Shown here piece by piece: positions 1 to 64,000 of a stretch of 64,000 bases of DNA. The notes beneath the pieces are model-generated. The model was not told the DNA's origin, searched no databases, and saw only the letters and a list, made by a program, of their open reading frames with translations. The DNA comes from an uncultured archaeon (GTDB lineage: Archaea; Thermoproteota; Nitrososphaeria; JACIWG01): assembly GCA_938034445.1 (NCBI GenBank), contig CALHLD010000024.1, positions 62,001-126,000 of the forward strand, in the 5' to 3' direction. The position numbers and the translations under genes were made by a program. The stretch's first letter is position 1; every line of letters begins with the position of its first letter.

Positions 1-251
1 TGAAGTTCGCCCTTTTTTAATATAATTTCGGCAACCTTATAGAAATCTGTTGTCCGAAAAAATTTTTGAAGTTTTTCTTCTGATACTCGCAGTCCCTTAG
101 CTGCGTCTGAAAAAATTTCCTCTATACCAATCACTTGTGAAAGTTCTATTTGCTTTCCCATTTTATAGTTTAATGCTTGATCTGGACGAACTAGGAGTTC
201 GAATTTTTCTCCATCTATTGTCAATCTAACACATGTAAATTTGCTACTCAT
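1..251 (-). CDS. Ribosome maturation protein SBDS/SDO1, N-terminal part (truncated by window edge)
   Basis: Reverse-complement translation MSSKFTCVRLTIDGEKFELLVRPDQALNYKMGKQIELSQVIGIEEIFSDAAKGLRVSEEKLQKFFRTTDFYKVAEIILKKGEL; SBDS-like, and next to psmA as usual in archaea. Not in ORF track. Confidence 0.9.
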   Translation of the reverse strand, partial: MSSKFTCVRLTIDGEKFELLVRPDQALNYKMGKQIELSQVIGIEEIFSDAAKGLRVSEEKLQKFFRTTDFYKVAEIILKKGEL

Positions 252-265
252 GTACAGTCCCTTTT

Positions 266-994
266 TTACTGTTCAAACTTTTCTTTTGCTAGGGCTGCAA
301 ATTTAGATATTTCATTTTCTGTATACCTTCTGAGCTTTCTAGTTTTGGTATCAACGACCGCCATTCTTATATGACTGGTACCAACTTTATCTTCACTAAC
401 TAAATAAACAGATTTAACACCTAAAACACACAATTCATCTAATGTCATTGATGGGTTAAAATTGTTTTCTAAAAATTGAGTAACTTGCTCAGAGCCAGCG
501 CCAATTGAGACCGCTTCATACTGTAAATAACTTCCACTTGGGTCGACTAAGAATACTGAAGGCCCCTTTTTGTCGACACCCGCAATTATAAGAGAGACGC
601 CAAATGGACGAACACCAGCATATTGTGTAAATTCTTGAGTTAGATCGCCTAAATACTTTGCAACTGATTCAACATCGACGTCTTCGTCATAAAGTAAGCG
701 ATTACTTTGCGAAAAAATTCTTGCACGATCTACTAAAACTCTCGCATCAGGAACATAACCGGCTGCGGCTGCACCAATATGGTCATCAATTTGAAATATT
801 TTTTGGGATAATGTAGGAGACTGAAGTTTACGAATTCTTTCCTCAACTACTAAAACAACACCGTCTACACCCTTTAGACCCAAAGCAATAGTACCTCTCC
901 TAACAGTTTCTAGTGCATATTCTACCTGATATAGTCTTCCATCAGGTGAGAATATGGTTAATGCTCTATCATATCCAGCAGATGGGCCGAAAAT
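266..994 (-). CDS. psmA: Proteasome subunit alpha; N-terminus extends past the track ORF to an apparent AUU start
   Basis: Track ORF begins at an internal TTG (MGLKGVDG). In-frame upstream sequence encodes FGPSAGYDRALTIFSPDGRLYQVEYALETVRRGTIA, the conserved alpha-subunit N-terminus; in-frame TGA three codons before the ATT; GAGGTGA upstream. Confidence 0.9.
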   Translation of the reverse strand: MFGPSAGYDRALTIFSPDGRLYQVEYALETVRRGTIALGLKGVDGVVLVVEERIRKLQSPTLSQKIFQIDDHIGAAAAGYVPDARVLVDRARIFSQSNRLLYDEDVDVESVAKYLGDLTQEFTQYAGVRPFGVSLIIAGVDKKGPSVFLVDPSGSYLQYEAVSIGAGSEQVTQFLENNFNPSMTLDELCVLGVKSVYLVSEDKVGTSHIRMAVVDTKTRKLRRYTENEISKFAALAKEKFEQ

Positions 995-1068
995 ATACCT
1001 TCACCTCTTTTTCTTTCCAACTAGTAGTCGGAGTGGCCACGTTTAAACCTTTTTATTTTTTATTAAGA

Positions 1069-1135
1069 GGTCAGTGTTATCGGTTCCTCAAAGCCTTTTA
1101 GCTCAGACTGGGACGGCGGTGCACTTCATCCCCAA
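1069..1135 (-). ncRNA. Candidate C/D-box sRNA
   Basis: Minus-strand GGGGATGA (C-like) ... CTGA (D', 1103-1106) ... TGAGGA (C'-like) ... CTGA (D, 1071-1074); guide CCGCCGUCCCAGU before D' complements ACUGGGGCGG-type 23S P-loop sequence. C and C' boxes are imperfect. Confidence 0.4.
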
Positions 1136-1170
1136 AACAGTTATTGGGTAAGGACAATTTAAATTTTTTC

Positions 1171-1617
1171 TTAAGGATTTTCTAATCCAATTATTAAATT
1201 TTTATAAAAATTTTTTATATTTCCCACCTTATTCTTAGGAATAAGCTTTAAATATATTACGTTTGATGTACCCAATCTAAAAAATTTTTTGAACAAGCTA
1301 GATTTTTCTATTCTTAAATACAAGTTTTTGTGCTCATCTATTCTTTCTCCTATATCTTTTGCAAGATTATCTTTGTCTATTACATCTAAACGTTCAAAAA
1401 TTGTTTTAAGAACATGCTGCGCTAGATTACCTTTTATGTACGCAGTGTACTTATATATTGGATTACCATAATGGCCTTCAAAGACAGTTTTAGTAAAAAT
1501 TTCAGGATACAAGTTAAAACTAGATTTTATAATATCAAATAACTTCTTTTCATCTTCTGTCGCATGAACTAGAAAACTTATTTCTATACTAAAACCTTTT
1601 AACTCTTCCTTTACCAT
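1171..1617 (-). CDS. RNA-binding exosome-associated-like protein (COG1325 type)
   Basis: Translation resembles the archaeal COG1325 family; next to psmA/SBDS locus. Confidence 0.6.
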   Translation of the reverse strand: MVKEELKGFSIEISFLVHATEDEKKLFDIIKSSFNLYPEIFTKTVFEGHYGNPIYKYTAYIKGNLAQHVLKTIFERLDVIDKDNLAKDIGERIDEHKNLYLRIEKSSLFKKFFRLGTSNVIYLKLIPKNKVGNIKNFYKNLIIGLENP

Positions 1618-1672
1618 TAAGGATAACTTGGCAATAAAGCATAAATAAAGTTTAATTACTTAGATTGGAAAG

Positions 1673-2671
1673 ATGAACGAAAACAGATTATTATGTCTTG
1701 GGATAGAGTCTACAGCACATACATTTTCTGTAGCAATTTTAAGTGAGAATAAGATATTATCAAATGAAAAAGAAGTTTATGTACCACCACCAGGAGAGGG
1801 GATTCACCCTTATGAGGCAGCTCAGCATCATTTAAAAAAAGCGAAAAAGGTTTTGCAGGATGCTTTAATCAAAAGTAAAATTAGTATTAAGGATGTTAAT
1901 GTGATTGCTTTCTCAGCAGGTCCAGGGCTTGGACCATGCCTAAGAGTTGGAGCTGTTGTGGCACGAACTTTAGCTAATTACTATAATAAGCCTTTAACAG
2001 CGGTAAATCATGCTATAGGACATATTGAATTAGCAAACTTTTTTGCAAAAGCAAAGGATCCAGTTGTTGTATTAGTTTCTGGTGGACATACACTTGTTTC
2101 TACATATTTATTTAAAAAATGGAGAATATTTGGAGAAACATTGGATATAACATTAGGACAACTTTTTGATCAATTAGGCAGAGAGCTAGGATTTAATTCA
2201 CCTGCAGGAAAGTACATTGAGGAATTAGCAATTAAGGGTAAAAAATACCTAGAAATGCCTTACAGTGTGAAAGGTAATAATGTTTCATTTTCTGGACTTT
2301 TAACTTATGCAAAAAACTTAATTAAAAAAGGTTATAGTAAGGAGGATGTATGCTATTCTGTACAAGAGACAGCGTTTGCAATGTTAACAGAAGTTACAGA
2401 AAGATTATTGGCATTTTCTGAAAAAAAAGAAATTATTTTAACAGGAGGGGTGGCAGCCAACCTTAGATTACAAGAAATGATCAGAAGTCTCTGTAAGGTT
2501 CATAATACTAAATTTTATGTTATTCCTAAAGAATTTAGTGGAGACTGTGGTGCACAAATAGCTTTAGTTGGGCTTTTGCAATATAAGACAAATAATCTTG
2601 TGGACATAAAAGATAGTGTTATCAGACAATCATGGAGAATAGATGAGGTTGATGTAACTTGGAGAGATTAA
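1673..2671 (+). CDS. kae1: KEOPS subunit Kae1, tRNA N6-threonylcarbamoyladenosine transferase
   Basis: CLGIESTAHTFSVAIL, HAIGHIELA, VVLVSGGHT, TGGVAANLRL motifs of the Kae1/TsaD family. Confidence 0.97.
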   Translation: MNENRLLCLGIESTAHTFSVAILSENKILSNEKEVYVPPPGEGIHPYEAAQHHLKKAKKVLQDALIKSKISIKDVNVIAFSAGPGLGPCLRVGAVVARTLANYYNKPLTAVNHAIGHIELANFFAKAKDPVVVLVSGGHTLVSTYLFKKWRIFGETLDITLGQLFDQLGRELGFNSPAGKYIEELAIKGKKYLEMPYSVKGNNVSFSGLLTYAKNLIKKGYSKEDVCYSVQETAFAMLTEVTERLLAFSEKKEIILTGGVAANLRLQEMIRSLCKVHNTKFYVIPKEFSGDCGAQIALVGLLQYKTNNLVDIKDSVIRQSWRIDEVDVTWRD

Positions 2672-3282
2672 TAAAAATTGGTGCTGAAGCAAACATTTAT
2701 CTTTCCACTTGGCACGGATTAAAGGTTATTAAGAAAGTTAGAAGAACTAAACCTTATTGGAGAGAAGAATTAGACTTAAAAATAAGAAGAAGTAGGACGA
2801 TAAGAGAAACTTACTATATAAATTTGGTAAAAAAATTTGGCATTTTGACACCCGTAATTTACTTTTCAGACCCCTTTAAGGGAGAAATTGTTATGGAATA
2901 TATTAAAGGGGAAAGGGTAAAAGATGTTGTAGAAAAAGATATTACTAAAAGCTATGATTTATTCTATGATATAGGGAGAAAGTTAGCTATAATGCACGCA
3001 CATAATATAATACATGGGGATCCCACAACTTCAAATTTTATTACTAAAGAAGATAAATTATACATAATAGACTTTGGATTAACTTTTTACTCCCAACGGA
3101 TAGAGGATAAAGCAGTTGATCTTCATCTTTTGAAACAAGTAATAAAGAGTGCACATCCTAAATATTTTGAAGAAACATTTAGAAAAGTTATTGATGGATA
3201 TTCAAATGTATATCCATTAGCAAACAAGATATTAGAAAATGTAAAAGAAATAGAGAGAAGAGGCAGATATGCTACATTTTGA
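2659..3282 (+). CDS. bud32: KEOPS subunit Bud32 protein kinase
   Basis: GAEANIYL, IHGDPTTSNFI, IDFGLTF kinase motifs; overlaps kae1 by 13 nt; TTG start. Confidence 0.96.
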   Translation: MERLIKIGAEANIYLSTWHGLKVIKKVRRTKPYWREELDLKIRRSRTIRETYYINLVKKFGILTPVIYFSDPFKGEIVMEYIKGERVKDVVEKDITKSYDLFYDIGRKLAIMHAHNIIHGDPTTSNFITKEDKLYIIDFGLTFYSQRIEDKAVDLHLLKQVIKSAHPKYFEETFRKVIDGYSNVYPLANKILENVKEIERRGRYATF

Positions 3283-3841
3283 TAATAAAATTTTTTTTGC
3301 AACCAACAACAATAATAAAATTTTAGAGGCGCAACATGTACTATCAGATTTTAAAGTATTAGTAGAGAAGATAGACATAAAAAAGGTTGAAATCCAATCT
3401 GATGAATTAGAGGAAATTGTATTATATGCACTTAAAAAGATGGGTAAAATAACATATCCTATAGTAGTGGAGGACTCAGGATTGTTTATAGAAAAACTTA
3501 ACGGTTTTCCAGGACCCTATTCTTCATATGTGTATAAAAAAATTGGATGCAATGGAATATTAAAATTACTTGAAAATGAGAATGAAAGGAAAGCAAAATT
3601 TGTGTCAATTGTAGGCTTTAGGAAGGGAAGATTAATCAAAATCTTTAGAGGAGAATGTTATGGCAAGATTTCATATAAAATGGCAGGAAAATATGGATTT
3701 GGATTCGATCCAATATTTGTGCCAGAAAATGAGGAAAAGACTTTTGCGGAGATGAGCTTAGAAGAAAAAAGTTTATGGTCACATAGAGGAAAAGCTTTTA
3801 AAGCGTTAGGGAATTGGATAAGACTGCATAAATATATTTAA
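3269..3841 (+). CDS. rdgB: XTP/dITP diphosphatase (RdgB/HAM1 family)
   Basis: FFATNNNNKILEA, VVEDSGLFIEKLNGFPGPYSSYV, GKYGFGFDPIFVPE. Confidence 0.95.
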   Translation: MLHFDNKIFFATNNNNKILEAQHVLSDFKVLVEKIDIKKVEIQSDELEEIVLYALKKMGKITYPIVVEDSGLFIEKLNGFPGPYSSYVYKKIGCNGILKLLENENERKAKFVSIVGFRKGRLIKIFRGECYGKISYKMAGKYGFGFDPIFVPENEEKTFAEMSLEEKSLWSHRGKAFKALGNWIRLHKYI

Positions 3842-3862
3842 ATATATTCTAACAAAGAGTGT

Positions 3863-4318
3863 TTGAACATGACTCGGCAATACTCGCACAAAAATGGTAA
3901 GTCACATTCGACTAGACCAATATATAAACTTAGCCCACCTTGGGTGACATACACACCAGAAGAAGTAACACTACTTATAATCAAAATGGCAAATGAAGGA
4001 CTAACGCCAAGTCAGATAGGTGTGCGACTTAGAGACGAGTATGGAATACCTCTTCAAAAACAAATAACTGGAAAAAATATATGTGAAATATTAAAAGAAC
4101 ACAATATTATGCCAAAAATTCCCTATGACTTAGAAAATCTCATTAGAAAAGCAGAGAATTTACAGCAACATTTAAAAAGGCATAAAAAAGATGGGAAAAA
4201 TATTAGGTCACTAGAACTTGTAGAGGCTAGGATTCATAGACTTTCAAAGTATTATAAAAGAATAGGATTACTTGATGAAAGTTGGAAATATAAACCACAA
4301 ATTGCACAGTTAGAATAG
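3863..4318 (+). CDS. rps15: 30S ribosomal protein uS15
   Basis: PPWVTYTPEEVTLLIIKMANEGLTPSQIGVRLRDEYGIP; archaeal S15. Confidence 0.97.
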   Translation: MNMTRQYSHKNGKSHSTRPIYKLSPPWVTYTPEEVTLLIIKMANEGLTPSQIGVRLRDEYGIPLQKQITGKNICEILKEHNIMPKIPYDLENLIRKAENLQQHLKRHKKDGKNIRSLELVEARIHRLSKYYKRIGLLDESWKYKPQIAQLE

Positions 4319-4325
4319 GATAAAA

Positions 4326-5762
4326 ATGGACTTTAAAGAGTTTAAAGAAAAAAGTGATTCCATTGCAGAGCTTATTGAAAATGCTATAGATGAAGGAAAA
4401 CAGATAATAGTATGCTGCCATCTTGATGCTGACGGATTAACAGCTGGAAGTATTATTGGAAGAAGTATATTTAGAGAGGAAGGAAGAGCTATAATAAGAA
4501 CTATCAGTGAACTAAATCAAAATATTATAACAAACTTAAAAAATCAAGGCTATGATTTTCACATATTTGCAGACATTGGAATGGGGTATGTGGAGATATT
4601 AAATAAAGAGCTAGAGAACAAATGGATAATACTTGATCATCATCAAAGTAACAAAGAAGAATTAGAACACGCAAGGGTACTTAATCCTCATGCATATGGA
4701 ATAGATGGGGGAACAGAAATATCAGGCGCAGGAGTTGCATATATTGTAGCTAAAAGGATAAACAGTTCTAATAGGGATAGTTCTGTATTAGCCATTGTTG
4801 GTGCACTCGCTGATAGACAGGATCAAGGACCATCAAGAAGTTTAATAGGAGTAAATCAAAAAATTATTTTAAAGGATGCAAAAATACAGGGATTAATTAA
4901 AGAGGAAAAAGACCTTATATTTTATGGAAGAGAAACCAAGCCAATTCATGAAGCAATAGCGTCAACGAACATCCCTTTTATACCTCTGTTATCAGGAAAT
5001 CCTGATGCTTGTCTAGCAGCTCTAATGTCATCAAATTTTAAACTAAAAGATGGAGAAAGATGGAGAACTATAGCGGAACTGTCTTATGAAGAAAAAATGA
5101 AACTTATTGAGATTCTTATTCCTTATTTAACCAAAGATGGGGCTAAAAGTGAAGTAATAGAAGAATTATTTGGGACAATTTATACCCTTTTAAAAGAGGA
5201 GGAGGGAACAATTTTAAGAGATGCAAGGGAATATGGATCCTTTTTAAATGCTTGTGGAAGGAGTGGTAAACCAAGTATAGGAATATTAGTTTGCTTAGGA
5301 GATAGAAATGAAGCATATTATATGGGTGAAAAAATATTAGCGGAGTACAGGAAGAAAATTACACAATATCTCCAAATCATAAACTCTGATGTAAATAGGA
5401 TGACTTATCAAGGCAATATTGTAAATGTGATAGGAGATGGCGTTTTAGATGAAAAAATGTTAGGCGCAATTGCTTCAATAATTTCTAGTTCACCTCTTTT
5501 CAGAGACAAAATAGTTGTTGTAAAAACAAAAACTAAAGAAAACGACTTAAAAATTTCCATTAGAAGAGGGGAAAAGATTAAAGATTTGAACATAGGTATG
5601 ATAGTTAATAAGATTGCAAAAGACCTACATGGTAGCGGTGGAGGACATTCTGCAGCAGCTGGCGCTAGAATTCCAATCGAACAATATGAAAAATTTATTG
5701 CCAAATTAGTTGAAGACGTAAAGTATGAAAGAGATAGAAGTGAGTATACGAGTAAAAACTGA
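4326..5762 (+). CDS. recJ: DHH-family single-strand exonuclease (archaeal RecJ-like)
   Basis: CCHLDADGLTAGSIIGR, ILDHHQSN, GSGGGHSAAAGARI DHH/DHHA1 motifs; downstream of rps15. Confidence 0.93.
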   Translation: MDFKEFKEKSDSIAELIENAIDEGKQIIVCCHLDADGLTAGSIIGRSIFREEGRAIIRTISELNQNIITNLKNQGYDFHIFADIGMGYVEILNKELENKWIILDHHQSNKEELEHARVLNPHAYGIDGGTEISGAGVAYIVAKRINSSNRDSSVLAIVGALADRQDQGPSRSLIGVNQKIILKDAKIQGLIKEEKDLIFYGRETKPIHEAIASTNIPFIPLLSGNPDACLAALMSSNFKLKDGERWRTIAELSYEEKMKLIEILIPYLTKDGAKSEVIEELFGTIYTLLKEEEGTILRDAREYGSFLNACGRSGKPSIGILVCLGDRNEAYYMGEKILAEYRKKITQYLQIINSDVNRMTYQGNIVNVIGDGVLDEKMLGAIASIISSSPLFRDKIVVVKTKTKENDLKISIRRGEKIKDLNIGMIVNKIAKDLHGSGGGHSAAAGARIPIEQYEKFIAKLVEDVKYERDRSEYTSKN

Positions 5763-5997
5763 GGATTATAGAGTAATTGATACACTTTTTAAATCTTTGA
5801 ACCCAGATAACATAAATGTTCCTGAAAACATTTCTCTAAAATTTTTTATAGAAAAAAATGAACTTATTTTTTCTGTGGAAACAGAAAAGGATGTAGAAAC
5901 ATTAATATCCACATTACGCGAGGGTCTTGAATATATAGGCTTAAGTTTACAAATGATGATGGTGGAGGAAAATGAGAAAAATACAAACAGAGGCTGA
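5725..5997 (+). CDS. pcc1: KEOPS subunit Pcc1
   Basis: Size and pattern of Pcc1/CTAG family; follows recJ, as in other archaea. Confidence 0.75.
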   Translation: MKEIEVSIRVKTEDYRVIDTLFKSLNPDNINVPENISLKFFIEKNELIFSVETEKDVETLISTLREGLEYIGLSLQMMMVEENEKNTNRG

Positions 5998-7495
5998 AGG
6001 ATACTTTATATTAAGCAAAGGTGATGAAAAAATAGAAAATATTATACGAGAAAGTCTAGACAAAAGTAAAATGATTTTAATAAAGGGTGCTGAAAAAGAC
6101 CCTGACAACGCTTGCTTTATACAAGAGTGGAAAGTGACAGAAAATGTATTAAAGGTTGTACTCTATTCTGGAAACTTAGTTCGTTCACATGTAGGTATTT
6201 TAAGATTAAAGAAAATTTTGGCTAAAGAACTTGGAGAAAAATTAAAAATAGGGGTTAGGAAGGTGTTGGCTAAAAACTTTAAAATCATATTATTTGAATA
6301 TATGGATGAAATAGCTATAAATAAAGTTAAATCAATGCCTAAAGTTAAAGAAATAATCTCTTATAAAGATAGGGCAATAGTGCAATTAGAGGATTTAGAA
6401 GAGAATGATCTTAGAGGAAATTTAATTGATAGACTAATTAACTTAATTGAAGAAGTATCAAAAGAAAAACATGTATACTATGAGCAGATTCAGCCAATAG
6501 TAAGAAGGTCTGTAGAAAAAAAGATCGAATTTAATGGAGATCCCCTTATTACTGGTTTAGAGCTTGGATGGGTAATACAGTTTCCTGGTAGAGGACAATT
6601 TATATACACAAGTAAGTATGCAGCCCTTTTTGAGACAATAAAATCTATCCTAATTGAGGAGGTAGTCAAAAAAGGAGGGTTCAAACCCTTTCTCCTACCA
6701 AAGTTAATACCATTTGAAGTCATGAAGAAAATGCCCGGATATTTTGATAGTATACCTGAAGGTATGTTTTATGTGTGCCCACCTCCTAGGGAACCTGAAA
6801 CTTTTGACAATTTTAAACTTGAATATAAACTTAAAAAAGAGGTGCCTATTGAAGAACTAAAGAAGGTTTTAAAAGACCCAGCATATGTATTAGCTCCAGC
6901 ACAATGTGAACCATTCTGGTATTATTACAGTACTATAATACATAAATTAGACACCTTACCTCTTAAATACTATGATGCATCAGGTTACACATATAGATGG
7001 GAGGGAGGGGGAGTAGAAGGGCTTGTTAGGGTGACAGAATTCCAACGCATTGAGTTAACTTATCTTGGTCTTCCGGAACAAGTCGTTAACATAAGAGATG
7101 AAATTGTAGAAAGAGGGGTTAGGGTAGCAGATAAAATATTGGATTTAGAATGGAGAGTAACGGCTGCAGCACCTTTTTATGTAAAGGAAAGTTCAGTAGA
7201 ATTTGATCCCTATAATAGTAAGGAGGTACCTGCTTATGACATTGAAATATACCTACCCTATAGGGGGTCAAGAGAGAAATCTGAATGGCTTGAAGTCGCA
7301 GGTTGTTTCGTTCATAAGAAAAAGTTTGTTGACTCCTTTAAAATTAAAGGTGAGGAAAATATAGAAATTTGGACTGGTTGCACCGGTTTAGGTATATCTA
7401 GATGGGTTGCTGCATTCCTTGCAGAAAAAGGTTTTAAGGAAGAGAGTTGGCCAGCAATAGTAAGAGAAAAATATAGAGAAATTTTAGGTGGATAG
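5972..7495 (+). CDS. serS: Seryl-tRNA synthetase, methanogen-type (rare SerRS)
   Basis: ILIKGAEKDPDNACFIQEWKV and YVCPPPREPETFDNF, APAQCEPFWYYYS, SGYTYRWEGGGVEGLVRVTEFQRIELTYLG, EIWTGCTGLGISRWVAAFLAEKGF match remembered Methanosarcina barkeri-type SerRS motifs. Confidence 0.88.
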   Translation: MRKIQTEAEGYFILSKGDEKIENIIRESLDKSKMILIKGAEKDPDNACFIQEWKVTENVLKVVLYSGNLVRSHVGILRLKKILAKELGEKLKIGVRKVLAKNFKIILFEYMDEIAINKVKSMPKVKEIISYKDRAIVQLEDLEENDLRGNLIDRLINLIEEVSKEKHVYYEQIQPIVRRSVEKKIEFNGDPLITGLELGWVIQFPGRGQFIYTSKYAALFETIKSILIEEVVKKGGFKPFLLPKLIPFEVMKKMPGYFDSIPEGMFYVCPPPREPETFDNFKLEYKLKKEVPIEELKKVLKDPAYVLAPAQCEPFWYYYSTIIHKLDTLPLKYYDASGYTYRWEGGGVEGLVRVTEFQRIELTYLGLPEQVVNIRDEIVERGVRVADKILDLEWRVTAAAPFYVKESSVEFDPYNSKEVPAYDIEIYLPYRGSREKSEWLEVAGCFVHKKKFVDSFKIKGEENIEIWTGCTGLGISRWVAAFLAEKGFKEESWPAIVREKYREILGG

Positions 7496-8111
7496 TATGC
7501 CAAAAAAAGGAATAAAGGTAAAGGACAAGTGGAAAGAAAAAATTTGGGTTTCGGTTGAAGCACCAGCTATATTTGGAAACAAAATAATAGCAATTATACC
7601 TGTGACAGACGTTGAAAATTCGGTTGGAAGATGTGTTGAGACTACACTATTCGATATACTTGGAGAAAATGAAGAACAATATGCTATTAAGTTAAAGTTT
7701 CAAATAAAGGAGATAGTAGGGGGAGTGGCAAAAACTGAAGTAAAACAGTATGAACTTGCACGTGAAACCTTAAAAAGCCTTATAAGAAAGGGGACTTCAA
7801 TAGTAGACTTTTACAAAAATTTAGAAACAAAGGATAAGGCTAAAATACGAATCTTTGCTATAGTTTACACTTCAAGTAGAATTAACACTTCGAAAAAGAA
7901 AGCCATTAGAAAAATAATGGATGAAATAATAAGTAAAAAGGCGGAAAAGCTAACCTTCGATCAACTTGTTCTGGAGGCAGTTTTAGGCAAGATTGCTTCA
8001 GAAATTTTAACTGAAGCAAAAAAGATTACTAAGATAAGATATGCTAATGTGAGAAAAATTAAAGTATTAAGTTATCCATTAAAAGAAGCATTAGCCTCTA
8101 GCCTTAGTTGA
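7488..8111 (+). CDS. rps3ae: 30S ribosomal protein eS1 (S3Ae)
   Basis: KVKDKWKEKIWVSVEAPAIFGNKIIAIIPVTD; S3Ae family. Confidence 0.95.
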   Translation: MDSMPKKGIKVKDKWKEKIWVSVEAPAIFGNKIIAIIPVTDVENSVGRCVETTLFDILGENEEQYAIKLKFQIKEIVGGVAKTEVKQYELARETLKSLIRKGTSIVDFYKNLETKDKAKIRIFAIVYTSSRINTSKKKAIRKIMDEIISKKAEKLTFDQLVLEAVLGKIASEILTEAKKITKIRYANVRKIKVLSYPLKEALASSLS

Positions 8112-9296
8112 AACGATCTTTATAACATCCCTATCAGAAAGAACATGCTCGGCGCCTATTCGCATGTTCCGCTTTACATCTATCGCATAAAGGAAACCTT
8201 CACCTAGATCACTATGTATTTTATATGCTAAATCTTTTGCTGTGGAGCCTTTTTTTATCAAGTAAGCTTCAGGCAATACATTCCCTTTCTTGTCAGAAAG
8301 GGAATTTTCATCTTCAACAGGATAAACCGTGATTAGCTGCAACATTTCTTTAAATGTAAAATTAATAATCTCTTGGACGCCTGTACCACCCCATTTCCTC
8401 AAAACTCTATCTCTTATTAACTCCAGAGCCTTCTTCTGCTGTTCGCTTAATTGTGAAGACACTATTTTAAAATCAGAGTCACCTGGTATATATTCGATTA
8501 ATCTTTTTTCGGACGCTTTCCTCAATACTAACTCAGCTTCAGCAGAACACGGTAAACAAGGTCTACCCGTTGATTTAATCTTTTCATAATTTAAAGACGC
8601 TGGAAAGAGGTCAATTTTGTTTGCTGCAATTACTATAGGCTTGGACAATCCTCTAAGACGGCGAACAAACATTATAATATTTTGATCAGTCCAGCTAGAA
8701 AATTTTCTATTTAATAAACCACAATCTTCTATTGCTTTATATATATGTGCTCTTGTTATTGAGAGACCAGATAATTTTTGTTGAAGTTGATTAATACCAT
8801 TTTCAAAATTGGATTCACCTACTTTACAAATCCTTTGCCAATCACTTTTTAAAATATTCTGGAACCATAAATCAAGCTCATTTTCAACAAAATATATGTC
8901 TTCAAGTGGATCGTGTGAACCTGGTGCTATTGGACGACCTTCAATATCAGTAGCACCAGCGGCGTCCACAACATGGATTAGAGCATCAGCTTGTCTGAGA
9001 TCGTCAAGAAATTTGTTTCCTAAACCACGACCAAAGGCAGCACCAGGAACAAGACCCGCTACATCCATAAGTTTTACTGGAATCAAGCGGACACCATCCA
9101 GGCATATTGATGTAGTGGGATTATCTTTTACACCCAATTCTTTACACACGCATTTTGTTCTAAAATAGCCTATTCCGATATTAGGATTTATGGTAGTAAA
9201 AGGATAATTTCCGATAGGGACATTTAACAATGTAGCAGCACTAAAAAAAGTGCTTTTACCTACATTTGTTTTTCCAATGATTCCAACCAGCATCAA
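8091..9296 (-). CDS. YchF/Obg-type GTP-binding protein with TGS domain
   Basis: VGIIGKTNVGKSTFFSAAT, LMDVAGLVPGAAFGRGLGNKFLDDLRQADALIHVVDAAG, AANKIDLF; C-terminal TGS. Confidence 0.95.
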   Translation of the reverse strand: MMLVGIIGKTNVGKSTFFSAATLLNVPIGNYPFTTINPNIGIGYFRTKCVCKELGVKDNPTTSICLDGVRLIPVKLMDVAGLVPGAAFGRGLGNKFLDDLRQADALIHVVDAAGATDIEGRPIAPGSHDPLEDIYFVENELDLWFQNILKSDWQRICKVGESNFENGINQLQQKLSGLSITRAHIYKAIEDCGLLNRKFSSWTDQNIIMFVRRLRGLSKPIVIAANKIDLFPASLNYEKIKSTGRPCLPCSAEAELVLRKASEKRLIEYIPGDSDFKIVSSQLSEQQKKALELIRDRVLRKWGGTGVQEIINFTFKEMLQLITVYPVEDENSLSDKKGNVLPEAYLIKKGSTAKDLAYKIHSDLGEGFLYAIDVKRNMRIGAEHVLSDRDVIKIVSTKARG

Positions 9297-9356
9297 GAGC
9301 CATATAATAAATTGAATAAAAAAAGTTTAATCATAACATTACTATAAAATTTAGAT

Positions 9357-10679
9357 GTGGGAAAAATAATAATAGTTGGAGGGGGTATAGCTGGTGTATC
9401 ATCTGCGTTAAGTGCAAGGAAACAAAATCAAGAAGATGAAATAATTTTACTAGAAAAAGAAAAATATGTTGGCTATTTAAGAGGAAATTTACCTTACATA
9501 ATCTCAGATAGTATAAGAAATTATGGTACTATAATTCCAACAACCCACTATTTAATTAAAAACAGAGTGAATATACTACTATCTTCCTTTGTGAAAAAAA
9601 TTGATTTAAACAATAAAAAGATAATTTTTATAGACCCAGAAAAACATGAAAGAGCATTAAGTTTCACTAAAATAATAATAGCTACAGGTACAGTGCCTGT
9701 AAAATTAAATGTAAGGGGATGCGAACTTAACGACATCTTTGAATTAAAAACAATAGAAGACGCCATTAAGATAAAAGAAAGTGTAATGAAGAATAGAAAG
9801 GTTGCAATAATAGGAGGTGGACTTGTTGCACTGAAGACCGCAGAAGCATTGCTTAAGAAGAAGTGCAAAATTGTTATGATATCTCCAGAAAAAGAGATTC
9901 TTTATAAAATCTTTGATAAAAATTTTGGGCAAATTATTAGAGAAAAAATAGAAAAAAGTGGAATAGAGGTCATTACTGAGAATAAGGTTAAAGCGTTTTA
10001 TGGAAAAGGAAAAGTGGAAGCGATAGAGACAGAAAAAGGGATAATACCATGTGATTACTCAATCTTAGCTTTAGGTGTAAAACCCAACACAGCTTTAGCA
10101 AGGGAGATAGGAATACCTTTAGGTAAATATGAAGGTATTATTGTAAATGAAAAAATGGAGACAGAAAGGGAAAATGTTTATGCTGCTGGAGATTGTGTTG
10201 AATACACAGATTTTATAACAAAGGAAAAAACACCAATACAGACAACTACATTAGCAATTCAAAGTGGAGAAATTGCTGGAAAAAACGCTGCTGGAGGAAA
10301 TGAAAAAATTGGGAGAGTTATCAGCAATATATGTGCGAAGATCTTTGGTTTTGAAATAGCTTCAGTAGGAATAACATGTAGGGAGGCAAAAGATCTTAAA
10401 AAGAAGATTTTATCAACAAATACAAGTAGACATCCTATGTATTCTAAAGCCAATTCTTACATTAACCTAATATTTGATGGCGAAAATAAGAGACTTATAG
10501 GAGCACAGATGATCGGTAAAAGAGCCGCAACTTGGGGAAATTTTTTGGCACTAGCAATTATTAAAGAAGTTAAAATTGATGAAATAGCATATTTTTGTAA
10601 TTCTTATTCACCTTTCTTAGAAGAGCCGATTGCAGCTATAGTTGGTGCTGCAAAAACGATAATTGATTCAATTGGTTGA
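9357..10679 (+). CDS. FAD/NAD(P)-dependent oxidoreductase (NADH oxidase/CoA-disulfide reductase-like)
   Basis: GTG start; IIIVGGGIAGVSSAL, VAIIGGGLVALKTAE, ENVYAAGDCVEY dinucleotide-binding motifs. Confidence 0.9.
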   Translation: MGKIIIVGGGIAGVSSALSARKQNQEDEIILLEKEKYVGYLRGNLPYIISDSIRNYGTIIPTTHYLIKNRVNILLSSFVKKIDLNNKKIIFIDPEKHERALSFTKIIIATGTVPVKLNVRGCELNDIFELKTIEDAIKIKESVMKNRKVAIIGGGLVALKTAEALLKKKCKIVMISPEKEILYKIFDKNFGQIIREKIEKSGIEVITENKVKAFYGKGKVEAIETEKGIIPCDYSILALGVKPNTALAREIGIPLGKYEGIIVNEKMETERENVYAAGDCVEYTDFITKEKTPIQTTTLAIQSGEIAGKNAAGGNEKIGRVISNICAKIFGFEIASVGITCREAKDLKKKILSTNTSRHPMYSKANSYINLIFDGENKRLIGAQMIGKRAATWGNFLALAIIKEVKIDEIAYFCNSYSPFLEEPIAAIVGAAKTIIDSIG

Positions 10680-11183
10680 AACTTTTTTCAGTTGGACCAC
10701 ATTTATTTTAGTTTCCATAGGTAGCTTAGAAGAAGCAACCTTCAATGCTTCTTTTGCTTTATCAATATTACTGGATTTAACTCTTATCAACATAACTATG
10801 TCATCTATTTTTACACGTGCGGCTAAGCCAACTGGTTTTCCAAAAGCACGACGCATCCCTTCTTGGAGACGGTCAGCACCAGCTGTTGCAATCATCTTAT
10901 TTTCTCTGAGGATAACATGCGGGTATTTTTTAACCAATAAATAGTAATTAGATTCTCCGATTTCTTGTAACTTTTTGTTAGCAGCAACCCTTGCCGCTTC
11001 AAGGGCGTTATGCCTCACTTGAACATTTGCACAGGAAATTAGTTGAAGTTCAACATCATAATCGCCATTAGGATTACCTAAAGAAAACTTTGCTATCTTA
11101 GGATGGGGTACACCACCTACAAATTCCCTTCTAGTATATGGCATTCCTGTTGGATGGCGATAGTTTTTTCCACGCATGATCAA
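10668..11183 (-). CDS. rpl10e: 50S ribosomal protein uL16 (L10e)
   Basis: MRGKNYRHPTGMPYTRREFVGGVPHPKI; archaeal L10e. Confidence 0.97.
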   Translation of the reverse strand: MIMRGKNYRHPTGMPYTRREFVGGVPHPKIAKFSLGNPNGDYDVELQLISCANVQVRHNALEAARVAANKKLQEIGESNYYLLVKKYPHVILRENKMIATAGADRLQEGMRRAFGKPVGLAARVKIDDIVMLIRVKSSNIDKAKEALKVASSKLPMETKINVVQLKKVSTN

Positions 11184-11251
11184 TCACTTCCCCCGATGCG
11201 ATGCCAATATTTAAATTATTGTGCAAGGATAATTTTTAACTAGAGAAGTAT

Positions 11252-12013
11252 ATGCCAGAAATTGCAATTGTAATGGTTGAACCTGAAAACCAAGGAAATA
11301 TTGGCGCAGTAGCAAGAGCTATGAAGAATTTTGGATTAAAAGAACTTTACCTTGTTAGGCCAAAAGATGAGATAGGAGAGTTTGCAAGAAAAATTGCTGC
11401 AAACGCTCAAGATATATTAGATAATGCAAAAATTTTATCTTCATTTGAAGAAGTAAAGAAAAAATTTAACTTAATTTATGGAACTACAGCGATACCTGCT
11501 AAGCGTTCAACAAATGTGTTAAGGATAACTATTACACCAACACAATTAGCCAATACAATTTCAAATGCGAAGGGAAAGATAGCAATATTGCTTGGAAGAG
11601 AAAGTCATGGTTTATCAAATAAAGAGTTAGAAGAATGTGATGCGGTGGTAACTATCCCTTCAAGTCAAGAATATCCAACACTAAATGTAGCTATGGCGGG
11701 AACAATTATCTTTTATGAGCTTTTCCAAAAAATTAGATATAGAAGAAAGAATAAGTTTAGGATAGTAGATAATAAAACTAAAGAGTTACTGATAGAAAAA
11801 TTAAAAGAAATTGTTAGTCGAACAAATCTTCCGCCACATAAAGTTAGGTTGATAATTAGAGCCTTCAGAAACTTTATAGGAAAGAGTGTCCTAAGTGATA
11901 AAGAGGCAAGACTACTACTAACAGCATTTAGTAGGATAGATAAAGCATTTTTACAAAAGGGGAAAAACAATGGTCACAAATTTACCTGCGAAAGCAAAAG
12001 CAATATGGGCTAA
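11252..12013 (+). CDS. trmJ: SpoU-type RNA 2'-O-methyltransferase (TrmJ-like)
   Basis: VMVEPENQGNIGAVARAMKNFGLKELYLV ... LLGRESHGLSNKELEECDAVVTIPSSQEYPTLNVAMAG. Confidence 0.92.
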   Translation: MPEIAIVMVEPENQGNIGAVARAMKNFGLKELYLVRPKDEIGEFARKIAANAQDILDNAKILSSFEEVKKKFNLIYGTTAIPAKRSTNVLRITITPTQLANTISNAKGKIAILLGRESHGLSNKELEECDAVVTIPSSQEYPTLNVAMAGTIIFYELFQKIRYRRKNKFRIVDNKTKELLIEKLKEIVSRTNLPPHKVRLIIRAFRNFIGKSVLSDKEARLLLTAFSRIDKAFLQKGKNNGHKFTCESKSNMG

Positions 12014-13061
12014 AGCGATGATAGTTAAGGATCCAGAAGAAAAACTTGAGCTACTTAAACAATTTTATAGTTCATTTCCAAAGCATAAAGCTACTGAAAG
12101 GTTAGAAGTACAGATAAAAAGGCAAATAAAAAGGCTTGAAGAAGAAATTGAGAATAAAAGGAAAAAACATGGGAAAGTAATTAACATTTGGAATGTAAAG
12201 AAAGAAGGTGACATACAGGTTACAGTTTTGGGAACATTTTATGATACACTAAATTTTTTTGAAAAAATTGTAGGATTAGAGATTGACCAGTTTGAGGTAT
12301 ATACAAGACCACAGATTGGTACACTTAAAATCGATTCAATACTTTTGCAAGTACTTTTATGCCCATTTGATGAATCAATTGGAGAAGAAAAGCAAAAAAA
12401 AATTAGTAATCTACTTTATAATGCAGACTTATTTCTAATAATTTTACCTAACAGTAACTATATCACTTATTTTAACAAACTAATTTCATGGCTTGAACAG
12501 AATAACATAATATTAAATGCAAAAAGAAAAGAGGTTAAAATTGAGAGAACTTCAGAGGGGGGAATTAGAATTGTTGGCAAATCAAAGTTCATTACGGATG
12601 AAGAGATAAAAAACTTTCTTAGGGAATATAATATAGTTAATGGAATTGTAAAAGTATCTATTGAAACAACTTTAGAAGATTTGGAGACTGTTATTTTTGG
12701 ACAAGTTAGTAAACCTGCAATACTTTTATGCAATAATATAGAACAAGAAAGGGAAATAAAAAAATACTATACAGAGGTATATAATCTGAAAGTGTTTTTT
12801 GAACAAAAAGAATTGTTAAAGAGCGTCCTTGAAATACTTGGAGTAATAAGAGTATATACAAGGAGAAAGGATGGTGTTGTAGCAGAACGCCCTTTATTAG
12901 TTGAAAAAGGAAAGACGGTAATAGATGTTGCAAAAATCATTCATAAGGAGATGGCTAAAAATTTCCTATATGCAAAACTTAATAGAAATGGAGAAGAATT
13001 AAAGGTTGGCAAATACTTTATACTAGAAGATGGGGACATAGTTGAGATAAGATCACGTTAA
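11970..13061 (+). CDS. DRG-like protein with degenerate G domain and intact TGS domain
   Basis: DRG-type N-terminus MVTNLPAKAKAIWAKAM...FYSSFPKHKATERL and VKIERTSEGGIRIVG, C-terminal TGS; no P-loop, DxxG or NKxD found. Confidence 0.8.
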   Translation: MVTNLPAKAKAIWAKAMIVKDPEEKLELLKQFYSSFPKHKATERLEVQIKRQIKRLEEEIENKRKKHGKVINIWNVKKEGDIQVTVLGTFYDTLNFFEKIVGLEIDQFEVYTRPQIGTLKIDSILLQVLLCPFDESIGEEKQKKISNLLYNADLFLIILPNSNYITYFNKLISWLEQNNIILNAKRKEVKIERTSEGGIRIVGKSKFITDEEIKNFLREYNIVNGIVKVSIETTLEDLETVIFGQVSKPAILLCNNIEQEREIKKYYTEVYNLKVFFEQKELLKSVLEILGVIRVYTRRKDGVVAERPLLVEKGKTVIDVAKIIHKEMAKNFLYAKLNRNGEELKVGKYFILEDGDIVEIRSR

Positions 13062-13598
13062 CCTTTTACATTTATAAAGTAGAATATGTTCAAACAAAAA
13101 TTCTTCTCTTAATATCTCTTCATAACTGAAATTATTTTCTTTTAAAAAATTAGTAATTTTAGATAGATTTGAGAGTGTTGAGGCAACGAAAAATATTGAG
13201 CCATTAACTTTTAGTAGTCTAAAAGAATTTTTTAAAAAAGTTATAGTAACTTCACAGCCTTCATGCCCACCATTAATTGTAATATCGTTAATTGATTCTG
13301 ATGGAAGATAAGGGGGGTTAAAAATAATAGTATCAAAAGAAAAAGGTCTAAAGCATGATGCAGAATCACAGCAAACAAGATCAATTTTTAAATTAAATAT
13401 ATTTTTGGTTTTAAATTCTTTTAAAACATCAAAGTTTATATCACAACCTACATAAAATTCGGATTTATCATTAATCGACTCTGCGACTTTTCCGGATCCA
13501 AAACCAATTTCTAGAACCCTACCTAAAGTATTATATGAATCAAGTCCTCTTATTAGTAAAAAAGTATCTTCTGCAGGTAAGTACATGTTATATAGCAA
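13053..13598 (-). CDS. HemK/PrmC-like N5-glutamine methyltransferase (Mtq2-like)
   Basis: YLPAEDTFLLIRGL, VLEIGFGSG, IFNPPYLP motifs. Confidence 0.88.
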   Translation of the reverse strand: MLYNMYLPAEDTFLLIRGLDSYNTLGRVLEIGFGSGKVAESINDKSEFYVGCDINFDVLKEFKTKNIFNLKIDLVCCDSASCFRPFSFDTIIFNPPYLPSESINDITINGGHEGCEVTITFLKNSFRLLKVNGSIFFVASTLSNLSKITNFLKENNFSYEEILREEFLFEHILLYKCKRLT

Positions 13599-13605
13599 AA
13601 ATTTT

Positions 13606-14349
13606 TTACTTTAATAAAATTTTTGCTATAGAAAAACATTCATGAGGGGTGAGATTTTCTACACGTGCATCTAAATTTAAATTCAAGTTCCTTTCTAAAT
13701 TGGTGAAGTTATTTTTATTTAAATGTTTTATAACTGTTCTTACCTTTTTCCCTCTAAATGTGAAAAGAAAATTGATATTTTTAATTAAATCATCATTCAA
13801 TATATGCTGATTTTTTGGCTCAAATTTTACAATGTAAGAAGAAACCTTTGGAATAGGATAAAAAGCTGTAGGAGGAATCTTATCATAAACATTTATTTTA
13901 AAAGCAAGTTGCGCTATAACTGAAATAGCTTTATAGTTCTTTGATGGTGGTTGCGCAATTAATTTTTCAACAAAATCTTTTTGCAATGTAACAGTTGCAG
14001 AGAAAAATGATTTTGATGTAAGCCAATAAACAAATCTTTTAGAAATACAATAGGGCAAATTCGACACCACCTTATCGAATGTATAGTTTGTCTTTAACGC
14101 ATCACCATTAATCAATATTAAATTTCTGTATTTGGCAATTATCTTTTGACTTTCTTTAAATAATTTTTTATCTATTTCATACGAGATAACAGTGTTTGCT
14201 TTTTCGCACAACCTTTTAGTTAGCTCACCGTAGCCTGTTCCAATTTCAAGTACGATATCATTTGGTTTAACATCAGATAAGAGTAACAAACGCTCTATAT
14301 AAAATGGGTTTACAATAAAATTTTGGCCTAATCTTTTATTGTAGCTCAA
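13606..14349 (-). CDS. ksgA: rRNA adenine dimethyltransferase KsgA/Dim1
   Basis: LGQNFIVNPFYIERLL, VLEIGTGYGELTKRL, VVSNLPYCIS. Confidence 0.95.
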   Translation of the reverse strand: MSYNKRLGQNFIVNPFYIERLLLLSDVKPNDIVLEIGTGYGELTKRLCEKANTVISYEIDKKLFKESQKIIAKYRNLILINGDALKTNYTFDKVVSNLPYCISKRFVYWLTSKSFFSATVTLQKDFVEKLIAQPPSKNYKAISVIAQLAFKINVYDKIPPTAFYPIPKVSSYIVKFEPKNQHILNDDLIKNINFLFTFRGKKVRTVIKHLNKNNFTNLERNLNLNLDARVENLTPHECFSIAKILLK

Positions 14350-14980
14350 GAGACTTCTTTGATTTTAAAATTTTACTTTTAATCTTTTTAATTCTATAGA
14401 ACTCTTCCCGTTCCATTTCACTTATTCGGAGTGAAATGAACATTATGGCTCTTTCTATTGACGGGATCACATAATATTTTAATGAATTCACCCGAATTTT
14501 TGTTGAACGAACTGCTTCTGCTAATGCTAAAATTATTTGTTGAAGTTCAATTAACTTTATTAATGCAGTAATAACTTTTTCTGTTTCAGAAAACACTTTT
14601 TCTGATGTAGGATGGAGATCCAAAACTGTAGAATAAAAATTTGCAAAGGAGTTCTTTTGGAAGATAACAATTTGTGGAAAAGATATACCCATAACAGAGT
14701 TGAATGTAACTTCAGCATCTAAAGCACCTTGCATTAGATTTATAAAATTATGAAAACTTTGCTGATCAGAAAAAGCCTTAATAGCAATTACCGTAGTATA
14801 AACTTCTTTTAGAGAGAAAGAAACTTTTTTAGATTGTTCGACAAATTCTCTTACATACTTTGACAACTCAATTAGTAGGACGTCAAGTTTTTGCTGCAAA
14901 AGCTCTTGCCCCCGTTTGGCGGCTTGTAATCTCTTTTTTAGCCTTAAAAGTTCACTTCTAGTAGCCTTTAATTGGGACAT
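14336..14980 (-). CDS. atpD: A/V-type ATPase subunit D
   Basis: LKATRSELLRLKKRLQAAKRGQELLQQKLDVL; follows atpB. Confidence 0.95.
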   Translation of the reverse strand: MSQLKATRSELLRLKKRLQAAKRGQELLQQKLDVLLIELSKYVREFVEQSKKVSFSLKEVYTTVIAIKAFSDQQSFHNFINLMQGALDAEVTFNSVMGISFPQIVIFQKNSFANFYSTVLDLHPTSEKVFSETEKVITALIKLIELQQIILALAEAVRSTKIRVNSLKYYVIPSIERAIMFISLRISEMEREEFYRIKKIKSKILKSKKSLELQ

Positions 14981-14981
14981 A

Positions 14982-16388
14982 TTATGACACTCTAGATCTT
15001 TTAGAAGGATGATACTTTTGGATTGTATTTAAACTAATTCTTTTCAATTCACTTTCTGGGAAAGATGATAGAATGTTCCATCCAATATCTAATGTTTGTT
15101 CGATACTTCTTTCTTCATACCTACCTTGTGACACAAATTCTTTTTCAAATCTGTCTGCAGCCCTTAGATATAAGTGGTCACGCTCTGTTAAAGCTTCTTC
15201 ACCCACAACAGCCACCAGTTCACGTAAGCTTCTTCCCTCCGCATACATGTAGTATAATTGGTCAGAAAGTTCTCTATGATCGTCTCTGGTTTTATTTTGA
15301 CCTATTGCTTCTTTCATTAACCTTGAAAGCGAAGGCAAAACGTCTATAGGAGGATATATACCACGTCTATGCAAAGCACGATCTATTATTATTTGCCCTT
15401 CTGTTATATATCCGGTTAAGTCTGGAATAGGATGGGTAATATCATCGTTTGGCATAGTTAGAATTGGCATTTGAGTAATTGAACCCAGTTTTCCAAGAAC
15501 ACGACCTGTTCTTTCATAGATTGAGGCAAGATCAGTATACATGTAACCAGGATAGCCTCTTCGTCCTGGAACCTCTTCTCTAGCTGCAGAAATTTCTCTT
15601 AGAGCTTCACAGTAATTGGTCATATCTGTAATTATTACCAAAACATGATAATCTTCTTCGAAAGCAAGGTATTCGGCTGTCGTTAATGCAAGTCTTGGTG
15701 TTAAAATTCTTTCAATAGCAGGGTCTTGAGCTAAATTTATAAATAAAACAGACCTACTTAAAGCGCCACTTTCCTCAAATGAATTTATAAAAAATCTTGC
15801 TTCATCAACAGTTATACCAAGTGCGGCGAATATTAAAAGAAATTTTTCTTCGGTTTTTCTGACTTTTGCTTGTCTTGCAATTTGAGCAGCTATTTCATTA
15901 TGTGGTAGACCGTTACCAGAAAATAGAGGTAATTTTTGACCTCTTGATAAAGTGTTCATACCATCTATTGCAGAAATTCCTGTTTGAATAAAATCTGTGG
16001 GATAAGCTCTTGATTTTGGATTTATTGGAGAACCATTAACATCTAACTTTTCTTTAGGAATAATTGGTGGCCCATTATCAATAACCTTTCCTGAACCATT
16101 AAACATTCTTCCAATTACATCTGTTGAAACTGCAAATCTTAGTGGTTCACCTGTAAAGCGTACAACAGTATGCTCCCTACTTAAGCCACCTGAACCTTCA
16201 AAGACTTGCACTACTGCCATTTCAAATGAAGTCTCTAGGACTTGACCATGCCTTACTGAACCGTCTTGAGCAACAATTTCTACATATTCACCATATGCCA
16301 CATTTCTTGTTTCTTGAACAAATAAAAGAGGACCTGAAATCCCACTAACAGTTTTGAACTCCCTTGTAATTATAGATTTTGTTGTCAA
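14982..16388 (-). CDS. atpB: A/V-type ATPase subunit B
   Basis: [11 protein letters not shown]...[19 protein letters not shown]...[25 protein letters not shown]. Confidence 0.98.
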
Positions 16389-18175
16389 CTTTTAACACCT
16401 AAAGCTAAAGAGGATAGGTCTTCTTTTAAACGTGCTAGAAGATCAAAGTAAAATGCTTCAAATTCTTCATTAGGAATAAATTTCATTCTACCTAATTCCT
16501 GAACTGAAGGAAGTGAATTTATTTTACTTACTTGAACACCATTACCTACCAGCTTCTTTGATTCATTATAAAAATACGAGAGAAGACACATCATATAATA
16601 ATTTTTCTTTAGGTCACAATATGAGTCTGCAGCTGAATAAGCATGTTGCATTAAATAGTCTTCCCGTATTTTACGTGCATACTCTAGTATAAGTTTTTGA
16701 ACTTCAGAGAGTGCATCAGGTCCCACAAGTCGTACAATTTCAATTAATTCCTCTTCTTCTTGTAAAACTTGCATGAACTCTTTAGTTAAATTTGGCCAAT
16801 TAGGAAAATATTTAACAAACCATAAATCTAGTTCATTTTTATACAGACTATAGCTAGTCAACCAATTTATTGCTGGAAAATGTCTTCTTTGAGCTAAGCT
16901 AGTATCTAGGGCCCAAAAAACCTTAACTACTCTCAGAGTACTTTGAGTTACAGGTTCTGAGAAATCGGCACCGGGAGGAGAGACGGCACCAACAACTGAT
17001 ATGGAACCATACCTTTCATCTGAACCTAAAACTTCACAGCGGCCAGCTCTTTCATAGAATTCAGCAATTCTTGACGATAGATAAGCGGGATAGCCTTCTT
17101 CGCCAGGCATTTCCTCAAGACGACCTGAAATTTCTCTTAGAGCTTCAGCCCATCTAGAAGTAGAGTCAGCCATCAGGGCTACATCATATCCCATATCTCT
17201 ATAGTATTCTGCTATTGTCATGCCAGTATAAATGCTGGCTTCTCTTGCAGCTATTGGCATATTACTTACATTTGCTATTAAGATAGTTCTATTTATCAAT
17301 GGTAGACCTGAACGAGGGTCTTTTAATTCAGGGAATCTTTCCAGAACTTCTGCCATTTCATTACCTCTTTCCCCACAACCTATATATACAATTACATTAG
17401 CGTCAGCCCATTGTGCAAGTTGGTGTTGCATAACAGTTTTTCCGGTACCAAATCCACCTGGAATTGCAGCGGTACCACCTTTTGCTATAGGGAATAAAGC
17501 ATCAATTATTCTCTGACCAGTTATAAGAGGAAGATGTGTACTTACACGTCTTTTAATTGGTCTTGGCTTTCTAATCGGCCATTTGGTAACCATCTTCACT
17601 TCTAAAATATTATTATTGCCACAATCTATTTTTGCAATCGTTTCATCTATAGTATAATCGCCTTCCTCAATAATGTAGGAAATCAGACCGTTTTTTGTTT
17701 GCGGAGGGACCATTATAGCATGCCTTTCTAAAAGAGGAGATTCCTTAACATATCCAAGTATGTCGCCGCCTACAACTTTATCACCTGCTTTTTTAGTTGG
17801 AATAAAATGCCATTTTTTGTTTCTTGGTAAAGCATCAGGGTATATTCCTCTTCTTATAAAGAAACCAGACTCCTTCTCTAAGAATGTTAAGGGCCTTTGT
17901 ATACCATCAAAAATTTGATTTAAAAGACCAGGACCTAACTCGACAGAAAGCAGTGCCCCTGTTGGTTCTACAGGCTCTCCTGGTGATACACCTGTTGTAT
18001 CTTCGTAAACTTGTATTACCGCATTATCACCCTCTATTCTAATGACTTCACCTATTATTCTATCTAATCCAACCTTTACCATTTCATACATTGTGATGTT
18101 TTCCATATTTTCTGCAAAGACTACAGGCCCAACGACCTTTTTAATTATACCGAATTTCAACTTTTGCTTAAGCAT
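16385..18175 (-). CDS. atpA: A/V-type ATPase catalytic subunit A
   Basis: [38 protein letters not shown]-loop and [17 protein letters not shown]. Confidence 0.98.
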
Positions 18176-18277
18176 TCCTTACCACCACTATTTAGAAAGT
18201 ACCTATTTTAAAGATTAATTTTGGTTTTAGAGAAAGGAAAGTAATAAATATTAAATAACCAAGGGCTTTAATGCATA

Positions 18278-18745
18278 GTGAGCCCAATGACAACAGCATA
18301 CGAGGTACCAGCAGACCTATTAATAAAAAGATTGGCAGAGTATATTAGGAATAATGTAACTCAGGTCACGCCTCCAGAATGGTCTTTCTATGTGAAGACG
18401 GGTGCACATAGAGAGAGACCGCCTCATGATAAAAATTGGTGGTATTTTAGAGCAGCCTCACTTTTAAGAAAGATATATTTATATGGACCTATTGGAGTAA
18501 ATGAGCTTAAATCCATGTATGGTGGTGCACGAAGTAGTAAGCATACAATAAGACATCATAAGGATGCAGGAGGATGTGGAATACGTAAAGTTTTACAACA
18601 GTTAGAAAATGCAGGTTTAATCACTAAATTAGAGGGAAAGGGAAGGGTATTGACAAGTAAAGGAAGAAGCCTTGTAGACAGATTAAGTCGAGAATTACTT
18701 GAGTCACTTGCAAATGATAAACCTGAATTAAAAAAATATCTTTAG
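18278..18745 (+). CDS. rps19e: 30S ribosomal protein eS19
   Basis: YEVPADLLIKRLAEYIRNN...WWYFRAASLLRKIYLYGPIGVNELKSMYGG. Confidence 0.96.
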   Translation: MSPMTTAYEVPADLLIKRLAEYIRNNVTQVTPPEWSFYVKTGAHRERPPHDKNWWYFRAASLLRKIYLYGPIGVNELKSMYGGARSSKHTIRHHKDAGGCGIRKVLQQLENAGLITKLEGKGRVLTSKGRSLVDRLSRELLESLANDKPELKKYL

Positions 18746-19027
18746 GTGATTAAAATGTGCGCTTATGTACCAAGCCAACCCCCAAAGGAAGAAGAAAAAC
18801 AACTTAAACTTAGGATCATTAGAACCTTTTTAACTCCTGAGGCAAGACAACGTTTAAACAATGTTAGAATTGTTAAACCGGAAATTGCAGAATTTGTTGA
18901 AAATCAAATAGTCCAATTGGTATTATCAGGAAAATTAAAAAGACAAATAACTGAGGAAGAGATTAAAGAAATATTAAGTAACATTGCAGAGAGGGAGAGG
19001 AGAGAATTCAAAATAAGGAGGGTTTAA
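18746..19027 (+). CDS. PDCD5-like DNA-binding protein
   Basis: LTPEARQRLNNVRIVKPEIAEFVENQIVQLVLSGKL; downstream of rps19e. Confidence 0.92.
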   Translation: MIKMCAYVPSQPPKEEEKQLKLRIIRTFLTPEARQRLNNVRIVKPEIAEFVENQIVQLVLSGKLKRQITEEEIKEILSNIAERERREFKIRRV

Positions 19028-19030
19028 CAT

Positions 19031-19186
19031 ATGGGCGCTATAAAAACTAAAGGTTTAAAACGTAAACTTTTAGTTGAATATTCAAAGGCTCAGGGAGTGC
19101 CAACTTGGGTGGTATTAAAAACAAAAATGAAGGTAAGAACAAACCCTCAACGTAGACATTGGAGAAGAAGAAAATTAAAGCTTTAA
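19031..19186 (+). CDS. rpl39e: 50S ribosomal protein eL39 (not in track)
   Basis: Translation [51 protein letters not shown]; 51 aa eL39. Confidence 0.96.
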
Positions 19187-19201
19187 GAAGGTGAACATAG
19201 T

Positions 19202-19468
19202 ATGCCAGATAATAGGTTGGATGAAGTAATTTTTACTGTACCGTTATGGAAGGCGTATAAATCAGAAACGAATAAGAGGGCTAAAAGAGCGGTTTCAGTT
19301 TTAAAAGAGGAAGTTTTAAAAAGAGTAAAAAGTGAAGAAGCAAATATAGTCATAGATCAGATAGTGAATCAGAAAATTTGGAAGAGAGGGATAAGAAGAC
19401 CGCCACGTAAAATATTGGTTAAACTTAAGAGACAGGAGGATGGAAAAATATTAGTTACATTACCCTAG
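19202..19468 (+). CDS. rpl31e: 50S ribosomal protein eL31
   Basis: IFTVPLWKAYKSETNKRAKRAVSVLKEEV; follows eL39. Confidence 0.93.
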   Translation: MPDNRLDEVIFTVPLWKAYKSETNKRAKRAVSVLKEEVLKRVKSEEANIVIDQIVNQKIWKRGIRRPPRKILVKLKRQEDGKILVTLP

Positions 19469-19773
19469 TCAACAAAAAGTCTATACATACCATTGCATTT
19501 TAAACAAATAACTTTAACATGTAACTTAGGTGTATTTAAAATTCGTATTTTAGAGTCAATACCTGGAAATATTGGAGCTTTACATCTTTTACAAAAAAAG
19601 AGCTTATAAGGATAGGGTAAACGCAAATTAAATTTTAAAGATAACCTTTTTATAAGTTCCAACTGCTTTTCCCCTATTTCTTTATTGATAATTGAGTAGT
19701 GTATAGCATTTGAAAAAAGGATTTGTATTCTTTCTAATGCGATCTTTTTTTGTAATCTTTTGATTTTCTTCAT
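19465..19773 (-). CDS. rnp4: RNase P protein component 4 (Rpp21/Rpr2 family)
   Basis: Basic helical N-terminus; YKLFFCKRCKAPIFPG...VICLKCNGMYR zinc site. Confidence 0.82.
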   Translation of the reverse strand: MKKIKRLQKKIALERIQILFSNAIHYSIINKEIGEKQLELIKRLSLKFNLRLPYPYKLFFCKRCKAPIFPGIDSKIRILNTPKLHVKVICLKCNGMYRLFVD

Positions 19774-19804
19774 CAGAGAGGGAATAAGATAAAGTTAAAT
19801 AAAA

Positions 19805-20521
19805 ATGTTTGAAAAAGAGATTATCATGATAAATCCAATTTTTATATTAGCAGAAACTGCATTAGAAACAATACCATTAGAAATAAGAGATGATAGAATA
19901 ATAGTAAATTATTGTAAAAAAAGGAGGAAGAAGCCATCAGAAGTTCTTTTAGATCAAAGTTATCATCATAAAGCAATTTTTCAGTTAAAAGACCATGAGA
20001 AAAGAGGTAGACCGGATATTGCACACTTTTCATTACTTGAGGCAACAAGTATTCCCCTATATTTTGAAAATAAGATAACAGTTTATGTACATACTTTAGA
20101 TGATAAAATAATAGAGTTAGGAGCCAACGTTCGACTGCCACGAGTTTATGAAAGATTTGTAGGATTAATTGAAAAGCTATATTCTGAAAATATTATAAAA
20201 AGTGAAGGAAAGATTTTATTAAAATTATATAAGGGGACATTAAAAGATTTGCTTTCTAAAATTAAGCCATCCATTGTTATCGGATTATCACGCCTAGGAG
20301 AAAAAAGTAATTTTGAAAAAGTTGCACTTTTAGGACTAAAATTTGAAAGACCCGCTTTTATAGTTGGAGGGTTCGCAAAAGGAACATTTAAAGATGAACA
20401 TAAGCTATTAATGAACCACATACTTTCTGTTAGCAATTATTCTCTTGATGCTCATGTGGTAACAGCAAGATTACTTTATGAAATAGAAAAAATTATGATT
20501 ATAATGAAAGTTAAATTTTAA
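19805..20521 (+). CDS. nep1: Nep1/Emg1 rRNA pseudouridine N1-methyltransferase
   Basis: LDQSYHHKAIFQLKDHEKRGRPDIAHFSLLEATSIPLY...VHTLDDKIIELGANVRLPRVYERFVGLIEKL. Confidence 0.93.
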   Translation: MFEKEIIMINPIFILAETALETIPLEIRDDRIIVNYCKKRRKKPSEVLLDQSYHHKAIFQLKDHEKRGRPDIAHFSLLEATSIPLYFENKITVYVHTLDDKIIELGANVRLPRVYERFVGLIEKLYSENIIKSEGKILLKLYKGTLKDLLSKIKPSIVIGLSRLGEKSNFEKVALLGLKFERPAFIVGGFAKGTFKDEHKLLMNHILSVSNYSLDAHVVTARLLYEIEKIMIIMKVKF

Positions 20522-20549
20522 TAGGTTAGATAATTTAAACCAGTGATGA

Positions 20550-20624
20550 GCGATCGTCGTCCAGTCTGGTCTAGGACACCAGCCTTCCAAGCTGGTAACC
20601 CGGGTTCAAATCCCGGCGATCGCA
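20550..20624 (+). tRNA. tRNA-Gly(TCC)
   Basis: GCGATCG/CGATCGC acceptor, CCAGC-CTTCCAA-GCTGG anticodon arm, TTCAAAT T-loop; CCA not encoded. Confidence 0.96.
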
Positions 20625-20830
20625 TTTAAATCCTCCGTTTATAATCGCTACCCGACTATGTTAGCTGAAACTTAACGAATTTTTTCCAAAAGGTTTATTA
20701 AAATATTATATAAATCTTTGCATAAATAAACTTGGAGAAAGTATGTCCTTTAATAAAAAATGAAGGAAGAAAAAAGGTATAGAAAAAATAAAAATCTTTT
20801 TTTATTACTTATAGGGAATAAAGTGCGGTT

Positions 20831-20905
20831 GGGCCGGTCGTCTAGTTTGGTTAGGACGACGCTCTGACACGGCGTAGGTCCCAGGTTCAAGTCCTGGCCG
20901 GCCCA
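20831..20905 (+). tRNA. tRNA-Val(GAC)
   Basis: GGGCCGG/CCGGCCC acceptor, anticodon loop CTGACAC, TTCAAGT T-loop; CCA not encoded. Confidence 0.96.
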
Positions 20906-20994
20906 TTTAATTAATCAAAAAAGTAAGATATTCTGATAAAAATAAAGATAAAGATAAAAATATATTTATATTTGTAAATTTTATATTTTGGCTT

Positions 20995-21777
20995 ATGAGA
21001 TTAAAGGATAAAGTTTGTTTAGTTACTGGGGCATCAAGAGGTATAGGAAGAGCGATTGCATTAACATTTGGTAGAGAGGGGGCGGATGTTGCAGTTAATT
21101 ATTCGAAGAGTAGGGAAAAGGCAGAAGAAGTTGTTAACGAAATAATTAAATTTGGAAGAAGGGCTATTGCAGTAAAGGCTGATGTTTCAAACAAAGAGGA
21201 AGTAGATAAGATGGTAGAGACTGTAATCAAAGAGTTTGGTAAGATTGATGTTTTAGTAAATAATGCTGGAATAACATGGAGAAATCCAGATATTTTAGGC
21301 GCAACGAAAGAGGAATGGGAAAAGGTTTTGGGCGTAAATTTACTTGGCACCTATTATTGTATTCAAGCAGTGGCACCCTATATGATTAAACGAAGGTATG
21401 GAAAAATAATAAACATAGCATCTTTAGCGGGAATAGGTGTAAGCATTGGAGAAGAGGTGGCTTATGCGCCCTCAAAGGCAGCGGTAATTAATCTAACTAA
21501 AAGACTAGCATATAAACTTGGACCTTATAATATTAATGTTAATGCAATAGCACCTGGTCTAATTAGAACAGAAATTTTGTCAGTTGGCCGTAGTAAAGAA
21601 GAAGTAGAAAAATTACTGGAAGAGGTTGCAAAATTAACGGCATTACGTAGAACAGGAGAGCCGCAAGATATAGCTAATGTTGCACTATTTCTAGCGTCAG
21701 ATGAATCCAATTTTATAACAGGACAATTAATTGTCGCTGATGGGGGAAGGTTCAACTTCCTTTCACATAGTCTATAA
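20995..21777 (+). CDS. SDR-family 3-oxoacyl-ACP reductase-like (FabG-like)
   Basis: VTGASRGIGRAIALTFG, NNAGITW, YAPSKAAV, INVNAIAPGLIRT. Confidence 0.9.
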   Translation: MRLKDKVCLVTGASRGIGRAIALTFGREGADVAVNYSKSREKAEEVVNEIIKFGRRAIAVKADVSNKEEVDKMVETVIKEFGKIDVLVNNAGITWRNPDILGATKEEWEKVLGVNLLGTYYCIQAVAPYMIKRRYGKIINIASLAGIGVSIGEEVAYAPSKAAVINLTKRLAYKLGPYNINVNAIAPGLIRTEILSVGRSKEEVEKLLEEVAKLTALRRTGEPQDIANVALFLASDESNFITGQLIVADGGRFNFLSHSL

Positions 21778-21831
21778 ATTATGCAATGGAATAAAATTTT
21801 AATATAGAGAGCTGTTTTTCCCTTTTGGTGT

Positions 21832-21926
21832 GGCCTCCGTGGTGTAGTGGTAGACACAATGGCCTGTGGAGCCGTTGGCTCGGGTTCGATAAATCTTCAA
21901 CAGGTTCGAAAATCCCGACGGAGGCC
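21832..21926 (+). tRNA. tRNA-His(GTG) with 22-nt intron in T-loop (intron 21891-21912)
   Basis: G-1 + GCCTCCG/CGGAGGC + C73; anticodon loop CTGTGGA; T stem TCGGG/CCCGA separated by 29 nt instead of 7; the extra 22 nt folds as a BHB. Confidence 0.93.
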
Positions 21927-21928
21927 CC

Positions 21929-22375
21929 TTAAAATATCCATTGTGAGGAACCATCTGTATAATTTTCTTTTTTAAATATTGGTGGTTCCTTCTTATACCT
22001 TTCTATAGCCTCCATAGTTGCCTTAAAAGCTTGGCCACGCGATTCTGCTGCAACTATTACTGCAACAATAGGTTCTGTTGGCAAAAATTCACCTTCTAAA
22101 TGAATAATTGATATATGGTTTAATGAATACTTTGATTTAAGTTCTGAACATATTTTTTCTATTATTTTATCAGCTTCATCTTTGTATGCTTCTATTACTA
22201 CATTTTTTACTTTTTTATCTGAAATTGTACTTTTCTCCTTAGAGACTCCTAAAAAAGTTACTATTGCACCAACTTCACTATCTTTTATATCCTCTTGTAT
22301 TTTGTTTACTAACTTAAACAAATCAACAGAATTTTTAGAATAAACACCAGATTTTATCATGACAACATATAGCAT
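21929..22375 (-). CDS. moaE: Molybdopterin synthase catalytic subunit MoaE
   Basis: VGAIVTFLGVSKEKS...VVIEAYKDEADKII...EPIVAVIVAAESRGQAFKATMEAIERYKKEPPIFKKE. Confidence 0.9.
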   Translation of the reverse strand: MLYVVMIKSGVYSKNSVDLFKLVNKIQEDIKDSEVGAIVTFLGVSKEKSTISDKKVKNVVIEAYKDEADKIIEKICSELKSKYSLNHISIIHLEGEFLPTEPIVAVIVAAESRGQAFKATMEAIERYKKEPPIFKKENYTDGSSQWIF

Positions 22376-22415
22376 AATTTTATTCTATAATTAAACATTT
22401 AATTTTTAATTTTCT

Positions 22416-22934
22416 TTATTTAGTTTTAATGTGATGAGAAACCTTTTTCGGTTTCCTTTTCATTCTATGACCACAGATGGGGCAAAAAATTTCTTTAACA
22501 TTTTCAGCAACTCGACCACATGCAGGACAGTATATTATCCATTCTATACTTCGCGTAATGCCCTTTACTGTTAATGACTTAAACTCTATTCCTAGAAAAG
22601 AGGCCACATTCTGTAGTGAGTAATCATCTGTAATTATTGTGACCTTTTCTCTTTGAGTATCTTTTAAGAAAAGAGATAATGCAATAATTGACTTATCTGC
22701 TTTGGATAATTTTGATTCTGAAAGGAGACTCACCTTTTCTTCAACTTTTATATTGTAATAATTTGGAGGGGAAATTATCTTTATTAATCCTTGCGAAATT
22801 AGTGCATCTATCTTCAATTTAGATAATTTGTTTTTTCGAATTTCATTAATGACTTCTTCAGTAGTATATAGTTGGAAATCCTTTGAAGGGATAAATCCAA
22901 ATATAAAGGCTGTTGCGTCAAGAACATAAATCAT
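22416..22934 (-). CDS. nob1: rRNA-maturation endonuclease Nob1 (PIN + zinc ribbon)
   Basis: VLDATAFIFGF PIN start, YCPACGRV...FCPICGHRMKRKPKK zinc ribbon. Confidence 0.9.
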   Translation of the reverse strand: MIYVLDATAFIFGFIPSKDFQLYTTEEVINEIRKNKLSKLKIDALISQGLIKIISPPNYYNIKVEEKVSLLSESKLSKADKSIIALSLFLKDTQREKVTIITDDYSLQNVASFLGIEFKSLTVKGITRSIEWIIYCPACGRVAENVKEIFCPICGHRMKRKPKKVSHHIKTK

Positions 22935-23761
22935 AATATACCAGTCCTATCAAAGCCTAGTTTTTCTATATGGGATAGTCTGCCACCAAATAATCTAATA
23001 ATCTTAGCCTTTTTTTCATCTTTCATTATTTTTACTTCTGCATTTTTATTTAACAAATATTTTATTTGCCCGTCAACAACTACATAGAATTTATTTGAGC
23101 ATGTAATTGTTATAGGTAAAGGTTGAAGAATAAATTGTGGTACTCTTTGAATTGAACCTATTAAGTTTAGTAGAAAAACTTCAAGAGTTTCATCAACTAT
23201 TGGACCGCCTAGAGAGAAAGAGTGACCCGTTGAGCCTGTTGGAGTAGACACAATAACACCATCCATTTTTTTCCTAATATAGAAATCATTTTGAATTATA
23301 GAAAAAGTTGGAAGATGGGTTAGAGAACTTCTATAGACTAATATCTCATTTAATGCACTTTCCTCTATAGATTTTTGCCTAAGAGACAGTTTTAGCATCA
23401 TACGCTCTTGAATTAAATACCTATTTTCTTTGATAGCCTCTATAGCTAAGTTTATTTCATCTGGAAAGATCTCTGTTAGAACACCCTTAGAGCCAACATT
23501 TATTCCTAGTATTGGAACTTGTTGTTTTAAATTTCTAACTATTCCAATAATTGTACCATCACCGCCTAACACGCATAAGATATCAGTATTTGATGGAGAT
23601 ATTTCATCTATTTTTAATGATGGTAATGAATTATATTTAAGTGGAAAAACTGTATTTAAATTAAAATTACCAGTTGATAATAATGTATTGATAACCAATT
23701 CTATTACTTTTTTATTTGTTTTTTTAACATTGCCACATATCGAAATATTTTTCATTTCCAA
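22931..23761 (-). CDS. nadK: NAD kinase
   Basis: CVLGGDGTIIGIVRNL, INVGSKGVLTEI, TPTGSTGHSFSLGGPIVD. Confidence 0.93.
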   Translation of the reverse strand: MEMKNISICGNVKKTNKKVIELVINTLLSTGNFNLNTVFPLKYNSLPSLKIDEISPSNTDILCVLGGDGTIIGIVRNLKQQVPILGINVGSKGVLTEIFPDEINLAIEAIKENRYLIQERMMLKLSLRQKSIEESALNEILVYRSSLTHLPTFSIIQNDFYIRKKMDGVIVSTPTGSTGHSFSLGGPIVDETLEVFLLNLIGSIQRVPQFILQPLPITITCSNKFYVVVDGQIKYLLNKNAEVKIMKDEKKAKIIRLFGGRLSHIEKLGFDRTGIL

Positions 23762-23911
23762 GTTAGTATCAGCTCTTTTATAATGGTTACAAGAATTACT
23801 AAAAAAATATTTTTATTTAGTTCTTTCAGTTCTTAATATGCCCGATGAAATAAAGGAAGAGCCGTCTGAGCTATCCTGTAATGAAGATGATTATGAGAGA
23901 TGAGGGCCTTT

Positions 23912-24313
23912 TTATCCTTTCCCTTTTACACGCATTATCTTAACTCTTCCTAAAACCCTCCAGTATTCCACTTCAACACCTTGACTAATCTGTTTACTAA
24001 TATCTTCCTCTTTAGGAAACGGTATTTCAAATGTTTCGAACGTTTCCAAATCCATTATTTGAATTACATCTCCAGTAATAGCTATAACTTGACCATTTCT
24101 TTTATCAATAATAGGAACTTCGACCATAGCATCAACGGGACTAACAATACTGCGCTTAACATTATCAAATACACCTATAGCAACAACTCTTGCTTTTGCA
24201 GAACCATGTTTTCCTGGCTTGCTTTTGTCATATTCTACAATACGACAAGGTTCACCATCGATAATTATGTACGAACCTTCTTTTAAGCTACCTAAGTCTG
24301 TAGGCCTACTCAA
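23912..24313 (-). CDS. eif5a: Translation initiation factor aIF5A
   Basis: [40 protein letters not shown] hypusination-loop motif. Confidence 0.97.
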
Positions 24314-24477
24314 GTTTCATTCACCCATCATATAGGAAGAAATAAATTAATATATAAAAGTAGTGTGATAGCAAAAAATTTTTAATAATAATTATTTGCT
24401 TTGGTTAAACAATAAAGGACATAAAGATATGCCTAATCAGTATAATGGGAGGAATGTAGAAAGGAGGTTTTTGATTT

Positions 24478-25785
24478 TTGCTTGATCAGTTAAGGGAAGG
24501 ACTAAGAAATGCTATAAGGAAATTAATCTACAGTGATGTTGTAGACGAGAAAACAGTAAGAGAATTTGTGCGTGATATACAAAGAACATTACTCCAAGCA
24601 GATGTGAATGTTAAAATAGTTTTAGATATCACCTCAAAAATAGAGAAAGAGGCGTTAAAAAGCGATATACCAGCAGGATTATCTAAGAGAGATTATATTG
24701 TTAATTTATTGTACAACGAATTAGTTAAGGTATTAGGTGAAGGAGTAGAAATCAGTTTCCCCAGAAATGAATTTAATGTAATACTTTTAGTTGGAATACA
24801 AGGTTCCGGAAAAACAACCTTCGCAGCCAAGTTAGGTAAATATTTTTCTAGAGAAGGATATAAAGTGGGAGTTATTTGTGCAGATACTTTTCGCCCAGGA
24901 GCCTATGAACAATTAAAAACCCTATGCGAGAAAGCAAAAATAGAATTTTTTGGCAAAACTAATGAGACTGATCCTATAAAAATTGCTCTTGAAGGAAAAG
25001 AATATTTCCAAAAAAAGGGTGTGAATGTAATAATTGTAGATACAGCAGGAAGGCATAAGGAAGAAAAAGAGCTTATAAATGAGATGAAAATGATTAGTGA
25101 ACATTTAAATCCTAAACTAGTTCTTTTAGTTGTTGATGGCACAATAGGACAACAAAGCTATATTCAAGCAAAAGCATTTCATGAAGCAACACCTATTGGA
25201 GGGATTGTTATAACTAAATTAGATGGGGCAGCAAAGGGAGGGGGGGCGATCGCAGCGGCGGCTTCGACTCAAGCAAAGATACTTTTCATAAGTACAGGTG
25301 AGGGATTAGATGATATAGAAAAATTTAGTCCCCAACGCTTCGTTGGCAGATTATTAGGTTTAGGAGATATAAAAGCAATATTAGAAAGGGTGAAACAGGC
25401 TGAAATAGAGGCAGATGAAGTTAAGACAAGAAGAATTATGTCAGGTAAGATGACTATTGATGATTTATATGAACAATTACTTCAATTGAAAAAGTTTGGG
25501 TCTATAAGGAAAATCTTAGAGCTTATTCCCGGGATACCTGAAATGGATACAATTGATTTGGACGAGGTTGAGGATAAAATAGAAAAATGGAGGTTCATCA
25601 TTCAATCCATGACAAAGGAAGAAAGACGTGATCCCGAAATTATAAATTCGTCTAGAATAAGGAGAATAGCTCGTGGAGCAGGAGTTGAAGAAAAAGAGGT
25701 CAAAGAAATGTTGAAACAATATAATAATATGAAAATAGTTATGAAGAAGACAAAAGGAAGATTTTTACGGGGAATAATTAGGTAG
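24478..25785 (+). CDS. srp54: Signal recognition particle 54 kDa protein
   Basis: LLVGIQGSGKTTFAAKLGKYF, VDTAGRH, ITKLDGAAKGGGAIAA; TTG start after AAGGAGGT. Confidence 0.97.
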   Translation: MLDQLREGLRNAIRKLIYSDVVDEKTVREFVRDIQRTLLQADVNVKIVLDITSKIEKEALKSDIPAGLSKRDYIVNLLYNELVKVLGEGVEISFPRNEFNVILLVGIQGSGKTTFAAKLGKYFSREGYKVGVICADTFRPGAYEQLKTLCEKAKIEFFGKTNETDPIKIALEGKEYFQKKGVNVIIVDTAGRHKEEKELINEMKMISEHLNPKLVLLVVDGTIGQQSYIQAKAFHEATPIGGIVITKLDGAAKGGGAIAAAASTQAKILFISTGEGLDDIEKFSPQRFVGRLLGLGDIKAILERVKQAEIEADEVKTRRIMSGKMTIDDLYEQLLQLKKFGSIRKILELIPGIPEMDTIDLDEVEDKIEKWRFIIQSMTKEERRDPEIINSSRIRRIARGAGVEEKEVKEMLKQYNNMKIVMKKTKGRFLRGIIR

Positions 25786-25878
25786 AGCGATGAGAAAGTG
25801 CACAATATATTTTGTAGTTCAAATGGAAAGATTTTTAAAATAAAGTTATTCATCTAAGGAAATCAGAGAGAGATTAAA

Positions 25879-26169
25879 ATGCCTAGATCAAAAGGATATA
25901 GAAGAAAGACTAGAAGTCTATTAACTAAAGATAGTAAAGTGAGTTCTGGCCTTTCTTCAATTATAAGAGAATATAAAGTAAATGATAGGGTAGTCATAAA
26001 AATTAACCCTTCAATTGCCAAAGGAATGCCTCATCGTAGGTATCATGGTAAGATTGGCATTATTGAAAAAGTATTTAGAAGAGCACTCTTAGTCAATATC
26101 AAAGATGGTGGAAAAACTAAAAAAATAATAGCTAGAATGGAACATGTAAACCCTTTAAATTATAATTAA
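25879..26169 (+). CDS. rpl21e: 50S ribosomal protein eL21
   Basis: SKGYRRKTRSLLTKD...KINPSIAKGMPHRRYHGKIGII. Confidence 0.95.
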   Translation: MPRSKGYRRKTRSLLTKDSKVSSGLSSIIREYKVNDRVVIKINPSIAKGMPHRRYHGKIGIIEKVFRRALLVNIKDGGKTKKIIARMEHVNPLNYN

Positions 26170-26221
26170 ATCAAGATAAAGAACAATATGACAAGTTAAT
26201 ATATAGAGGGGGAGAAAGTTT

Positions 26222-26560
26222 ATGGAGAAAAAAATGATAAAAAAACCCATAACAATGGCAGAAGCAAAAGAAATTCTAGAAAAGGTAAATATTGAAGAGG
26301 CAGACCAAATTCAAAAAAGAACTATCGATTATCTAATAAAATTTACTAAAGTAGATTCAAAGATAGCCCAAAGAATTAAAGAGAGACTAATAAAAGAAGT
26401 TGAATTAACAGAGGAGGAGGCTATAGAAGTGATCAATATACTTCCATCGTCAATAATGGAATTAAATACAATTATAGCAGGTTGGAAAAAAATTTTCCCC
26501 ACTGAGAAGAAAAATTTAATTTTAAATATTTTAAATGAAGAAAAAAGTAAAGGTGAGTAA
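26222..26560 (+). CDS. rpoF: RNA polymerase subunit RpoF (Rpb4-like)
   Basis: Size, position after eL21 and Rpb4/RpoF-like sequence (MAEAKEILEKV...ELTEEEAIEVINILPSSIMELNTII). Confidence 0.85.
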   Translation: MEKKMIKKPITMAEAKEILEKVNIEEADQIQKRTIDYLIKFTKVDSKIAQRIKERLIKEVELTEEEAIEVINILPSSIMELNTIIAGWKKIFPTEKKNLILNILNEEKSKGE

Positions 26561-26562
26561 AT

Positions 26563-27120
26563 ATCTCCTTTAAAGAAAAAAAGTTTGAAGAATATGCATA
26601 TTTGTTAGATTTTATACCTAATGGCAGATCTATTGTTATAAAGGGTAAAGAAGGGCCACTGGTGCAAGCAATCGGCGAAGAGAATTTAATACTTTTAGAG
26701 ATTCTTGCAATGAATAATGTTTCATTTGAGATTGGCGAGCGTATTTACATAGGAAAAGAAGGAAGAAAAAAGATTGTCAGTGTTTTGGGAAGAATAACCT
26801 ATGCAGATCTAACACCAAATGCCAAGAGTGAACTACCTTATGTATGTGAAAAAATTATCTTAGCAAATGAACAAAAATTTGTAAAATATTTTAATGAAGC
26901 GTTGCCAGTTACACCTAGATTGCATAGTTTGGAACTCATTCCCGGAATTGGAAAAACCTATCTTAAAATAATATTAGATGAAAGGGAAAAAAAGCCGTTC
27001 GTATCTTTTGAGGACATAAATAAGCGAGTAGGTATAAAAGATATAGCAAAACTTTTAACCAAGAGAATAATTGAGGAACTTCAAGGAAATACAAGAATAT
27101 TTCTTTTTGTTAGAAGGTAA
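26563..27120 (+). CDS. DUF655 family RNA-binding protein; apparent AUC start
   Basis: KFEEYAYLLDFIPNG...GPLVQAIGEENLILLEI...LELIPGIGKTYL; conserved N-terminal residues lie upstream of the track's TTG start (26602). Confidence 0.82.
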   Translation: MSFKEKKFEEYAYLLDFIPNGRSIVIKGKEGPLVQAIGEENLILLEILAMNNVSFEIGERIYIGKEGRKKIVSVLGRITYADLTPNAKSELPYVCEKIILANEQKFVKYFNEALPVTPRLHSLELIPGIGKTYLKIILDEREKKPFVSFEDINKRVGIKDIAKLLTKRIIEELQGNTRIFLFVRR

Positions 27121-27135
27121 TATTTTAATAGATAG

Positions 27136-27477
27136 TCATTTTGTCGTTAACTTCAAAATTGCCATTGCAAGATCGCCATTGGTCTCCTCTAATGCAGCAC
27201 GTGCAACTTCTTTAGATACACCCGCTTGTTGAGCAACTAAAAGTACATCTTCTTCACTATAATTTTTCTTAATTTGCTTTTCCTCAATTACACCCCCCAT
27301 AACTTGATAAATATGCAAACCCTGTGCAACTACTTGAGAGACTGTTGGATTTTTTATTAAAATTTCTTTTTCCTCAGTGCGTATTATAACTTCTTTTACT
27401 GAAGGAATTTCCTTCATGTTTAGGCCTAAACGGTCCATCAACTTCTTTGCTTCCCTTTGATTTATTCTGAATCCCAA
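27136..27477 (-). CDS. nac: Nascent polypeptide-associated complex protein (archaeal NAC, UBA C-terminus)
   Basis: LMDRLGLNMKEIPSVKEVIIRTEEKEILI...EDVLLVAQQAGVSKEVARAALEETNGDLAMAILKL. Confidence 0.93.
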   Translation of the reverse strand: MGFRINQREAKKLMDRLGLNMKEIPSVKEVIIRTEEKEILIKNPTVSQVVAQGLHIYQVMGGVIEEKQIKKNYSEEDVLLVAQQAGVSKEVARAALEETNGDLAMAILKLTTK

Positions 27478-27483
27478 CCTTTA

Positions 27484-27927
27484 TCACCTACTTTTTATAC
27501 ACAAACCTGATTTAAAACGTTTAATTTGTGAATGTGAAGTAACAGCCTTGCCGACTCCTATAAATTCACCTTTAGGAGAGACAATAAATACATCAGAACC
27601 AACAAATACATTTTTTTCTAATTTTTTTATATTTTTAACAAAGATTGAAGAACTGTTTTTCACTAGACTAATTTGATCTTCTCTGATGATAGCAGTATTC
27701 TTTTTGAATATTTTACTTTTCGAAAGAATATTATATGCAGCGGGGGTTAAAGCAATTGTACCATTTGGTCGAAAACTTCCAAACAAAAAATTGTCATAAA
27801 ATAATTGTTTGATTTTACCTGTTCTTTTTGAAAAGACTGGTTTAAATTTATCTATTTCTAGAGCGTTATGTACACCTTTACCGAATATATAGTCGATTAC
27901 ATATGAAATATCTTTTAATTCACGCAT
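27484..27927 (-). CDS. PUA-domain protein
   Basis: C-terminal VFVGSDVFIVSPKGEFIGVGKAV PUA pattern. Confidence 0.7.
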   Translation of the reverse strand: MRELKDISYVIDYIFGKGVHNALEIDKFKPVFSKRTGKIKQLFYDNFLFGSFRPNGTIALTPAAYNILSKSKIFKKNTAIIREDQISLVKNSSSIFVKNIKKLEKNVFVGSDVFIVSPKGEFIGVGKAVTSHSQIKRFKSGLCIKSR

Positions 27928-28043
27928 CTTTAAGGAGTAGATTTACATATAAAATAACTTTTTTCTTTCTCTCTAATAATGGTTTGTTAGTGCAATTTTT
28001 TTTAAAAAAAAATATAAGTAATGGAAGTTTAAGGGAATACTTA

Positions 28044-28442
28044 ATGAACTGTGAAATTTGTGGAAAGAAGATAGAAGGGCGTGGAAAAAAGGTTCTGATC
28101 GAAGGTTCAATTCTAAATGTATGCTCATCTTGTGCATTGCTAGGAGAAAAGGAGGTTAACAGTAAAACCAAATTTGATAAAAAGAAAATAAAAATTACAA
28201 CTATAAGTAGGCGATCAAACGAAGAAGATGAGATAGAAATAGTTCAAGATTTCGCTATCTTAATAAGACAAGCTAGAGAAAAGATGGGACTTTCACAGGA
28301 TGCGTTAGCAAAAAAGATAAACGAGAAAGTATCGGTTATTAAATTGATTGAAACAGGTAAGTTAAAACCTAGCATTCTTTTAGGAAAGAAGATAGAAAGA
28401 GCCTTAAAGATAAATTTATTTACAAGAGCTGAAAAATATTAA
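28044..28442 (+). CDS. mbf1: Multiprotein bridging factor 1 (zinc ribbon + HTH)
   Basis: Start at ATG 28044: MNCEICGKKIEGRGKKVLIEGSILNVCSSCA...IRQAREKMGLSQDALAKKINEKVSVIKLIETGKLKP. Track start (27903) is too far upstream. Confidence 0.92.
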   Translation: MNCEICGKKIEGRGKKVLIEGSILNVCSSCALLGEKEVNSKTKFDKKKIKITTISRRSNEEDEIEIVQDFAILIRQAREKMGLSQDALAKKINEKVSVIKLIETGKLKPSILLGKKIERALKINLFTRAEKY

Positions 28443-28455
28443 GGTCCAACTTCCT

Positions 28456-29715
28456 ATGGAAAAAGCAGTTCTAGTGACATACCCTGAACCGTATTGTATT
28501 AAAGAGGCAGTAGCATTAGCCAATACCGCGGGATATGAGATAGTAGAGATTATCACACAAAAATATCTTCTTAGGTCAAAGTATGGGTTAGGTGCAGGTA
28601 AGTTAAATGAATTGTTGAAAATAATTAAGGATAAGAAAGTAGATAAAATAATCTTTGATGAATCTTTAAAAACAGCCCAAGCATACAATCTTGCAAAAGT
28701 GCTTAAGAAAGAAGTTATAGATAGAGAAAAATTAATTTTACAAATATTTAATAGGAGAGCATCAACATTAGAGGCAAAATTACAAATAAAGTTAGCAGAA
28801 TTAAGATATGAGCTTATGAGAGCAAGGGAAAAGGTGAAATTAGAAAAAATGGGAGAACAACCTGGTTTCTATGGATTAGGAGAGTATGAGGTGGACGTTT
28901 ATGTAAACAAAATTAAAAGAGAAATAAATTTTCTAACTAAAAAATTAGAAGATATAAAACGTCAAAGAGCAATCCAACGTAAAGGAAGGAAAGAAAAGGG
29001 ATTACTAATGATTTCTTTAGCAGGATATACTGGAGCTGGAAAAACTTCGCTATTTAATTATCTTACAGGAGAATCATTTTATGTTTCAGATCAGATATTC
29101 TCAACTTTGAAAACAACAACTAGAAAAATTTTAAATGAAAAAAGCATACTTATTTCTGATACCGTAGGGTTTATTAGAAAAATACCACCATATATGATAG
29201 AAGCATTTAAGTCAACTTTAGAAGAATTAAAGTTCGCAGACCTCATACTACTTGTAATTGATTCAAGCGAGGCTATAGAAGAGATACAGATGAAGTTTAA
29301 TACATCTTACAATATATTATTAGATCTAGAAATAGACCCATTAAATATTGTTATTGTTTTTAACAAATTAGATCTTATGTCTGAAGAAAAAATAGAGAAA
29401 ATAAAAAAATTATTTAATAATAAAGGGATAGAGTATACTTTTGTTTCCGCAAAAACAGGTGTTGGAATAAATATGCTAGTAGAGAAAATCAAGAACAAGC
29501 TTTTAGAGGAAGAAAAAACATACTTTTTAGATCTTCGGATATTGCCTCGAATTTCAAATGAAATCGATTTGTTGAAAAAAGTTTGTGAAGTCAAAGTGGA
29601 AAAATTAGGAGAACAATTAAAGCTAGAAGTTAAGGGAGGAAAAACAATTTTAAGACGTTTTGAAAACCAGCTTGAATATGCGAGAGGAAATTTTTGTGTT
29701 AAGAATCGGGCATAG
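28456..29715 (+). CDS. hflX: GTPase HflX
   Basis: YGLGAGKLNEL, HflX-type coiled region, SLAGYTGAGKTSLFNYLTGE, ISDTVGFIRKIPPYMIEAFKSTLEE, VFNKLDL. Confidence 0.95.
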   Translation: MEKAVLVTYPEPYCIKEAVALANTAGYEIVEIITQKYLLRSKYGLGAGKLNELLKIIKDKKVDKIIFDESLKTAQAYNLAKVLKKEVIDREKLILQIFNRRASTLEAKLQIKLAELRYELMRAREKVKLEKMGEQPGFYGLGEYEVDVYVNKIKREINFLTKKLEDIKRQRAIQRKGRKEKGLLMISLAGYTGAGKTSLFNYLTGESFYVSDQIFSTLKTTTRKILNEKSILISDTVGFIRKIPPYMIEAFKSTLEELKFADLILLVIDSSEAIEEIQMKFNTSYNILLDLEIDPLNIVIVFNKLDLMSEEKIEKIKKLFNNKGIEYTFVSAKTGVGINMLVEKIKNKLLEEEKTYFLDLRILPRISNEIDLLKKVCEVKVEKLGEQLKLEVKGGKTILRRFENQLEYARGNFCVKNRA

Positions 29716-30217
29716 GATAGAAAGAGATAAAAGAATTACCACCCATGTTGGATTAGTTGCACGTGCATTTGGTGCAAGAGGAATATATATTATTAATGCA
29801 GAAAAGGAAATAAAGTCTAAAATTGATGAGGTAACAAGAGTTTGGGGGGGACCTTTTATATGTGAAATAATTGAAGATAATTGGAAAAAGTTTATTCTGG
29901 ATTGGAAAAGAGAGAAGGGCATAATAGTCCATTTGACGATGTATGGTATCCCCATAGAAGAGAAGATAGATGAAATAAGGTTAAGAAAAGGAAAAAAATT
30001 AGTTGTAGTAGGAGCGGAAAAAGTTCCAAGAGAACTTTATAGTTTAAGTGACTATAATATATCAATAACTACACAACCACATTCTGAAGTTGCAGCACTT
30101 GCGCTTTTCTTAGATAGATTCTATGAGGGAAAAGAGTTAAGTTTAAAATTTAGTAATGCAAAATTAAAAATAGTACCAATGGAAAGGGGGAAGAGGGTAA
30201 TTGAAAGTAGAATATGA
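29660..30217 (+). CDS. tRNA ribose 2'-O-methyltransferase Trm56 (aTrm56)
   Basis: [32 protein letters not shown]...[39 protein letters not shown]. Confidence 0.9.
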   Translation: [185 protein letters not shown]

Positions 30218-30716
30218 AGACTCATTTGTAAAAGCAGCTAGCTTGCTTGGTGGAGAAGAATATATTAGAGTAGCGAGAGCATTATTAAATAATGAAAATG
30301 CAACTGATGAAGAAATAGCAAGTGCTACAGGATTAAAGATAAATATTGTTAGACGGGTTTTATATGACCTTTTTGGACATTCGCTAATTTCTGGAGTTAG
30401 AGTAAGAGACCCTAAAAAAGGATGGTTTGTTTACAGGTGGCAAGCGCGTAGAGATCAAACAGAAAGTTTTATAGAGAGTCAAAAAAGAAAAATATTGGAA
30501 AAACTTAAGCAAAGACTTGAATATGAGGAAAGTAATGAATTTTATCATTGCGGGACACCTACATGCCAGAAAATGACTTTTATTGAAGCTATGGAGAATT
30601 TATTTAAATGCCCAGTTTGTGGGAAGACTTTAAATCTTATTAAAGATGAAGAATTTAAAGAGGCATTAAGATGGAAAATAAATCAGATAGAAGAGGAATT
30701 GGAGAAGAAACAATAA
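30201..30716 (+). CDS. tfe: Transcription factor E alpha subunit
   Basis: Winged helix plus YHCGTPTCQKMTFIEAMENLFKCPVCGKTL zinc ribbon. Confidence 0.92.
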   Translation: MKVEYEDSFVKAASLLGGEEYIRVARALLNNENATDEEIASATGLKINIVRRVLYDLFGHSLISGVRVRDPKKGWFVYRWQARRDQTESFIESQKRKILEKLKQRLEYEESNEFYHCGTPTCQKMTFIEAMENLFKCPVCGKTLNLIKDEEFKEALRWKINQIEEELEKKQ

Positions 30717-31258
30717 TTAACGATGATATAGCAAAGAAGCTAAAGGAGTTTGGATGTAATGAATATTTGATAAAACACAGCTTATTGGTTGCGAAGATTG
30801 CGTGTAAAATTGTAGAATATCTAAAAAAGAATGGTTATTCAGTAGATGAAAATGCAGTACTAAAAGGTGCTATACTTCATGATGTAGGAAGAACACTAGA
30901 ACATTCTGTAAGACATGGATACTTGGGTGGGGAAATTTTACGTAAAAGAGGATATGATGAAAAAATATGCCAAATCGTAGAAAAGCATGTTGGAGGGGGA
31001 ATTAGCAAGGAAGAGAGTGTTAAACTAGGATTGCCTGCAAAGGACTATTTGCCATTAACTTTAGAAGAAAAAATAGTATGTTTAGCAGACAAATATGTTG
31101 AAGATAACAATATAGGTCCCCTTGAGAAAACACTTAATAAACTTGAACAACAGCTGGGTAAAGAAAACATGGCAAATAAGAGAATATTGAGTATAAAAAT
31201 GGAAATTGAAAATTTGATGGAAAAAAAGATGGATGAAATAATAAATGAAGTAATTTGA
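30671..31258 (+). CDS. HD-domain hydrolase
   Basis: KHSLLVAKIACKI, GAILHDVGRTLEHSVRHGYLGGEIL. Confidence 0.85.
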   Translation: MENKSDRRGIGEETIINDDIAKKLKEFGCNEYLIKHSLLVAKIACKIVEYLKKNGYSVDENAVLKGAILHDVGRTLEHSVRHGYLGGEILRKRGYDEKICQIVEKHVGGGISKEESVKLGLPAKDYLPLTLEEKIVCLADKYVEDNNIGPLEKTLNKLEQQLGKENMANKRILSIKMEIENLMEKKMDEIINEVI

Positions 31259-31264
31259 TAATTG

Positions 31265-31756
31265 TTATTCGGCTATATCCTTAGATAACTTTTCTAAATT
31301 TTCCTTTATTTTAATTAATTCTTCTTTTACAGAGCGCAATTTTTCCTTTAAAGAAAAGACCTCTTTTTCTATTTCTTCTCTTCTTCTTTTTTCTTCCTCA
31401 TACCTTCTGTCGTATAATAAATCTAATTTTACACCTTCTTTAGCAAATTTTTCATACGTTTCTTTAATAAGTTGACCTGCTTTAGTTTTGCCAGTTAAAT
31501 GATTTCTTATAGTAGCTTCGGTTCGACCTAATTCTTCAGCAATCTTTGAAATTGTTAAATCAGCTTTCTGTCTAGCAAATGCTGCGGCTGCAACTGCAAG
31601 TGAATCAATCCAAGTTAATCTTTCTTCAGGATTTTTTAATGCTCCTTCTAATAGATCTCGTCTTGATAACGCGCCTATTAATAAACAATATTCAAGTTTA
31701 TGAATCTCATCTCTACCAATAGGATTTAATGATATTTCAATTTCATTCATTAACAT
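31265..31756 (-). CDS. HTH regulator with C-terminal coiled coil, paired with a KaiC-like ATPase
   Basis: [39 protein letters not shown]; long [13 protein letters not shown]... coil. Confidence 0.7.
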
Positions 31757-32519
31757 TACCTCTTATTTCTGATGTATAAGCTTGTTGCCTATAAACTTTT
31801 AAAGTTTGCTTAGGATAAATTTGAATACCTTTATTAGTTATTTCAAAAGGATGGCGATACATTGAATGAGCAGTGCCTCTCATTTTCCAAACAATTATGC
31901 TCCTATATAATTTACCATCAAGTTCATCTAAATCTAATCTAATTATACCGTCAACCGCATGTTCTACACCAGGTCCTCCAAAACCTCTTTCAGTAATACT
32001 TACTTGTGATACGAGTAAAGATGTGCATCCAACACCGGATAAAAGTTTCTTTAATTGTAAAACAACAGTCCTTGCTATCACTGGTTTTGTTATGTATAGG
32101 GTGGTTACAGAATCAACCACAACCCTGTTTGCATTCAAGTCTTTTATGGCCGTTCTTAATACGTCTAATAAAGTTTGTATATCGTCAACCGATTTAACAA
32201 CATACTTTTCCCTTTTAGCAGCTTCACCAATTCCCCCTGTAAAAGCATCTATAATCGCAAATTTTCCTTGTTCCTCAAATTTTTTTGGATCCCATCCAAG
32301 TTGTGACATATTTATTCTTACTTGTACAGGATGCTCTTCCAATGCAACATAAATACCAGGTTCACCTCTAATAAGACCATTATAAACGTATTGCATTGCA
32401 AAGATACTTTTTCCAGTTCCTGGACCACCGGCAATCAGTACTATATTCCTTTTAGGTATACCACCATTTACCAATTCATCAAATCCAGGAATACCAGTAT
32501 AAATTCTTTCTATTTCCAT
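31743..32519 (-). CDS. Single-domain KaiC/RadA-like ATPase
   Basis: [52 protein letters not shown]. Confidence 0.9.
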
Positions 32520-32534
32520 TTACTTTCACCTTTA

Positions 32535-32609
32535 TAGCGAGGGGTGGATTTGAACCACCGGTCTGCGGGTTATGAGCCCGCCGGGATAACCTAGCTTCCC
32601 CACCTCGCT
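32535..32609 (-). tRNA. Initiator tRNA-Met(CAT)
   Basis: AGCGAGG/CCTCGCT acceptor (A1-U72), anticodon stem GCGGG-CTCATAA-CCCGC with three G-C pairs, GGTGGTTCAAATCCACC T arm. Confidence 0.95.
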
Positions 32610-32655
32610 ATAGTTTTGGCAGAAAATGGAAGAATTTAAATTTTTTGTTTTATTT

Positions 32656-33996
32656 TCAGGAAAATTGTCTAAAGAAAATTGATTCATCAAAAGGGACATT
32701 GATTTTAAGATCAATGCCATAATATTGTAATGGTTTAGTTAAATGGCGGTGTGCTGATGGGGGAGGCATGTATAGTCCAGGGGCAATAGTTCTTGGTTTT
32801 ATTCTTTTTTCTTTTGAAAGATTTGGAAATCTTGATTTACATTTTTCACATTTAAATCCTTTATTTTGTCCTAAGGATTTAGTTCTACTTTTACATCTGG
32901 GACAAATTGGATTTTCATAAACATATTCTTCGGCAAGCTTTAAAATATTTATATATTCAATATTAAGTACCTTTAAAGGATATTTTTTGTTAGGAGGACG
33001 TACACCACCTCCTACTTCTATATAATCACCTACTCTTAGCTTGCTTACAATGTTTCTAAAAGTTTTTGTGGGCTCGTAGGCGGCACAGTTTATTTCTGAG
33101 GAATCATCTTTTAATATAAAGAAAACATGTCCACCTCTTGTTATGATTGGATTAGTTTTTACATAACCTCTAATTTTTACTGAATAGTAGGGTTTTACTT
33201 CATTTATCTTAAAATAAAAGTTTAGATGCGCATTAGTTCCTTGATTTGTTTTAAAAATTAGGAAATGTGATACATCTTCTTCTATTTTTATCATATCAAA
33301 GGCTTCGATTAGTTTATTTGGAGATAGACCTCTTATGCCAAATAAGACAGGGTCATTGCTATGTGGAGTTATCAATATACGTCTACTGAAAGGATCATAA
33401 TTATTAAATGTATATGGAAAAGTTTTTTCTGACATTCTAATTACAGATTCTTTGTCAACCTTCCTTGGAAGACCAAAATTTTTTGGAAGACGATAACATA
33501 TCAGTTCATATGTATGTTCGATTAGGGGGTTCGCCAATGCTGCTAAGGCTCCAATGAGGCCTATTTCACCACCATAAGTCGTATATAACATATTATGCTT
33601 TTTGATAAGAGACTTAGCTTGTTTTATACTTAAAACTTTATACAAAGCTTCTTCTGAAAAATGTATCAAATCATCTGTAATATGTTCTTTTTCGCATAAG
33701 ATTAAAGCGGGCGTTGATTTTTTAGTAGCGCTTGTATAGCTTTCATAAACAATTTTATTTGCTATACTAAATATTTTATCTTTATTTTCGTATTCAATTA
33801 TAATTGAAACAGCGCCATTTCCTCTTGTTTTCCAAGGAATATTTGGATTTAAACGAACCAGATGGGGGTAATCTATGAAAGACACACCAATTGCAATTAA
33901 TTCTTTAACTATAATTGATAAAGTGTATGTTGTACAACCATAATTCTCTGTATCTACATCGTCTAAACTTAAATGCAAGATTTTTTTGTGTAACAT
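32656..33996 (-). CDS. tiaS: tRNA(Ile2) 2-agmatinylcytidine synthetase TiaS
   Basis: LSLDDVDTENYGCTTYTLSIIVKEL, LVRLNPNIPWKTRGNGAVSI, C-terminal zinc ribbon and GxxxPPSAHRHLTKPL. Confidence 0.95.
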   Translation of the reverse strand: MLHKKILHLSLDDVDTENYGCTTYTLSIIVKELIAIGVSFIDYPHLVRLNPNIPWKTRGNGAVSIIIEYENKDKIFSIANKIVYESYTSATKKSTPALILCEKEHITDDLIHFSEEALYKVLSIKQAKSLIKKHNMLYTTYGGEIGLIGALAALANPLIEHTYELICYRLPKNFGLPRKVDKESVIRMSEKTFPYTFNNYDPFSRRILITPHSNDPVLFGIRGLSPNKLIEAFDMIKIEEDVSHFLIFKTNQGTNAHLNFYFKINEVKPYYSVKIRGYVKTNPIITRGGHVFFILKDDSSEINCAAYEPTKTFRNIVSKLRVGDYIEVGGGVRPPNKKYPLKVLNIEYINILKLAEEYVYENPICPRCKSRTKSLGQNKGFKCEKCKSRFPNLSKEKRIKPRTIAPGLYMPPPSAHRHLTKPLQYYGIDLKINVPFDESIFFRQFS

Positions 33997-34100
33997 TACT
34001 GGATAAACCTATAACTCCACTTTATAAAATAATAAAAAATTTTGGGAACATATACTATTCAGTAATAGTTTAATATTGGTTGGCAGTTTTTAGTTGCATA

Positions 34101-34334
34101 TTATTCTTCGACTACAATCATTGTTAGTGTAGAACGAACCTTATCCAATCGTCTTATTTTCCACGTTATTGTATCTTTTACCTTATCCATGCTATCTGCT
34201 TGTATTTTTGCAATAATGTCATAAACACCGTAGACGACATATACTTCTTTAACTTCTTCGATTTTTTTCAATTCCTTAACTAATTCTTCTTCTGTCCCCA
34301 AGTCCGCATTTATTAAAACAAATGCTAATGGCAT
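34101..34334 (-). CDS. Stand-alone Lrp/AsnC ligand-binding (RAM) domain protein
   Basis: LAFVLINADLGTEEELVKELKKIEEVKEVYVVYGVYDIIAKIQADSMDKV. Confidence 0.88.
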   Translation of the reverse strand: MPLAFVLINADLGTEEELVKELKKIEEVKEVYVVYGVYDIIAKIQADSMDKVKDTITWKIRRLDKVRSTLTMIVVEE

Positions 34335-34448
34335 ATCTTACCCGTGTTTAATAAAGAAACGGATAATATTAAACTTTTCTCCTTATGTTCTCTTTTATAT
34401 AAATATAAAATCCTTATAAATGCCACAATGAACATCATAACATAAATA

Positions 34449-34973
34449 ATGAAAATATATGTAATTAATCTTAAGGAATGCGATCCTAAAAAATGTACTG
34501 CAAGAAAATTAAAAAGATTTGGTTTAGTGGAATTTATTGATAGAAAAAGTAGAATTGCCAGAGGTGCAATTCTATTGAACCCCTTTTCTGAGAAAGTCTT
34601 ATCAAAAGAAGATAAGTATATTGTAGAAAAAAAGGGAATTATTGCATTGGATGGAAGCTGGAATAAAATTAGAGAAAAAGAGTTTGAAAAATATAAAAAA
34701 TTATATGCTTTTCGTGCTTTGCCTTACCTCATTGCAGGGAATCCTACGCATTATGGAATACCAACAATGTTAAGTACAGTGGAGGCATTAGCCTTTGGAT
34801 TATATATTATTGGATTTAAGGAGAAAGCATTTGACTTATTGAAAATATTTTCTTGGGGAACAAAGGCGTTTGAGCTCAACAGTGGGTTATTAGAAATGTA
34901 TTATAGTGCAAATACTTCAGAAGAGATCATCTGCTTGCAGAATAAAATTTTAAAAAAGATTAAATCTAAGTAA
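34449..34973 (+). CDS. tsr3: Tsr3-like rRNA aminocarboxypropyltransferase
   Basis: CDPKKCTARKLKRFGLVEF, ALDGSWNKI, RALPYLIAGNPTHYGIPTMLSTVEALA. Confidence 0.93.
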   Translation: MKIYVINLKECDPKKCTARKLKRFGLVEFIDRKSRIARGAILLNPFSEKVLSKEDKYIVEKKGIIALDGSWNKIREKEFEKYKKLYAFRALPYLIAGNPTHYGIPTMLSTVEALAFGLYIIGFKEKAFDLLKIFSWGTKAFELNSGLLEMYYSANTSEEIICLQNKILKKIKSK

Positions 34974-34989
34974 TTTAAAACAGAATATT

Positions 34990-35285
34990 GGGGGCATACG
35001 CTGGTGGACAGTTACGGAAGAAAATTCTGTGGAAACTCCTTCCTCCATGTGAGAGCGTGGCGCCGAGAGGCGCAACGGGAAACCGTTGGCAACGGAACAG
35101 AAACGCAACCAATCCTAGGTAGATGTCAATGATAAAAAATTGAGAATACCTAGGAATTGGGTGAAACGGCCGTCCCACGCGGAGCAAGACCAAACAGGGC
35201 GATGTGATCTCACTCGAAGCCCGGGTAGGTCGCATAGTCGAATGCTGTCAAAACAGAAGAAGGGTTACGGCCAGTGTATGCCCCT
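34990..35285 (+). ncRNA. rnpB: RNase P RNA
   Basis: P1 helix GGGGGCATACGCTGG/CCAGTGTATGCCCC; conserved GGAAACTCC, GGGTGAAACGGCCGTCCC, ACTCGAAGCCCGGGTAGG, ACAGAAGAAGGGTTACGGCC segments; T-rich 3' flank. Ends approximate. Confidence 0.93.
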
Positions 35286-35694
35286 ATTTTTTTAAAGATT
35301 CAACGTACCTTCTGTATTCTTCTGCAGAAAGAAGATTTTTAATTTCAGAGCTTAGATTTGTTGGTTTTATTTTAAATAACCAACCTTCATCATAAGGAGA
35401 TTCGTTAATTTTTTCAGGATTTGTTTCAAGAGTTTTATTTACCTCAATTATAATTCCACTTAGAGGGCAGTATATTTCAGAAACCGATTTTATTGATTCT
35501 ACAGTTGCAACAGCTTGGAATTGATTAACTTGCAACTTTACTTCAGGCAAAGAAACATAAACAATATCATGTAACGATTTTACAGCATAATCTGTTATAC
35601 CAACTATAGCCACTCCTTCTTTCAGATATGTCCATTCATGTTGTTTTGTATATTTTAAATGTTCTGGGAAACTATATTTAGACATGTTCATCAA
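35284..35694 (-). CDS. gcvH: Glycine cleavage system H-like lipoyl-carrier protein
   Basis: FPEHLKYTKQHEWTYLKEGVAIVGITDYAVKSLHDIVYVSLPEV...ATVESIKSVSEIYCPLSG with lipoyl-lysine context ESIKSVS. Confidence 0.93.
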   Translation of the reverse strand: MMNMSKYSFPEHLKYTKQHEWTYLKEGVAIVGITDYAVKSLHDIVYVSLPEVKLQVNQFQAVATVESIKSVSEIYCPLSGIIIEVNKTLETNPEKINESPYDEGWLFKIKPTNLSSEIKNLLSAEEYRRYVESLKK

Positions 35695-35727
35695 CAGAGG
35701 TAGTTTAAAAATTAGAAAATAAACTTT

Positions 35728-35889
35728 TCAAATTCTATTTTCAACAATTATAATGCTTTGGTCCTTAGAAAATTTTGAACCACAAGATGGGCATTGAAAA
35801 TTATAAAGTTTAAGAACATAGTATATTGGTTTTATATTTTCATCTGAATAAATTTTATATTTGCATACTTTACATACGAATTCTATCAA
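35728..35889 (-). CDS. Small (53 aa) zinc-ribbon protein, TTG start (not in track)
   Basis: Translation (L/M)IEFVCKVCKYKIYSDENIKPIYYVLKLYNFQCPSCGSKFSKDQSIIIVENRI*; two CxxC knuckles. Confidence 0.6.
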   Translation of the reverse strand: MIEFVCKVCKYKIYSDENIKPIYYVLKLYNFQCPSCGSKFSKDQSIIIVENRI

Positions 35890-35948
35890 TTGAGCTCAGT
35901 AGAAATATAGTAAAAGCCTAAATAAATATTTAGATAAGGGGTATCAAT

Positions 35949-38036
35949 TTGAGTGAAAAACCGGACTTTAAAAATTATACATTGGTAATCTGCGAAAAAT
36001 CAGATGCAGCAAAAAGAATAGCGGAAGCACTGGGAGATAATGTTAAGACAATAGAAAAAAAAGGAATAAAAATCTATTTTATAACAAATGCCAATAAAAA
36101 ATATGTTATCTGTTCTGCCCTTGGGCATTTATATGGCTTAGGAAACTATCGTAAAGATAGAAAAGTTTATCCAGTATTCGATCTTATGTGGCTGCCATTA
36201 AATCACATTGATAAAAACAAGAGTAATGTGCACGATAGAATAAAAATTATAGAAGAACTGGCAAAAAACGCAAATGAATTTGTTAATGCATGCGATTATG
36301 ATGTTGAAGGAAGTACAATAGGTTTTAATATACTAAGATATGCATGTAAGGTTAATTATTCTAATACATTAAGAGCAAAATTTTCGACATTAACAAAGGA
36401 TGAGCTTAAATATGCATTCAAAAATTTGGGGAATCAAATTGATAAAGGATTAGTGAAGGCAGGAATTACAAGGCATGTTGTTGACTATTTGTGGGGCATT
36501 AATTTATCTAGGATTTTGATGTCTTCTTTGCAGCACATACCATATGGTGGAGGGGTATTAAGTACAGGACGAGTACAGGGACCAACTTTAAAGTTTATTG
36601 TTGACCGTGAAATCGAAATAAGATCTTTTGTTACTAAACCTTATTGGGTAGCAAATGCATTAGTTGAATACGATGAGACTGAAATTTATGCTTCTTATTT
36701 TAAAGATAAAATAATGAAGAAACGGGAGGCATTGAAAATTAAAGAAGAAAATGAAAGAGAAACAGGGATAGTAAAGGAAATTAGAAGGATAAAAGTTGAG
36801 TTAAAACCACCTACACCATTTAATACAGGAGACTTGCAAAAAGAAGCTTATAGAATATTTAAATTTTCACCTAGTTTAACGTTAAATATTGCAGAACAAC
36901 TTTACCTACAAGCGCTTATTTCCTATCCAAGAACAAATAGCCAAAAGTTACCCAAAACTATCGATTACTATAAAATAATGAGGAGGCTAAGCGAAATAAA
37001 TGAATATAAAGAAGAAACTGAAATATTATTATCTAAAAAACTAGTACCTCATGAAGGAGAAAAGGATGATCCAGCACATCCTTGTATTTACCCAACCGGA
37101 GAGATAGAAGGTATAGAGAAATTAAATGAAAGACAAAAGAAACTTTTTGACTTGATTGTAAGAAGATTCCTCGCAATCTTTGCTGAAAATGCAATAATGG
37201 AAAGAGATCAGATCTTGATTGATGTAAAAGGAAAACATTATTGGAAAATAAATGGAAGACGATACATTCACTTAGGTTGGATAAACTTTTATAAAAAGTA
37301 TTTTGAAGCAGAGGAAGTTGAAATACCTTTATTCAAAGAAGGGGATAAAGTTTTATTGAAAACGATAAATGTGGAAGAAAAATTTGAAAAACGACCACCA
37401 AGGTTCAATAAAGGAAGCCTTTTAGAGAAAATGGAAGAAGAAAATCTAGGAACAAAGGCTACAAGAGCAGAAATTATAGACACCTTATACAAAAGAAAAT
37501 ATGTGGTCGGTGAAAGCATTATGCCAACAGAACTGGGATTCCAAGTAATAGAAACTCTTTCAAAGTATTCTGGAAGGATTATATCAGTGGATTTGACTAG
37601 AGAAATGGAAAAAAGTTTAGAAAAAATTGAATTAGAACAGGAAGAACCAGAAGATGTTCTAGAAAAAACATTTTACTTTGCCTGGCAAGCAATAAATGAT
37701 TTATCAGATAATTTAGAAAAAATTGGTTTTGAATTAAAAAATGCAATGCGAATAACGACATTAGAAAATAAAACTTTGGGACTTTGCCCAATGTGCAAAG
37801 AAGGACTTTTAGTAATTATTAATAATAAGAAAACGAAAAAAAGATTTGTTGGCTGTACAAATTATAAGAAAGGATGTAGTTTTGTTGCACCTTTACCTCA
37901 AAAGGGGATCATACAAAATACTGGAAGAACATGCTCTACCTGTGGGTGGCCAATTGTACAAGTACGTAACGGTAAAAGTTTATGGAATCTTTGTATAAAT
38001 TTTAAGTGCCCTACAAAGGTGAAAAATAAAAAATGA
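35949..38036 (+). CDS. topA: DNA topoisomerase type IA with C-terminal zinc fingers
   Basis: LVICEKSDAAKRIAEALG, CSALGHLYGL, YLQALISYPRTNSQKLP, C-terminal CPMC...C...C and CSTCGWP. Confidence 0.95.
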   Translation: MSEKPDFKNYTLVICEKSDAAKRIAEALGDNVKTIEKKGIKIYFITNANKKYVICSALGHLYGLGNYRKDRKVYPVFDLMWLPLNHIDKNKSNVHDRIKIIEELAKNANEFVNACDYDVEGSTIGFNILRYACKVNYSNTLRAKFSTLTKDELKYAFKNLGNQIDKGLVKAGITRHVVDYLWGINLSRILMSSLQHIPYGGGVLSTGRVQGPTLKFIVDREIEIRSFVTKPYWVANALVEYDETEIYASYFKDKIMKKREALKIKEENERETGIVKEIRRIKVELKPPTPFNTGDLQKEAYRIFKFSPSLTLNIAEQLYLQALISYPRTNSQKLPKTIDYYKIMRRLSEINEYKEETEILLSKKLVPHEGEKDDPAHPCIYPTGEIEGIEKLNERQKKLFDLIVRRFLAIFAENAIMERDQILIDVKGKHYWKINGRRYIHLGWINFYKKYFEAEEVEIPLFKEGDKVLLKTINVEEKFEKRPPRFNKGSLLEKMEEENLGTKATRAEIIDTLYKRKYVVGESIMPTELGFQVIETLSKYSGRIISVDLTREMEKSLEKIELEQEEPEDVLEKTFYFAWQAINDLSDNLEKIGFELKNAMRITTLENKTLGLCPMCKEGLLVIINNKKTKKRFVGCTNYKKGCSFVAPLPQKGIIQNTGRTCSTCGWPIVQVRNGKSLWNLCINFKCPTKVKNKK

Positions 38037-38275
38037 AAGAAAAGGTTTGTGAGATTTGTAAGAGAGTGGGAAAGGGGATATTTTGTGAATATCATGCTAA
38101 AGCATATTACAATATAATTGAACAATACAAATATTGGAAAGAAGCATATGAAGAGCTAACCTGGGAAGAGTATTTAACAAAGCTAATAGAAAATCCTGAA
38201 AATGGGAAATGGGTAAAAGAGGTAGCCAAATATTTAATAAGCAAAAAAATGGGAAGAGTGGTATATGATGATTAA
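38033..38275 (+). CDS. Conserved small Cys/His protein downstream of topoisomerase
   Basis: VCEICKRVGKGIFCEYHAKAYYNIIEQYKYWKEAYEELTWEEYLTKL; overlaps topA stop by 4 nt. Confidence 0.7.
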   Translation: MKEKVCEICKRVGKGIFCEYHAKAYYNIIEQYKYWKEAYEELTWEEYLTKLIENPENGKWVKEVAKYLISKKMGRVVYDD

Positions 38276-38672
38276 GGAAAAAATAAAAATTTTGCAAAAG
38301 AAGATTTTAAATTTGAAAGCCAGTATATGGAAATCTTTGAGACTAAACATAATTAGAGACAATGTTTTGCTTTTAATAATTTTTGCCTACTTTGCTTTTT
38401 ACAGTTCAGGAATAATAAATACAATATTAGAAGCTGGAAGATTACCTTCAACAGCTCTTTTTACACCTTATAAAAATTTTCAAACATGGATCGAATTTAT
38501 TGTAGCAGTTTTTAACTTTACTGGAGGAAGCATTGGCGTTTACTTAATTTGGAGGGGGGCGAACAGTGTTTCTTCTAAAGATGCACGTATTAATTTTATT
38601 ATAGGAATGTTGCTTTTAATAATTTCAACAATAATAGGGGTAATTATCATGTACACTAAATACATGATATAA
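38265..38672 (+). CDS. Small membrane protein, unknown function
   Basis: Three hydrophobic segments (LLLIIFAYFAFYSSG, WIEFIVAVFNFTGGSIGVYLIW, FIIGMLLLIISTIIGVIIMY). Confidence 0.6.
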   Translation: MMIKEKIKILQKKILNLKASIWKSLRLNIIRDNVLLLIIFAYFAFYSSGIINTILEAGRLPSTALFTPYKNFQTWIEFIVAVFNFTGGSIGVYLIWRGANSVSSKDARINFIIGMLLLIISTIIGVIIMYTKYMI

Positions 38673-38742
38673 TTATACAAATATTAAAATTATGAAAATT
38701 ATGATAAATTATTGGAAAATCGAGTACTTTACACATTAATAA

Positions 38743-39210
38743 CTACTTGTAAAACTTATGATAAAAAATTTTATTAAAGATAGGGTATGATATAATAGAT
38801 TTTTTAGAATTAAAATTTATAAACACTAAAATATGAGCTTGTCCTTTTAATTTCGCTAAAAAGTATAGAAAAGCTCTTTCTACTTTATCGTCATTAGGAT
38901 ATATATTAATAATTTGGGGAAAGGCATCAATAATGACTAAAGATTTAAGGGAAAAACTAAATAAAATTGAGAAAAAATCAGATACTTTAAGCTCAAATGG
39001 GGAAATTCTAATTACATTTTTTGAAAAATTTTTTAATTTCCATAGGTTTTGAAAAACGCTTGCAAAAATTATTCTTTCTGAATAAAGATTTGGGCAAGAA
39101 AATATTTTATTCAAAATTGCATCTTTTTCACTATTATTTTTATATTTATAGAAGATTGTAAAAAAGTGGTGGTTTGAAAAAACATTAATAAGGTGATTTA
39201 CTGTAGACAT
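38743..39210 (-). CDS. RadA/RadB-like protein lacking a canonical Walker A motif
   Basis: Walker B-like SLVIIDAFPQIIN followed by ERAFLYFLAKLKGQAHILVFINFN, in the order of RadA/RadB cores; no GxxxxGK[ST]. Confidence 0.45.
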   Translation of the reverse strand: MSTVNHLINVFSNHHFFTIFYKYKNNSEKDAILNKIFSCPNLYSERIIFASVFQNLWKLKNFSKNVIRISPFELKVSDFFSILFSFSLKSLVIIDAFPQIINIYPNDDKVERAFLYFLAKLKGQAHILVFINFNSKKSIISYPIFNKIFYHKFYK

Positions 39211-39226
39211 TTGTACAGTAGAGCAT

Positions 39227-39844
39227 GTGGAGATGATAAATAAATATTTATACTCGAATGGATTAAATATATACTTTGATGGTAATAATACTAAAGTAAT
39301 ATATTACTTAAAGACCCTTTTTAGAAACAAAAAAATTTATTTTAACATAGTTGACCACCCAAAAGACGCAGACGTAATAATCACGAGTGATGAAGATAAA
39401 TATAAAAAGAATGCTTTAAATATAAATGAAATTGTTTTTGAACCAAGTTTAGATTTTAGGAAAATTGTTCAGAAAATGTTTAGAGAAGAACCGATATTTC
39501 TTGGTGTTGACCCAGGCGAAAGAACTGGAGTTGCACTTTATTATGGGAAAAAACTTATTTTAAATGAAGTAATTTCATCTTGGGAAAATGCAATATATTT
39601 TATAGTTGGAATATTAAAGGAATTCGAATATAACAGAAAAATTGTTAAAATAGGATGTGGTAATTTAAGGAGTGCAGATGAATTGAAAAAAATATTACAA
39701 GCACGATTTGATAATATAGAAATTTATTTCATTGACGAAAAGAGAACAACAAAAAATGTAAAATTAAAAGGAAAACAGAGTAAGGAAAAAGATAAAGTTT
39801 CAGCTTTAAAGATCTTGCAGAGAGATGGGAGAAAGGTTATTTAA
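39227..39844 (+). CDS. RNase H-fold (RuvC/YqgF-like) predicted nuclease
   Basis: FLGVDPGERTGVALYYGKKLI beta-hairpin motif; C-terminal KEKDKVSALKI. Confidence 0.6.
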   Translation: MEMINKYLYSNGLNIYFDGNNTKVIYYLKTLFRNKKIYFNIVDHPKDADVIITSDEDKYKKNALNINEIVFEPSLDFRKIVQKMFREEPIFLGVDPGERTGVALYYGKKLILNEVISSWENAIYFIVGILKEFEYNRKIVKIGCGNLRSADELKKILQARFDNIEIYFIDEKRTTKNVKLKGKQSKEKDKVSALKILQRDGRKVI

Positions 39845-41692
39845 TAGCTTTTCTAAATTGTTGCCATTCAAATTTGTGCACGTAGCATTTTTCTGGATCC
39901 ATTCAGGTAATAATTCAAAAACAGACTTTGAGGCGAATCTTGAATCTAATAAAAAAACTAGAGAAGGAGAAGTGTTCCTCGTAACCCGACCAATTGATTG
40001 CACCGCTTTTTTAATAGCAGGTTCGAGCATTGAAATTAAAAAAGCATTTTGAGAAAATGTTCTTTTTATATAACTCATTTTCAAAAAAAGTTGTTTTGTG
40101 GGAGGAGGTAGAGAAAGACCCACAACTATTACTGAACGCATTTCCCCTTCTTGAAAATTTTCGCCTTCAGAAAAACGACCTCCTTGGACTGCAAAAAGTA
40201 ATGCACCTTCACTTTTATAGCTTTTAAAACTCGAACAGATTTTATCTGCTTCTTGTAGTGTCATATTAGATGATTCTTTAAAAAAAGGACGTTTAAAATC
40301 ATATGCAGTAAAGAACGCTTTTTCTGTCTCTTTAAGAACCTTGTATGATGAAAAGAAAACGCCTACATTAACAGGCAAAACAGTACATATATTATAAATA
40401 CGCCCAGCAATTTTTTTAAACAAATCAACTGTCCGTTCTTTATATTTTGTTGTTAATCCAGTATCAATAATAACCTGTATTTTTTTAATTAAATTTTGAG
40501 AATCAATCGAATAATATTTTGTTTTGGTGGGGTCAAGTTTTAAGATTGTAGAATAGATTTTAGGTGAACCTATGGTTGCAGACATCATTATAAATGACCA
40601 GAATTTATTTAATAGAAAACTAAATTCTATTGATGGATCAACATTGGTGAATACAAGCATTTTTTCTTTATAATTAATGTCAACATATAATAAAATATTT
40701 GGATAATTGATATAAAGAAGGAGATAATTCAAGAAAGTGTAAATTTTTATAAGATTTTTTGCTACATAAGGAAGATTTTTATGGGAAGTGATAAACACAG
40801 TACCTAAACAATTCGAAAGCATACTTTGTAAATCATTTATTTGATCAAGATTAAAGGATTTTAGTTCATTTTTAATGAGAGATTTGTCATGCGCAGAGAT
40901 TTTATCAACAATAAAACAAATTCTATTAAATAGGGGATAAAGGAGGGAAAGCCATTCAACTAATTTGTGCAAACCGAGTCTTTGAGCTTCACTTATGCTT
41001 TGTTCAATATCCTTTTCCTTTATTTTAAATGTATAGATTTCCGATAAAATATCTAGTAAGTTATGGGATTCATCTAGAATAACTATTGTCTTTGAATAAT
41101 CCTGCAAAGGTAAATTTAGGTTGAGGAATGGTAAATCTTGTAAAAAGCTATTATATGTCATAATGGATAGTTTTGAGGAAAAAGATAATCTTTTTAAAAG
41201 CTCGTATGGGCATATACGATAAATTTTAGCCTGAGATAAAAGCGATTCAAAATTTTCTGTATTAAATATAACTTTGGATAAAGTTTGCTGATCAAGAAAA
41301 TAGCAATTGGATTTATAATAACATAGATTTGTTATACTTGCATATTTGCACAAAATGTTTAATGAAAAACTATCAAAATTATTTGTCTGATAGAAAAGAC
41401 AAAGTTCATTTTTTGGAAATAAAAATGAGAATGGAAAATATTTTCTTTTTTGAATCTTTTTTGCTTCGCATATAATGTGTTCGATTTCGCGTTTTGTTCT
41501 ACACAAATACAGTATAGAAAGATTAAGTTTCTCAGCTATTTCAAGGGAGGCTGAAAGAACTGAAACAGTTTTTCCGAATCCACTTGTAGCCTCAAAAATA
41601 AGGTTTTGTTTGTTCGCTAAACATGATTTTATAAATTCTATTGATTCAAGTTGACCCTCGCGATAATATTGATATGGAAAATAGGACATCAC
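39806..41692 (-). CDS. XPD/Rad3-family Fe-S DNA helicase
   Basis: YREGQLESIEFI, ATSGFGKTVSVLSA, ILDESHNLLD, four Cys (ELC...ILC...NLC...SNC) in Fe-S position, QSIGRVTRN motif VI. Confidence 0.88.
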   Translation of the reverse strand: MMSYFPYQYYREGQLESIEFIKSCLANKQNLIFEATSGFGKTVSVLSASLEIAEKLNLSILYLCRTKREIEHIICEAKKIQKRKYFPFSFLFPKNELCLFYQTNNFDSFSLNILCKYASITNLCYYKSNCYFLDQQTLSKVIFNTENFESLLSQAKIYRICPYELLKRLSFSSKLSIMTYNSFLQDLPFLNLNLPLQDYSKTIVILDESHNLLDILSEIYTFKIKEKDIEQSISEAQRLGLHKLVEWLSLLYPLFNRICFIVDKISAHDKSLIKNELKSFNLDQINDLQSMLSNCLGTVFITSHKNLPYVAKNLIKIYTFLNYLLLYINYPNILLYVDINYKEKMLVFTNVDPSIEFSFLLNKFWSFIMMSATIGSPKIYSTILKLDPTKTKYYSIDSQNLIKKIQVIIDTGLTTKYKERTVDLFKKIAGRIYNICTVLPVNVGVFFSSYKVLKETEKAFFTAYDFKRPFFKESSNMTLQEADKICSSFKSYKSEGALLFAVQGGRFSEGENFQEGEMRSVIVVGLSLPPPTKQLFLKMSYIKRTFSQNAFLISMLEPAIKKAVQSIGRVTRNTSPSLVFLLDSRFASKSVFELLPEWIQKNATCTNLNGNNLEKLLNNLSPISLQDL

Positions 41693-41753
41693 TATATATC
41701 TTTAGGATAATATTTATTCACCAAGCACAAAGTTACGTTTTTAAATAATTGGT

Positions 41754-43067
41754 TTGATCTTTAAGAATATGGAAGATAGTTACAGTTATAGAAAATACAT
41801 TTATGACCTTATGGAAAAAGGTAAAATTGAGATAATTGGGAAATCTGTAGACAAGGATAAAGATGTTCCAAGAATGCTCTATCTTAAGCAAGACACCCCA
41901 ATGCTTTTTACTGAAATTAAAAATTTTGAAAACACAAAAATTGTAGGAAATCTTTGTCCAACGTTAAAAAATTTGAGTGATGCATTAGATACAAGTGAAA
42001 GTAGATTAATGAACAAGATAATAAAAATTTTTTCAAATTTTAAAAAACCAACCATTATCTCTAATAAAGGAGAGTGGGTTGAAAAAAGGGTGGATTTAAG
42101 CAGGTTACCAATTCCCAAATATTATAAAAAAGATGGAGGATGCTATCTTACTTCTTCAATAGTTGCTTGCCAATTTCCAAATTCTGACGAAGAAAATTTA
42201 TCTGTGCACAGGATAATGGTTTTAGGGAAGGATTATGGTGCTATTAGAATTTTACCCAGAAATTTATTTAAAATATTAAATGAAAAAGGTGGAAAAAGCG
42301 AAGTGGCAGTTATTATAGGGGTGCATCCAGCAATATTCTTGGCAGCCAGTCTTTCTTTAGATTATGGAGTTTCTGAATATAATTTAGCTAATTCACTTCT
42401 TAATGGAAAACTAAAATTAATTAGAACTGAAAGTGGGATAAAAGTTCCACTTGGGTCAGAGATTATTCTTTTGGGAGAAATAGATTTAAACCAAAGAAAA
42501 AAAGAGGGACCGTTTACAGACATAACAGGCACATATGATATCATACGTGAGGAACCTGTGATAAAATTTAATAAAATGCTTATTCCTAGAAGAGAAGATA
42601 TTATTTTTCATGCATTTTTACCGGCCAGTAATGAGCATAAACTTTTTATGGGATTCCCCCAAAAAATAAAGGTAATAAATGCACTGAGAAGTAAGGGTAT
42701 TAATTTCAAAAAAGTAAACTTAACAAATGGCGGATGTGCTTATTTCCATTGTATAATAAGTATAAAGAAGATAAAAGAGGAGGATGGAAAGGATACTATT
42801 AATTGTGTCTTTGAACATGTGCATTCCATAAAGTTGGTAATAGTTGTGGACGAGGATATAGACCCATATAAAGTAGAAGAAGTAGAATGGGCGCTGGCAA
42901 CACGTTTCCAAGCTGAGAAAGGATTAATTGTCCTAAAAGACAGTCGCGGATCAAGCTTGGACCCCTCGACTTTTAAAACAGGTAAAACTTCAAAAATGGG
43001 TATTGATGCCACCTTACCTTTAAATGCTAAAAAAAGCAATTTTAAGCGGGCACAAATCAATGAATAG
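41754..43067 (+). CDS. UbiD-family decarboxylase (likely anhydromevalonate phosphate decarboxylase)
   Basis: UbiD signatures (WVEKRVDLSRLPIPKYYKKDGGCYLTSSIVA, SVHRIMVLGKDY, EGPFTDITGTYD) and neighbouring AcnX genes. Confidence 0.88.
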   Translation: MIFKNMEDSYSYRKYIYDLMEKGKIEIIGKSVDKDKDVPRMLYLKQDTPMLFTEIKNFENTKIVGNLCPTLKNLSDALDTSESRLMNKIIKIFSNFKKPTIISNKGEWVEKRVDLSRLPIPKYYKKDGGCYLTSSIVACQFPNSDEENLSVHRIMVLGKDYGAIRILPRNLFKILNEKGGKSEVAVIIGVHPAIFLAASLSLDYGVSEYNLANSLLNGKLKLIRTESGIKVPLGSEIILLGEIDLNQRKKEGPFTDITGTYDIIREEPVIKFNKMLIPRREDIIFHAFLPASNEHKLFMGFPQKIKVINALRSKGINFKKVNLTNGGCAYFHCIISIKKIKEEDGKDTINCVFEHVHSIKLVIVVDEDIDPYKVEEVEWALATRFQAEKGLIVLKDSRGSSLDPSTFKTGKTSKMGIDATLPLNAKKSNFKRAQINE

Positions 43068-44181
43068 ATTAGATTTAGCAAATGATATAGCTCAAAGGAT
43101 ACTTAGTGCATTAAGTAAATTTTATGAAAGTGATAAAAGGATAAAGATTAGGACAGCCCATATTTCAGGCGTATCTTATGAGAATATAGGTGACAGTGGT
43201 CTAATATTTTTAAGAGACATTTCAGAAAAAGGGAAATTCTCAGTACATACAACTATTAATCCAATGGGAGCAGACGTTTATAACAACACCTTTAATTTAA
43301 ATGAACAGTTTATAAAGAAGCAGAAGGAGATAGCCAAAGCTTATCTAAGGATGGGGGCTATAGAATCTTTTACGTGTACTCCTTATGATTATTTTCTTGT
43401 TCCAGAAAAAGGAAACCATGTAGCATGGGCAGAATCGTCAGCAGTAGTGTACGGTAACTCCTTTCTTGAACTTTATACTAACAAAGAAAGTGCACTTAGT
43501 GCTTTGGCTAGTGCAATCCTGGGTGAAGCAATATATTCAGATATGCATATAGAAGAAAACAGAAGATGCAGCTTATCTTATAAATATGAAGAAAAAATTA
43601 ACGAATTAATTTTAGGTTTACTTGCTTATCATGTAGGGAAAAAGGCAGAAAAACCCTTTAATATAAAGTTAGGAAGAGAACTTTCGTCACTTGAAAAAAA
43701 ATCTTTGGCAGCAGCATTAGGGAGTATAGGTAATGTTGCAGTTTTTAAGATTAATGATGAGGGGAATGTTGATAGAAAAGTGTATGAAGTTTTAAAAAAG
43801 GATTTAGAAAAGGAATACATGGAATTGAATACTAGCGAAGACGGAGAAATCATTGTTTTAGGATGCCCACATTGGAATCATAATGAGATATTTAATTTTC
43901 TGAAAGAAATGAATGGGAGATCCTTTAAAAAGGATTGTATAATAGCTTGTTGTAAAAAAGCGTATGAAAATACAATTAAGATTTATGACAGAAAATTACT
44001 AGATAAAAAAAGAATATATTTTTTCAAGGGAGCATGCCCAATTTTTTCACCTTTACTAAAAGAATTAGGAGTAAGTAAGGTTATTACAAACTCGGTTAAG
44101 GCAGCGCATTATTATAAATATAGAGGTATTAGAGTTAATTTAAAGGAATTGAAAGATATAATTAAAACAGAGAGTGAATGA
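43024..44181 (+). CDS. Aconitase X catalytic (large) subunit, likely phosphomevalonate dehydratase large subunit
   Basis: TAHISGVSYENIGDSGLIFL, TINPMGADV, TCTPYDYFLVPEKGNHVAWAESSAVVYGNSFL; AcnX family. Confidence 0.9.
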   Translation: MLKKAILSGHKSMNRLDLANDIAQRILSALSKFYESDKRIKIRTAHISGVSYENIGDSGLIFLRDISEKGKFSVHTTINPMGADVYNNTFNLNEQFIKKQKEIAKAYLRMGAIESFTCTPYDYFLVPEKGNHVAWAESSAVVYGNSFLELYTNKESALSALASAILGEAIYSDMHIEENRRCSLSYKYEEKINELILGLLAYHVGKKAEKPFNIKLGRELSSLEKKSLAAALGSIGNVAVFKINDEGNVDRKVYEVLKKDLEKEYMELNTSEDGEIIVLGCPHWNHNEIFNFLKEMNGRSFKKDCIIACCKKAYENTIKIYDRKLLDKKRIYFFKGACPIFSPLLKELGVSKVITNSVKAAHYYKYRGIRVNLKELKDIIKTESE

Positions 44182-44597
44182 AAGTGCATCGAATTATCTT
44201 AGAGGGAAGAAGCATAATTGGAGGAAACTTTTGTGGAGAATTGATAATTTCAAGAAAACCATTGTCTTTTCTGGGTGGAATTGATATAGCAACAGGTAAA
44301 ATTGTGGATCCCAGTAATAATTTGTATGGCATGAAATTAACTGGAAAAATATTTTACTTACCAACCTCAATTGGAAGTACTGTAGGTGCTTTTGTAATAT
44401 ATAAGTTATATAAGGACGATTTAGGCCCAAAAGCAATCTTATGTGAAAAAGCGGATACAATGTTGGTAACCGGTTGTGCAATTTCAAACATTCCATTGAT
44501 AGACCGTATAAATATGAATGAGCTTCCAAAATTAGATATAATAAAAAATTGTGAAGTTGATGGAGAAAGAGGAAGAGTAATTATTATAGAAGATTAA
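44178..44597 (+). CDS. Aconitase X swivel (small) subunit, likely phosphomevalonate dehydratase small subunit
   Basis: GELIISRKPLSFLGGIDIATGKIVDPSN...TGKIFYLPTSIGSTVGAFVIY; overlaps large subunit stop. Confidence 0.9.
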   Translation: MKVHRIILEGRSIIGGNFCGELIISRKPLSFLGGIDIATGKIVDPSNNLYGMKLTGKIFYLPTSIGSTVGAFVIYKLYKDDLGPKAILCEKADTMLVTGCAISNIPLIDRINMNELPKLDIIKNCEVDGERGRVIIIED

Positions 44598-45886
44598 ATT
44601 GAAAGTTTTGATACAAAATCTTGTGAAGAACTAAAAATTGAACCTATTATTTTTTCTACTTTTTCACGATTTTCTACAGTAGTGTATATTCTTATCATAT
44701 CCACGTATCCACTAATTGCATTTAATACTACATTTTCATTAAGAGGCATGAACCAGAAGATTGGACCCTTTGAAGATTTTGTAAAAACACATAATTCATT
44801 TAATGCTTCACGTTTTGAATTAACAGGTAGAGAAGGAGCTGTTGAAAAGTCCACAAAAATTGTATTTTCTGGTACTTTTGCATGAGCACTTATTGCTTTT
44901 TTTAATGTAGCACGTACGTCTTTCTGGGTTAATAGTTGATAGAGGAATGGATCTTTCCTGTGAACAATTTTTTCGTATACACATTTGATTAGTCTTCGAT
45001 TTAAGACAGCTTCTATTAATGATTTTGACTCCTTTAGAGAGGTTTCTTGTGAATGCATTATTTTTGATATTATGGATTCATCATCCAATTCCATCAAGGA
45101 CTCTATGTTTTCAAAATTTGAAAAATTAAGTACATCATCAGCTAACATAAATGCTTGTATAAGCATTATTTCCGCCGCACGAACTGTTTTATGAAAATAT
45201 ACAGCCTTAAACATTTCGTACCTTGAAATAAACAGAGCTTCAAGTGAATACATAGCTGTATAATCAAGTGCTAGTCGATTTTCTTTTTCATACACTACAA
45301 AAGAATTTAGTAAACGATGAACATCGACCTGACCATATTCGACTCCTGTAAAATATGCATCCCGAAGAACATAGTCTATAACATCAACACTTAATCCACC
45401 ACCTATTATCTCATTCATATAAAGAGGGTCTTCTTTTGATTGACCAATAGCCAAATTCGCTATATTTTTAGAAGAAAAGCCATAGTCATCTAAAATATCT
45501 TTTATGCTTGTTTCTGTAATCACTCTCAAGGTTAAGTCCTCATGTGTGATATTCCTTTTTGAAAAAATTACTTCTTCAAAAAGGTGGGAAAATGGACCAT
45601 GTCCTACATCATGAAGTAAAGCAGCTACTCTTAATTTTTGCAAATCATCTTTAGATAGAAAATTTTTTGATACAAAAATGTCACCAATATAACCTGCTAA
45701 ATAGAGAGCGCCTAAAGAATGCGAGAAACGTGTGTGAGTAGCGCCTGGATAAGCATAGTGAGCGCCCGAAAGTTGCTTTATTCTTCTTAATCTTTGAAAT
45801 TCAGGCGTGTCTATTAATTTTTGCTCTAATTCAGTTAGTTTTATGTACCCGTGCACAGGGTCTTTTATTTCCAACAATTGGGACAT
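44594..45886 (-). CDS. HD-superfamily phosphohydrolase (COG1078/SAMHD1-like)
   Basis: IKDPVHGYIKLTELEQKLIDTPEFQRLRRIKQLSGAHYAYPGATHTRFSHSLGALYLA, ALLHDVGHGPFSHLFE. Confidence 0.95.
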   Translation of the reverse strand: MSQLLEIKDPVHGYIKLTELEQKLIDTPEFQRLRRIKQLSGAHYAYPGATHTRFSHSLGALYLAGYIGDIFVSKNFLSKDDLQKLRVAALLHDVGHGPFSHLFEEVIFSKRNITHEDLTLRVITETSIKDILDDYGFSSKNIANLAIGQSKEDPLYMNEIIGGGLSVDVIDYVLRDAYFTGVEYGQVDVHRLLNSFVVYEKENRLALDYTAMYSLEALFISRYEMFKAVYFHKTVRAAEIMLIQAFMLADDVLNFSNFENIESLMELDDESIISKIMHSQETSLKESKSLIEAVLNRRLIKCVYEKIVHRKDPFLYQLLTQKDVRATLKKAISAHAKVPENTIFVDFSTAPSLPVNSKREALNELCVFTKSSKGPIFWFMPLNENVVLNAISGYVDMIRIYTTVENREKVEKIIGSIFSSSQDFVSKLSI

Positions 45887-45927
45887 ACCTCTACTTATTA
45901 ATTTAAATCAAATAAATTAAATTTATG

Positions 45928-46506
45928 TTATTTTAATCTTTCTGAGACAATGGTCCATATAGAATTATGAACTTCAGAAATAGGTCTATTTCCATCTATA
46001 ACTATCCATGAATATTTATCTGCTAACTCTAAGAAGCATTCACGTACTCGTACTAGATAGTTAAAATCCCTTTCATGAATATCTCGATTTAATTCTTTTC
46101 GTTTAAACGAGATTTCTGGAGGAATGTCAAGAATAATAGTTAAGTCGCATTCAGGCAAATTTTTATCGAGATTCATTAGCCAATCAAGGGGCAGCCCATT
46201 TGCGACACCATACGCAAGATTAGATTGGTAATATCTATCAAATATAATGATATAATTCTTTTTAATATATTCTTCAATTTTGGGTTTTAGTTCCCAACGA
46301 TTTGCTGAAAGCAGAATATGCTTAACCTCTAAAGGCACTATTATTTTATTTAAAAGAATTTTTTCTATCAATTGGCCTACAGGTGTCTTGTAGTTTGGAA
46401 ATGAAAATTTTATTACCTTATAGTTCAATTCTAATAACCTTTTTAGCAATAGATCAGTTTGTGTTTTTTTACCTGATTGGTCGATTCCATCTATAGTAAT
46501 TAGCAA
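45928..46506 (-). CDS. tmk: Thymidylate kinase
   Basis: ITIDGIDQSGKKTQTDLLLKRL, FSFPNYKTPVGQLI, FDRYYQSNLAYG. Confidence 0.93.
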   Translation of the reverse strand: MLITIDGIDQSGKKTQTDLLLKRLLELNYKVIKFSFPNYKTPVGQLIEKILLNKIIVPLEVKHILLSANRWELKPKIEEYIKKNYIIIFDRYYQSNLAYGVANGLPLDWLMNLDKNLPECDLTIILDIPPEISFKRKELNRDIHERDFNYLVRVRECFLELADKYSWIVIDGNRPISEVHNSIWTIVSERLK

Positions 46507-46635
46507 TATGACCAGTTAATATAGGGTCTAAATTATAGATTTAAAACTTATGGGAAAAAATGTCTGCAGACTTCTAGAATACATTTTTGTACCATAATGC
46601 AAAAACTTTAACTTTATAATAATTTTTGTTATAGG

Positions 46636-48726
46636 GTGGAGTACATGAGCAATATAATAAGAAGATTATTTGCACCAAAAAAGAAAATATCGAGACCCTA
46701 CGTAAAGAGAGAAAAAATTTTACTTATCTATGCGCTTACCACAATTTTTGTTTTAGCTATTGGTGTTAGACTATTAGCATCACAATATGGATTCTACATT
46801 AATGAATTCGACCCCTACTTTCAATACATTTCTACTAACTATATTGTAAAGAGCTTTGACCAAAAAGGATTTGCAGGAATATTTGATTACTTTAATTGGA
46901 TAGATAAAATGGCATGGTATCCTGAAGGAAGAGATATTGCTTCAACTTCATTTAGTGGGCTTCATTATTTGGGTGCTTTTCTATACTTATTTTTCAGAAA
47001 CATACTCCAAATAAATATTAGTTTATATGATTTTCTGGTTCTTTTACCAGTAGTAATTGGAGGTTTTATATCATTAGCAATTTATTTATTAGGAAAGAAA
47101 ATTGGTGGAGATGGAGTTGGTATTTTCGCAGGCTTACTTTCTACATTGTCACCTCCTTTAATATCAAGAGATTCTTTTGGATGGTGGGATACAGAACCCT
47201 TAGCATACTTATTTGGAATAGTAACTTTTATACTATTTTTAGAAGTGGTTGGAAAAGAAAGAACTTCAATAAAAAGTTTGAACACAGCCTCAGTCGCGGG
47301 TATCCTCCTAGGTCTTTCAATGACCATTTGGGGGGGAGCGATGTATTTTGTTGGAACTATAGGCATATTGATATTAGTAGCATTGTTTTTTACTAAGTCT
47401 TATAAACCATTTTTTGAGCATATTCTAGTATTAACTGTCTTTAATTTACTTATTAGCATGATGTTTAAAAAACCAGGATATATGGTTATAGTTAACCCAG
47501 CAAATCTTGTTATATATATTGGTATTGCAAGTTGTTTTCTCCTAATGCTTAAGGAGAAAAATATGACAATTGGAATTAAAGACAAAGTTTATTCTATTTT
47601 AACTGCTGTTATGATAGGTTTAGCTTTAGTTAGCTTTGGTGCAGTAGGGGGATTAACACAAAGGTATCTTTCAGTTATTTTTCCTTTTGAAATATCTCAA
47701 GAACCAATTGTTGAATCTGTTGCAGAACATGCTTCATCAACAGCTGTCGAATATTTCACTTTTTTCTCTATTATGATATTTTTTGGAGGATTTAGTATAT
47801 ATTATGTAATTAAAAATGTTGATTTTAAAAGATTTTCTGCTATAATTTTTACTATCACCGCTTTATATTTTGCGGCGTCCTTTGGTAGATTAATGATTTA
47901 CTTAACGTTTAGCTTGACAATTTTGGGTGGCATTGGAATCTTGGTTATTATAAGAGCATTATTTGCTCAATCATCTAAATATACTCTAAAAAGAAAAGGT
48001 TTAGAGATTACAAACACGAATTTCAAGTTAATATTTATCACATTTATTCTAATTATTATGTTATTTAATTGCAGCATTTGGATACGCTATGCGGATCAAC
48101 CTGTTTCAATTCTTAATGGTTCAACAGCATTTAAAGTTGTTAGTAACGATTGGATTGAGGCATTATCTTATATTCGAGAACAAACACCTGGAGATGCTGT
48201 TATTATTTCTTGGTGGGATTATGGGTATTGGATAAGGGTAATTGGTAATAGAACAACATTAGTTGATAATGCCACAATAAATACAACAAAAATTGCATTA
48301 GTAGGTAAAATGTTTTTATCAAATGAAGAGGAGGCAATAAAAATCATAAAGGAGCTTGTACCGGGAAAAAAGAATGTGTATATTGTTGTATTTACTGTTG
48401 GGCAACAAATCCAGCAAGGAGTATACTGGATAGGTGGCGGGGGGGATGAAAGTAAATTTCCATGGATGGCGAAAATTGCTAGATTAGATGAAAAGAAATA
48501 CTATAATGAGAGTAAGAATCAGCCCACAGAATACTTTTGGGAAAATACTCTTTTAGGAAAAATGCTCCCATGGAGCCCAACCCAAGCACAATATGGTAAT
48601 CAGGTTATTACAGTTTATTATTATTATCAGAAAATTGGAGGGACAAATAATCCTTACTTCGAATTAGTATATCAATCGCCTTTCACGTCTTATCTACAAG
48701 TGCTAATTTACAAAGCCAAGCTCTAA
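46636..48726 (+). CDS. aglB: Oligosaccharyltransferase STT3/AglB
   Basis: Multi-span membrane protein; NEFDPYF and ISWWDYGYWI motifs. Confidence 0.95.
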   Translation: MEYMSNIIRRLFAPKKKISRPYVKREKILLIYALTTIFVLAIGVRLLASQYGFYINEFDPYFQYISTNYIVKSFDQKGFAGIFDYFNWIDKMAWYPEGRDIASTSFSGLHYLGAFLYLFFRNILQINISLYDFLVLLPVVIGGFISLAIYLLGKKIGGDGVGIFAGLLSTLSPPLISRDSFGWWDTEPLAYLFGIVTFILFLEVVGKERTSIKSLNTASVAGILLGLSMTIWGGAMYFVGTIGILILVALFFTKSYKPFFEHILVLTVFNLLISMMFKKPGYMVIVNPANLVIYIGIASCFLLMLKEKNMTIGIKDKVYSILTAVMIGLALVSFGAVGGLTQRYLSVIFPFEISQEPIVESVAEHASSTAVEYFTFFSIMIFFGGFSIYYVIKNVDFKRFSAIIFTITALYFAASFGRLMIYLTFSLTILGGIGILVIIRALFAQSSKYTLKRKGLEITNTNFKLIFITFILIIMLFNCSIWIRYADQPVSILNGSTAFKVVSNDWIEALSYIREQTPGDAVIISWWDYGYWIRVIGNRTTLVDNATINTTKIALVGKMFLSNEEEAIKIIKELVPGKKNVYIVVFTVGQQIQQGVYWIGGGGDESKFPWMAKIARLDEKKYYNESKNQPTEYFWENTLLGKMLPWSPTQAQYGNQVITVYYYYQKIGGTNNPYFELVYQSPFTSYLQVLIYKAKL

Positions 48727-48745
48727 CATACACTTATTTTTATGG

Positions 48746-48895
48746 CTATTTTACACTACTTTTTAAGTAAGCGTATTTGTCATCAGGGGAAAATTTAGGT
48801 GGATGAGGAGAAAGTGTTGGGGAACCACAATTTGGGCATACTTCTTTTAAAGTATATGATAAACATTTAGGGCATTTTTTTAATAATGATTTCAT
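48746..48895 (-). CDS. nop10: H/ACA RNP protein Nop10 (not in track)
   Basis: Translation MKSLLKKCPKCLSYTLKEVCPNCGSPTLSPHPPKFSPDDKYAYLKSSVK*; Nop10 signature, follows aIF2-alpha. Confidence 0.95.
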   Translation of the reverse strand: MKSLLKKCPKCLSYTLKEVCPNCGSPTLSPHPPKFSPDDKYAYLKSSVK

Positions 48896-48907
48896 TTTTT
48901 GATCACT

Positions 48908-49693
48908 TTATATTCTTTTTATTGAAAGTTCGCATTTATTTTTTTTAGCTTCTTTTTGAAGAATCTCGTTGACTTGTTTTAGTAATTGTTCCGCAATTTT
49001 ATAATTTGGCGCAGATAATGAGAGGCGATAATTTGGCGCGCCAATATACTTAATAGATATTTTAATATTCTCGTCATTTAATTTACTAGTTGAACTCAAA
49101 ACTTGCTTAATCACTTCTAAGCCGTTTGGAGCGGGGGAAGTTATTTGTAATATTTCATTTATAACTACAGGAGGGGGGGACAGCTTTTCTTTTGCAACCT
49201 CATATATTTTTTGAGAAAAATCTTCGGGCAGGGAAAGTTTTGTTAAAACAGAGGGACCTTTTTGCAATAAGGAATCTATCATAGAGTATAAAGAGGTGTA
49301 TTCTTCTAATATTTTCTCAATATGACTTTGTAGCACAGTATCTGGAATTTGGAGATCGAGAGCAACTTTTTTTAGAACACTTCTACTTTTTTCTTCTTTT
49401 TTTATTAAAATTAATTTATTTCTTTTCTCTTCTTCCGTTACTTGACGAAGAGAAAGATCGACTTCCCTTCTAATTTTATCAACTCTTATAACTTTAAGAA
49501 CAACTTTTTGATTTTCTTTAATATGTTTATCAATATGCTTAACCCATCCTGATGATACTTCAGATATGTGAAGGAAACCATGCATGCCTCCATATTCATC
49601 TAATGTAACATAGGCACCATAAGGAGTTATTTCTGTAACTGTAGCTAAGACAACTTCACCCTCCTCTGGCAATTGGAACTCCCTTTTTGGCAT
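48908..49693 (-). CDS. Translation initiation factor aIF2 subunit alpha
   Basis: S1 domain EGEVVLATVTEITPYGAYVTLDEYGGMHGFLHISEVSSGWVKHI. Confidence 0.96.
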   Translation of the reverse strand: MPKREFQLPEEGEVVLATVTEITPYGAYVTLDEYGGMHGFLHISEVSSGWVKHIDKHIKENQKVVLKVIRVDKIRREVDLSLRQVTEEEKRNKLILIKKEEKSRSVLKKVALDLQIPDTVLQSHIEKILEEYTSLYSMIDSLLQKGPSVLTKLSLPEDFSQKIYEVAKEKLSPPPVVINEILQITSPAPNGLEVIKQVLSSTSKLNDENIKISIKYIGAPNYRLSLSAPNYKIAEQLLKQVNEILQKEAKKNKCELSIKRI

Positions 49694-49771
49694 AATTAAT
49701 CATAAAGGGTAAATAATAGAGAGTTATAACTTTTCTAATCAATCTTTACTAAATTTTATGAATATAAAATC

Positions 49772-50518
49772 TTATTCAATTCTAGGTGCAAGATAGTAGT
49801 TAAAATCTATTCCATAAGGACCGATTTTAAAATTTAATTTTATAGGCATTTTAGATGAATATTCTAATGTAACATTTTCTGAAACTGAAGAAAGAGCGCT
49901 TATTACATCGATTAAATGTGATAAACTGTAAGTGGAAGAGCTTTCCTCTTTTATATCGATAGAAATTAAATCTTCATTTGTCTTATCTACAATAACCTTT
50001 GCAACACCAGCATCACCTTGGCCTTCTAATAAAACTTGGTCTTTAGTTGTAGTTAAGGTAACGGTTTCTGAAACCACTTGGATATCATCCAATAGCTTTT
50101 CTAGTGACTTGGTCTTTATTACAATCTTTGAATTCAATGGCACTTTTGGTAATGGTGTTGAAGTGCTATAAGGTTCAATTAAATGAAGAAGGTACTCTCT
50201 CTTGTATGAATTAAATAGTTTAATGAGGAGAGCGTTTTCTTTAATTTCAAGCTCAATCTTATCTTTTGAAGAGGCTCTTTTAATGAACTTAACTAGATCT
50301 TCGATTTTTACTCCTATTTTTATTGGTTCTGAGCATTCATACTTTTCAAAGGCAGTACTAGGCCAGTTTAGGTCAATAAGAGCAATATGCGAGGGATCCA
50401 TTCCTCGGAAATTTATTCCTTGAGGAGTAGCTTCGAAAGTAGCTTCTTCAACTAATGTGGAAATAGCTGTAGACACTGCTTTCCATTCTTCTGGGCTTTC
50501 ACTTCTCGCAAGGAACAT
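49772..50518 (-). CDS. pcn: DNA polymerase sliding clamp PCNA
   Basis: ATFEATPQGINFRGMDPSHIALIDLNWPSTAFEKYEC; start chosen at MFLARSES. Confidence 0.95.
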   Translation of the reverse strand: MFLARSESPEEWKAVSTAISTLVEEATFEATPQGINFRGMDPSHIALIDLNWPSTAFEKYECSEPIKIGVKIEDLVKFIKRASSKDKIELEIKENALLIKLFNSYKREYLLHLIEPYSTSTPLPKVPLNSKIVIKTKSLEKLLDDIQVVSETVTLTTTKDQVLLEGQGDAGVAKVIVDKTNEDLISIDIKEESSSTYSLSHLIDVISALSSVSENVTLEYSSKMPIKLNFKIGPYGIDFNYYLAPRIE

Positions 50519-50562
50519 GGCGACCACCTTTATCTTTAACACTATCATTTAATAAAAATTAC

Positions 50563-50787
50563 CTAAACCTGGTCCAATCTTTTTATCACGTTACCTTTTA
50601 TTATCGCCTTACCACCTGTACTTTCACATAATATTGTACTACATGATGGACATTTAACATTGATTGTAGAGTGTGAGAAAATTATTTTTTGCGTTCTACA
50701 ATTGGAACATTCTACTAAATAAAAAGCGCTCTTAGGCTTGGGTAACAGTATTTTCTCTTTTTTAACCAAACTTATATCACCTTTCAA
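50563..50787 (-). CDS. rps27e: 30S ribosomal protein eS27
   Basis: YLVECSNCRTQKIIFSHSTINVKCPSCSTILCESTGGKAII. Confidence 0.95.
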   Translation of the reverse strand: MKGDISLVKKEKILLPKPKSAFYLVECSNCRTQKIIFSHSTINVKCPSCSTILCESTGGKAIIKGNVIKRLDQV

Positions 50788-51058
50788 CTATTTCAGCCTT
50801 TCTTAATCGTACACCTTCACGATGGTGTATGAAGTTACATTGTTTACATTTCAATTTTAAGGTAACCTTTTTTGTTGTTTTTGCAGTACGTACCAACTCT
50901 GGGAACTTTTGGCCACCATATCCTTTTTTATCCCGCTCATGATGACGTGCACCTGCTGATGAACGTCTTTCCTTTCCCTTTTTATATATTGTAACAGAGT
51001 GTACAGTATGTGTTTTGCATCTTGAACAATACGTCCTAATTTCTTTAGGGATTTTCAA
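50777..51058 (-). CDS. rpl44e: 50S ribosomal protein eL42 (L44e)
   Basis: RTYCSRCKTHTVHSVTIYKKGKERRSSAGARHHERDKKGYGGQKFPE. Confidence 0.97.
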   Translation of the reverse strand: MKIPKEIRTYCSRCKTHTVHSVTIYKKGKERRSSAGARHHERDKKGYGGQKFPELVRTAKTTKKVTLKLKCKQCNFIHHREGVRLRKAEIVER

Positions 51059-51620
51059 TGCTCTCTGCCCATCCTCCGCTAACAGATAGCTTATTTAAAA
51101 ATGGTTCGATATTACCATTTGGCAAAATTGTGACATCTTCAGGTTCAAGTGGACCATAATTTTTTAGATCAACACCAACAAATTTGGGGATATCTGAATG
51201 TATACTAACGAGTACAGTTTTTTTAATAACTTTCTTTTTTATTTCCTCTAATTTATTAGCATGGCCCATTTCTATATCCTTTAAGAAGACTTCTATATTA
51301 CGTTTGAATTTTATAATTTGATCATATAAAAAGCGTTCTTCTAAAGTGAGATTAGAAAGGGTTAATTTCTTAGAGGAATCTAAAAAGAGTTTTCTTGATC
51401 TTACCTCTAAGAGTTTTTTGATAAGTGACAGTATAATTGTTTTTTCTTCATAGCTTAAAGCTGTGTTTATAGTGGAAGAGGAATTATTGTTCTTATTTTG
51501 TTTGAAATATAACACTATATTTTCAAAAAAATTTTCATCCAGCTTTGTAAAATCATCGTTTAATATCTCGTTTATGAGCAAATCATATAATCTACCAATA
51601 TCTAATGTTACAGCCATCAC
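51045..51620 (-). CDS. GINS complex subunit (Gins51-like)
   Basis: Helical N-domain plus VSIHSDIPKFVGVDLKNYGPLEPEDVTILP B-domain; between PriS and eL42. Confidence 0.85.
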   Translation of the reverse strand: MMAVTLDIGRLYDLLINEILNDDFTKLDENFFENIVLYFKQNKNNNSSSTINTALSYEEKTIILSLIKKLLEVRSRKLFLDSSKKLTLSNLTLEERFLYDQIIKFKRNIEVFLKDIEMGHANKLEEIKKKVIKKTVLVSIHSDIPKFVGVDLKNYGPLEPEDVTILPNGNIEPFLNKLSVSGGWAESIENP

Positions 51621-51676
51621 CCATCATTTTCGTATAAAAATATTGTCTACTAAAATGTTTATTGTAATATTGAATT

Positions 51677-52870
51677 TTAAGGAAATTCTAAAGGCTTAGC
51701 TAAGCCCATACATATCAGGAAGATTGCTGCCATTTCAGGGAGAAGAACCTCCTCTTTTTTATAGGGGCCAAATATTTGTTCATTCAATTCGAACTTTGGT
51801 GCATAACTTACATAAACTTTGATTGGTTCTTGTGAGAAAGCAATCGCATCAACTAGAGGGTAAAAATGATCAATATTGCTAATCCTCTTTTTGAGAAGAC
51901 CGGTTTCACCATGTAAGGTCTCTGGCATTCTAAATATTCTGTGTATATCTGTAGTTACATTTACATCAATCCTTATTTTAATTTCATCAATTATCTTTTC
52001 CAATGATAATTTTAATTCTTTATACGGTACTGTTGAAAAATATTTTTGTAATAAGGTTCTAAGGTAAGCATCATTTGGACTTTCTAATTTGATGCCAATT
52101 ACATTTTCAAAAAAAGATTTAGATATACGACCAATCCAGCCTTTTTCATAAGGAAGAGGAAAAATTTGTGAAAGTTCATTAATAGGAATATTTCGATTAA
52201 GTATGGTAGTTGTTAATAGTTTAAACCCATTTAAAGTTAAGTAGTCCGAAAGTTCTAAACGAAAATGTTGGTCAGAGTCCTCATAAAATGAATTTTCTAC
52301 AGTTAAATGATAACCTCTTTTTCCGGAAAAATATATTTTTATTTTATCTTTACTGATTCCAAAATCTTCTATAAGGATATTCATTAACCTAATTATCTCA
52401 TCTTTTGCATATTCTAAGCCTTCCTTTGTCGGAATACTTATTGTAGAAATCTTTTCTGAGCCGCACGAAGAACATTTCTTATTATCTAGATTTGTAAAGA
52501 TTGAATTACAATTATTGCATATGTAGATAAAAATCATATTGGTTTCTTTAAATGGCAAATGATCCAAATCTATATCAAACACAAGATCAGCACCTTTCCA
52601 TATACGTGCATTAATAGGTGCGGAAGGGTCATCATAGTATGCGGTCGAATAGTAAACCGATTTTGGAGCCTCATGTATGAGTAGTGCCTTTAACTCACCT
52701 TCATTTTTTAATGTAATATGGCGGATCATTTTTTCAGGATAAAATGTTAAATAACCTATTTCTCTTTCAGATAATCTTTGGGGAGCATAAATTTTATTTA
52801 TATTTTCATAATAATATCTTCTAAATGCTTTTTTTAGAAAATTATTTTTTTCTATCATGAGAGCCGTCAC
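51677..52870 (-). CDS. priS: DNA primase small subunit PriS
   Basis: ADLVFDIDLDHLPF catalytic motif; YFSGKRGYHL. Confidence 0.95.
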   Translation of the reverse strand: MTALMIEKNNFLKKAFRRYYYENINKIYAPQRLSEREIGYLTFYPEKMIRHITLKNEGELKALLIHEAPKSVYYSTAYYDDPSAPINARIWKGADLVFDIDLDHLPFKETNMIFIYICNNCNSIFTNLDNKKCSSCGSEKISTISIPTKEGLEYAKDEIIRLMNILIEDFGISKDKIKIYFSGKRGYHLTVENSFYEDSDQHFRLELSDYLTLNGFKLLTTTILNRNIPINELSQIFPLPYEKGWIGRISKSFFENVIGIKLESPNDAYLRTLLQKYFSTVPYKELKLSLEKIIDEIKIRIDVNVTTDIHRIFRMPETLHGETGLLKKRISNIDHFYPLVDAIAFSQEPIKVYVSYAPKFELNEQIFGPYKKEEVLLPEMAAIFLICMGLAKPLEFP

Positions 52871-53861
52871 TTTTTTTCAGCTTATAATTCAAAGGATGTG
52901 ATATATTATCGCATGAATCATCTTTATAACACAAGCCTTGAGAAAAGAGAGTTTTACAATCGGGAACATTGTACTTTTTTCGTCCGCCGCGTAAGCCTGC
53001 AATATGCTCAACTTGATATTTTGCGATTTTTTCATTAAAATCAGGAGAGGAGGAAAATAGGTTTACAATTTCTTCAATTGATTTTCCCTTTTTTAGTAAA
53101 AAAGTCGTTATGAAAAAACGTTCATAATGTGACAAATTTTTTCCAGACTTAATTTTATCTAATATTTGTTTTGCACACGGGGGATCCTCTGTTAGTGTAG
53201 AACCTTCATACAATTTTTTAGGGATTGGACGATTTCTTACTATGTCAACAAGGTATTGAAGTTTTTGTGGAACTATGGGGGTTGGAGCATCTTTTATCCT
53301 TTTAAATATTTCTTGAAATATTTTATCACGGGCAAGTCTTATAAGCTCTTGCCTTTTAAGATAAACAAGACCATTACTAATTATTTTGTTAACAATCTTC
53401 CAATGGACGCTTTTCAAAGAAGAAGAAAGTTTTACATAATCTTTAACATGTATTGCATATTCGTAATATTCATTACCAATAGCGTAATCAACTTCATATA
53501 CGTTTATATTCAGTAATCTTTTTAAAATATAAGTTAAAATATTTTTATTTCGTTCAGTTTTTAAGAAGAATTCTGCACGACGTGCTTCGTTAAAAGCGAA
53601 TTTAGTGATCACATCTTCACGTTGACTTGCCTTAATAATGATAACAGCCAACATAAAGGAAAGCAGGTCAGTATCTTTATCCAGATTATAAAGTTCAGGT
53701 GGATACCTTGAAGACATTAATCTTAACTCACATCGTCTTATCACTTTTTCAAATTCATTTGATGTGAAATCATCCAAAGTTAGACCTAATTTTGCAATAT
53801 ACTGTTTAGTTTCTTCTAAAAAAGGATATTTTATTAAGTCTTCTTCACCCAAAATTTGCAT
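52842..53861 (-). CDS. priL: DNA primase large subunit PriL
   Basis: PriL-like helical protein with conserved Cys (CAKQIL...CKTLFSQGLCYKDDSC) and overlap with priS. Confidence 0.93.
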   Translation of the reverse strand: MQILGEEDLIKYPFLEETKQYIAKLGLTLDDFTSNEFEKVIRRCELRLMSSRYPPELYNLDKDTDLLSFMLAVIIIKASQREDVITKFAFNEARRAEFFLKTERNKNILTYILKRLLNINVYEVDYAIGNEYYEYAIHVKDYVKLSSSLKSVHWKIVNKIISNGLVYLKRQELIRLARDKIFQEIFKRIKDAPTPIVPQKLQYLVDIVRNRPIPKKLYEGSTLTEDPPCAKQILDKIKSGKNLSHYERFFITTFLLKKGKSIEEIVNLFSSSPDFNEKIAKYQVEHIAGLRGGRKKYNVPDCKTLFSQGLCYKDDSCDNISHPLNYKLKKSDGSHDRKK

Positions 53862-53954
53862 ATAAGATATGCACCACCATATTTTTATTCACACCCACTT
53901 AATTAGTATTCAATAAAGATTTAATTAAACTAATATTTAAACAAAAGTGTTGAT

Positions 53955-56096
53955 ATGCAATTTGTTGAAATAAAATTTATAAAAAAGGGTAAGGTTGAGT
54001 TTAGAGAGTATCAAGATAAATTTTCAAATATTTGTCTTGAAAAAAACTGTTTAATTGTTGCACCTACAGGTTTGGGAAAAACAGTTATTGCAGCATTATT
54101 TATAGCAAAAGCATTAAATGAAGATGAAACAAGGAGATTTTTAATAATTGCACCAACACGTGTTTTGGTAGGACAGCATGCACTTACATTGAGAGAAATA
54201 TTAGATTTAGATAGCGAGGAAATAACAGAAGTGACCGGAGAAAAGAATATAGAGGAAAGGAAAAGATTATGGAGTAAGAGAATAATAATTGCCACAGCAG
54301 AAGTTACTTTAAGTGACTTGGAAAAAGATGTCTTTGACATAAGACAATTTTATGCCGTAATTTTTGATGAAGCGCATCATGCAATTGGCAATCACCCATA
54401 TGCAATACTAGGAAAAGAAATTTTTCAAAAAAATAAAGATATACGAGTAATAGCATTCACAGCATCACCTCCTTTGGAAAAGGAAAAGATTCAAAATATC
54501 TTAGATTCACTAAACCTATTAAGCATAGAAACAATTACAGAAGAAGAACCTGAAGTTAAAAAGTATATTTTTGGATCAAAAATTATAGTAGTTAAAGTAA
54601 AATCTACCGCAGCTTTAAACAGAATAAGACAAAGTTTACTTAGATCTATTGAAAATATAAGTAAACAATTGAAAAACGAAAATGTAAACCTTTCTAAAAT
54701 CAAATCTATTAAGGAACTTTTAGAATTACGTGGAAAGGAAATAAATATAGAAAACAAGACAACTATTACCTCATTAATTAGAATACATCACTGCCTTACT
54801 CTAGTCGAGACATATGGTATTGAACCCTTTATTGATTACTGTGAAAAAATATTTTTAAAGAAAGGAAAAAGTGCTACTCAATTAAAAAATGACCTTGATT
54901 TCAGAATGGCCTATGAAGTAGCAAAAAGTATGCAAGTGGTAGGGGAGGAGCATCCAAAAGTGATTCAACTAAAAAAAATTTTAACAGATATAAAGGAGAC
55001 TGATAATGCCATAGTTTTTACAAACCACAAATATGCCACAAAAATGCTTTTTGAAAAAGCAAAAAAATGGAATATACAAGGAGCGTATCTGATTGGAAAA
55101 AGGGGGTGCATCAACCAGTCGCAGAAAGAGCAATTAAATGTTCTTGAGAAAATGAAAAATGGAGTATATAGAGTATTATTTGCAACAAGAGTAGGTGAGG
55201 AGGGATTAGACATAGCTGAATGCAACACCGTCATTTTCTATGATAATGTTTCTGATGCAATAAGATTTGTCCAAAGAAGAGGGAGAACTGGAAGAAAAAA
55301 GAGAGGAAAGGTTATTGCTTTAATTATGGAAGGAACAAAAGAAGAAGCACTTTTTTGGGCTGGAAAGAAAAAAGCTGAAAAAATAATAAAGGAGATAAAA
55401 AAAGATGCAAAAATGATGCCTTTAGAGCATTTCATTAATTTAAGTAATGAGGAAAGTGCATTAAAAATAATAGTAGATCGTAGAGAGAGTGATGAAATAA
55501 AACATGAGCTTTCTAAATATAATATAAAGATTGAGGAACAAACATTAGAAATAGGAGACTTTTTATTATCAGAAGAGGTTTGTGTTGAACGAAAAACAAC
55601 TAAAGATTTTGTAGAATCTATAATAGATGGAAGACTTTTTTCCCAAGCTTTAAACCTTAAACAACAATATATGAAACCAATTATAATAATAGAAAAAAGC
55701 GGAGATATAGAAAGGGTCACATTAAATTCATTTTATGGAGCACTGGCGAGTCTGATTTCAGACTTTAGCATACCTGTAATAATAACTGAATCGAATTCTG
55801 AAACAGCCTTTTTGCTTTATAGTATTGCAAAAAGAGAGCAGTTTGAGAAGAAAAAAGGTATAAAAATTCGTGAAGGAACAAAACCACTTAATATGAAAGA
55901 GATTCAAAAATATATTCTTGCTGGAATACCAGGGATAAGCGCAATTTTAGCTGAAAGGTTACTAGAAAAATTTGGTACATTGCAGAAGATCTTTAACGCA
56001 GATAAAAAAGAATTAATGGAAGTTAAAGGTATTGGTGAAACTATTGCAAAAAGAATAAAGGAAATAGCAACTTTAGATTACAATAAACTTAAATAA
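53955..56096 (+). CDS. hef: Hef helicase/nuclease (SF2 helicase + ERCC4 nuclease + HhH)
   Basis: APTGLGKTVIAALF, FDEAHHAIGNHPYA, RRGRTGR, IVDRRES...GDFLLSEEVCVERKTTKDF, HhH GIPGISAILAERLLEKFG. Confidence 0.96.
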   Translation: MQFVEIKFIKKGKVEFREYQDKFSNICLEKNCLIVAPTGLGKTVIAALFIAKALNEDETRRFLIIAPTRVLVGQHALTLREILDLDSEEITEVTGEKNIEERKRLWSKRIIIATAEVTLSDLEKDVFDIRQFYAVIFDEAHHAIGNHPYAILGKEIFQKNKDIRVIAFTASPPLEKEKIQNILDSLNLLSIETITEEEPEVKKYIFGSKIIVVKVKSTAALNRIRQSLLRSIENISKQLKNENVNLSKIKSIKELLELRGKEINIENKTTITSLIRIHHCLTLVETYGIEPFIDYCEKIFLKKGKSATQLKNDLDFRMAYEVAKSMQVVGEEHPKVIQLKKILTDIKETDNAIVFTNHKYATKMLFEKAKKWNIQGAYLIGKRGCINQSQKEQLNVLEKMKNGVYRVLFATRVGEEGLDIAECNTVIFYDNVSDAIRFVQRRGRTGRKKRGKVIALIMEGTKEEALFWAGKKKAEKIIKEIKKDAKMMPLEHFINLSNEESALKIIVDRRESDEIKHELSKYNIKIEEQTLEIGDFLLSEEVCVERKTTKDFVESIIDGRLFSQALNLKQQYMKPIIIIEKSGDIERVTLNSFYGALASLISDFSIPVIITESNSETAFLLYSIAKREQFEKKKGIKIREGTKPLNMKEIQKYILAGIPGISAILAERLLEKFGTLQKIFNADKKELMEVKGIGETIAKRIKEIATLDYNKLK

Positions 56097-56181
56097 TAGG
56101 GAAAATGGAATAGAAGATTTAAATTAAATAGTATAGGGGATATAATAGGGGGCATAATTTTAGCATGGAGGTGAATTAGTT

Positions 56182-56454
56182 TTGTCATCAATCGGTAAGG
56201 AAAATCAAGAGAAAATCACTAAAGTGTTGGCAGTATTACAAAATATTTCTGAAACCGTAACAGTCCCAAGAAATATAAGGAAAACAATAAAGGAGATTAT
56301 GACAGATTTGCAAAAAGGAGCAGGAAAACTTGGAGTTCGAGCGGCAAATGCTGTTGCAATATTAACTGAAATAAGTGAAGACCCAAATTTACCCATATTT
56401 GCAAGAGTAAAGATATATGATGCAATAAGTTGCCTAGAAAACATAAGAGATTAA
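56182..56454 (+). CDS. UPF0147 family protein
   Basis: KITKVLAVLQNISETVTVPRNIRKTIKEIMTDLQ...VRAANAVAILTEISEDPNLPIFARVKIYDAISCLE. Confidence 0.9.
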   Translation: MSSIGKENQEKITKVLAVLQNISETVTVPRNIRKTIKEIMTDLQKGAGKLGVRAANAVAILTEISEDPNLPIFARVKIYDAISCLENIRD

Positions 56455-56905
56455 TTAAATTATTGATTTATCGCTAGTAAGGAAACAATTATATTTTACT
56501 CTTCACTCACACAACAAGAATTCCAATTTCAGCACTGTGTAAGGAATAAAGCTTTTTGTTTTGGCACCCTATTTACATGAGAGCAAAAATTGTGAATATT
56601 TTCGCAATACTTTCTTCGACTATTTTGACAGGGGTTTCATGGTTGTAGTGAAGTCTTGAATCGCTCCAGTTATGTAATCCAACATATAATATTGTAGTCC
56701 TTCGCCAATTAAAGGAGCTGCTGAGATTTGAATGCTGGACATATGGAGATATTTCAAATTTCCCCTTTTCCCTTTTTCATGCTTTTTTAATGTGAACTCC
56801 TAGCTAGAGGTTTCCATTGATCTCCATCGTCCAGTCAATTAGGGTATTAGTTAGTTTATCAAGTAGATTGAGCGGGCTATGAGCTCACAGCCTTTTCTGT
56901 CCGCG

Positions 56906-57934
56906 TCAAAACTCAGAAGGTAAGCACCTCTTCTTTACTATTCCTGTCTCTTTAGAATACGTCTCTATTACTAAACGTGCCCGCTTCCTATTAATTCCTC
57001 TGAATTCTTGGAATTCATTTGCTTCCAAGTTTAAACTACAGTACTTTAGAACCTTTTGTTTAAAGCTTTGAGAATACTTTGTAAAATCTAGAGTGGCCCC
57101 GTTTTCACTTATGATCTTGACCCCCAATTTCGGATAGTTTTTAACGTTATCGCAATGATTGATTCCAAGCTCTGCAATCACATGAATATGGTCATTACGA
57201 ATTTTCCATAATTTCTCAAATCCGGTACATTGATATTCAAATAATTCAGGAGAACTGTCCGCTAGCCAAGTAAATTGATCCTGGTTTACACCCTTAAATG
57301 AGACCTCGAAGTAAACTTGTATGTTACGTATCTCCTTTAAGTCATCTAAATTTATTGGGGAATTGTCCCTGCCAATTTCCACACCATTTGTTTGAATAAG
57401 AACCTTTAGCCTGTGGAGGACGTTAGGTAGAAATTGCGGAATGGGCGGCTGTATATTAACAAGATCCTTACTAATATTAGAAATTTGAGTTTGATCATCC
57501 AGGATCCTCAGGAATTCCATTAAATGGGGCCACTGGAGAGTCGGCTCATTCCCTGTTAAACGAATAGTGCCGATACTGAATGGATTAATTTTTGCTTTCA
57601 TAATGAATTGATCCTTATAGAGAGTGTTTAGTTTACACAGTAAGTTTTTCACGACCTCTTCAGGCGTCTTAATTATAGACTTTTTTTCGCGAACAAGATA
57701 GGCCCAGCAAAACCGACAATTTAAGTTGCAACCATGATAATGTAGCACGAAGCCAGGCACTTTAAATTCGTAGCTCCTTTCACACATTACAACGCAATTA
57801 TTGTAGCAGCTCTTGTCCTTACAAGGATCACGACCCCATCTGAAATATGGCTTACATTGAGTATACCAGTAAGCCCCTCTCATAACATTAGAGTATTTGC
57901 CCTCAATCATTTTAACACCCTTAAACTTCGTCAT
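56906..57934 (-). CDS. Radical SAM protein with Cys-rich N-terminal region
   Basis: HGCNLNCRFCWAY (CxxxCxxC); N-terminal CKPYFRWGRDPCKDKSCYNNCVVMC. Confidence 0.88.
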   Translation of the reverse strand: MTKFKGVKMIEGKYSNVMRGAYWYTQCKPYFRWGRDPCKDKSCYNNCVVMCERSYEFKVPGFVLHYHGCNLNCRFCWAYLVREKKSIIKTPEEVVKNLLCKLNTLYKDQFIMKAKINPFSIGTIRLTGNEPTLQWPHLMEFLRILDDQTQISNISKDLVNIQPPIPQFLPNVLHRLKVLIQTNGVEIGRDNSPINLDDLKEIRNIQVYFEVSFKGVNQDQFTWLADSSPELFEYQCTGFEKLWKIRNDHIHVIAELGINHCDNVKNYPKLGVKIISENGATLDFTKYSQSFKQKVLKYCSLNLEANEFQEFRGINRKRARLVIETYSKETGIVKKRCLPSEF

Positions 57935-58121
57935 TCAGTTGTATAAACATTTTCCGACATTTTGAATCTAGGGCATAGCCTCCTAAACATATTCTACCTA
58001 TTGAACGTAGTCTTCTTGTCCTTGATCAACCTCTCTGTTAAAAGGGTCAAAATAAGTTGAACGGTGCAATTATTTGTTTGGTGTATTTTTTAACTACATC
58101 CCGTTCAGAAACTATAACATT

Positions 58122-58149
58122 TTTTCTGGACAATATCATGTCCAGAAAA
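58122..58149. repeat. Perfect 11-bp inverted repeat with 6-nt spacer
   Basis: TTTTCTGGACA-atatca-TGTCCAGAAAA. Confidence 0.9.
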
Positions 58150-58232
58150 GTGGACGTCGTCTATGTTATTCATCATATTTAATACACCATTTTTTGTCTC
58201 ATCAAAAAAGGGCACCATAACTAACAAAATAG

Positions 58233-58331
58233 CGCCGGGGAAGGGATTTGAACCCTTGCAACGGACAGGCCGTTACCGGCTTTCTTGTAAGATCTCGAGG
58301 CCGGCCCTTTTGACCACTCAGGCACCCCGGC
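58233..58331 (-). tRNA. tRNA-Ser(CGA) with 12-nt intron at 37/38 (intron 58282-58293)
   Basis: GCCGGGG/CCCCGGC acceptor, G73, anticodon stem CCGGC/GCCGG around CTCGAG-[ATCTTACAAGAA]-A, variable arm AACGG/CCGTT. Confidence 0.92.
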
Positions 58332-58505
58332 TGCAAGATAATCGATAAAAAGAGTTTAAAAAATTTAAGCTTTTGAAGGTAAGAAAGATTCTGTGAACTC
58401 ATGCTGTGCTTGATCTAATATCTTCCTTTATTTATCAAAAATACTAATAATTTGATTAAAATTGTCAAATTCTTGAGATTCTTTTAATTCTTCTTGGTAG
58501 ATACT

Positions 58506-58928
58506 TCAAGCTTTTCGTAAAATATTCCCATTTAATTTCGAATCAATATAATCAGAAAGGCGGACTATCATTGCTTCGATTGTTTCGGGACGGGTTGGAC
58601 CAGGTTCCCCATGATTTGCTGCAACAGCGTGAATAACTTTTAGTGGAAAACCTTCTTGAAACAATTTCATTACACTTAATGTTAAATGGTCAAGATAATA
58701 CCCTAAAGAAGAGTTTTTGTCTAATTCTTCTAGCTTGTATGTTACTGGTTTCATGATATCATGTAAGAAGCTAGCTGCAATCACAGCATCAAAATCAACA
58801 TGATAACCATAAATTTTTTCTAATTGAAATGTAATAGATATTGCAATATTTGTAGTAGATAATATATGATCAAATAGACCACCAGGATAAAAATGATGAG
58901 CCTTTTTAACGCCTGGAGAAAAAAACAT
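58506..58928 (-). CDS. HD-domain protein; N-terminus appears to continue in another frame upstream (to ~58995)
   Basis: GGLFDHILSTTNIAI, AASFLHDIMKPVTY; upstream frame reads MNDPILKEKTLNVIEKCLFQSPYV before a T7 run. Confidence 0.75.
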   Translation of the reverse strand: MFFSPGVKKAHHFYPGGLFDHILSTTNIAISITFQLEKIYGYHVDFDAVIAASFLHDIMKPVTYKLEELDKNSSLGYYLDHLTLSVMKLFQEGFPLKVIHAVAANHGEPGPTRPETIEAMIVRLSDYIDSKLNGNILRKA

Positions 58929-59148
58929 ATGGCGATTGAAATAAACACTTTTCGATTACATTTAATGTCTTTTCTTTAAGAATAGGATCATTCATTTTCT
59001 CTAATATCGTTTTTATCTATTAATCTTGTCTTCCATTTCTACTTCCATATTATTTAACATTCAAAGCCAAAAGATAGAAAGTAGACAGTATTTAAATTGT
59101 TTCTTAAAAACTAAATATATTACAAAGGAAGATGATACTATGCAAGCG

Positions 59149-59233
59149 GCGGGGGTTGCCAAGCCAGGTCAAAGGCGCAGGGCTCAGAACCCTGTCGCGT
59201 AGGCGTTCGTGGGTTCAAATCCCACCCCCCGCA
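59149..59233 (+). tRNA. tRNA-Leu(CAG)
   Basis: GCGGGGG/CCCCCGC acceptor, CAGGG-CTCAGAA-CCCTG anticodon arm, GTGGG-TTCAAAT-CCCAC T arm, long variable region. Confidence 0.95.
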
Positions 59234-59618
59234 CTAATTTACTGGTAAATTTTAAATATGCGAAACATATTTTATTATTAGCTTATTTAGTGAGACTGGA
59301 CAGAGACAAAACTAAAACAATTAGGATCGGATTGTTATATTTATTTGCCTTCGCTTGAGATGGTTGAGGATTAGAGGCAGTGGGCTTACTTAACTGAACC
59401 TGCTTCAGACTTATCTTTTGGTTTACAAAAATAACGCAGTAGATTTTCCCATTGTGTTTTCCGCTTTCCACAGAAAAGTTATTTGGGTGCTATAAACATT
59501 CCCGTAAGATCCCTGAGTCCCCTGAACTTCAGGAACAAAGCATCAAAGATAGAGACTTCATCTTAAAGAAAGCAAAATTCTTAAATTCACATTTATTGAT
59601 GGAAATAAAGGGAAATGT

Positions 59619-60434
59619 TTGTGTGTAATGGAACAAGGAAAGTTTGGAAATAGAAATTTGCTGCTATTCTTCTTTATTGCCTTTGCATGGTCTTGGTTTT
59701 TTTGGTTACTTCAGATGTTGGGTTTTAACCTTTACGTGGCTCCTTTTGGACCATATGTTGCAGCGTTTTTACTTACCTATATCCATGAGAGCACAGAAGG
59801 AGTAAAGAAATTGCTGATAAAAGGGTTTGATCCTAGAATTGGAAAAATTTGGTATATTCCCACCATTTTGCTTTGGCCTGTTATTGCAGGCTTGTCATTC
59901 TTAGGAGCATCATCTAGCGAGGGAACTCCTCCTAAACTTACAATACTATTCCAACCGTGGCTGCTTATTTGGAATTTTGTCTACATATTTTTTCTTGGAG
60001 GACCTCTTCAAGAGGAATTTGGGTGGAGAGGTTATGCGCTTACCCGTCTCCAAGCACGTTATTCGGCTCTTGTTTCCAGTGTTGTGTTAGGAATGATATG
60101 GGCTATTTGGCATCTACCTTTAAACCTAATGTATTTGATGGAGCCCCAGTATCAAGCTGGAATTCTGTGGCCATCTAGTACAGTTATTCTGTTTGTCTTT
60201 GTGTCAATACTTTTCACTTGGATATATAATAATACTGGAGGCAGTATCTTAGCCACTCTAATCTTTCATACAATGCTTAACCTGTCAACTTATGTTGTCT
60301 TTCCAGTTTTTGAAACAGAAACCGGTCCAGCCTACTACTTCTTCTCAATAATCATCTTTGCAATAATTATTTTAGCGATCTTTGGAACAAAAAGAATAGT
60401 TCGAGATAAGAAACAAAATAGGTGGTTATTTTGA
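59619..60434 (+). CDS. CPBP-family intramembrane protease
   Basis: LQEEFGWRGYALTRLQ (EExxxR) and GMIWAIWHLPLN; multiple TM segments. Confidence 0.9.
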   Translation: MCVMEQGKFGNRNLLLFFFIAFAWSWFFWLLQMLGFNLYVAPFGPYVAAFLLTYIHESTEGVKKLLIKGFDPRIGKIWYIPTILLWPVIAGLSFLGASSSEGTPPKLTILFQPWLLIWNFVYIFFLGGPLQEEFGWRGYALTRLQARYSALVSSVVLGMIWAIWHLPLNLMYLMEPQYQAGILWPSSTVILFVFVSILFTWIYNNTGGSILATLIFHTMLNLSTYVVFPVFETETGPAYYFFSIIIFAIIILAIFGTKRIVRDKKQNRWLF

Positions 60435-61213
60435 ATAGGTTCATTGTTTATTATTTTAGCTTGACTCTACTAATTGGCAGTTTAGCCTATACTCCATGGG
60501 TTCTGGCTTCATATAGCATGTTTCCGTCTAATCTGATCTTTATTTTTGTGGTCGTTGGCGGAGTTTCTCCAACTATTGCCGCACTTATGGTAACCAAACT
60601 TGAAATTGGTAAGGGTGGAGTGGAATATTTGTTTGGCCAATTTGGTCGTAGGAGATTTTCAAAATTATGGTTTTTGGTGGCTGTTCTTGTTCCTTTGCTT
60701 TTTGCAATCTGTGCAGTCTTGCTGTGGACCATAGCTGGAGGAACGTATTCTATGGGCTTACTGGGGTTAATTGAGTTTCCGCCAATTCTAATTACGAATC
60801 TCTTAATGAACATCTGGGAGGAAATAGGATGGAGAGGCTACGCTTTACCGGCACTACAGAGGGAACACAATCCGCTTATTTCAAGCCTAATTGTTGGAAT
60901 ATTTTGGGCATTATGGCATTGGCCACACTTTGCAGTTAAAGATAGCATCATGATGATAAACTATCATAATTTTCTCTGGTTCACTATTTTCACTCTCTTA
61001 TACTCCATCTCTTACACGTGGCTTTACAACTCAACTAAAGGAAGTTTATTCACTGTATCACTATACCATGCAGCAACAAACACATCAAACACCATACTCT
61101 TTGTTAAAGCCAATATTGCCAAATCTGTCTTCCCTTTTTATTTTCTGATAGTTGTCATTTTCACCCTTATCATCATTTTTGTAAAGCATTCGAACATAAA
61201 AAAACCAACGTGA
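60422..61213 (+). CDS. CPBP-family intramembrane protease (second tandem copy)
   Basis: WEEIGWRGYALPALQ and GIFWALWHWPHF; overlaps preceding CDS. Confidence 0.9.
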   Translation: MVILNRFIVYYFSLTLLIGSLAYTPWVLASYSMFPSNLIFIFVVVGGVSPTIAALMVTKLEIGKGGVEYLFGQFGRRRFSKLWFLVAVLVPLLFAICAVLLWTIAGGTYSMGLLGLIEFPPILITNLLMNIWEEIGWRGYALPALQREHNPLISSLIVGIFWALWHWPHFAVKDSIMMINYHNFLWFTIFTLLYSISYTWLYNSTKGSLFTVSLYHAATNTSNTILFVKANIAKSVFPFYFLIVVIFTLIIIFVKHSNIKKPT

Positions 61214-61441
61214 TATTCAAAGTAGCTTAGACTAAAAAAGCTAGAATTTAAACATCAACCACGATTACAGGTATAAGGATTAGTTTTGCACTTCCTACAG
61301 TATATGGGATCAAGTGCGAATATTTCTTTTCATTACAACAGAGATCATGTCCATGCTACTATGTTCAAGTTATATCCAAAAAGGTTACATATTTAGAAGA
61401 CATAATAGTTTTTAATCCCATCATAAATATACTTAGACGAT

Positions 61442-62938
61442 TTGTCCATAGAAGAAATTGAAAAAATTGTATACGAATTTACAAAAAAAGGTTTTCAGAT
61501 AGAGCCTGATGCATTTAGAAAATTAGTAGAAATATTTACTGAGTGTCGTGAGATAAATAAAAGGGAAATTATAAACAAAATAATAAAAAGGAAAATGGCT
61601 GAATCAATTCAATCAACTTTTGTTACAATTAAAGATGTGGAGGATATTCTTCCAAAAAAGGAAGAATTGGAAGACAAAATAGAGTATGAAGATATTAAGG
61701 TCGATATTGAAATTATAAGAGATCCTGGAAATGAGGTTAAAATTCTTGAGGGAATAGAAGGGTTTAAGAATTATTTTTTAAACAGATATATGAAGCTACT
61801 GAAAATTGCCAACTCAAGACCCTCACAAAAAAGTTTTACAACAATAGATAAAATCACAAACAATGACAAAGATATAAGGATAGCAGGACTAGTAAAAGAG
61901 AAAAAAGTAGTAAAAGATAAAGTGATTTTAGAAGTTGAAGATCCCACTGGAGTATTAAAAATAGTAAGTAAACAAGATAATCAAAATTTGACACCAATAG
62001 AGATTTTGCCAGACCAATTGGTAATAGCAGAGATTACATCGATAAGGGAGGGAATAGCCTATGCCACAAGAATAGAGTTTCCTGAGATACCGGATAAAGG
62101 ATTTCAACCAAGGGCACCTGAAATATATGCACTTTTACTTTCAGACTTACATGTTGGAAGTAAAAGTTTCCAAAAAGAAACTTTTGAACATTTACTACAC
62201 TGGTTACAGGGATACCATGGTGATAGGGAAATCATAAAGAAACTAAAATATGTAATAGTGGCAGGAGATCTTGTTGATGGTGTAGGTGTTTATCCAAATC
62301 AGGAGAAAGAGTTAGAAGAAACTGACATAAGAAAACAATACATTTTAGTGGCACAATATATTGAACAGATTCCTAAACATATCCAGGTTATCATTATCCC
62401 CGGAAATCATGATGCAACAAGACAAGCCCTGCCTCAACCTTCTATACCAAAAAAATATTGTGAAGAATTATATAGGATGGATAACGTGAAAATGTATGGA
62501 GATCCTCTTGAAATAAAATTACATGGTATAAACTTTCTTGTTTATCACGGCCGGAGCTTAGACGATGTTTTTGCATTTTCACCATCATCAGAAACGAGTA
62601 AACCAGAAAATGCTATGAAAATTTTGTTAAAAGCAAGACATTTAGCACCGGTCTTTGGGGCGAGAACTATTATAGCTCCGGCTGAAGAAGACTCCTTAGT
62701 AATAGATACACCACCTGATATATTCCATGCCGGCCATGTACACATATTTGGTTACACAAAATATAGGAATACCTTAATTATAAACTCAGGTACCTTCCAA
62801 AATCAAACAATGCATCAAAAGTCTATAGGAATAAATCCAACACCAGGAATAGGTGCAATAGTTAACTTAAACACATTAGAGGTTTTTGAAAAAGATTTTA
62901 ATAAAATAACTATTCAACATAATCTTCAATATATTTAA
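61442..62938 (+). CDS. polB: DNA polymerase D small subunit (DP1)
   Basis: LLLSDLHVGSKSF, AGDLVDGVG, IIPGNHDATR, HAGHVHIFGYTKYRNTLIINSGTFQNQT phosphodiesterase motifs. Confidence 0.95.
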   Translation: MSIEEIEKIVYEFTKKGFQIEPDAFRKLVEIFTECREINKREIINKIIKRKMAESIQSTFVTIKDVEDILPKKEELEDKIEYEDIKVDIEIIRDPGNEVKILEGIEGFKNYFLNRYMKLLKIANSRPSQKSFTTIDKITNNDKDIRIAGLVKEKKVVKDKVILEVEDPTGVLKIVSKQDNQNLTPIEILPDQLVIAEITSIREGIAYATRIEFPEIPDKGFQPRAPEIYALLLSDLHVGSKSFQKETFEHLLHWLQGYHGDREIIKKLKYVIVAGDLVDGVGVYPNQEKELEETDIRKQYILVAQYIEQIPKHIQVIIIPGNHDATRQALPQPSIPKKYCEELYRMDNVKMYGDPLEIKLHGINFLVYHGRSLDDVFAFSPSSETSKPENAMKILLKARHLAPVFGARTIIAPAEEDSLVIDTPPDIFHAGHVHIFGYTKYRNTLIINSGTFQNQTMHQKSIGINPTPGIGAIVNLNTLEVFEKDFNKITIQHNLQYI

Positions 62939-64000
62939 CTAAATCAAATAGAACTGGATCATTGGAAAAAACTGCTTTAACGGTAGCTAAAGGAATAAGT
63001 AATTTAGGTCTTTTACTCCGACCCTGTCTTCCTAAACTAACAGTTTCAGCAGAAACAATACCTAACATTGATAATTCATTCAACAAACCACTAACTCTCC
63101 TTGTTGTTAATTCAGGAATACCTAACTTTTTACATAGTTGTAAGTAATTATTATAAACGGCTCCGGTAGAGACGTTATCCTTTAATCCAGCTACACTAAG
63201 AACAACTAACTTACTGTGAAGTGGCAAGGATCTAAGTGCATCTACAAGTCTATCCTGATCAATTTTTAACAAAGCTTCACGAACATGCTCTTCATCAACA
63301 ATACTCAGATTTTTTCTTTCTGCTATTTCACCGGCAACACGTACAAGGTCAACAGCCCGTCTAGCATCACCATGTTCCGCAGCAGCGAGTGCCGCCGCTA
63401 AATTGAGAGCTGCTTCTGTAAAAACATTAGGTTGAAAACCGAGTCTAATTCTATCGGCTAAAATAACTTTCAATTCTTCTGCTGTATAGGGAGGAAAGAC
63501 TAATTCTTCTTCACTTAAGCTACTTAAAACTCTAGGATCCAAATATTCTTTAAAGGTTAAATCATTTGAGATACCAATAAGAGAAATAAAGACTCCTGAA
63601 AGTTTTTCGTTTGCTCGTGTAAGTTCATATAAAAGATCATCACCATGACTTTTTACTAAGAAATCAATTTCATCTAGAATTATAAGACCAGAGACTCGAT
63701 CCCTTGAAAGAGATTTAAAAATTCTATCAAAAATTTCACTTAAAGCAAGACCGGTATGAGGAACAGGAATATTAAAATCACGTGCAATCTCATATAATAC
63801 TCTATATTCTGTACCGGCCATACGAGTATTCACATACGCAAAACGTACACTTATAGATTTTGAAAATGCTACTTGACTTAATTTAGAAAAAACATACTTT
63901 GCAACTGCTGTTTTTCCTGTCCCAGTTTTGCCATAAAGGAAAATATTTGAAGGCCTTGCACCATGAAGAACAGGAGAAATAGTTTCAGCTACAATCCTAA
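62910..64000 (-). CDS. cdc6: Orc1/Cdc6 initiator, truncated at window end
   Basis: Reading frame runs past the track's start to the window edge: RIVAETISPVLHGARPSNIFLYGKTGTGKTAVAKYVFSKL; LIILDEIDFL; winged helix. Confidence 0.95.
   Translation of the reverse strand, partial: RIVAETISPVLHGARPSNIFLYGKTGTGKTAVAKYVFSKLSQVAFSKSISVRFAYVNTRMAGTEYRVLYEIARDFNIPVPHTGLALSEIFDRIFKSLSRDRVSGLIILDEIDFLVKSHGDDLLYELTRANEKLSGVFISLIGISNDLTFKEYLDPRVLSSLSEEELVFPPYTAEELKVILADRIRLGFQPNVFTEAALNLAAALAAAEHGDARRAVDLVRVAGEIAERKNLSIVDEEHVREALLKIDQDRLVDALRSLPLHSKLVVLSVAGLKDNVSTGAVYNNYLQLCKKLGIPELTTRRVSGLLNELSMLGIVSAETVSLGRQGRSKRPKLLIPLATVKAVFSNDPVLFDLVKYIEDYVE

Follow-up and report, generated by a model that had tools for sequence, protein, structure and literature searches.

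The 22 nucleotides that interrupt the T-loop of the tRNA-His(GTG) gene in the window, the 64,000-nt stretch of archaeal DNA analysed here, are in our estimate (roughly 96% probability) a real bulge-helix-bulge (BHB) intron at the noncanonical position 59/60 of the single tRNA-His gene detected in the genome, probably spliced by an (αβ)2 EndA endonuclease together with the RtcB ligase. This reading is carried by the structure of the insert, by covariation among relatives, by the identity of the predicted spliced loop with that of intronless relatives, and by the presence of genes for both types of enzyme.

A single detected tRNA-His gene interrupted at position 59/60

The pre-tRNA-His(GTG) gene, running from G-1 to C73 with the intron included, lies at 21832-21926 on the forward strand of a window with a G+C content of 32%, and was delimited by ARAGORN, by direct reading and by a covariance model (R1), under which it scored 81.7 bits. 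It consists of a 5′ exon from G-1 to T59 (21832-21890, +), bounded by aligning the mature form with intronless relatives, the 22-nt intron AAATCTTCAACAGGTTCGAAAA between positions 59 and 60 (21891-21912, +), whose place is taken in relatives by inserts of other lengths or by 0 nt, and a 3′ exon from T60 to C73 (21913-21926, +), read from the sequence. ARAGORN called the gene as tRNA-His(gtg) despite its long T-loop, and the Rfam tRNA model gave it 20.9 bits, below the 29-bit cut-off. The GTG anticodon and the encoded G-1 opposite C73 identify it as tRNA-His, with an intact cloverleaf and an 8-bp acceptor stem that includes the His-specific G-1:C73 pair. A TATA-like box, TTTTAATATA, located about 26-35 nt upstream (21797-21806, +), may be the promoter from which the gene would be transcribed; congeners keep both this element and the linkage of the gene to SRP54.

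Across the whole genome, 46 tRNAs scored above the Rfam cut-off, none of them another GTG tRNA according to the anticodons assigned by ARAGORN or, for the rest, read by eye, and a DNA search with the tRNA-His returned a single match. A second intact tRNA-His(GTG), raised in the first-pass annotation as a challenge to the intron, was thus looked for and not found in an assembly of 56 contigs (95% complete, 3.7% contamination), making a strong, if not absolute, case that the gene at 21832-21926 is the sole copy. Because histidine codons must be read, this copy is very probably functional, which in turn argues for removal of the insert. The incomplete assembly could hide another tRNA-His that does the work, with the gene in the window a pseudogene or damaged copy; however, the search detected no such gene, the cloverleaf, the G-1:C73 pair and the TATA-like element are all preserved, and congeners keep the same structure, so we regard a pseudogene as most improbable.

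Several other RNA genes were seen. Within the window, a tRNA-Ser(CGA) at 58233-58331 (-), called by Rfam and not by ARAGORN, has a canonical-site intron in the form of a short insert immediately 3′ of the anticodon, and a full-length RF00373 match marks an archaeal RNase P RNA at 34996-35279 (+). A CAT-anticodon tRNA (L037, G000:C24 around 146178-146249) is interrupted by noncanonical inserts twice, near position 8-9 and at 59/60, where its T-loop reads TTCGAA-ACCTCAGGCGAAAA-G, while a tRNA-Leu(TAA)-like gene (L047, G000:C11:59298-59369) has an extra D-arm stretch that looks like a noncanonical intron. Ahead of the 3′ part of an apparent tRNA-Trp (L049, G000:C24 around 197700) lie the motifs GATGATG and CTGA, which hint at the C/D-box guide intron that archaeal tRNA-Trp genes carry.

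Bulge-helix-bulge structure of the insert

The T-stem halves TCGGG (21880-21884, +) and CCCGA (21914-21918) are separated by 29 nt instead of the usual 7. Direct reading of the loop gives TTCG-ATA-AATCT-TCAAC-AGGTT-CGAA-AAT, exactly the parse of the first-pass annotation. The T-stem, whose first pair covaries between U-A and C-G, provides the outer helix, and TTCG (21885-21888, +) pairs with CGAA (21907-21910) in a 4-bp central helix that is 100% paired in 13 aligned genes. This helix is bordered by a 3-nt bulge on either strand, ATA (21889-21891, +) and AAT (21911-21913, +), and capped by the inner hairpin AATCT-TCAAC-AGGTT (21892-21906, +). By strict BHB geometry, cuts after the second base of each bulge (21890/21891 and 21912/21913) would release the 22 nt at 21891-21912 and leave TTCGATT. 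The mature T-arm obtained in this way aligns gap-free with that of intronless relatives.

When the 22 nt were shuffled, 2.75e-5 of trials produced a strict BHB with the 4-bp central helix in the register above and an inner helix of 5 bp or more; in random sequence the frequency was 2.2e-4. Folded alone, the T-arm adopted a stem-bulge-helix-bulge-helix arrangement, with A58 in the minimum-energy fold drawn into a 5-bp central helix, leaving TAA as the bulge and shifting the 5′ bulge by one base. The base opposite A58 is C in other families, where pairing with A58 is impossible; the 4-bp register is therefore the only one common to all relatives, and it also yields the standard 7-nt loop. The complete BHB with a 4-bp central helix put forward in the first-pass annotation is in this register.

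In the proposed pathway, the T-stem of the transcript would fold as the outer helix and TTCG/CGAA as the central helix, the α subunits of the (αβ)2 endonuclease would cleave each 3-nt bulge between its second and third bases, and RtcB would join the exons into a normal T-loop, TTCGATT.

Conservation and covariation in related genomes

We searched 61 related genomes at the DNA level for tRNA-His and found inserts at the same site in two congeners, in one other genus of the family and in further families of the class. The inserts measure 15-22 nt, and their interior sequences differ considerably. In families free of the insert, the T-loop is exactly TTCGATT (L065-L067, L090, L139-L144), the loop that the predicted cuts restore; together with the direct reading, these relatives bear out the earlier claim of a 22-nt intron at 59/60.

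Among the 13 aligned genes with same-site inserts, 95.8% of pair cells were standard pairs, compared with 26-65% in slid controls (maximum 64.5%), and the covariation score of 0.344 exceeded the mean of 0.159 obtained after shuffling. All four inner-helix pairs counted vary on both sides among these genes. In some relatives the inner helix is only ~2 bp, representing a relaxed motif there.

That ARAGORN accepts the gene with its long loop would also suit a tRNA-His that retains the insert and is used with an enlarged, structured T-arm. However, the aligned relatives differ in insert length but not in the geometry of the splice sites or in the loop that splicing would restore, TTCGATT, the intronless relatives have precisely this loop, and the contact between D-loop and T-loop, a general feature of tRNAs, would be lost, making retention very unlikely. 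An assembly or sequencing artefact, for which the fragmented assembly and some contamination might be held responsible, is already refuted by same-site inserts of different sequence in independent assemblies and in named records. An intron removed from the transcript thus remains our preferred reading.

A survey of further families with a covariance model and a pattern added T-loop inserts of 13-24 nt in families f13, f16, f18, f21 and f22, and one of about 36 nt in family f6 (L150). Anticodon-loop and T-loop inserts occur together in one gene in L141, L146 and L150, an anticodon-loop insert without a T-loop insert is found in L090 and L139-L144, and several families of the class have neither. 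We rejected the idea that the T-loop intron is unique to the genome or genus of the window, as it is present in eight families of the class. The nearest named matches to the tRNA-His loci of this genus and family are in the Nitrososphaeria MAGs JACIWG010000004.1, JARVJS010000027.1 and JARVJP010000009.1, and on this basis we assign the genome of the window to Nitrososphaeria.

Splicing machinery

The genome encodes two PF01974 proteins and a PF01139 RtcB. A check of the EndA subunit architecture, proposed in the first-pass annotation, revealed a separate catalytic α subunit and a degenerate, structural β subunit, the composition expected of an (αβ)2 enzyme. The α subunit (contig C4, 179 aa) best matches the crenarchaeal splicing endonucleases 3p1z/3ajv/2cv8 (E values of 1e-44 to 1e-41) and retains the catalytic triad of Tyr (FAVY), His (DHAPY) and Lys (VRKRF). 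The β subunit, which lacks the catalytic His, is encoded on the same contig as the tRNA-His gene (C24), outside the window. From this gene complement, EndA would assemble as an (αβ)2 heterotetramer, and the intron is probably removed by this enzyme and RtcB.

In the α subunit, the loop GIHKPKN aligns with K44-P45-R46 of the Aeropyrum enzyme and has the Crenarchaea-specific form, in which, beside the active site, Lys is followed by Pro/Val and a basic residue; this loop has been tied to broad specificity (PMC12397907). The broad-specificity endonuclease that the first-pass annotation deduced from the intron is thereby favoured by the α/β EndA with its K-P-K loop; a strict BHB alone does not require such an enzyme. 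KPK is kept in EndA α subunits from eleven families of the class, and the α/β pair with this loop occurs class-wide, including in genomes with an intronless tRNA-His; the enzyme therefore permits, and does not predict, the tRNA-His intron.

A long in-frame insert whose ends are intein-like (C-LSGDARVLT ... HNFVANNFVVSN-C) splits the RtcB gene (L265/L266, G000:C53:9515-12166; G001:C318), the frames being 934 and 978 aa long. This insert is also present in the genus-mate G001 and absent from G004.

Distribution across isotypes and archaeal phyla

Named records, one genome per species, were scanned with a tRNA-His-plus-insert pattern, giving 97 stretches and 80 loci listed, 48 of which were kept by a filter that required the T-stem and acceptor stem and excluded intact loops. 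One of these 48, L192, proved to be coding sequence and was dropped, leaving 47. Among the matches listed, at least 47 named records thus contain a T-loop insert in tRNA-His, and they span about ten archaeal phyla: Nitrososphaerota, Micrarchaeota, Hadarchaeota, Bathyarchaeota, Baldrarchaeota, Thermoplasmatota, Aenigmatarchaeota, Woesearchaeota, Hodarchaeota and Thermoproteota, together with a few unplaced archaea. As the scan pattern was biased towards the central helix and the 3′ bulge, these two elements are not independent evidence; the inner helix, on which the pattern did not select, had at least 2 bp in 32 of the 48 matches kept, with 6.6 expected after shuffling. The earlier statement that 59/60 introns occur mainly in Thermoproteales is accordingly too narrow, as they are found across the class and in several other phyla, and noncanonical introns of Thaumarchaeota have been published (PMC8450103, PMC4090602).

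With an isotype-neutral 59/60 pattern, 15 of 20 tRNA gene matches in the class sample were tRNA-His, these 15 being partly shared by descent and not 15 independent events. Confinement of the 59/60 intron to tRNA-His everywhere was rejected: the His bias belongs to the class sample only, and a 200-genome phylum sample has 59/60 inserts in other isotypes, most prominently the tRNA-Glu of the large family f3. In that family, tRNA-Glu(TTC) has a conserved ~15-nt insert at 59/60 (L342-L350) and tRNA-His is intronless.

On an SRP54 tree of the class, no fewer than 6 gains or losses are required to explain the intron (bootstrap range 5-7), although it is more clustered than expected from shuffling the labels, which gave as low a count in 9 of 500 cases; a single origin within the class is thus undecided. 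We speculate, as a tentative and rather unlikely possibility, that the 59/60 tRNA-His intron is an old element of fixed position, which many archaeal phyla either inherited or acquired anew several times. Within the class it would have been retained preferentially in tRNA-His, perhaps for a role in controlling T-loop modification or maturation of this G-1-bearing tRNA.

Comparison with known archaeal introns

The gene in the window adds a solid example, backed by covariation, of the noncanonical tRNA introns that general tools miss. Its Rfam score is below threshold and ARAGORN misses the tRNA-His copies of its closest relatives; annotation may therefore record tRNA-His as absent from genomes of this kind when it is present. 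The His bias within the class raises the evolutionary question of one old intron with losses versus repeated insertion at a favoured spot. The finding is of use mainly as an annotation warning and a small evolutionary lead. In the open-access literature we found no description of a 59/60 intron recurring in tRNA-His, or of a tRNA-His host in a Nitrososphaeria-type genome; an earlier description is possible.

Position 59/60 is in the list of noncanonical archaeal intron positions (Yoshihisa 2014, PMC4090602), and the intron described here shares the site, motif, size range and predicted processing of those introns, with no difference in kind. Noncanonical introns are numerous in Thaumarchaeota, for which tRNAscan-SE 2.0 uses a separate intron model (PMC8450103), and T-arm introns have been reported in Caldiarchaeum (PMC3293823); these are related archaea with introns of the same class. 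Family f3, with its intron in tRNA-Glu and its uninterrupted tRNA-His, differs in this respect from the genome of the window. The permuted tRNAs of Thermofilum, joined at 59/60 (Chan 2011, PMC3218864), share the T-loop junction and BHB-type processing; however, their gene order is permuted, whereas the tRNA-His gene of the window contains an ordinary cis intron, ordinary in kind and well supported.
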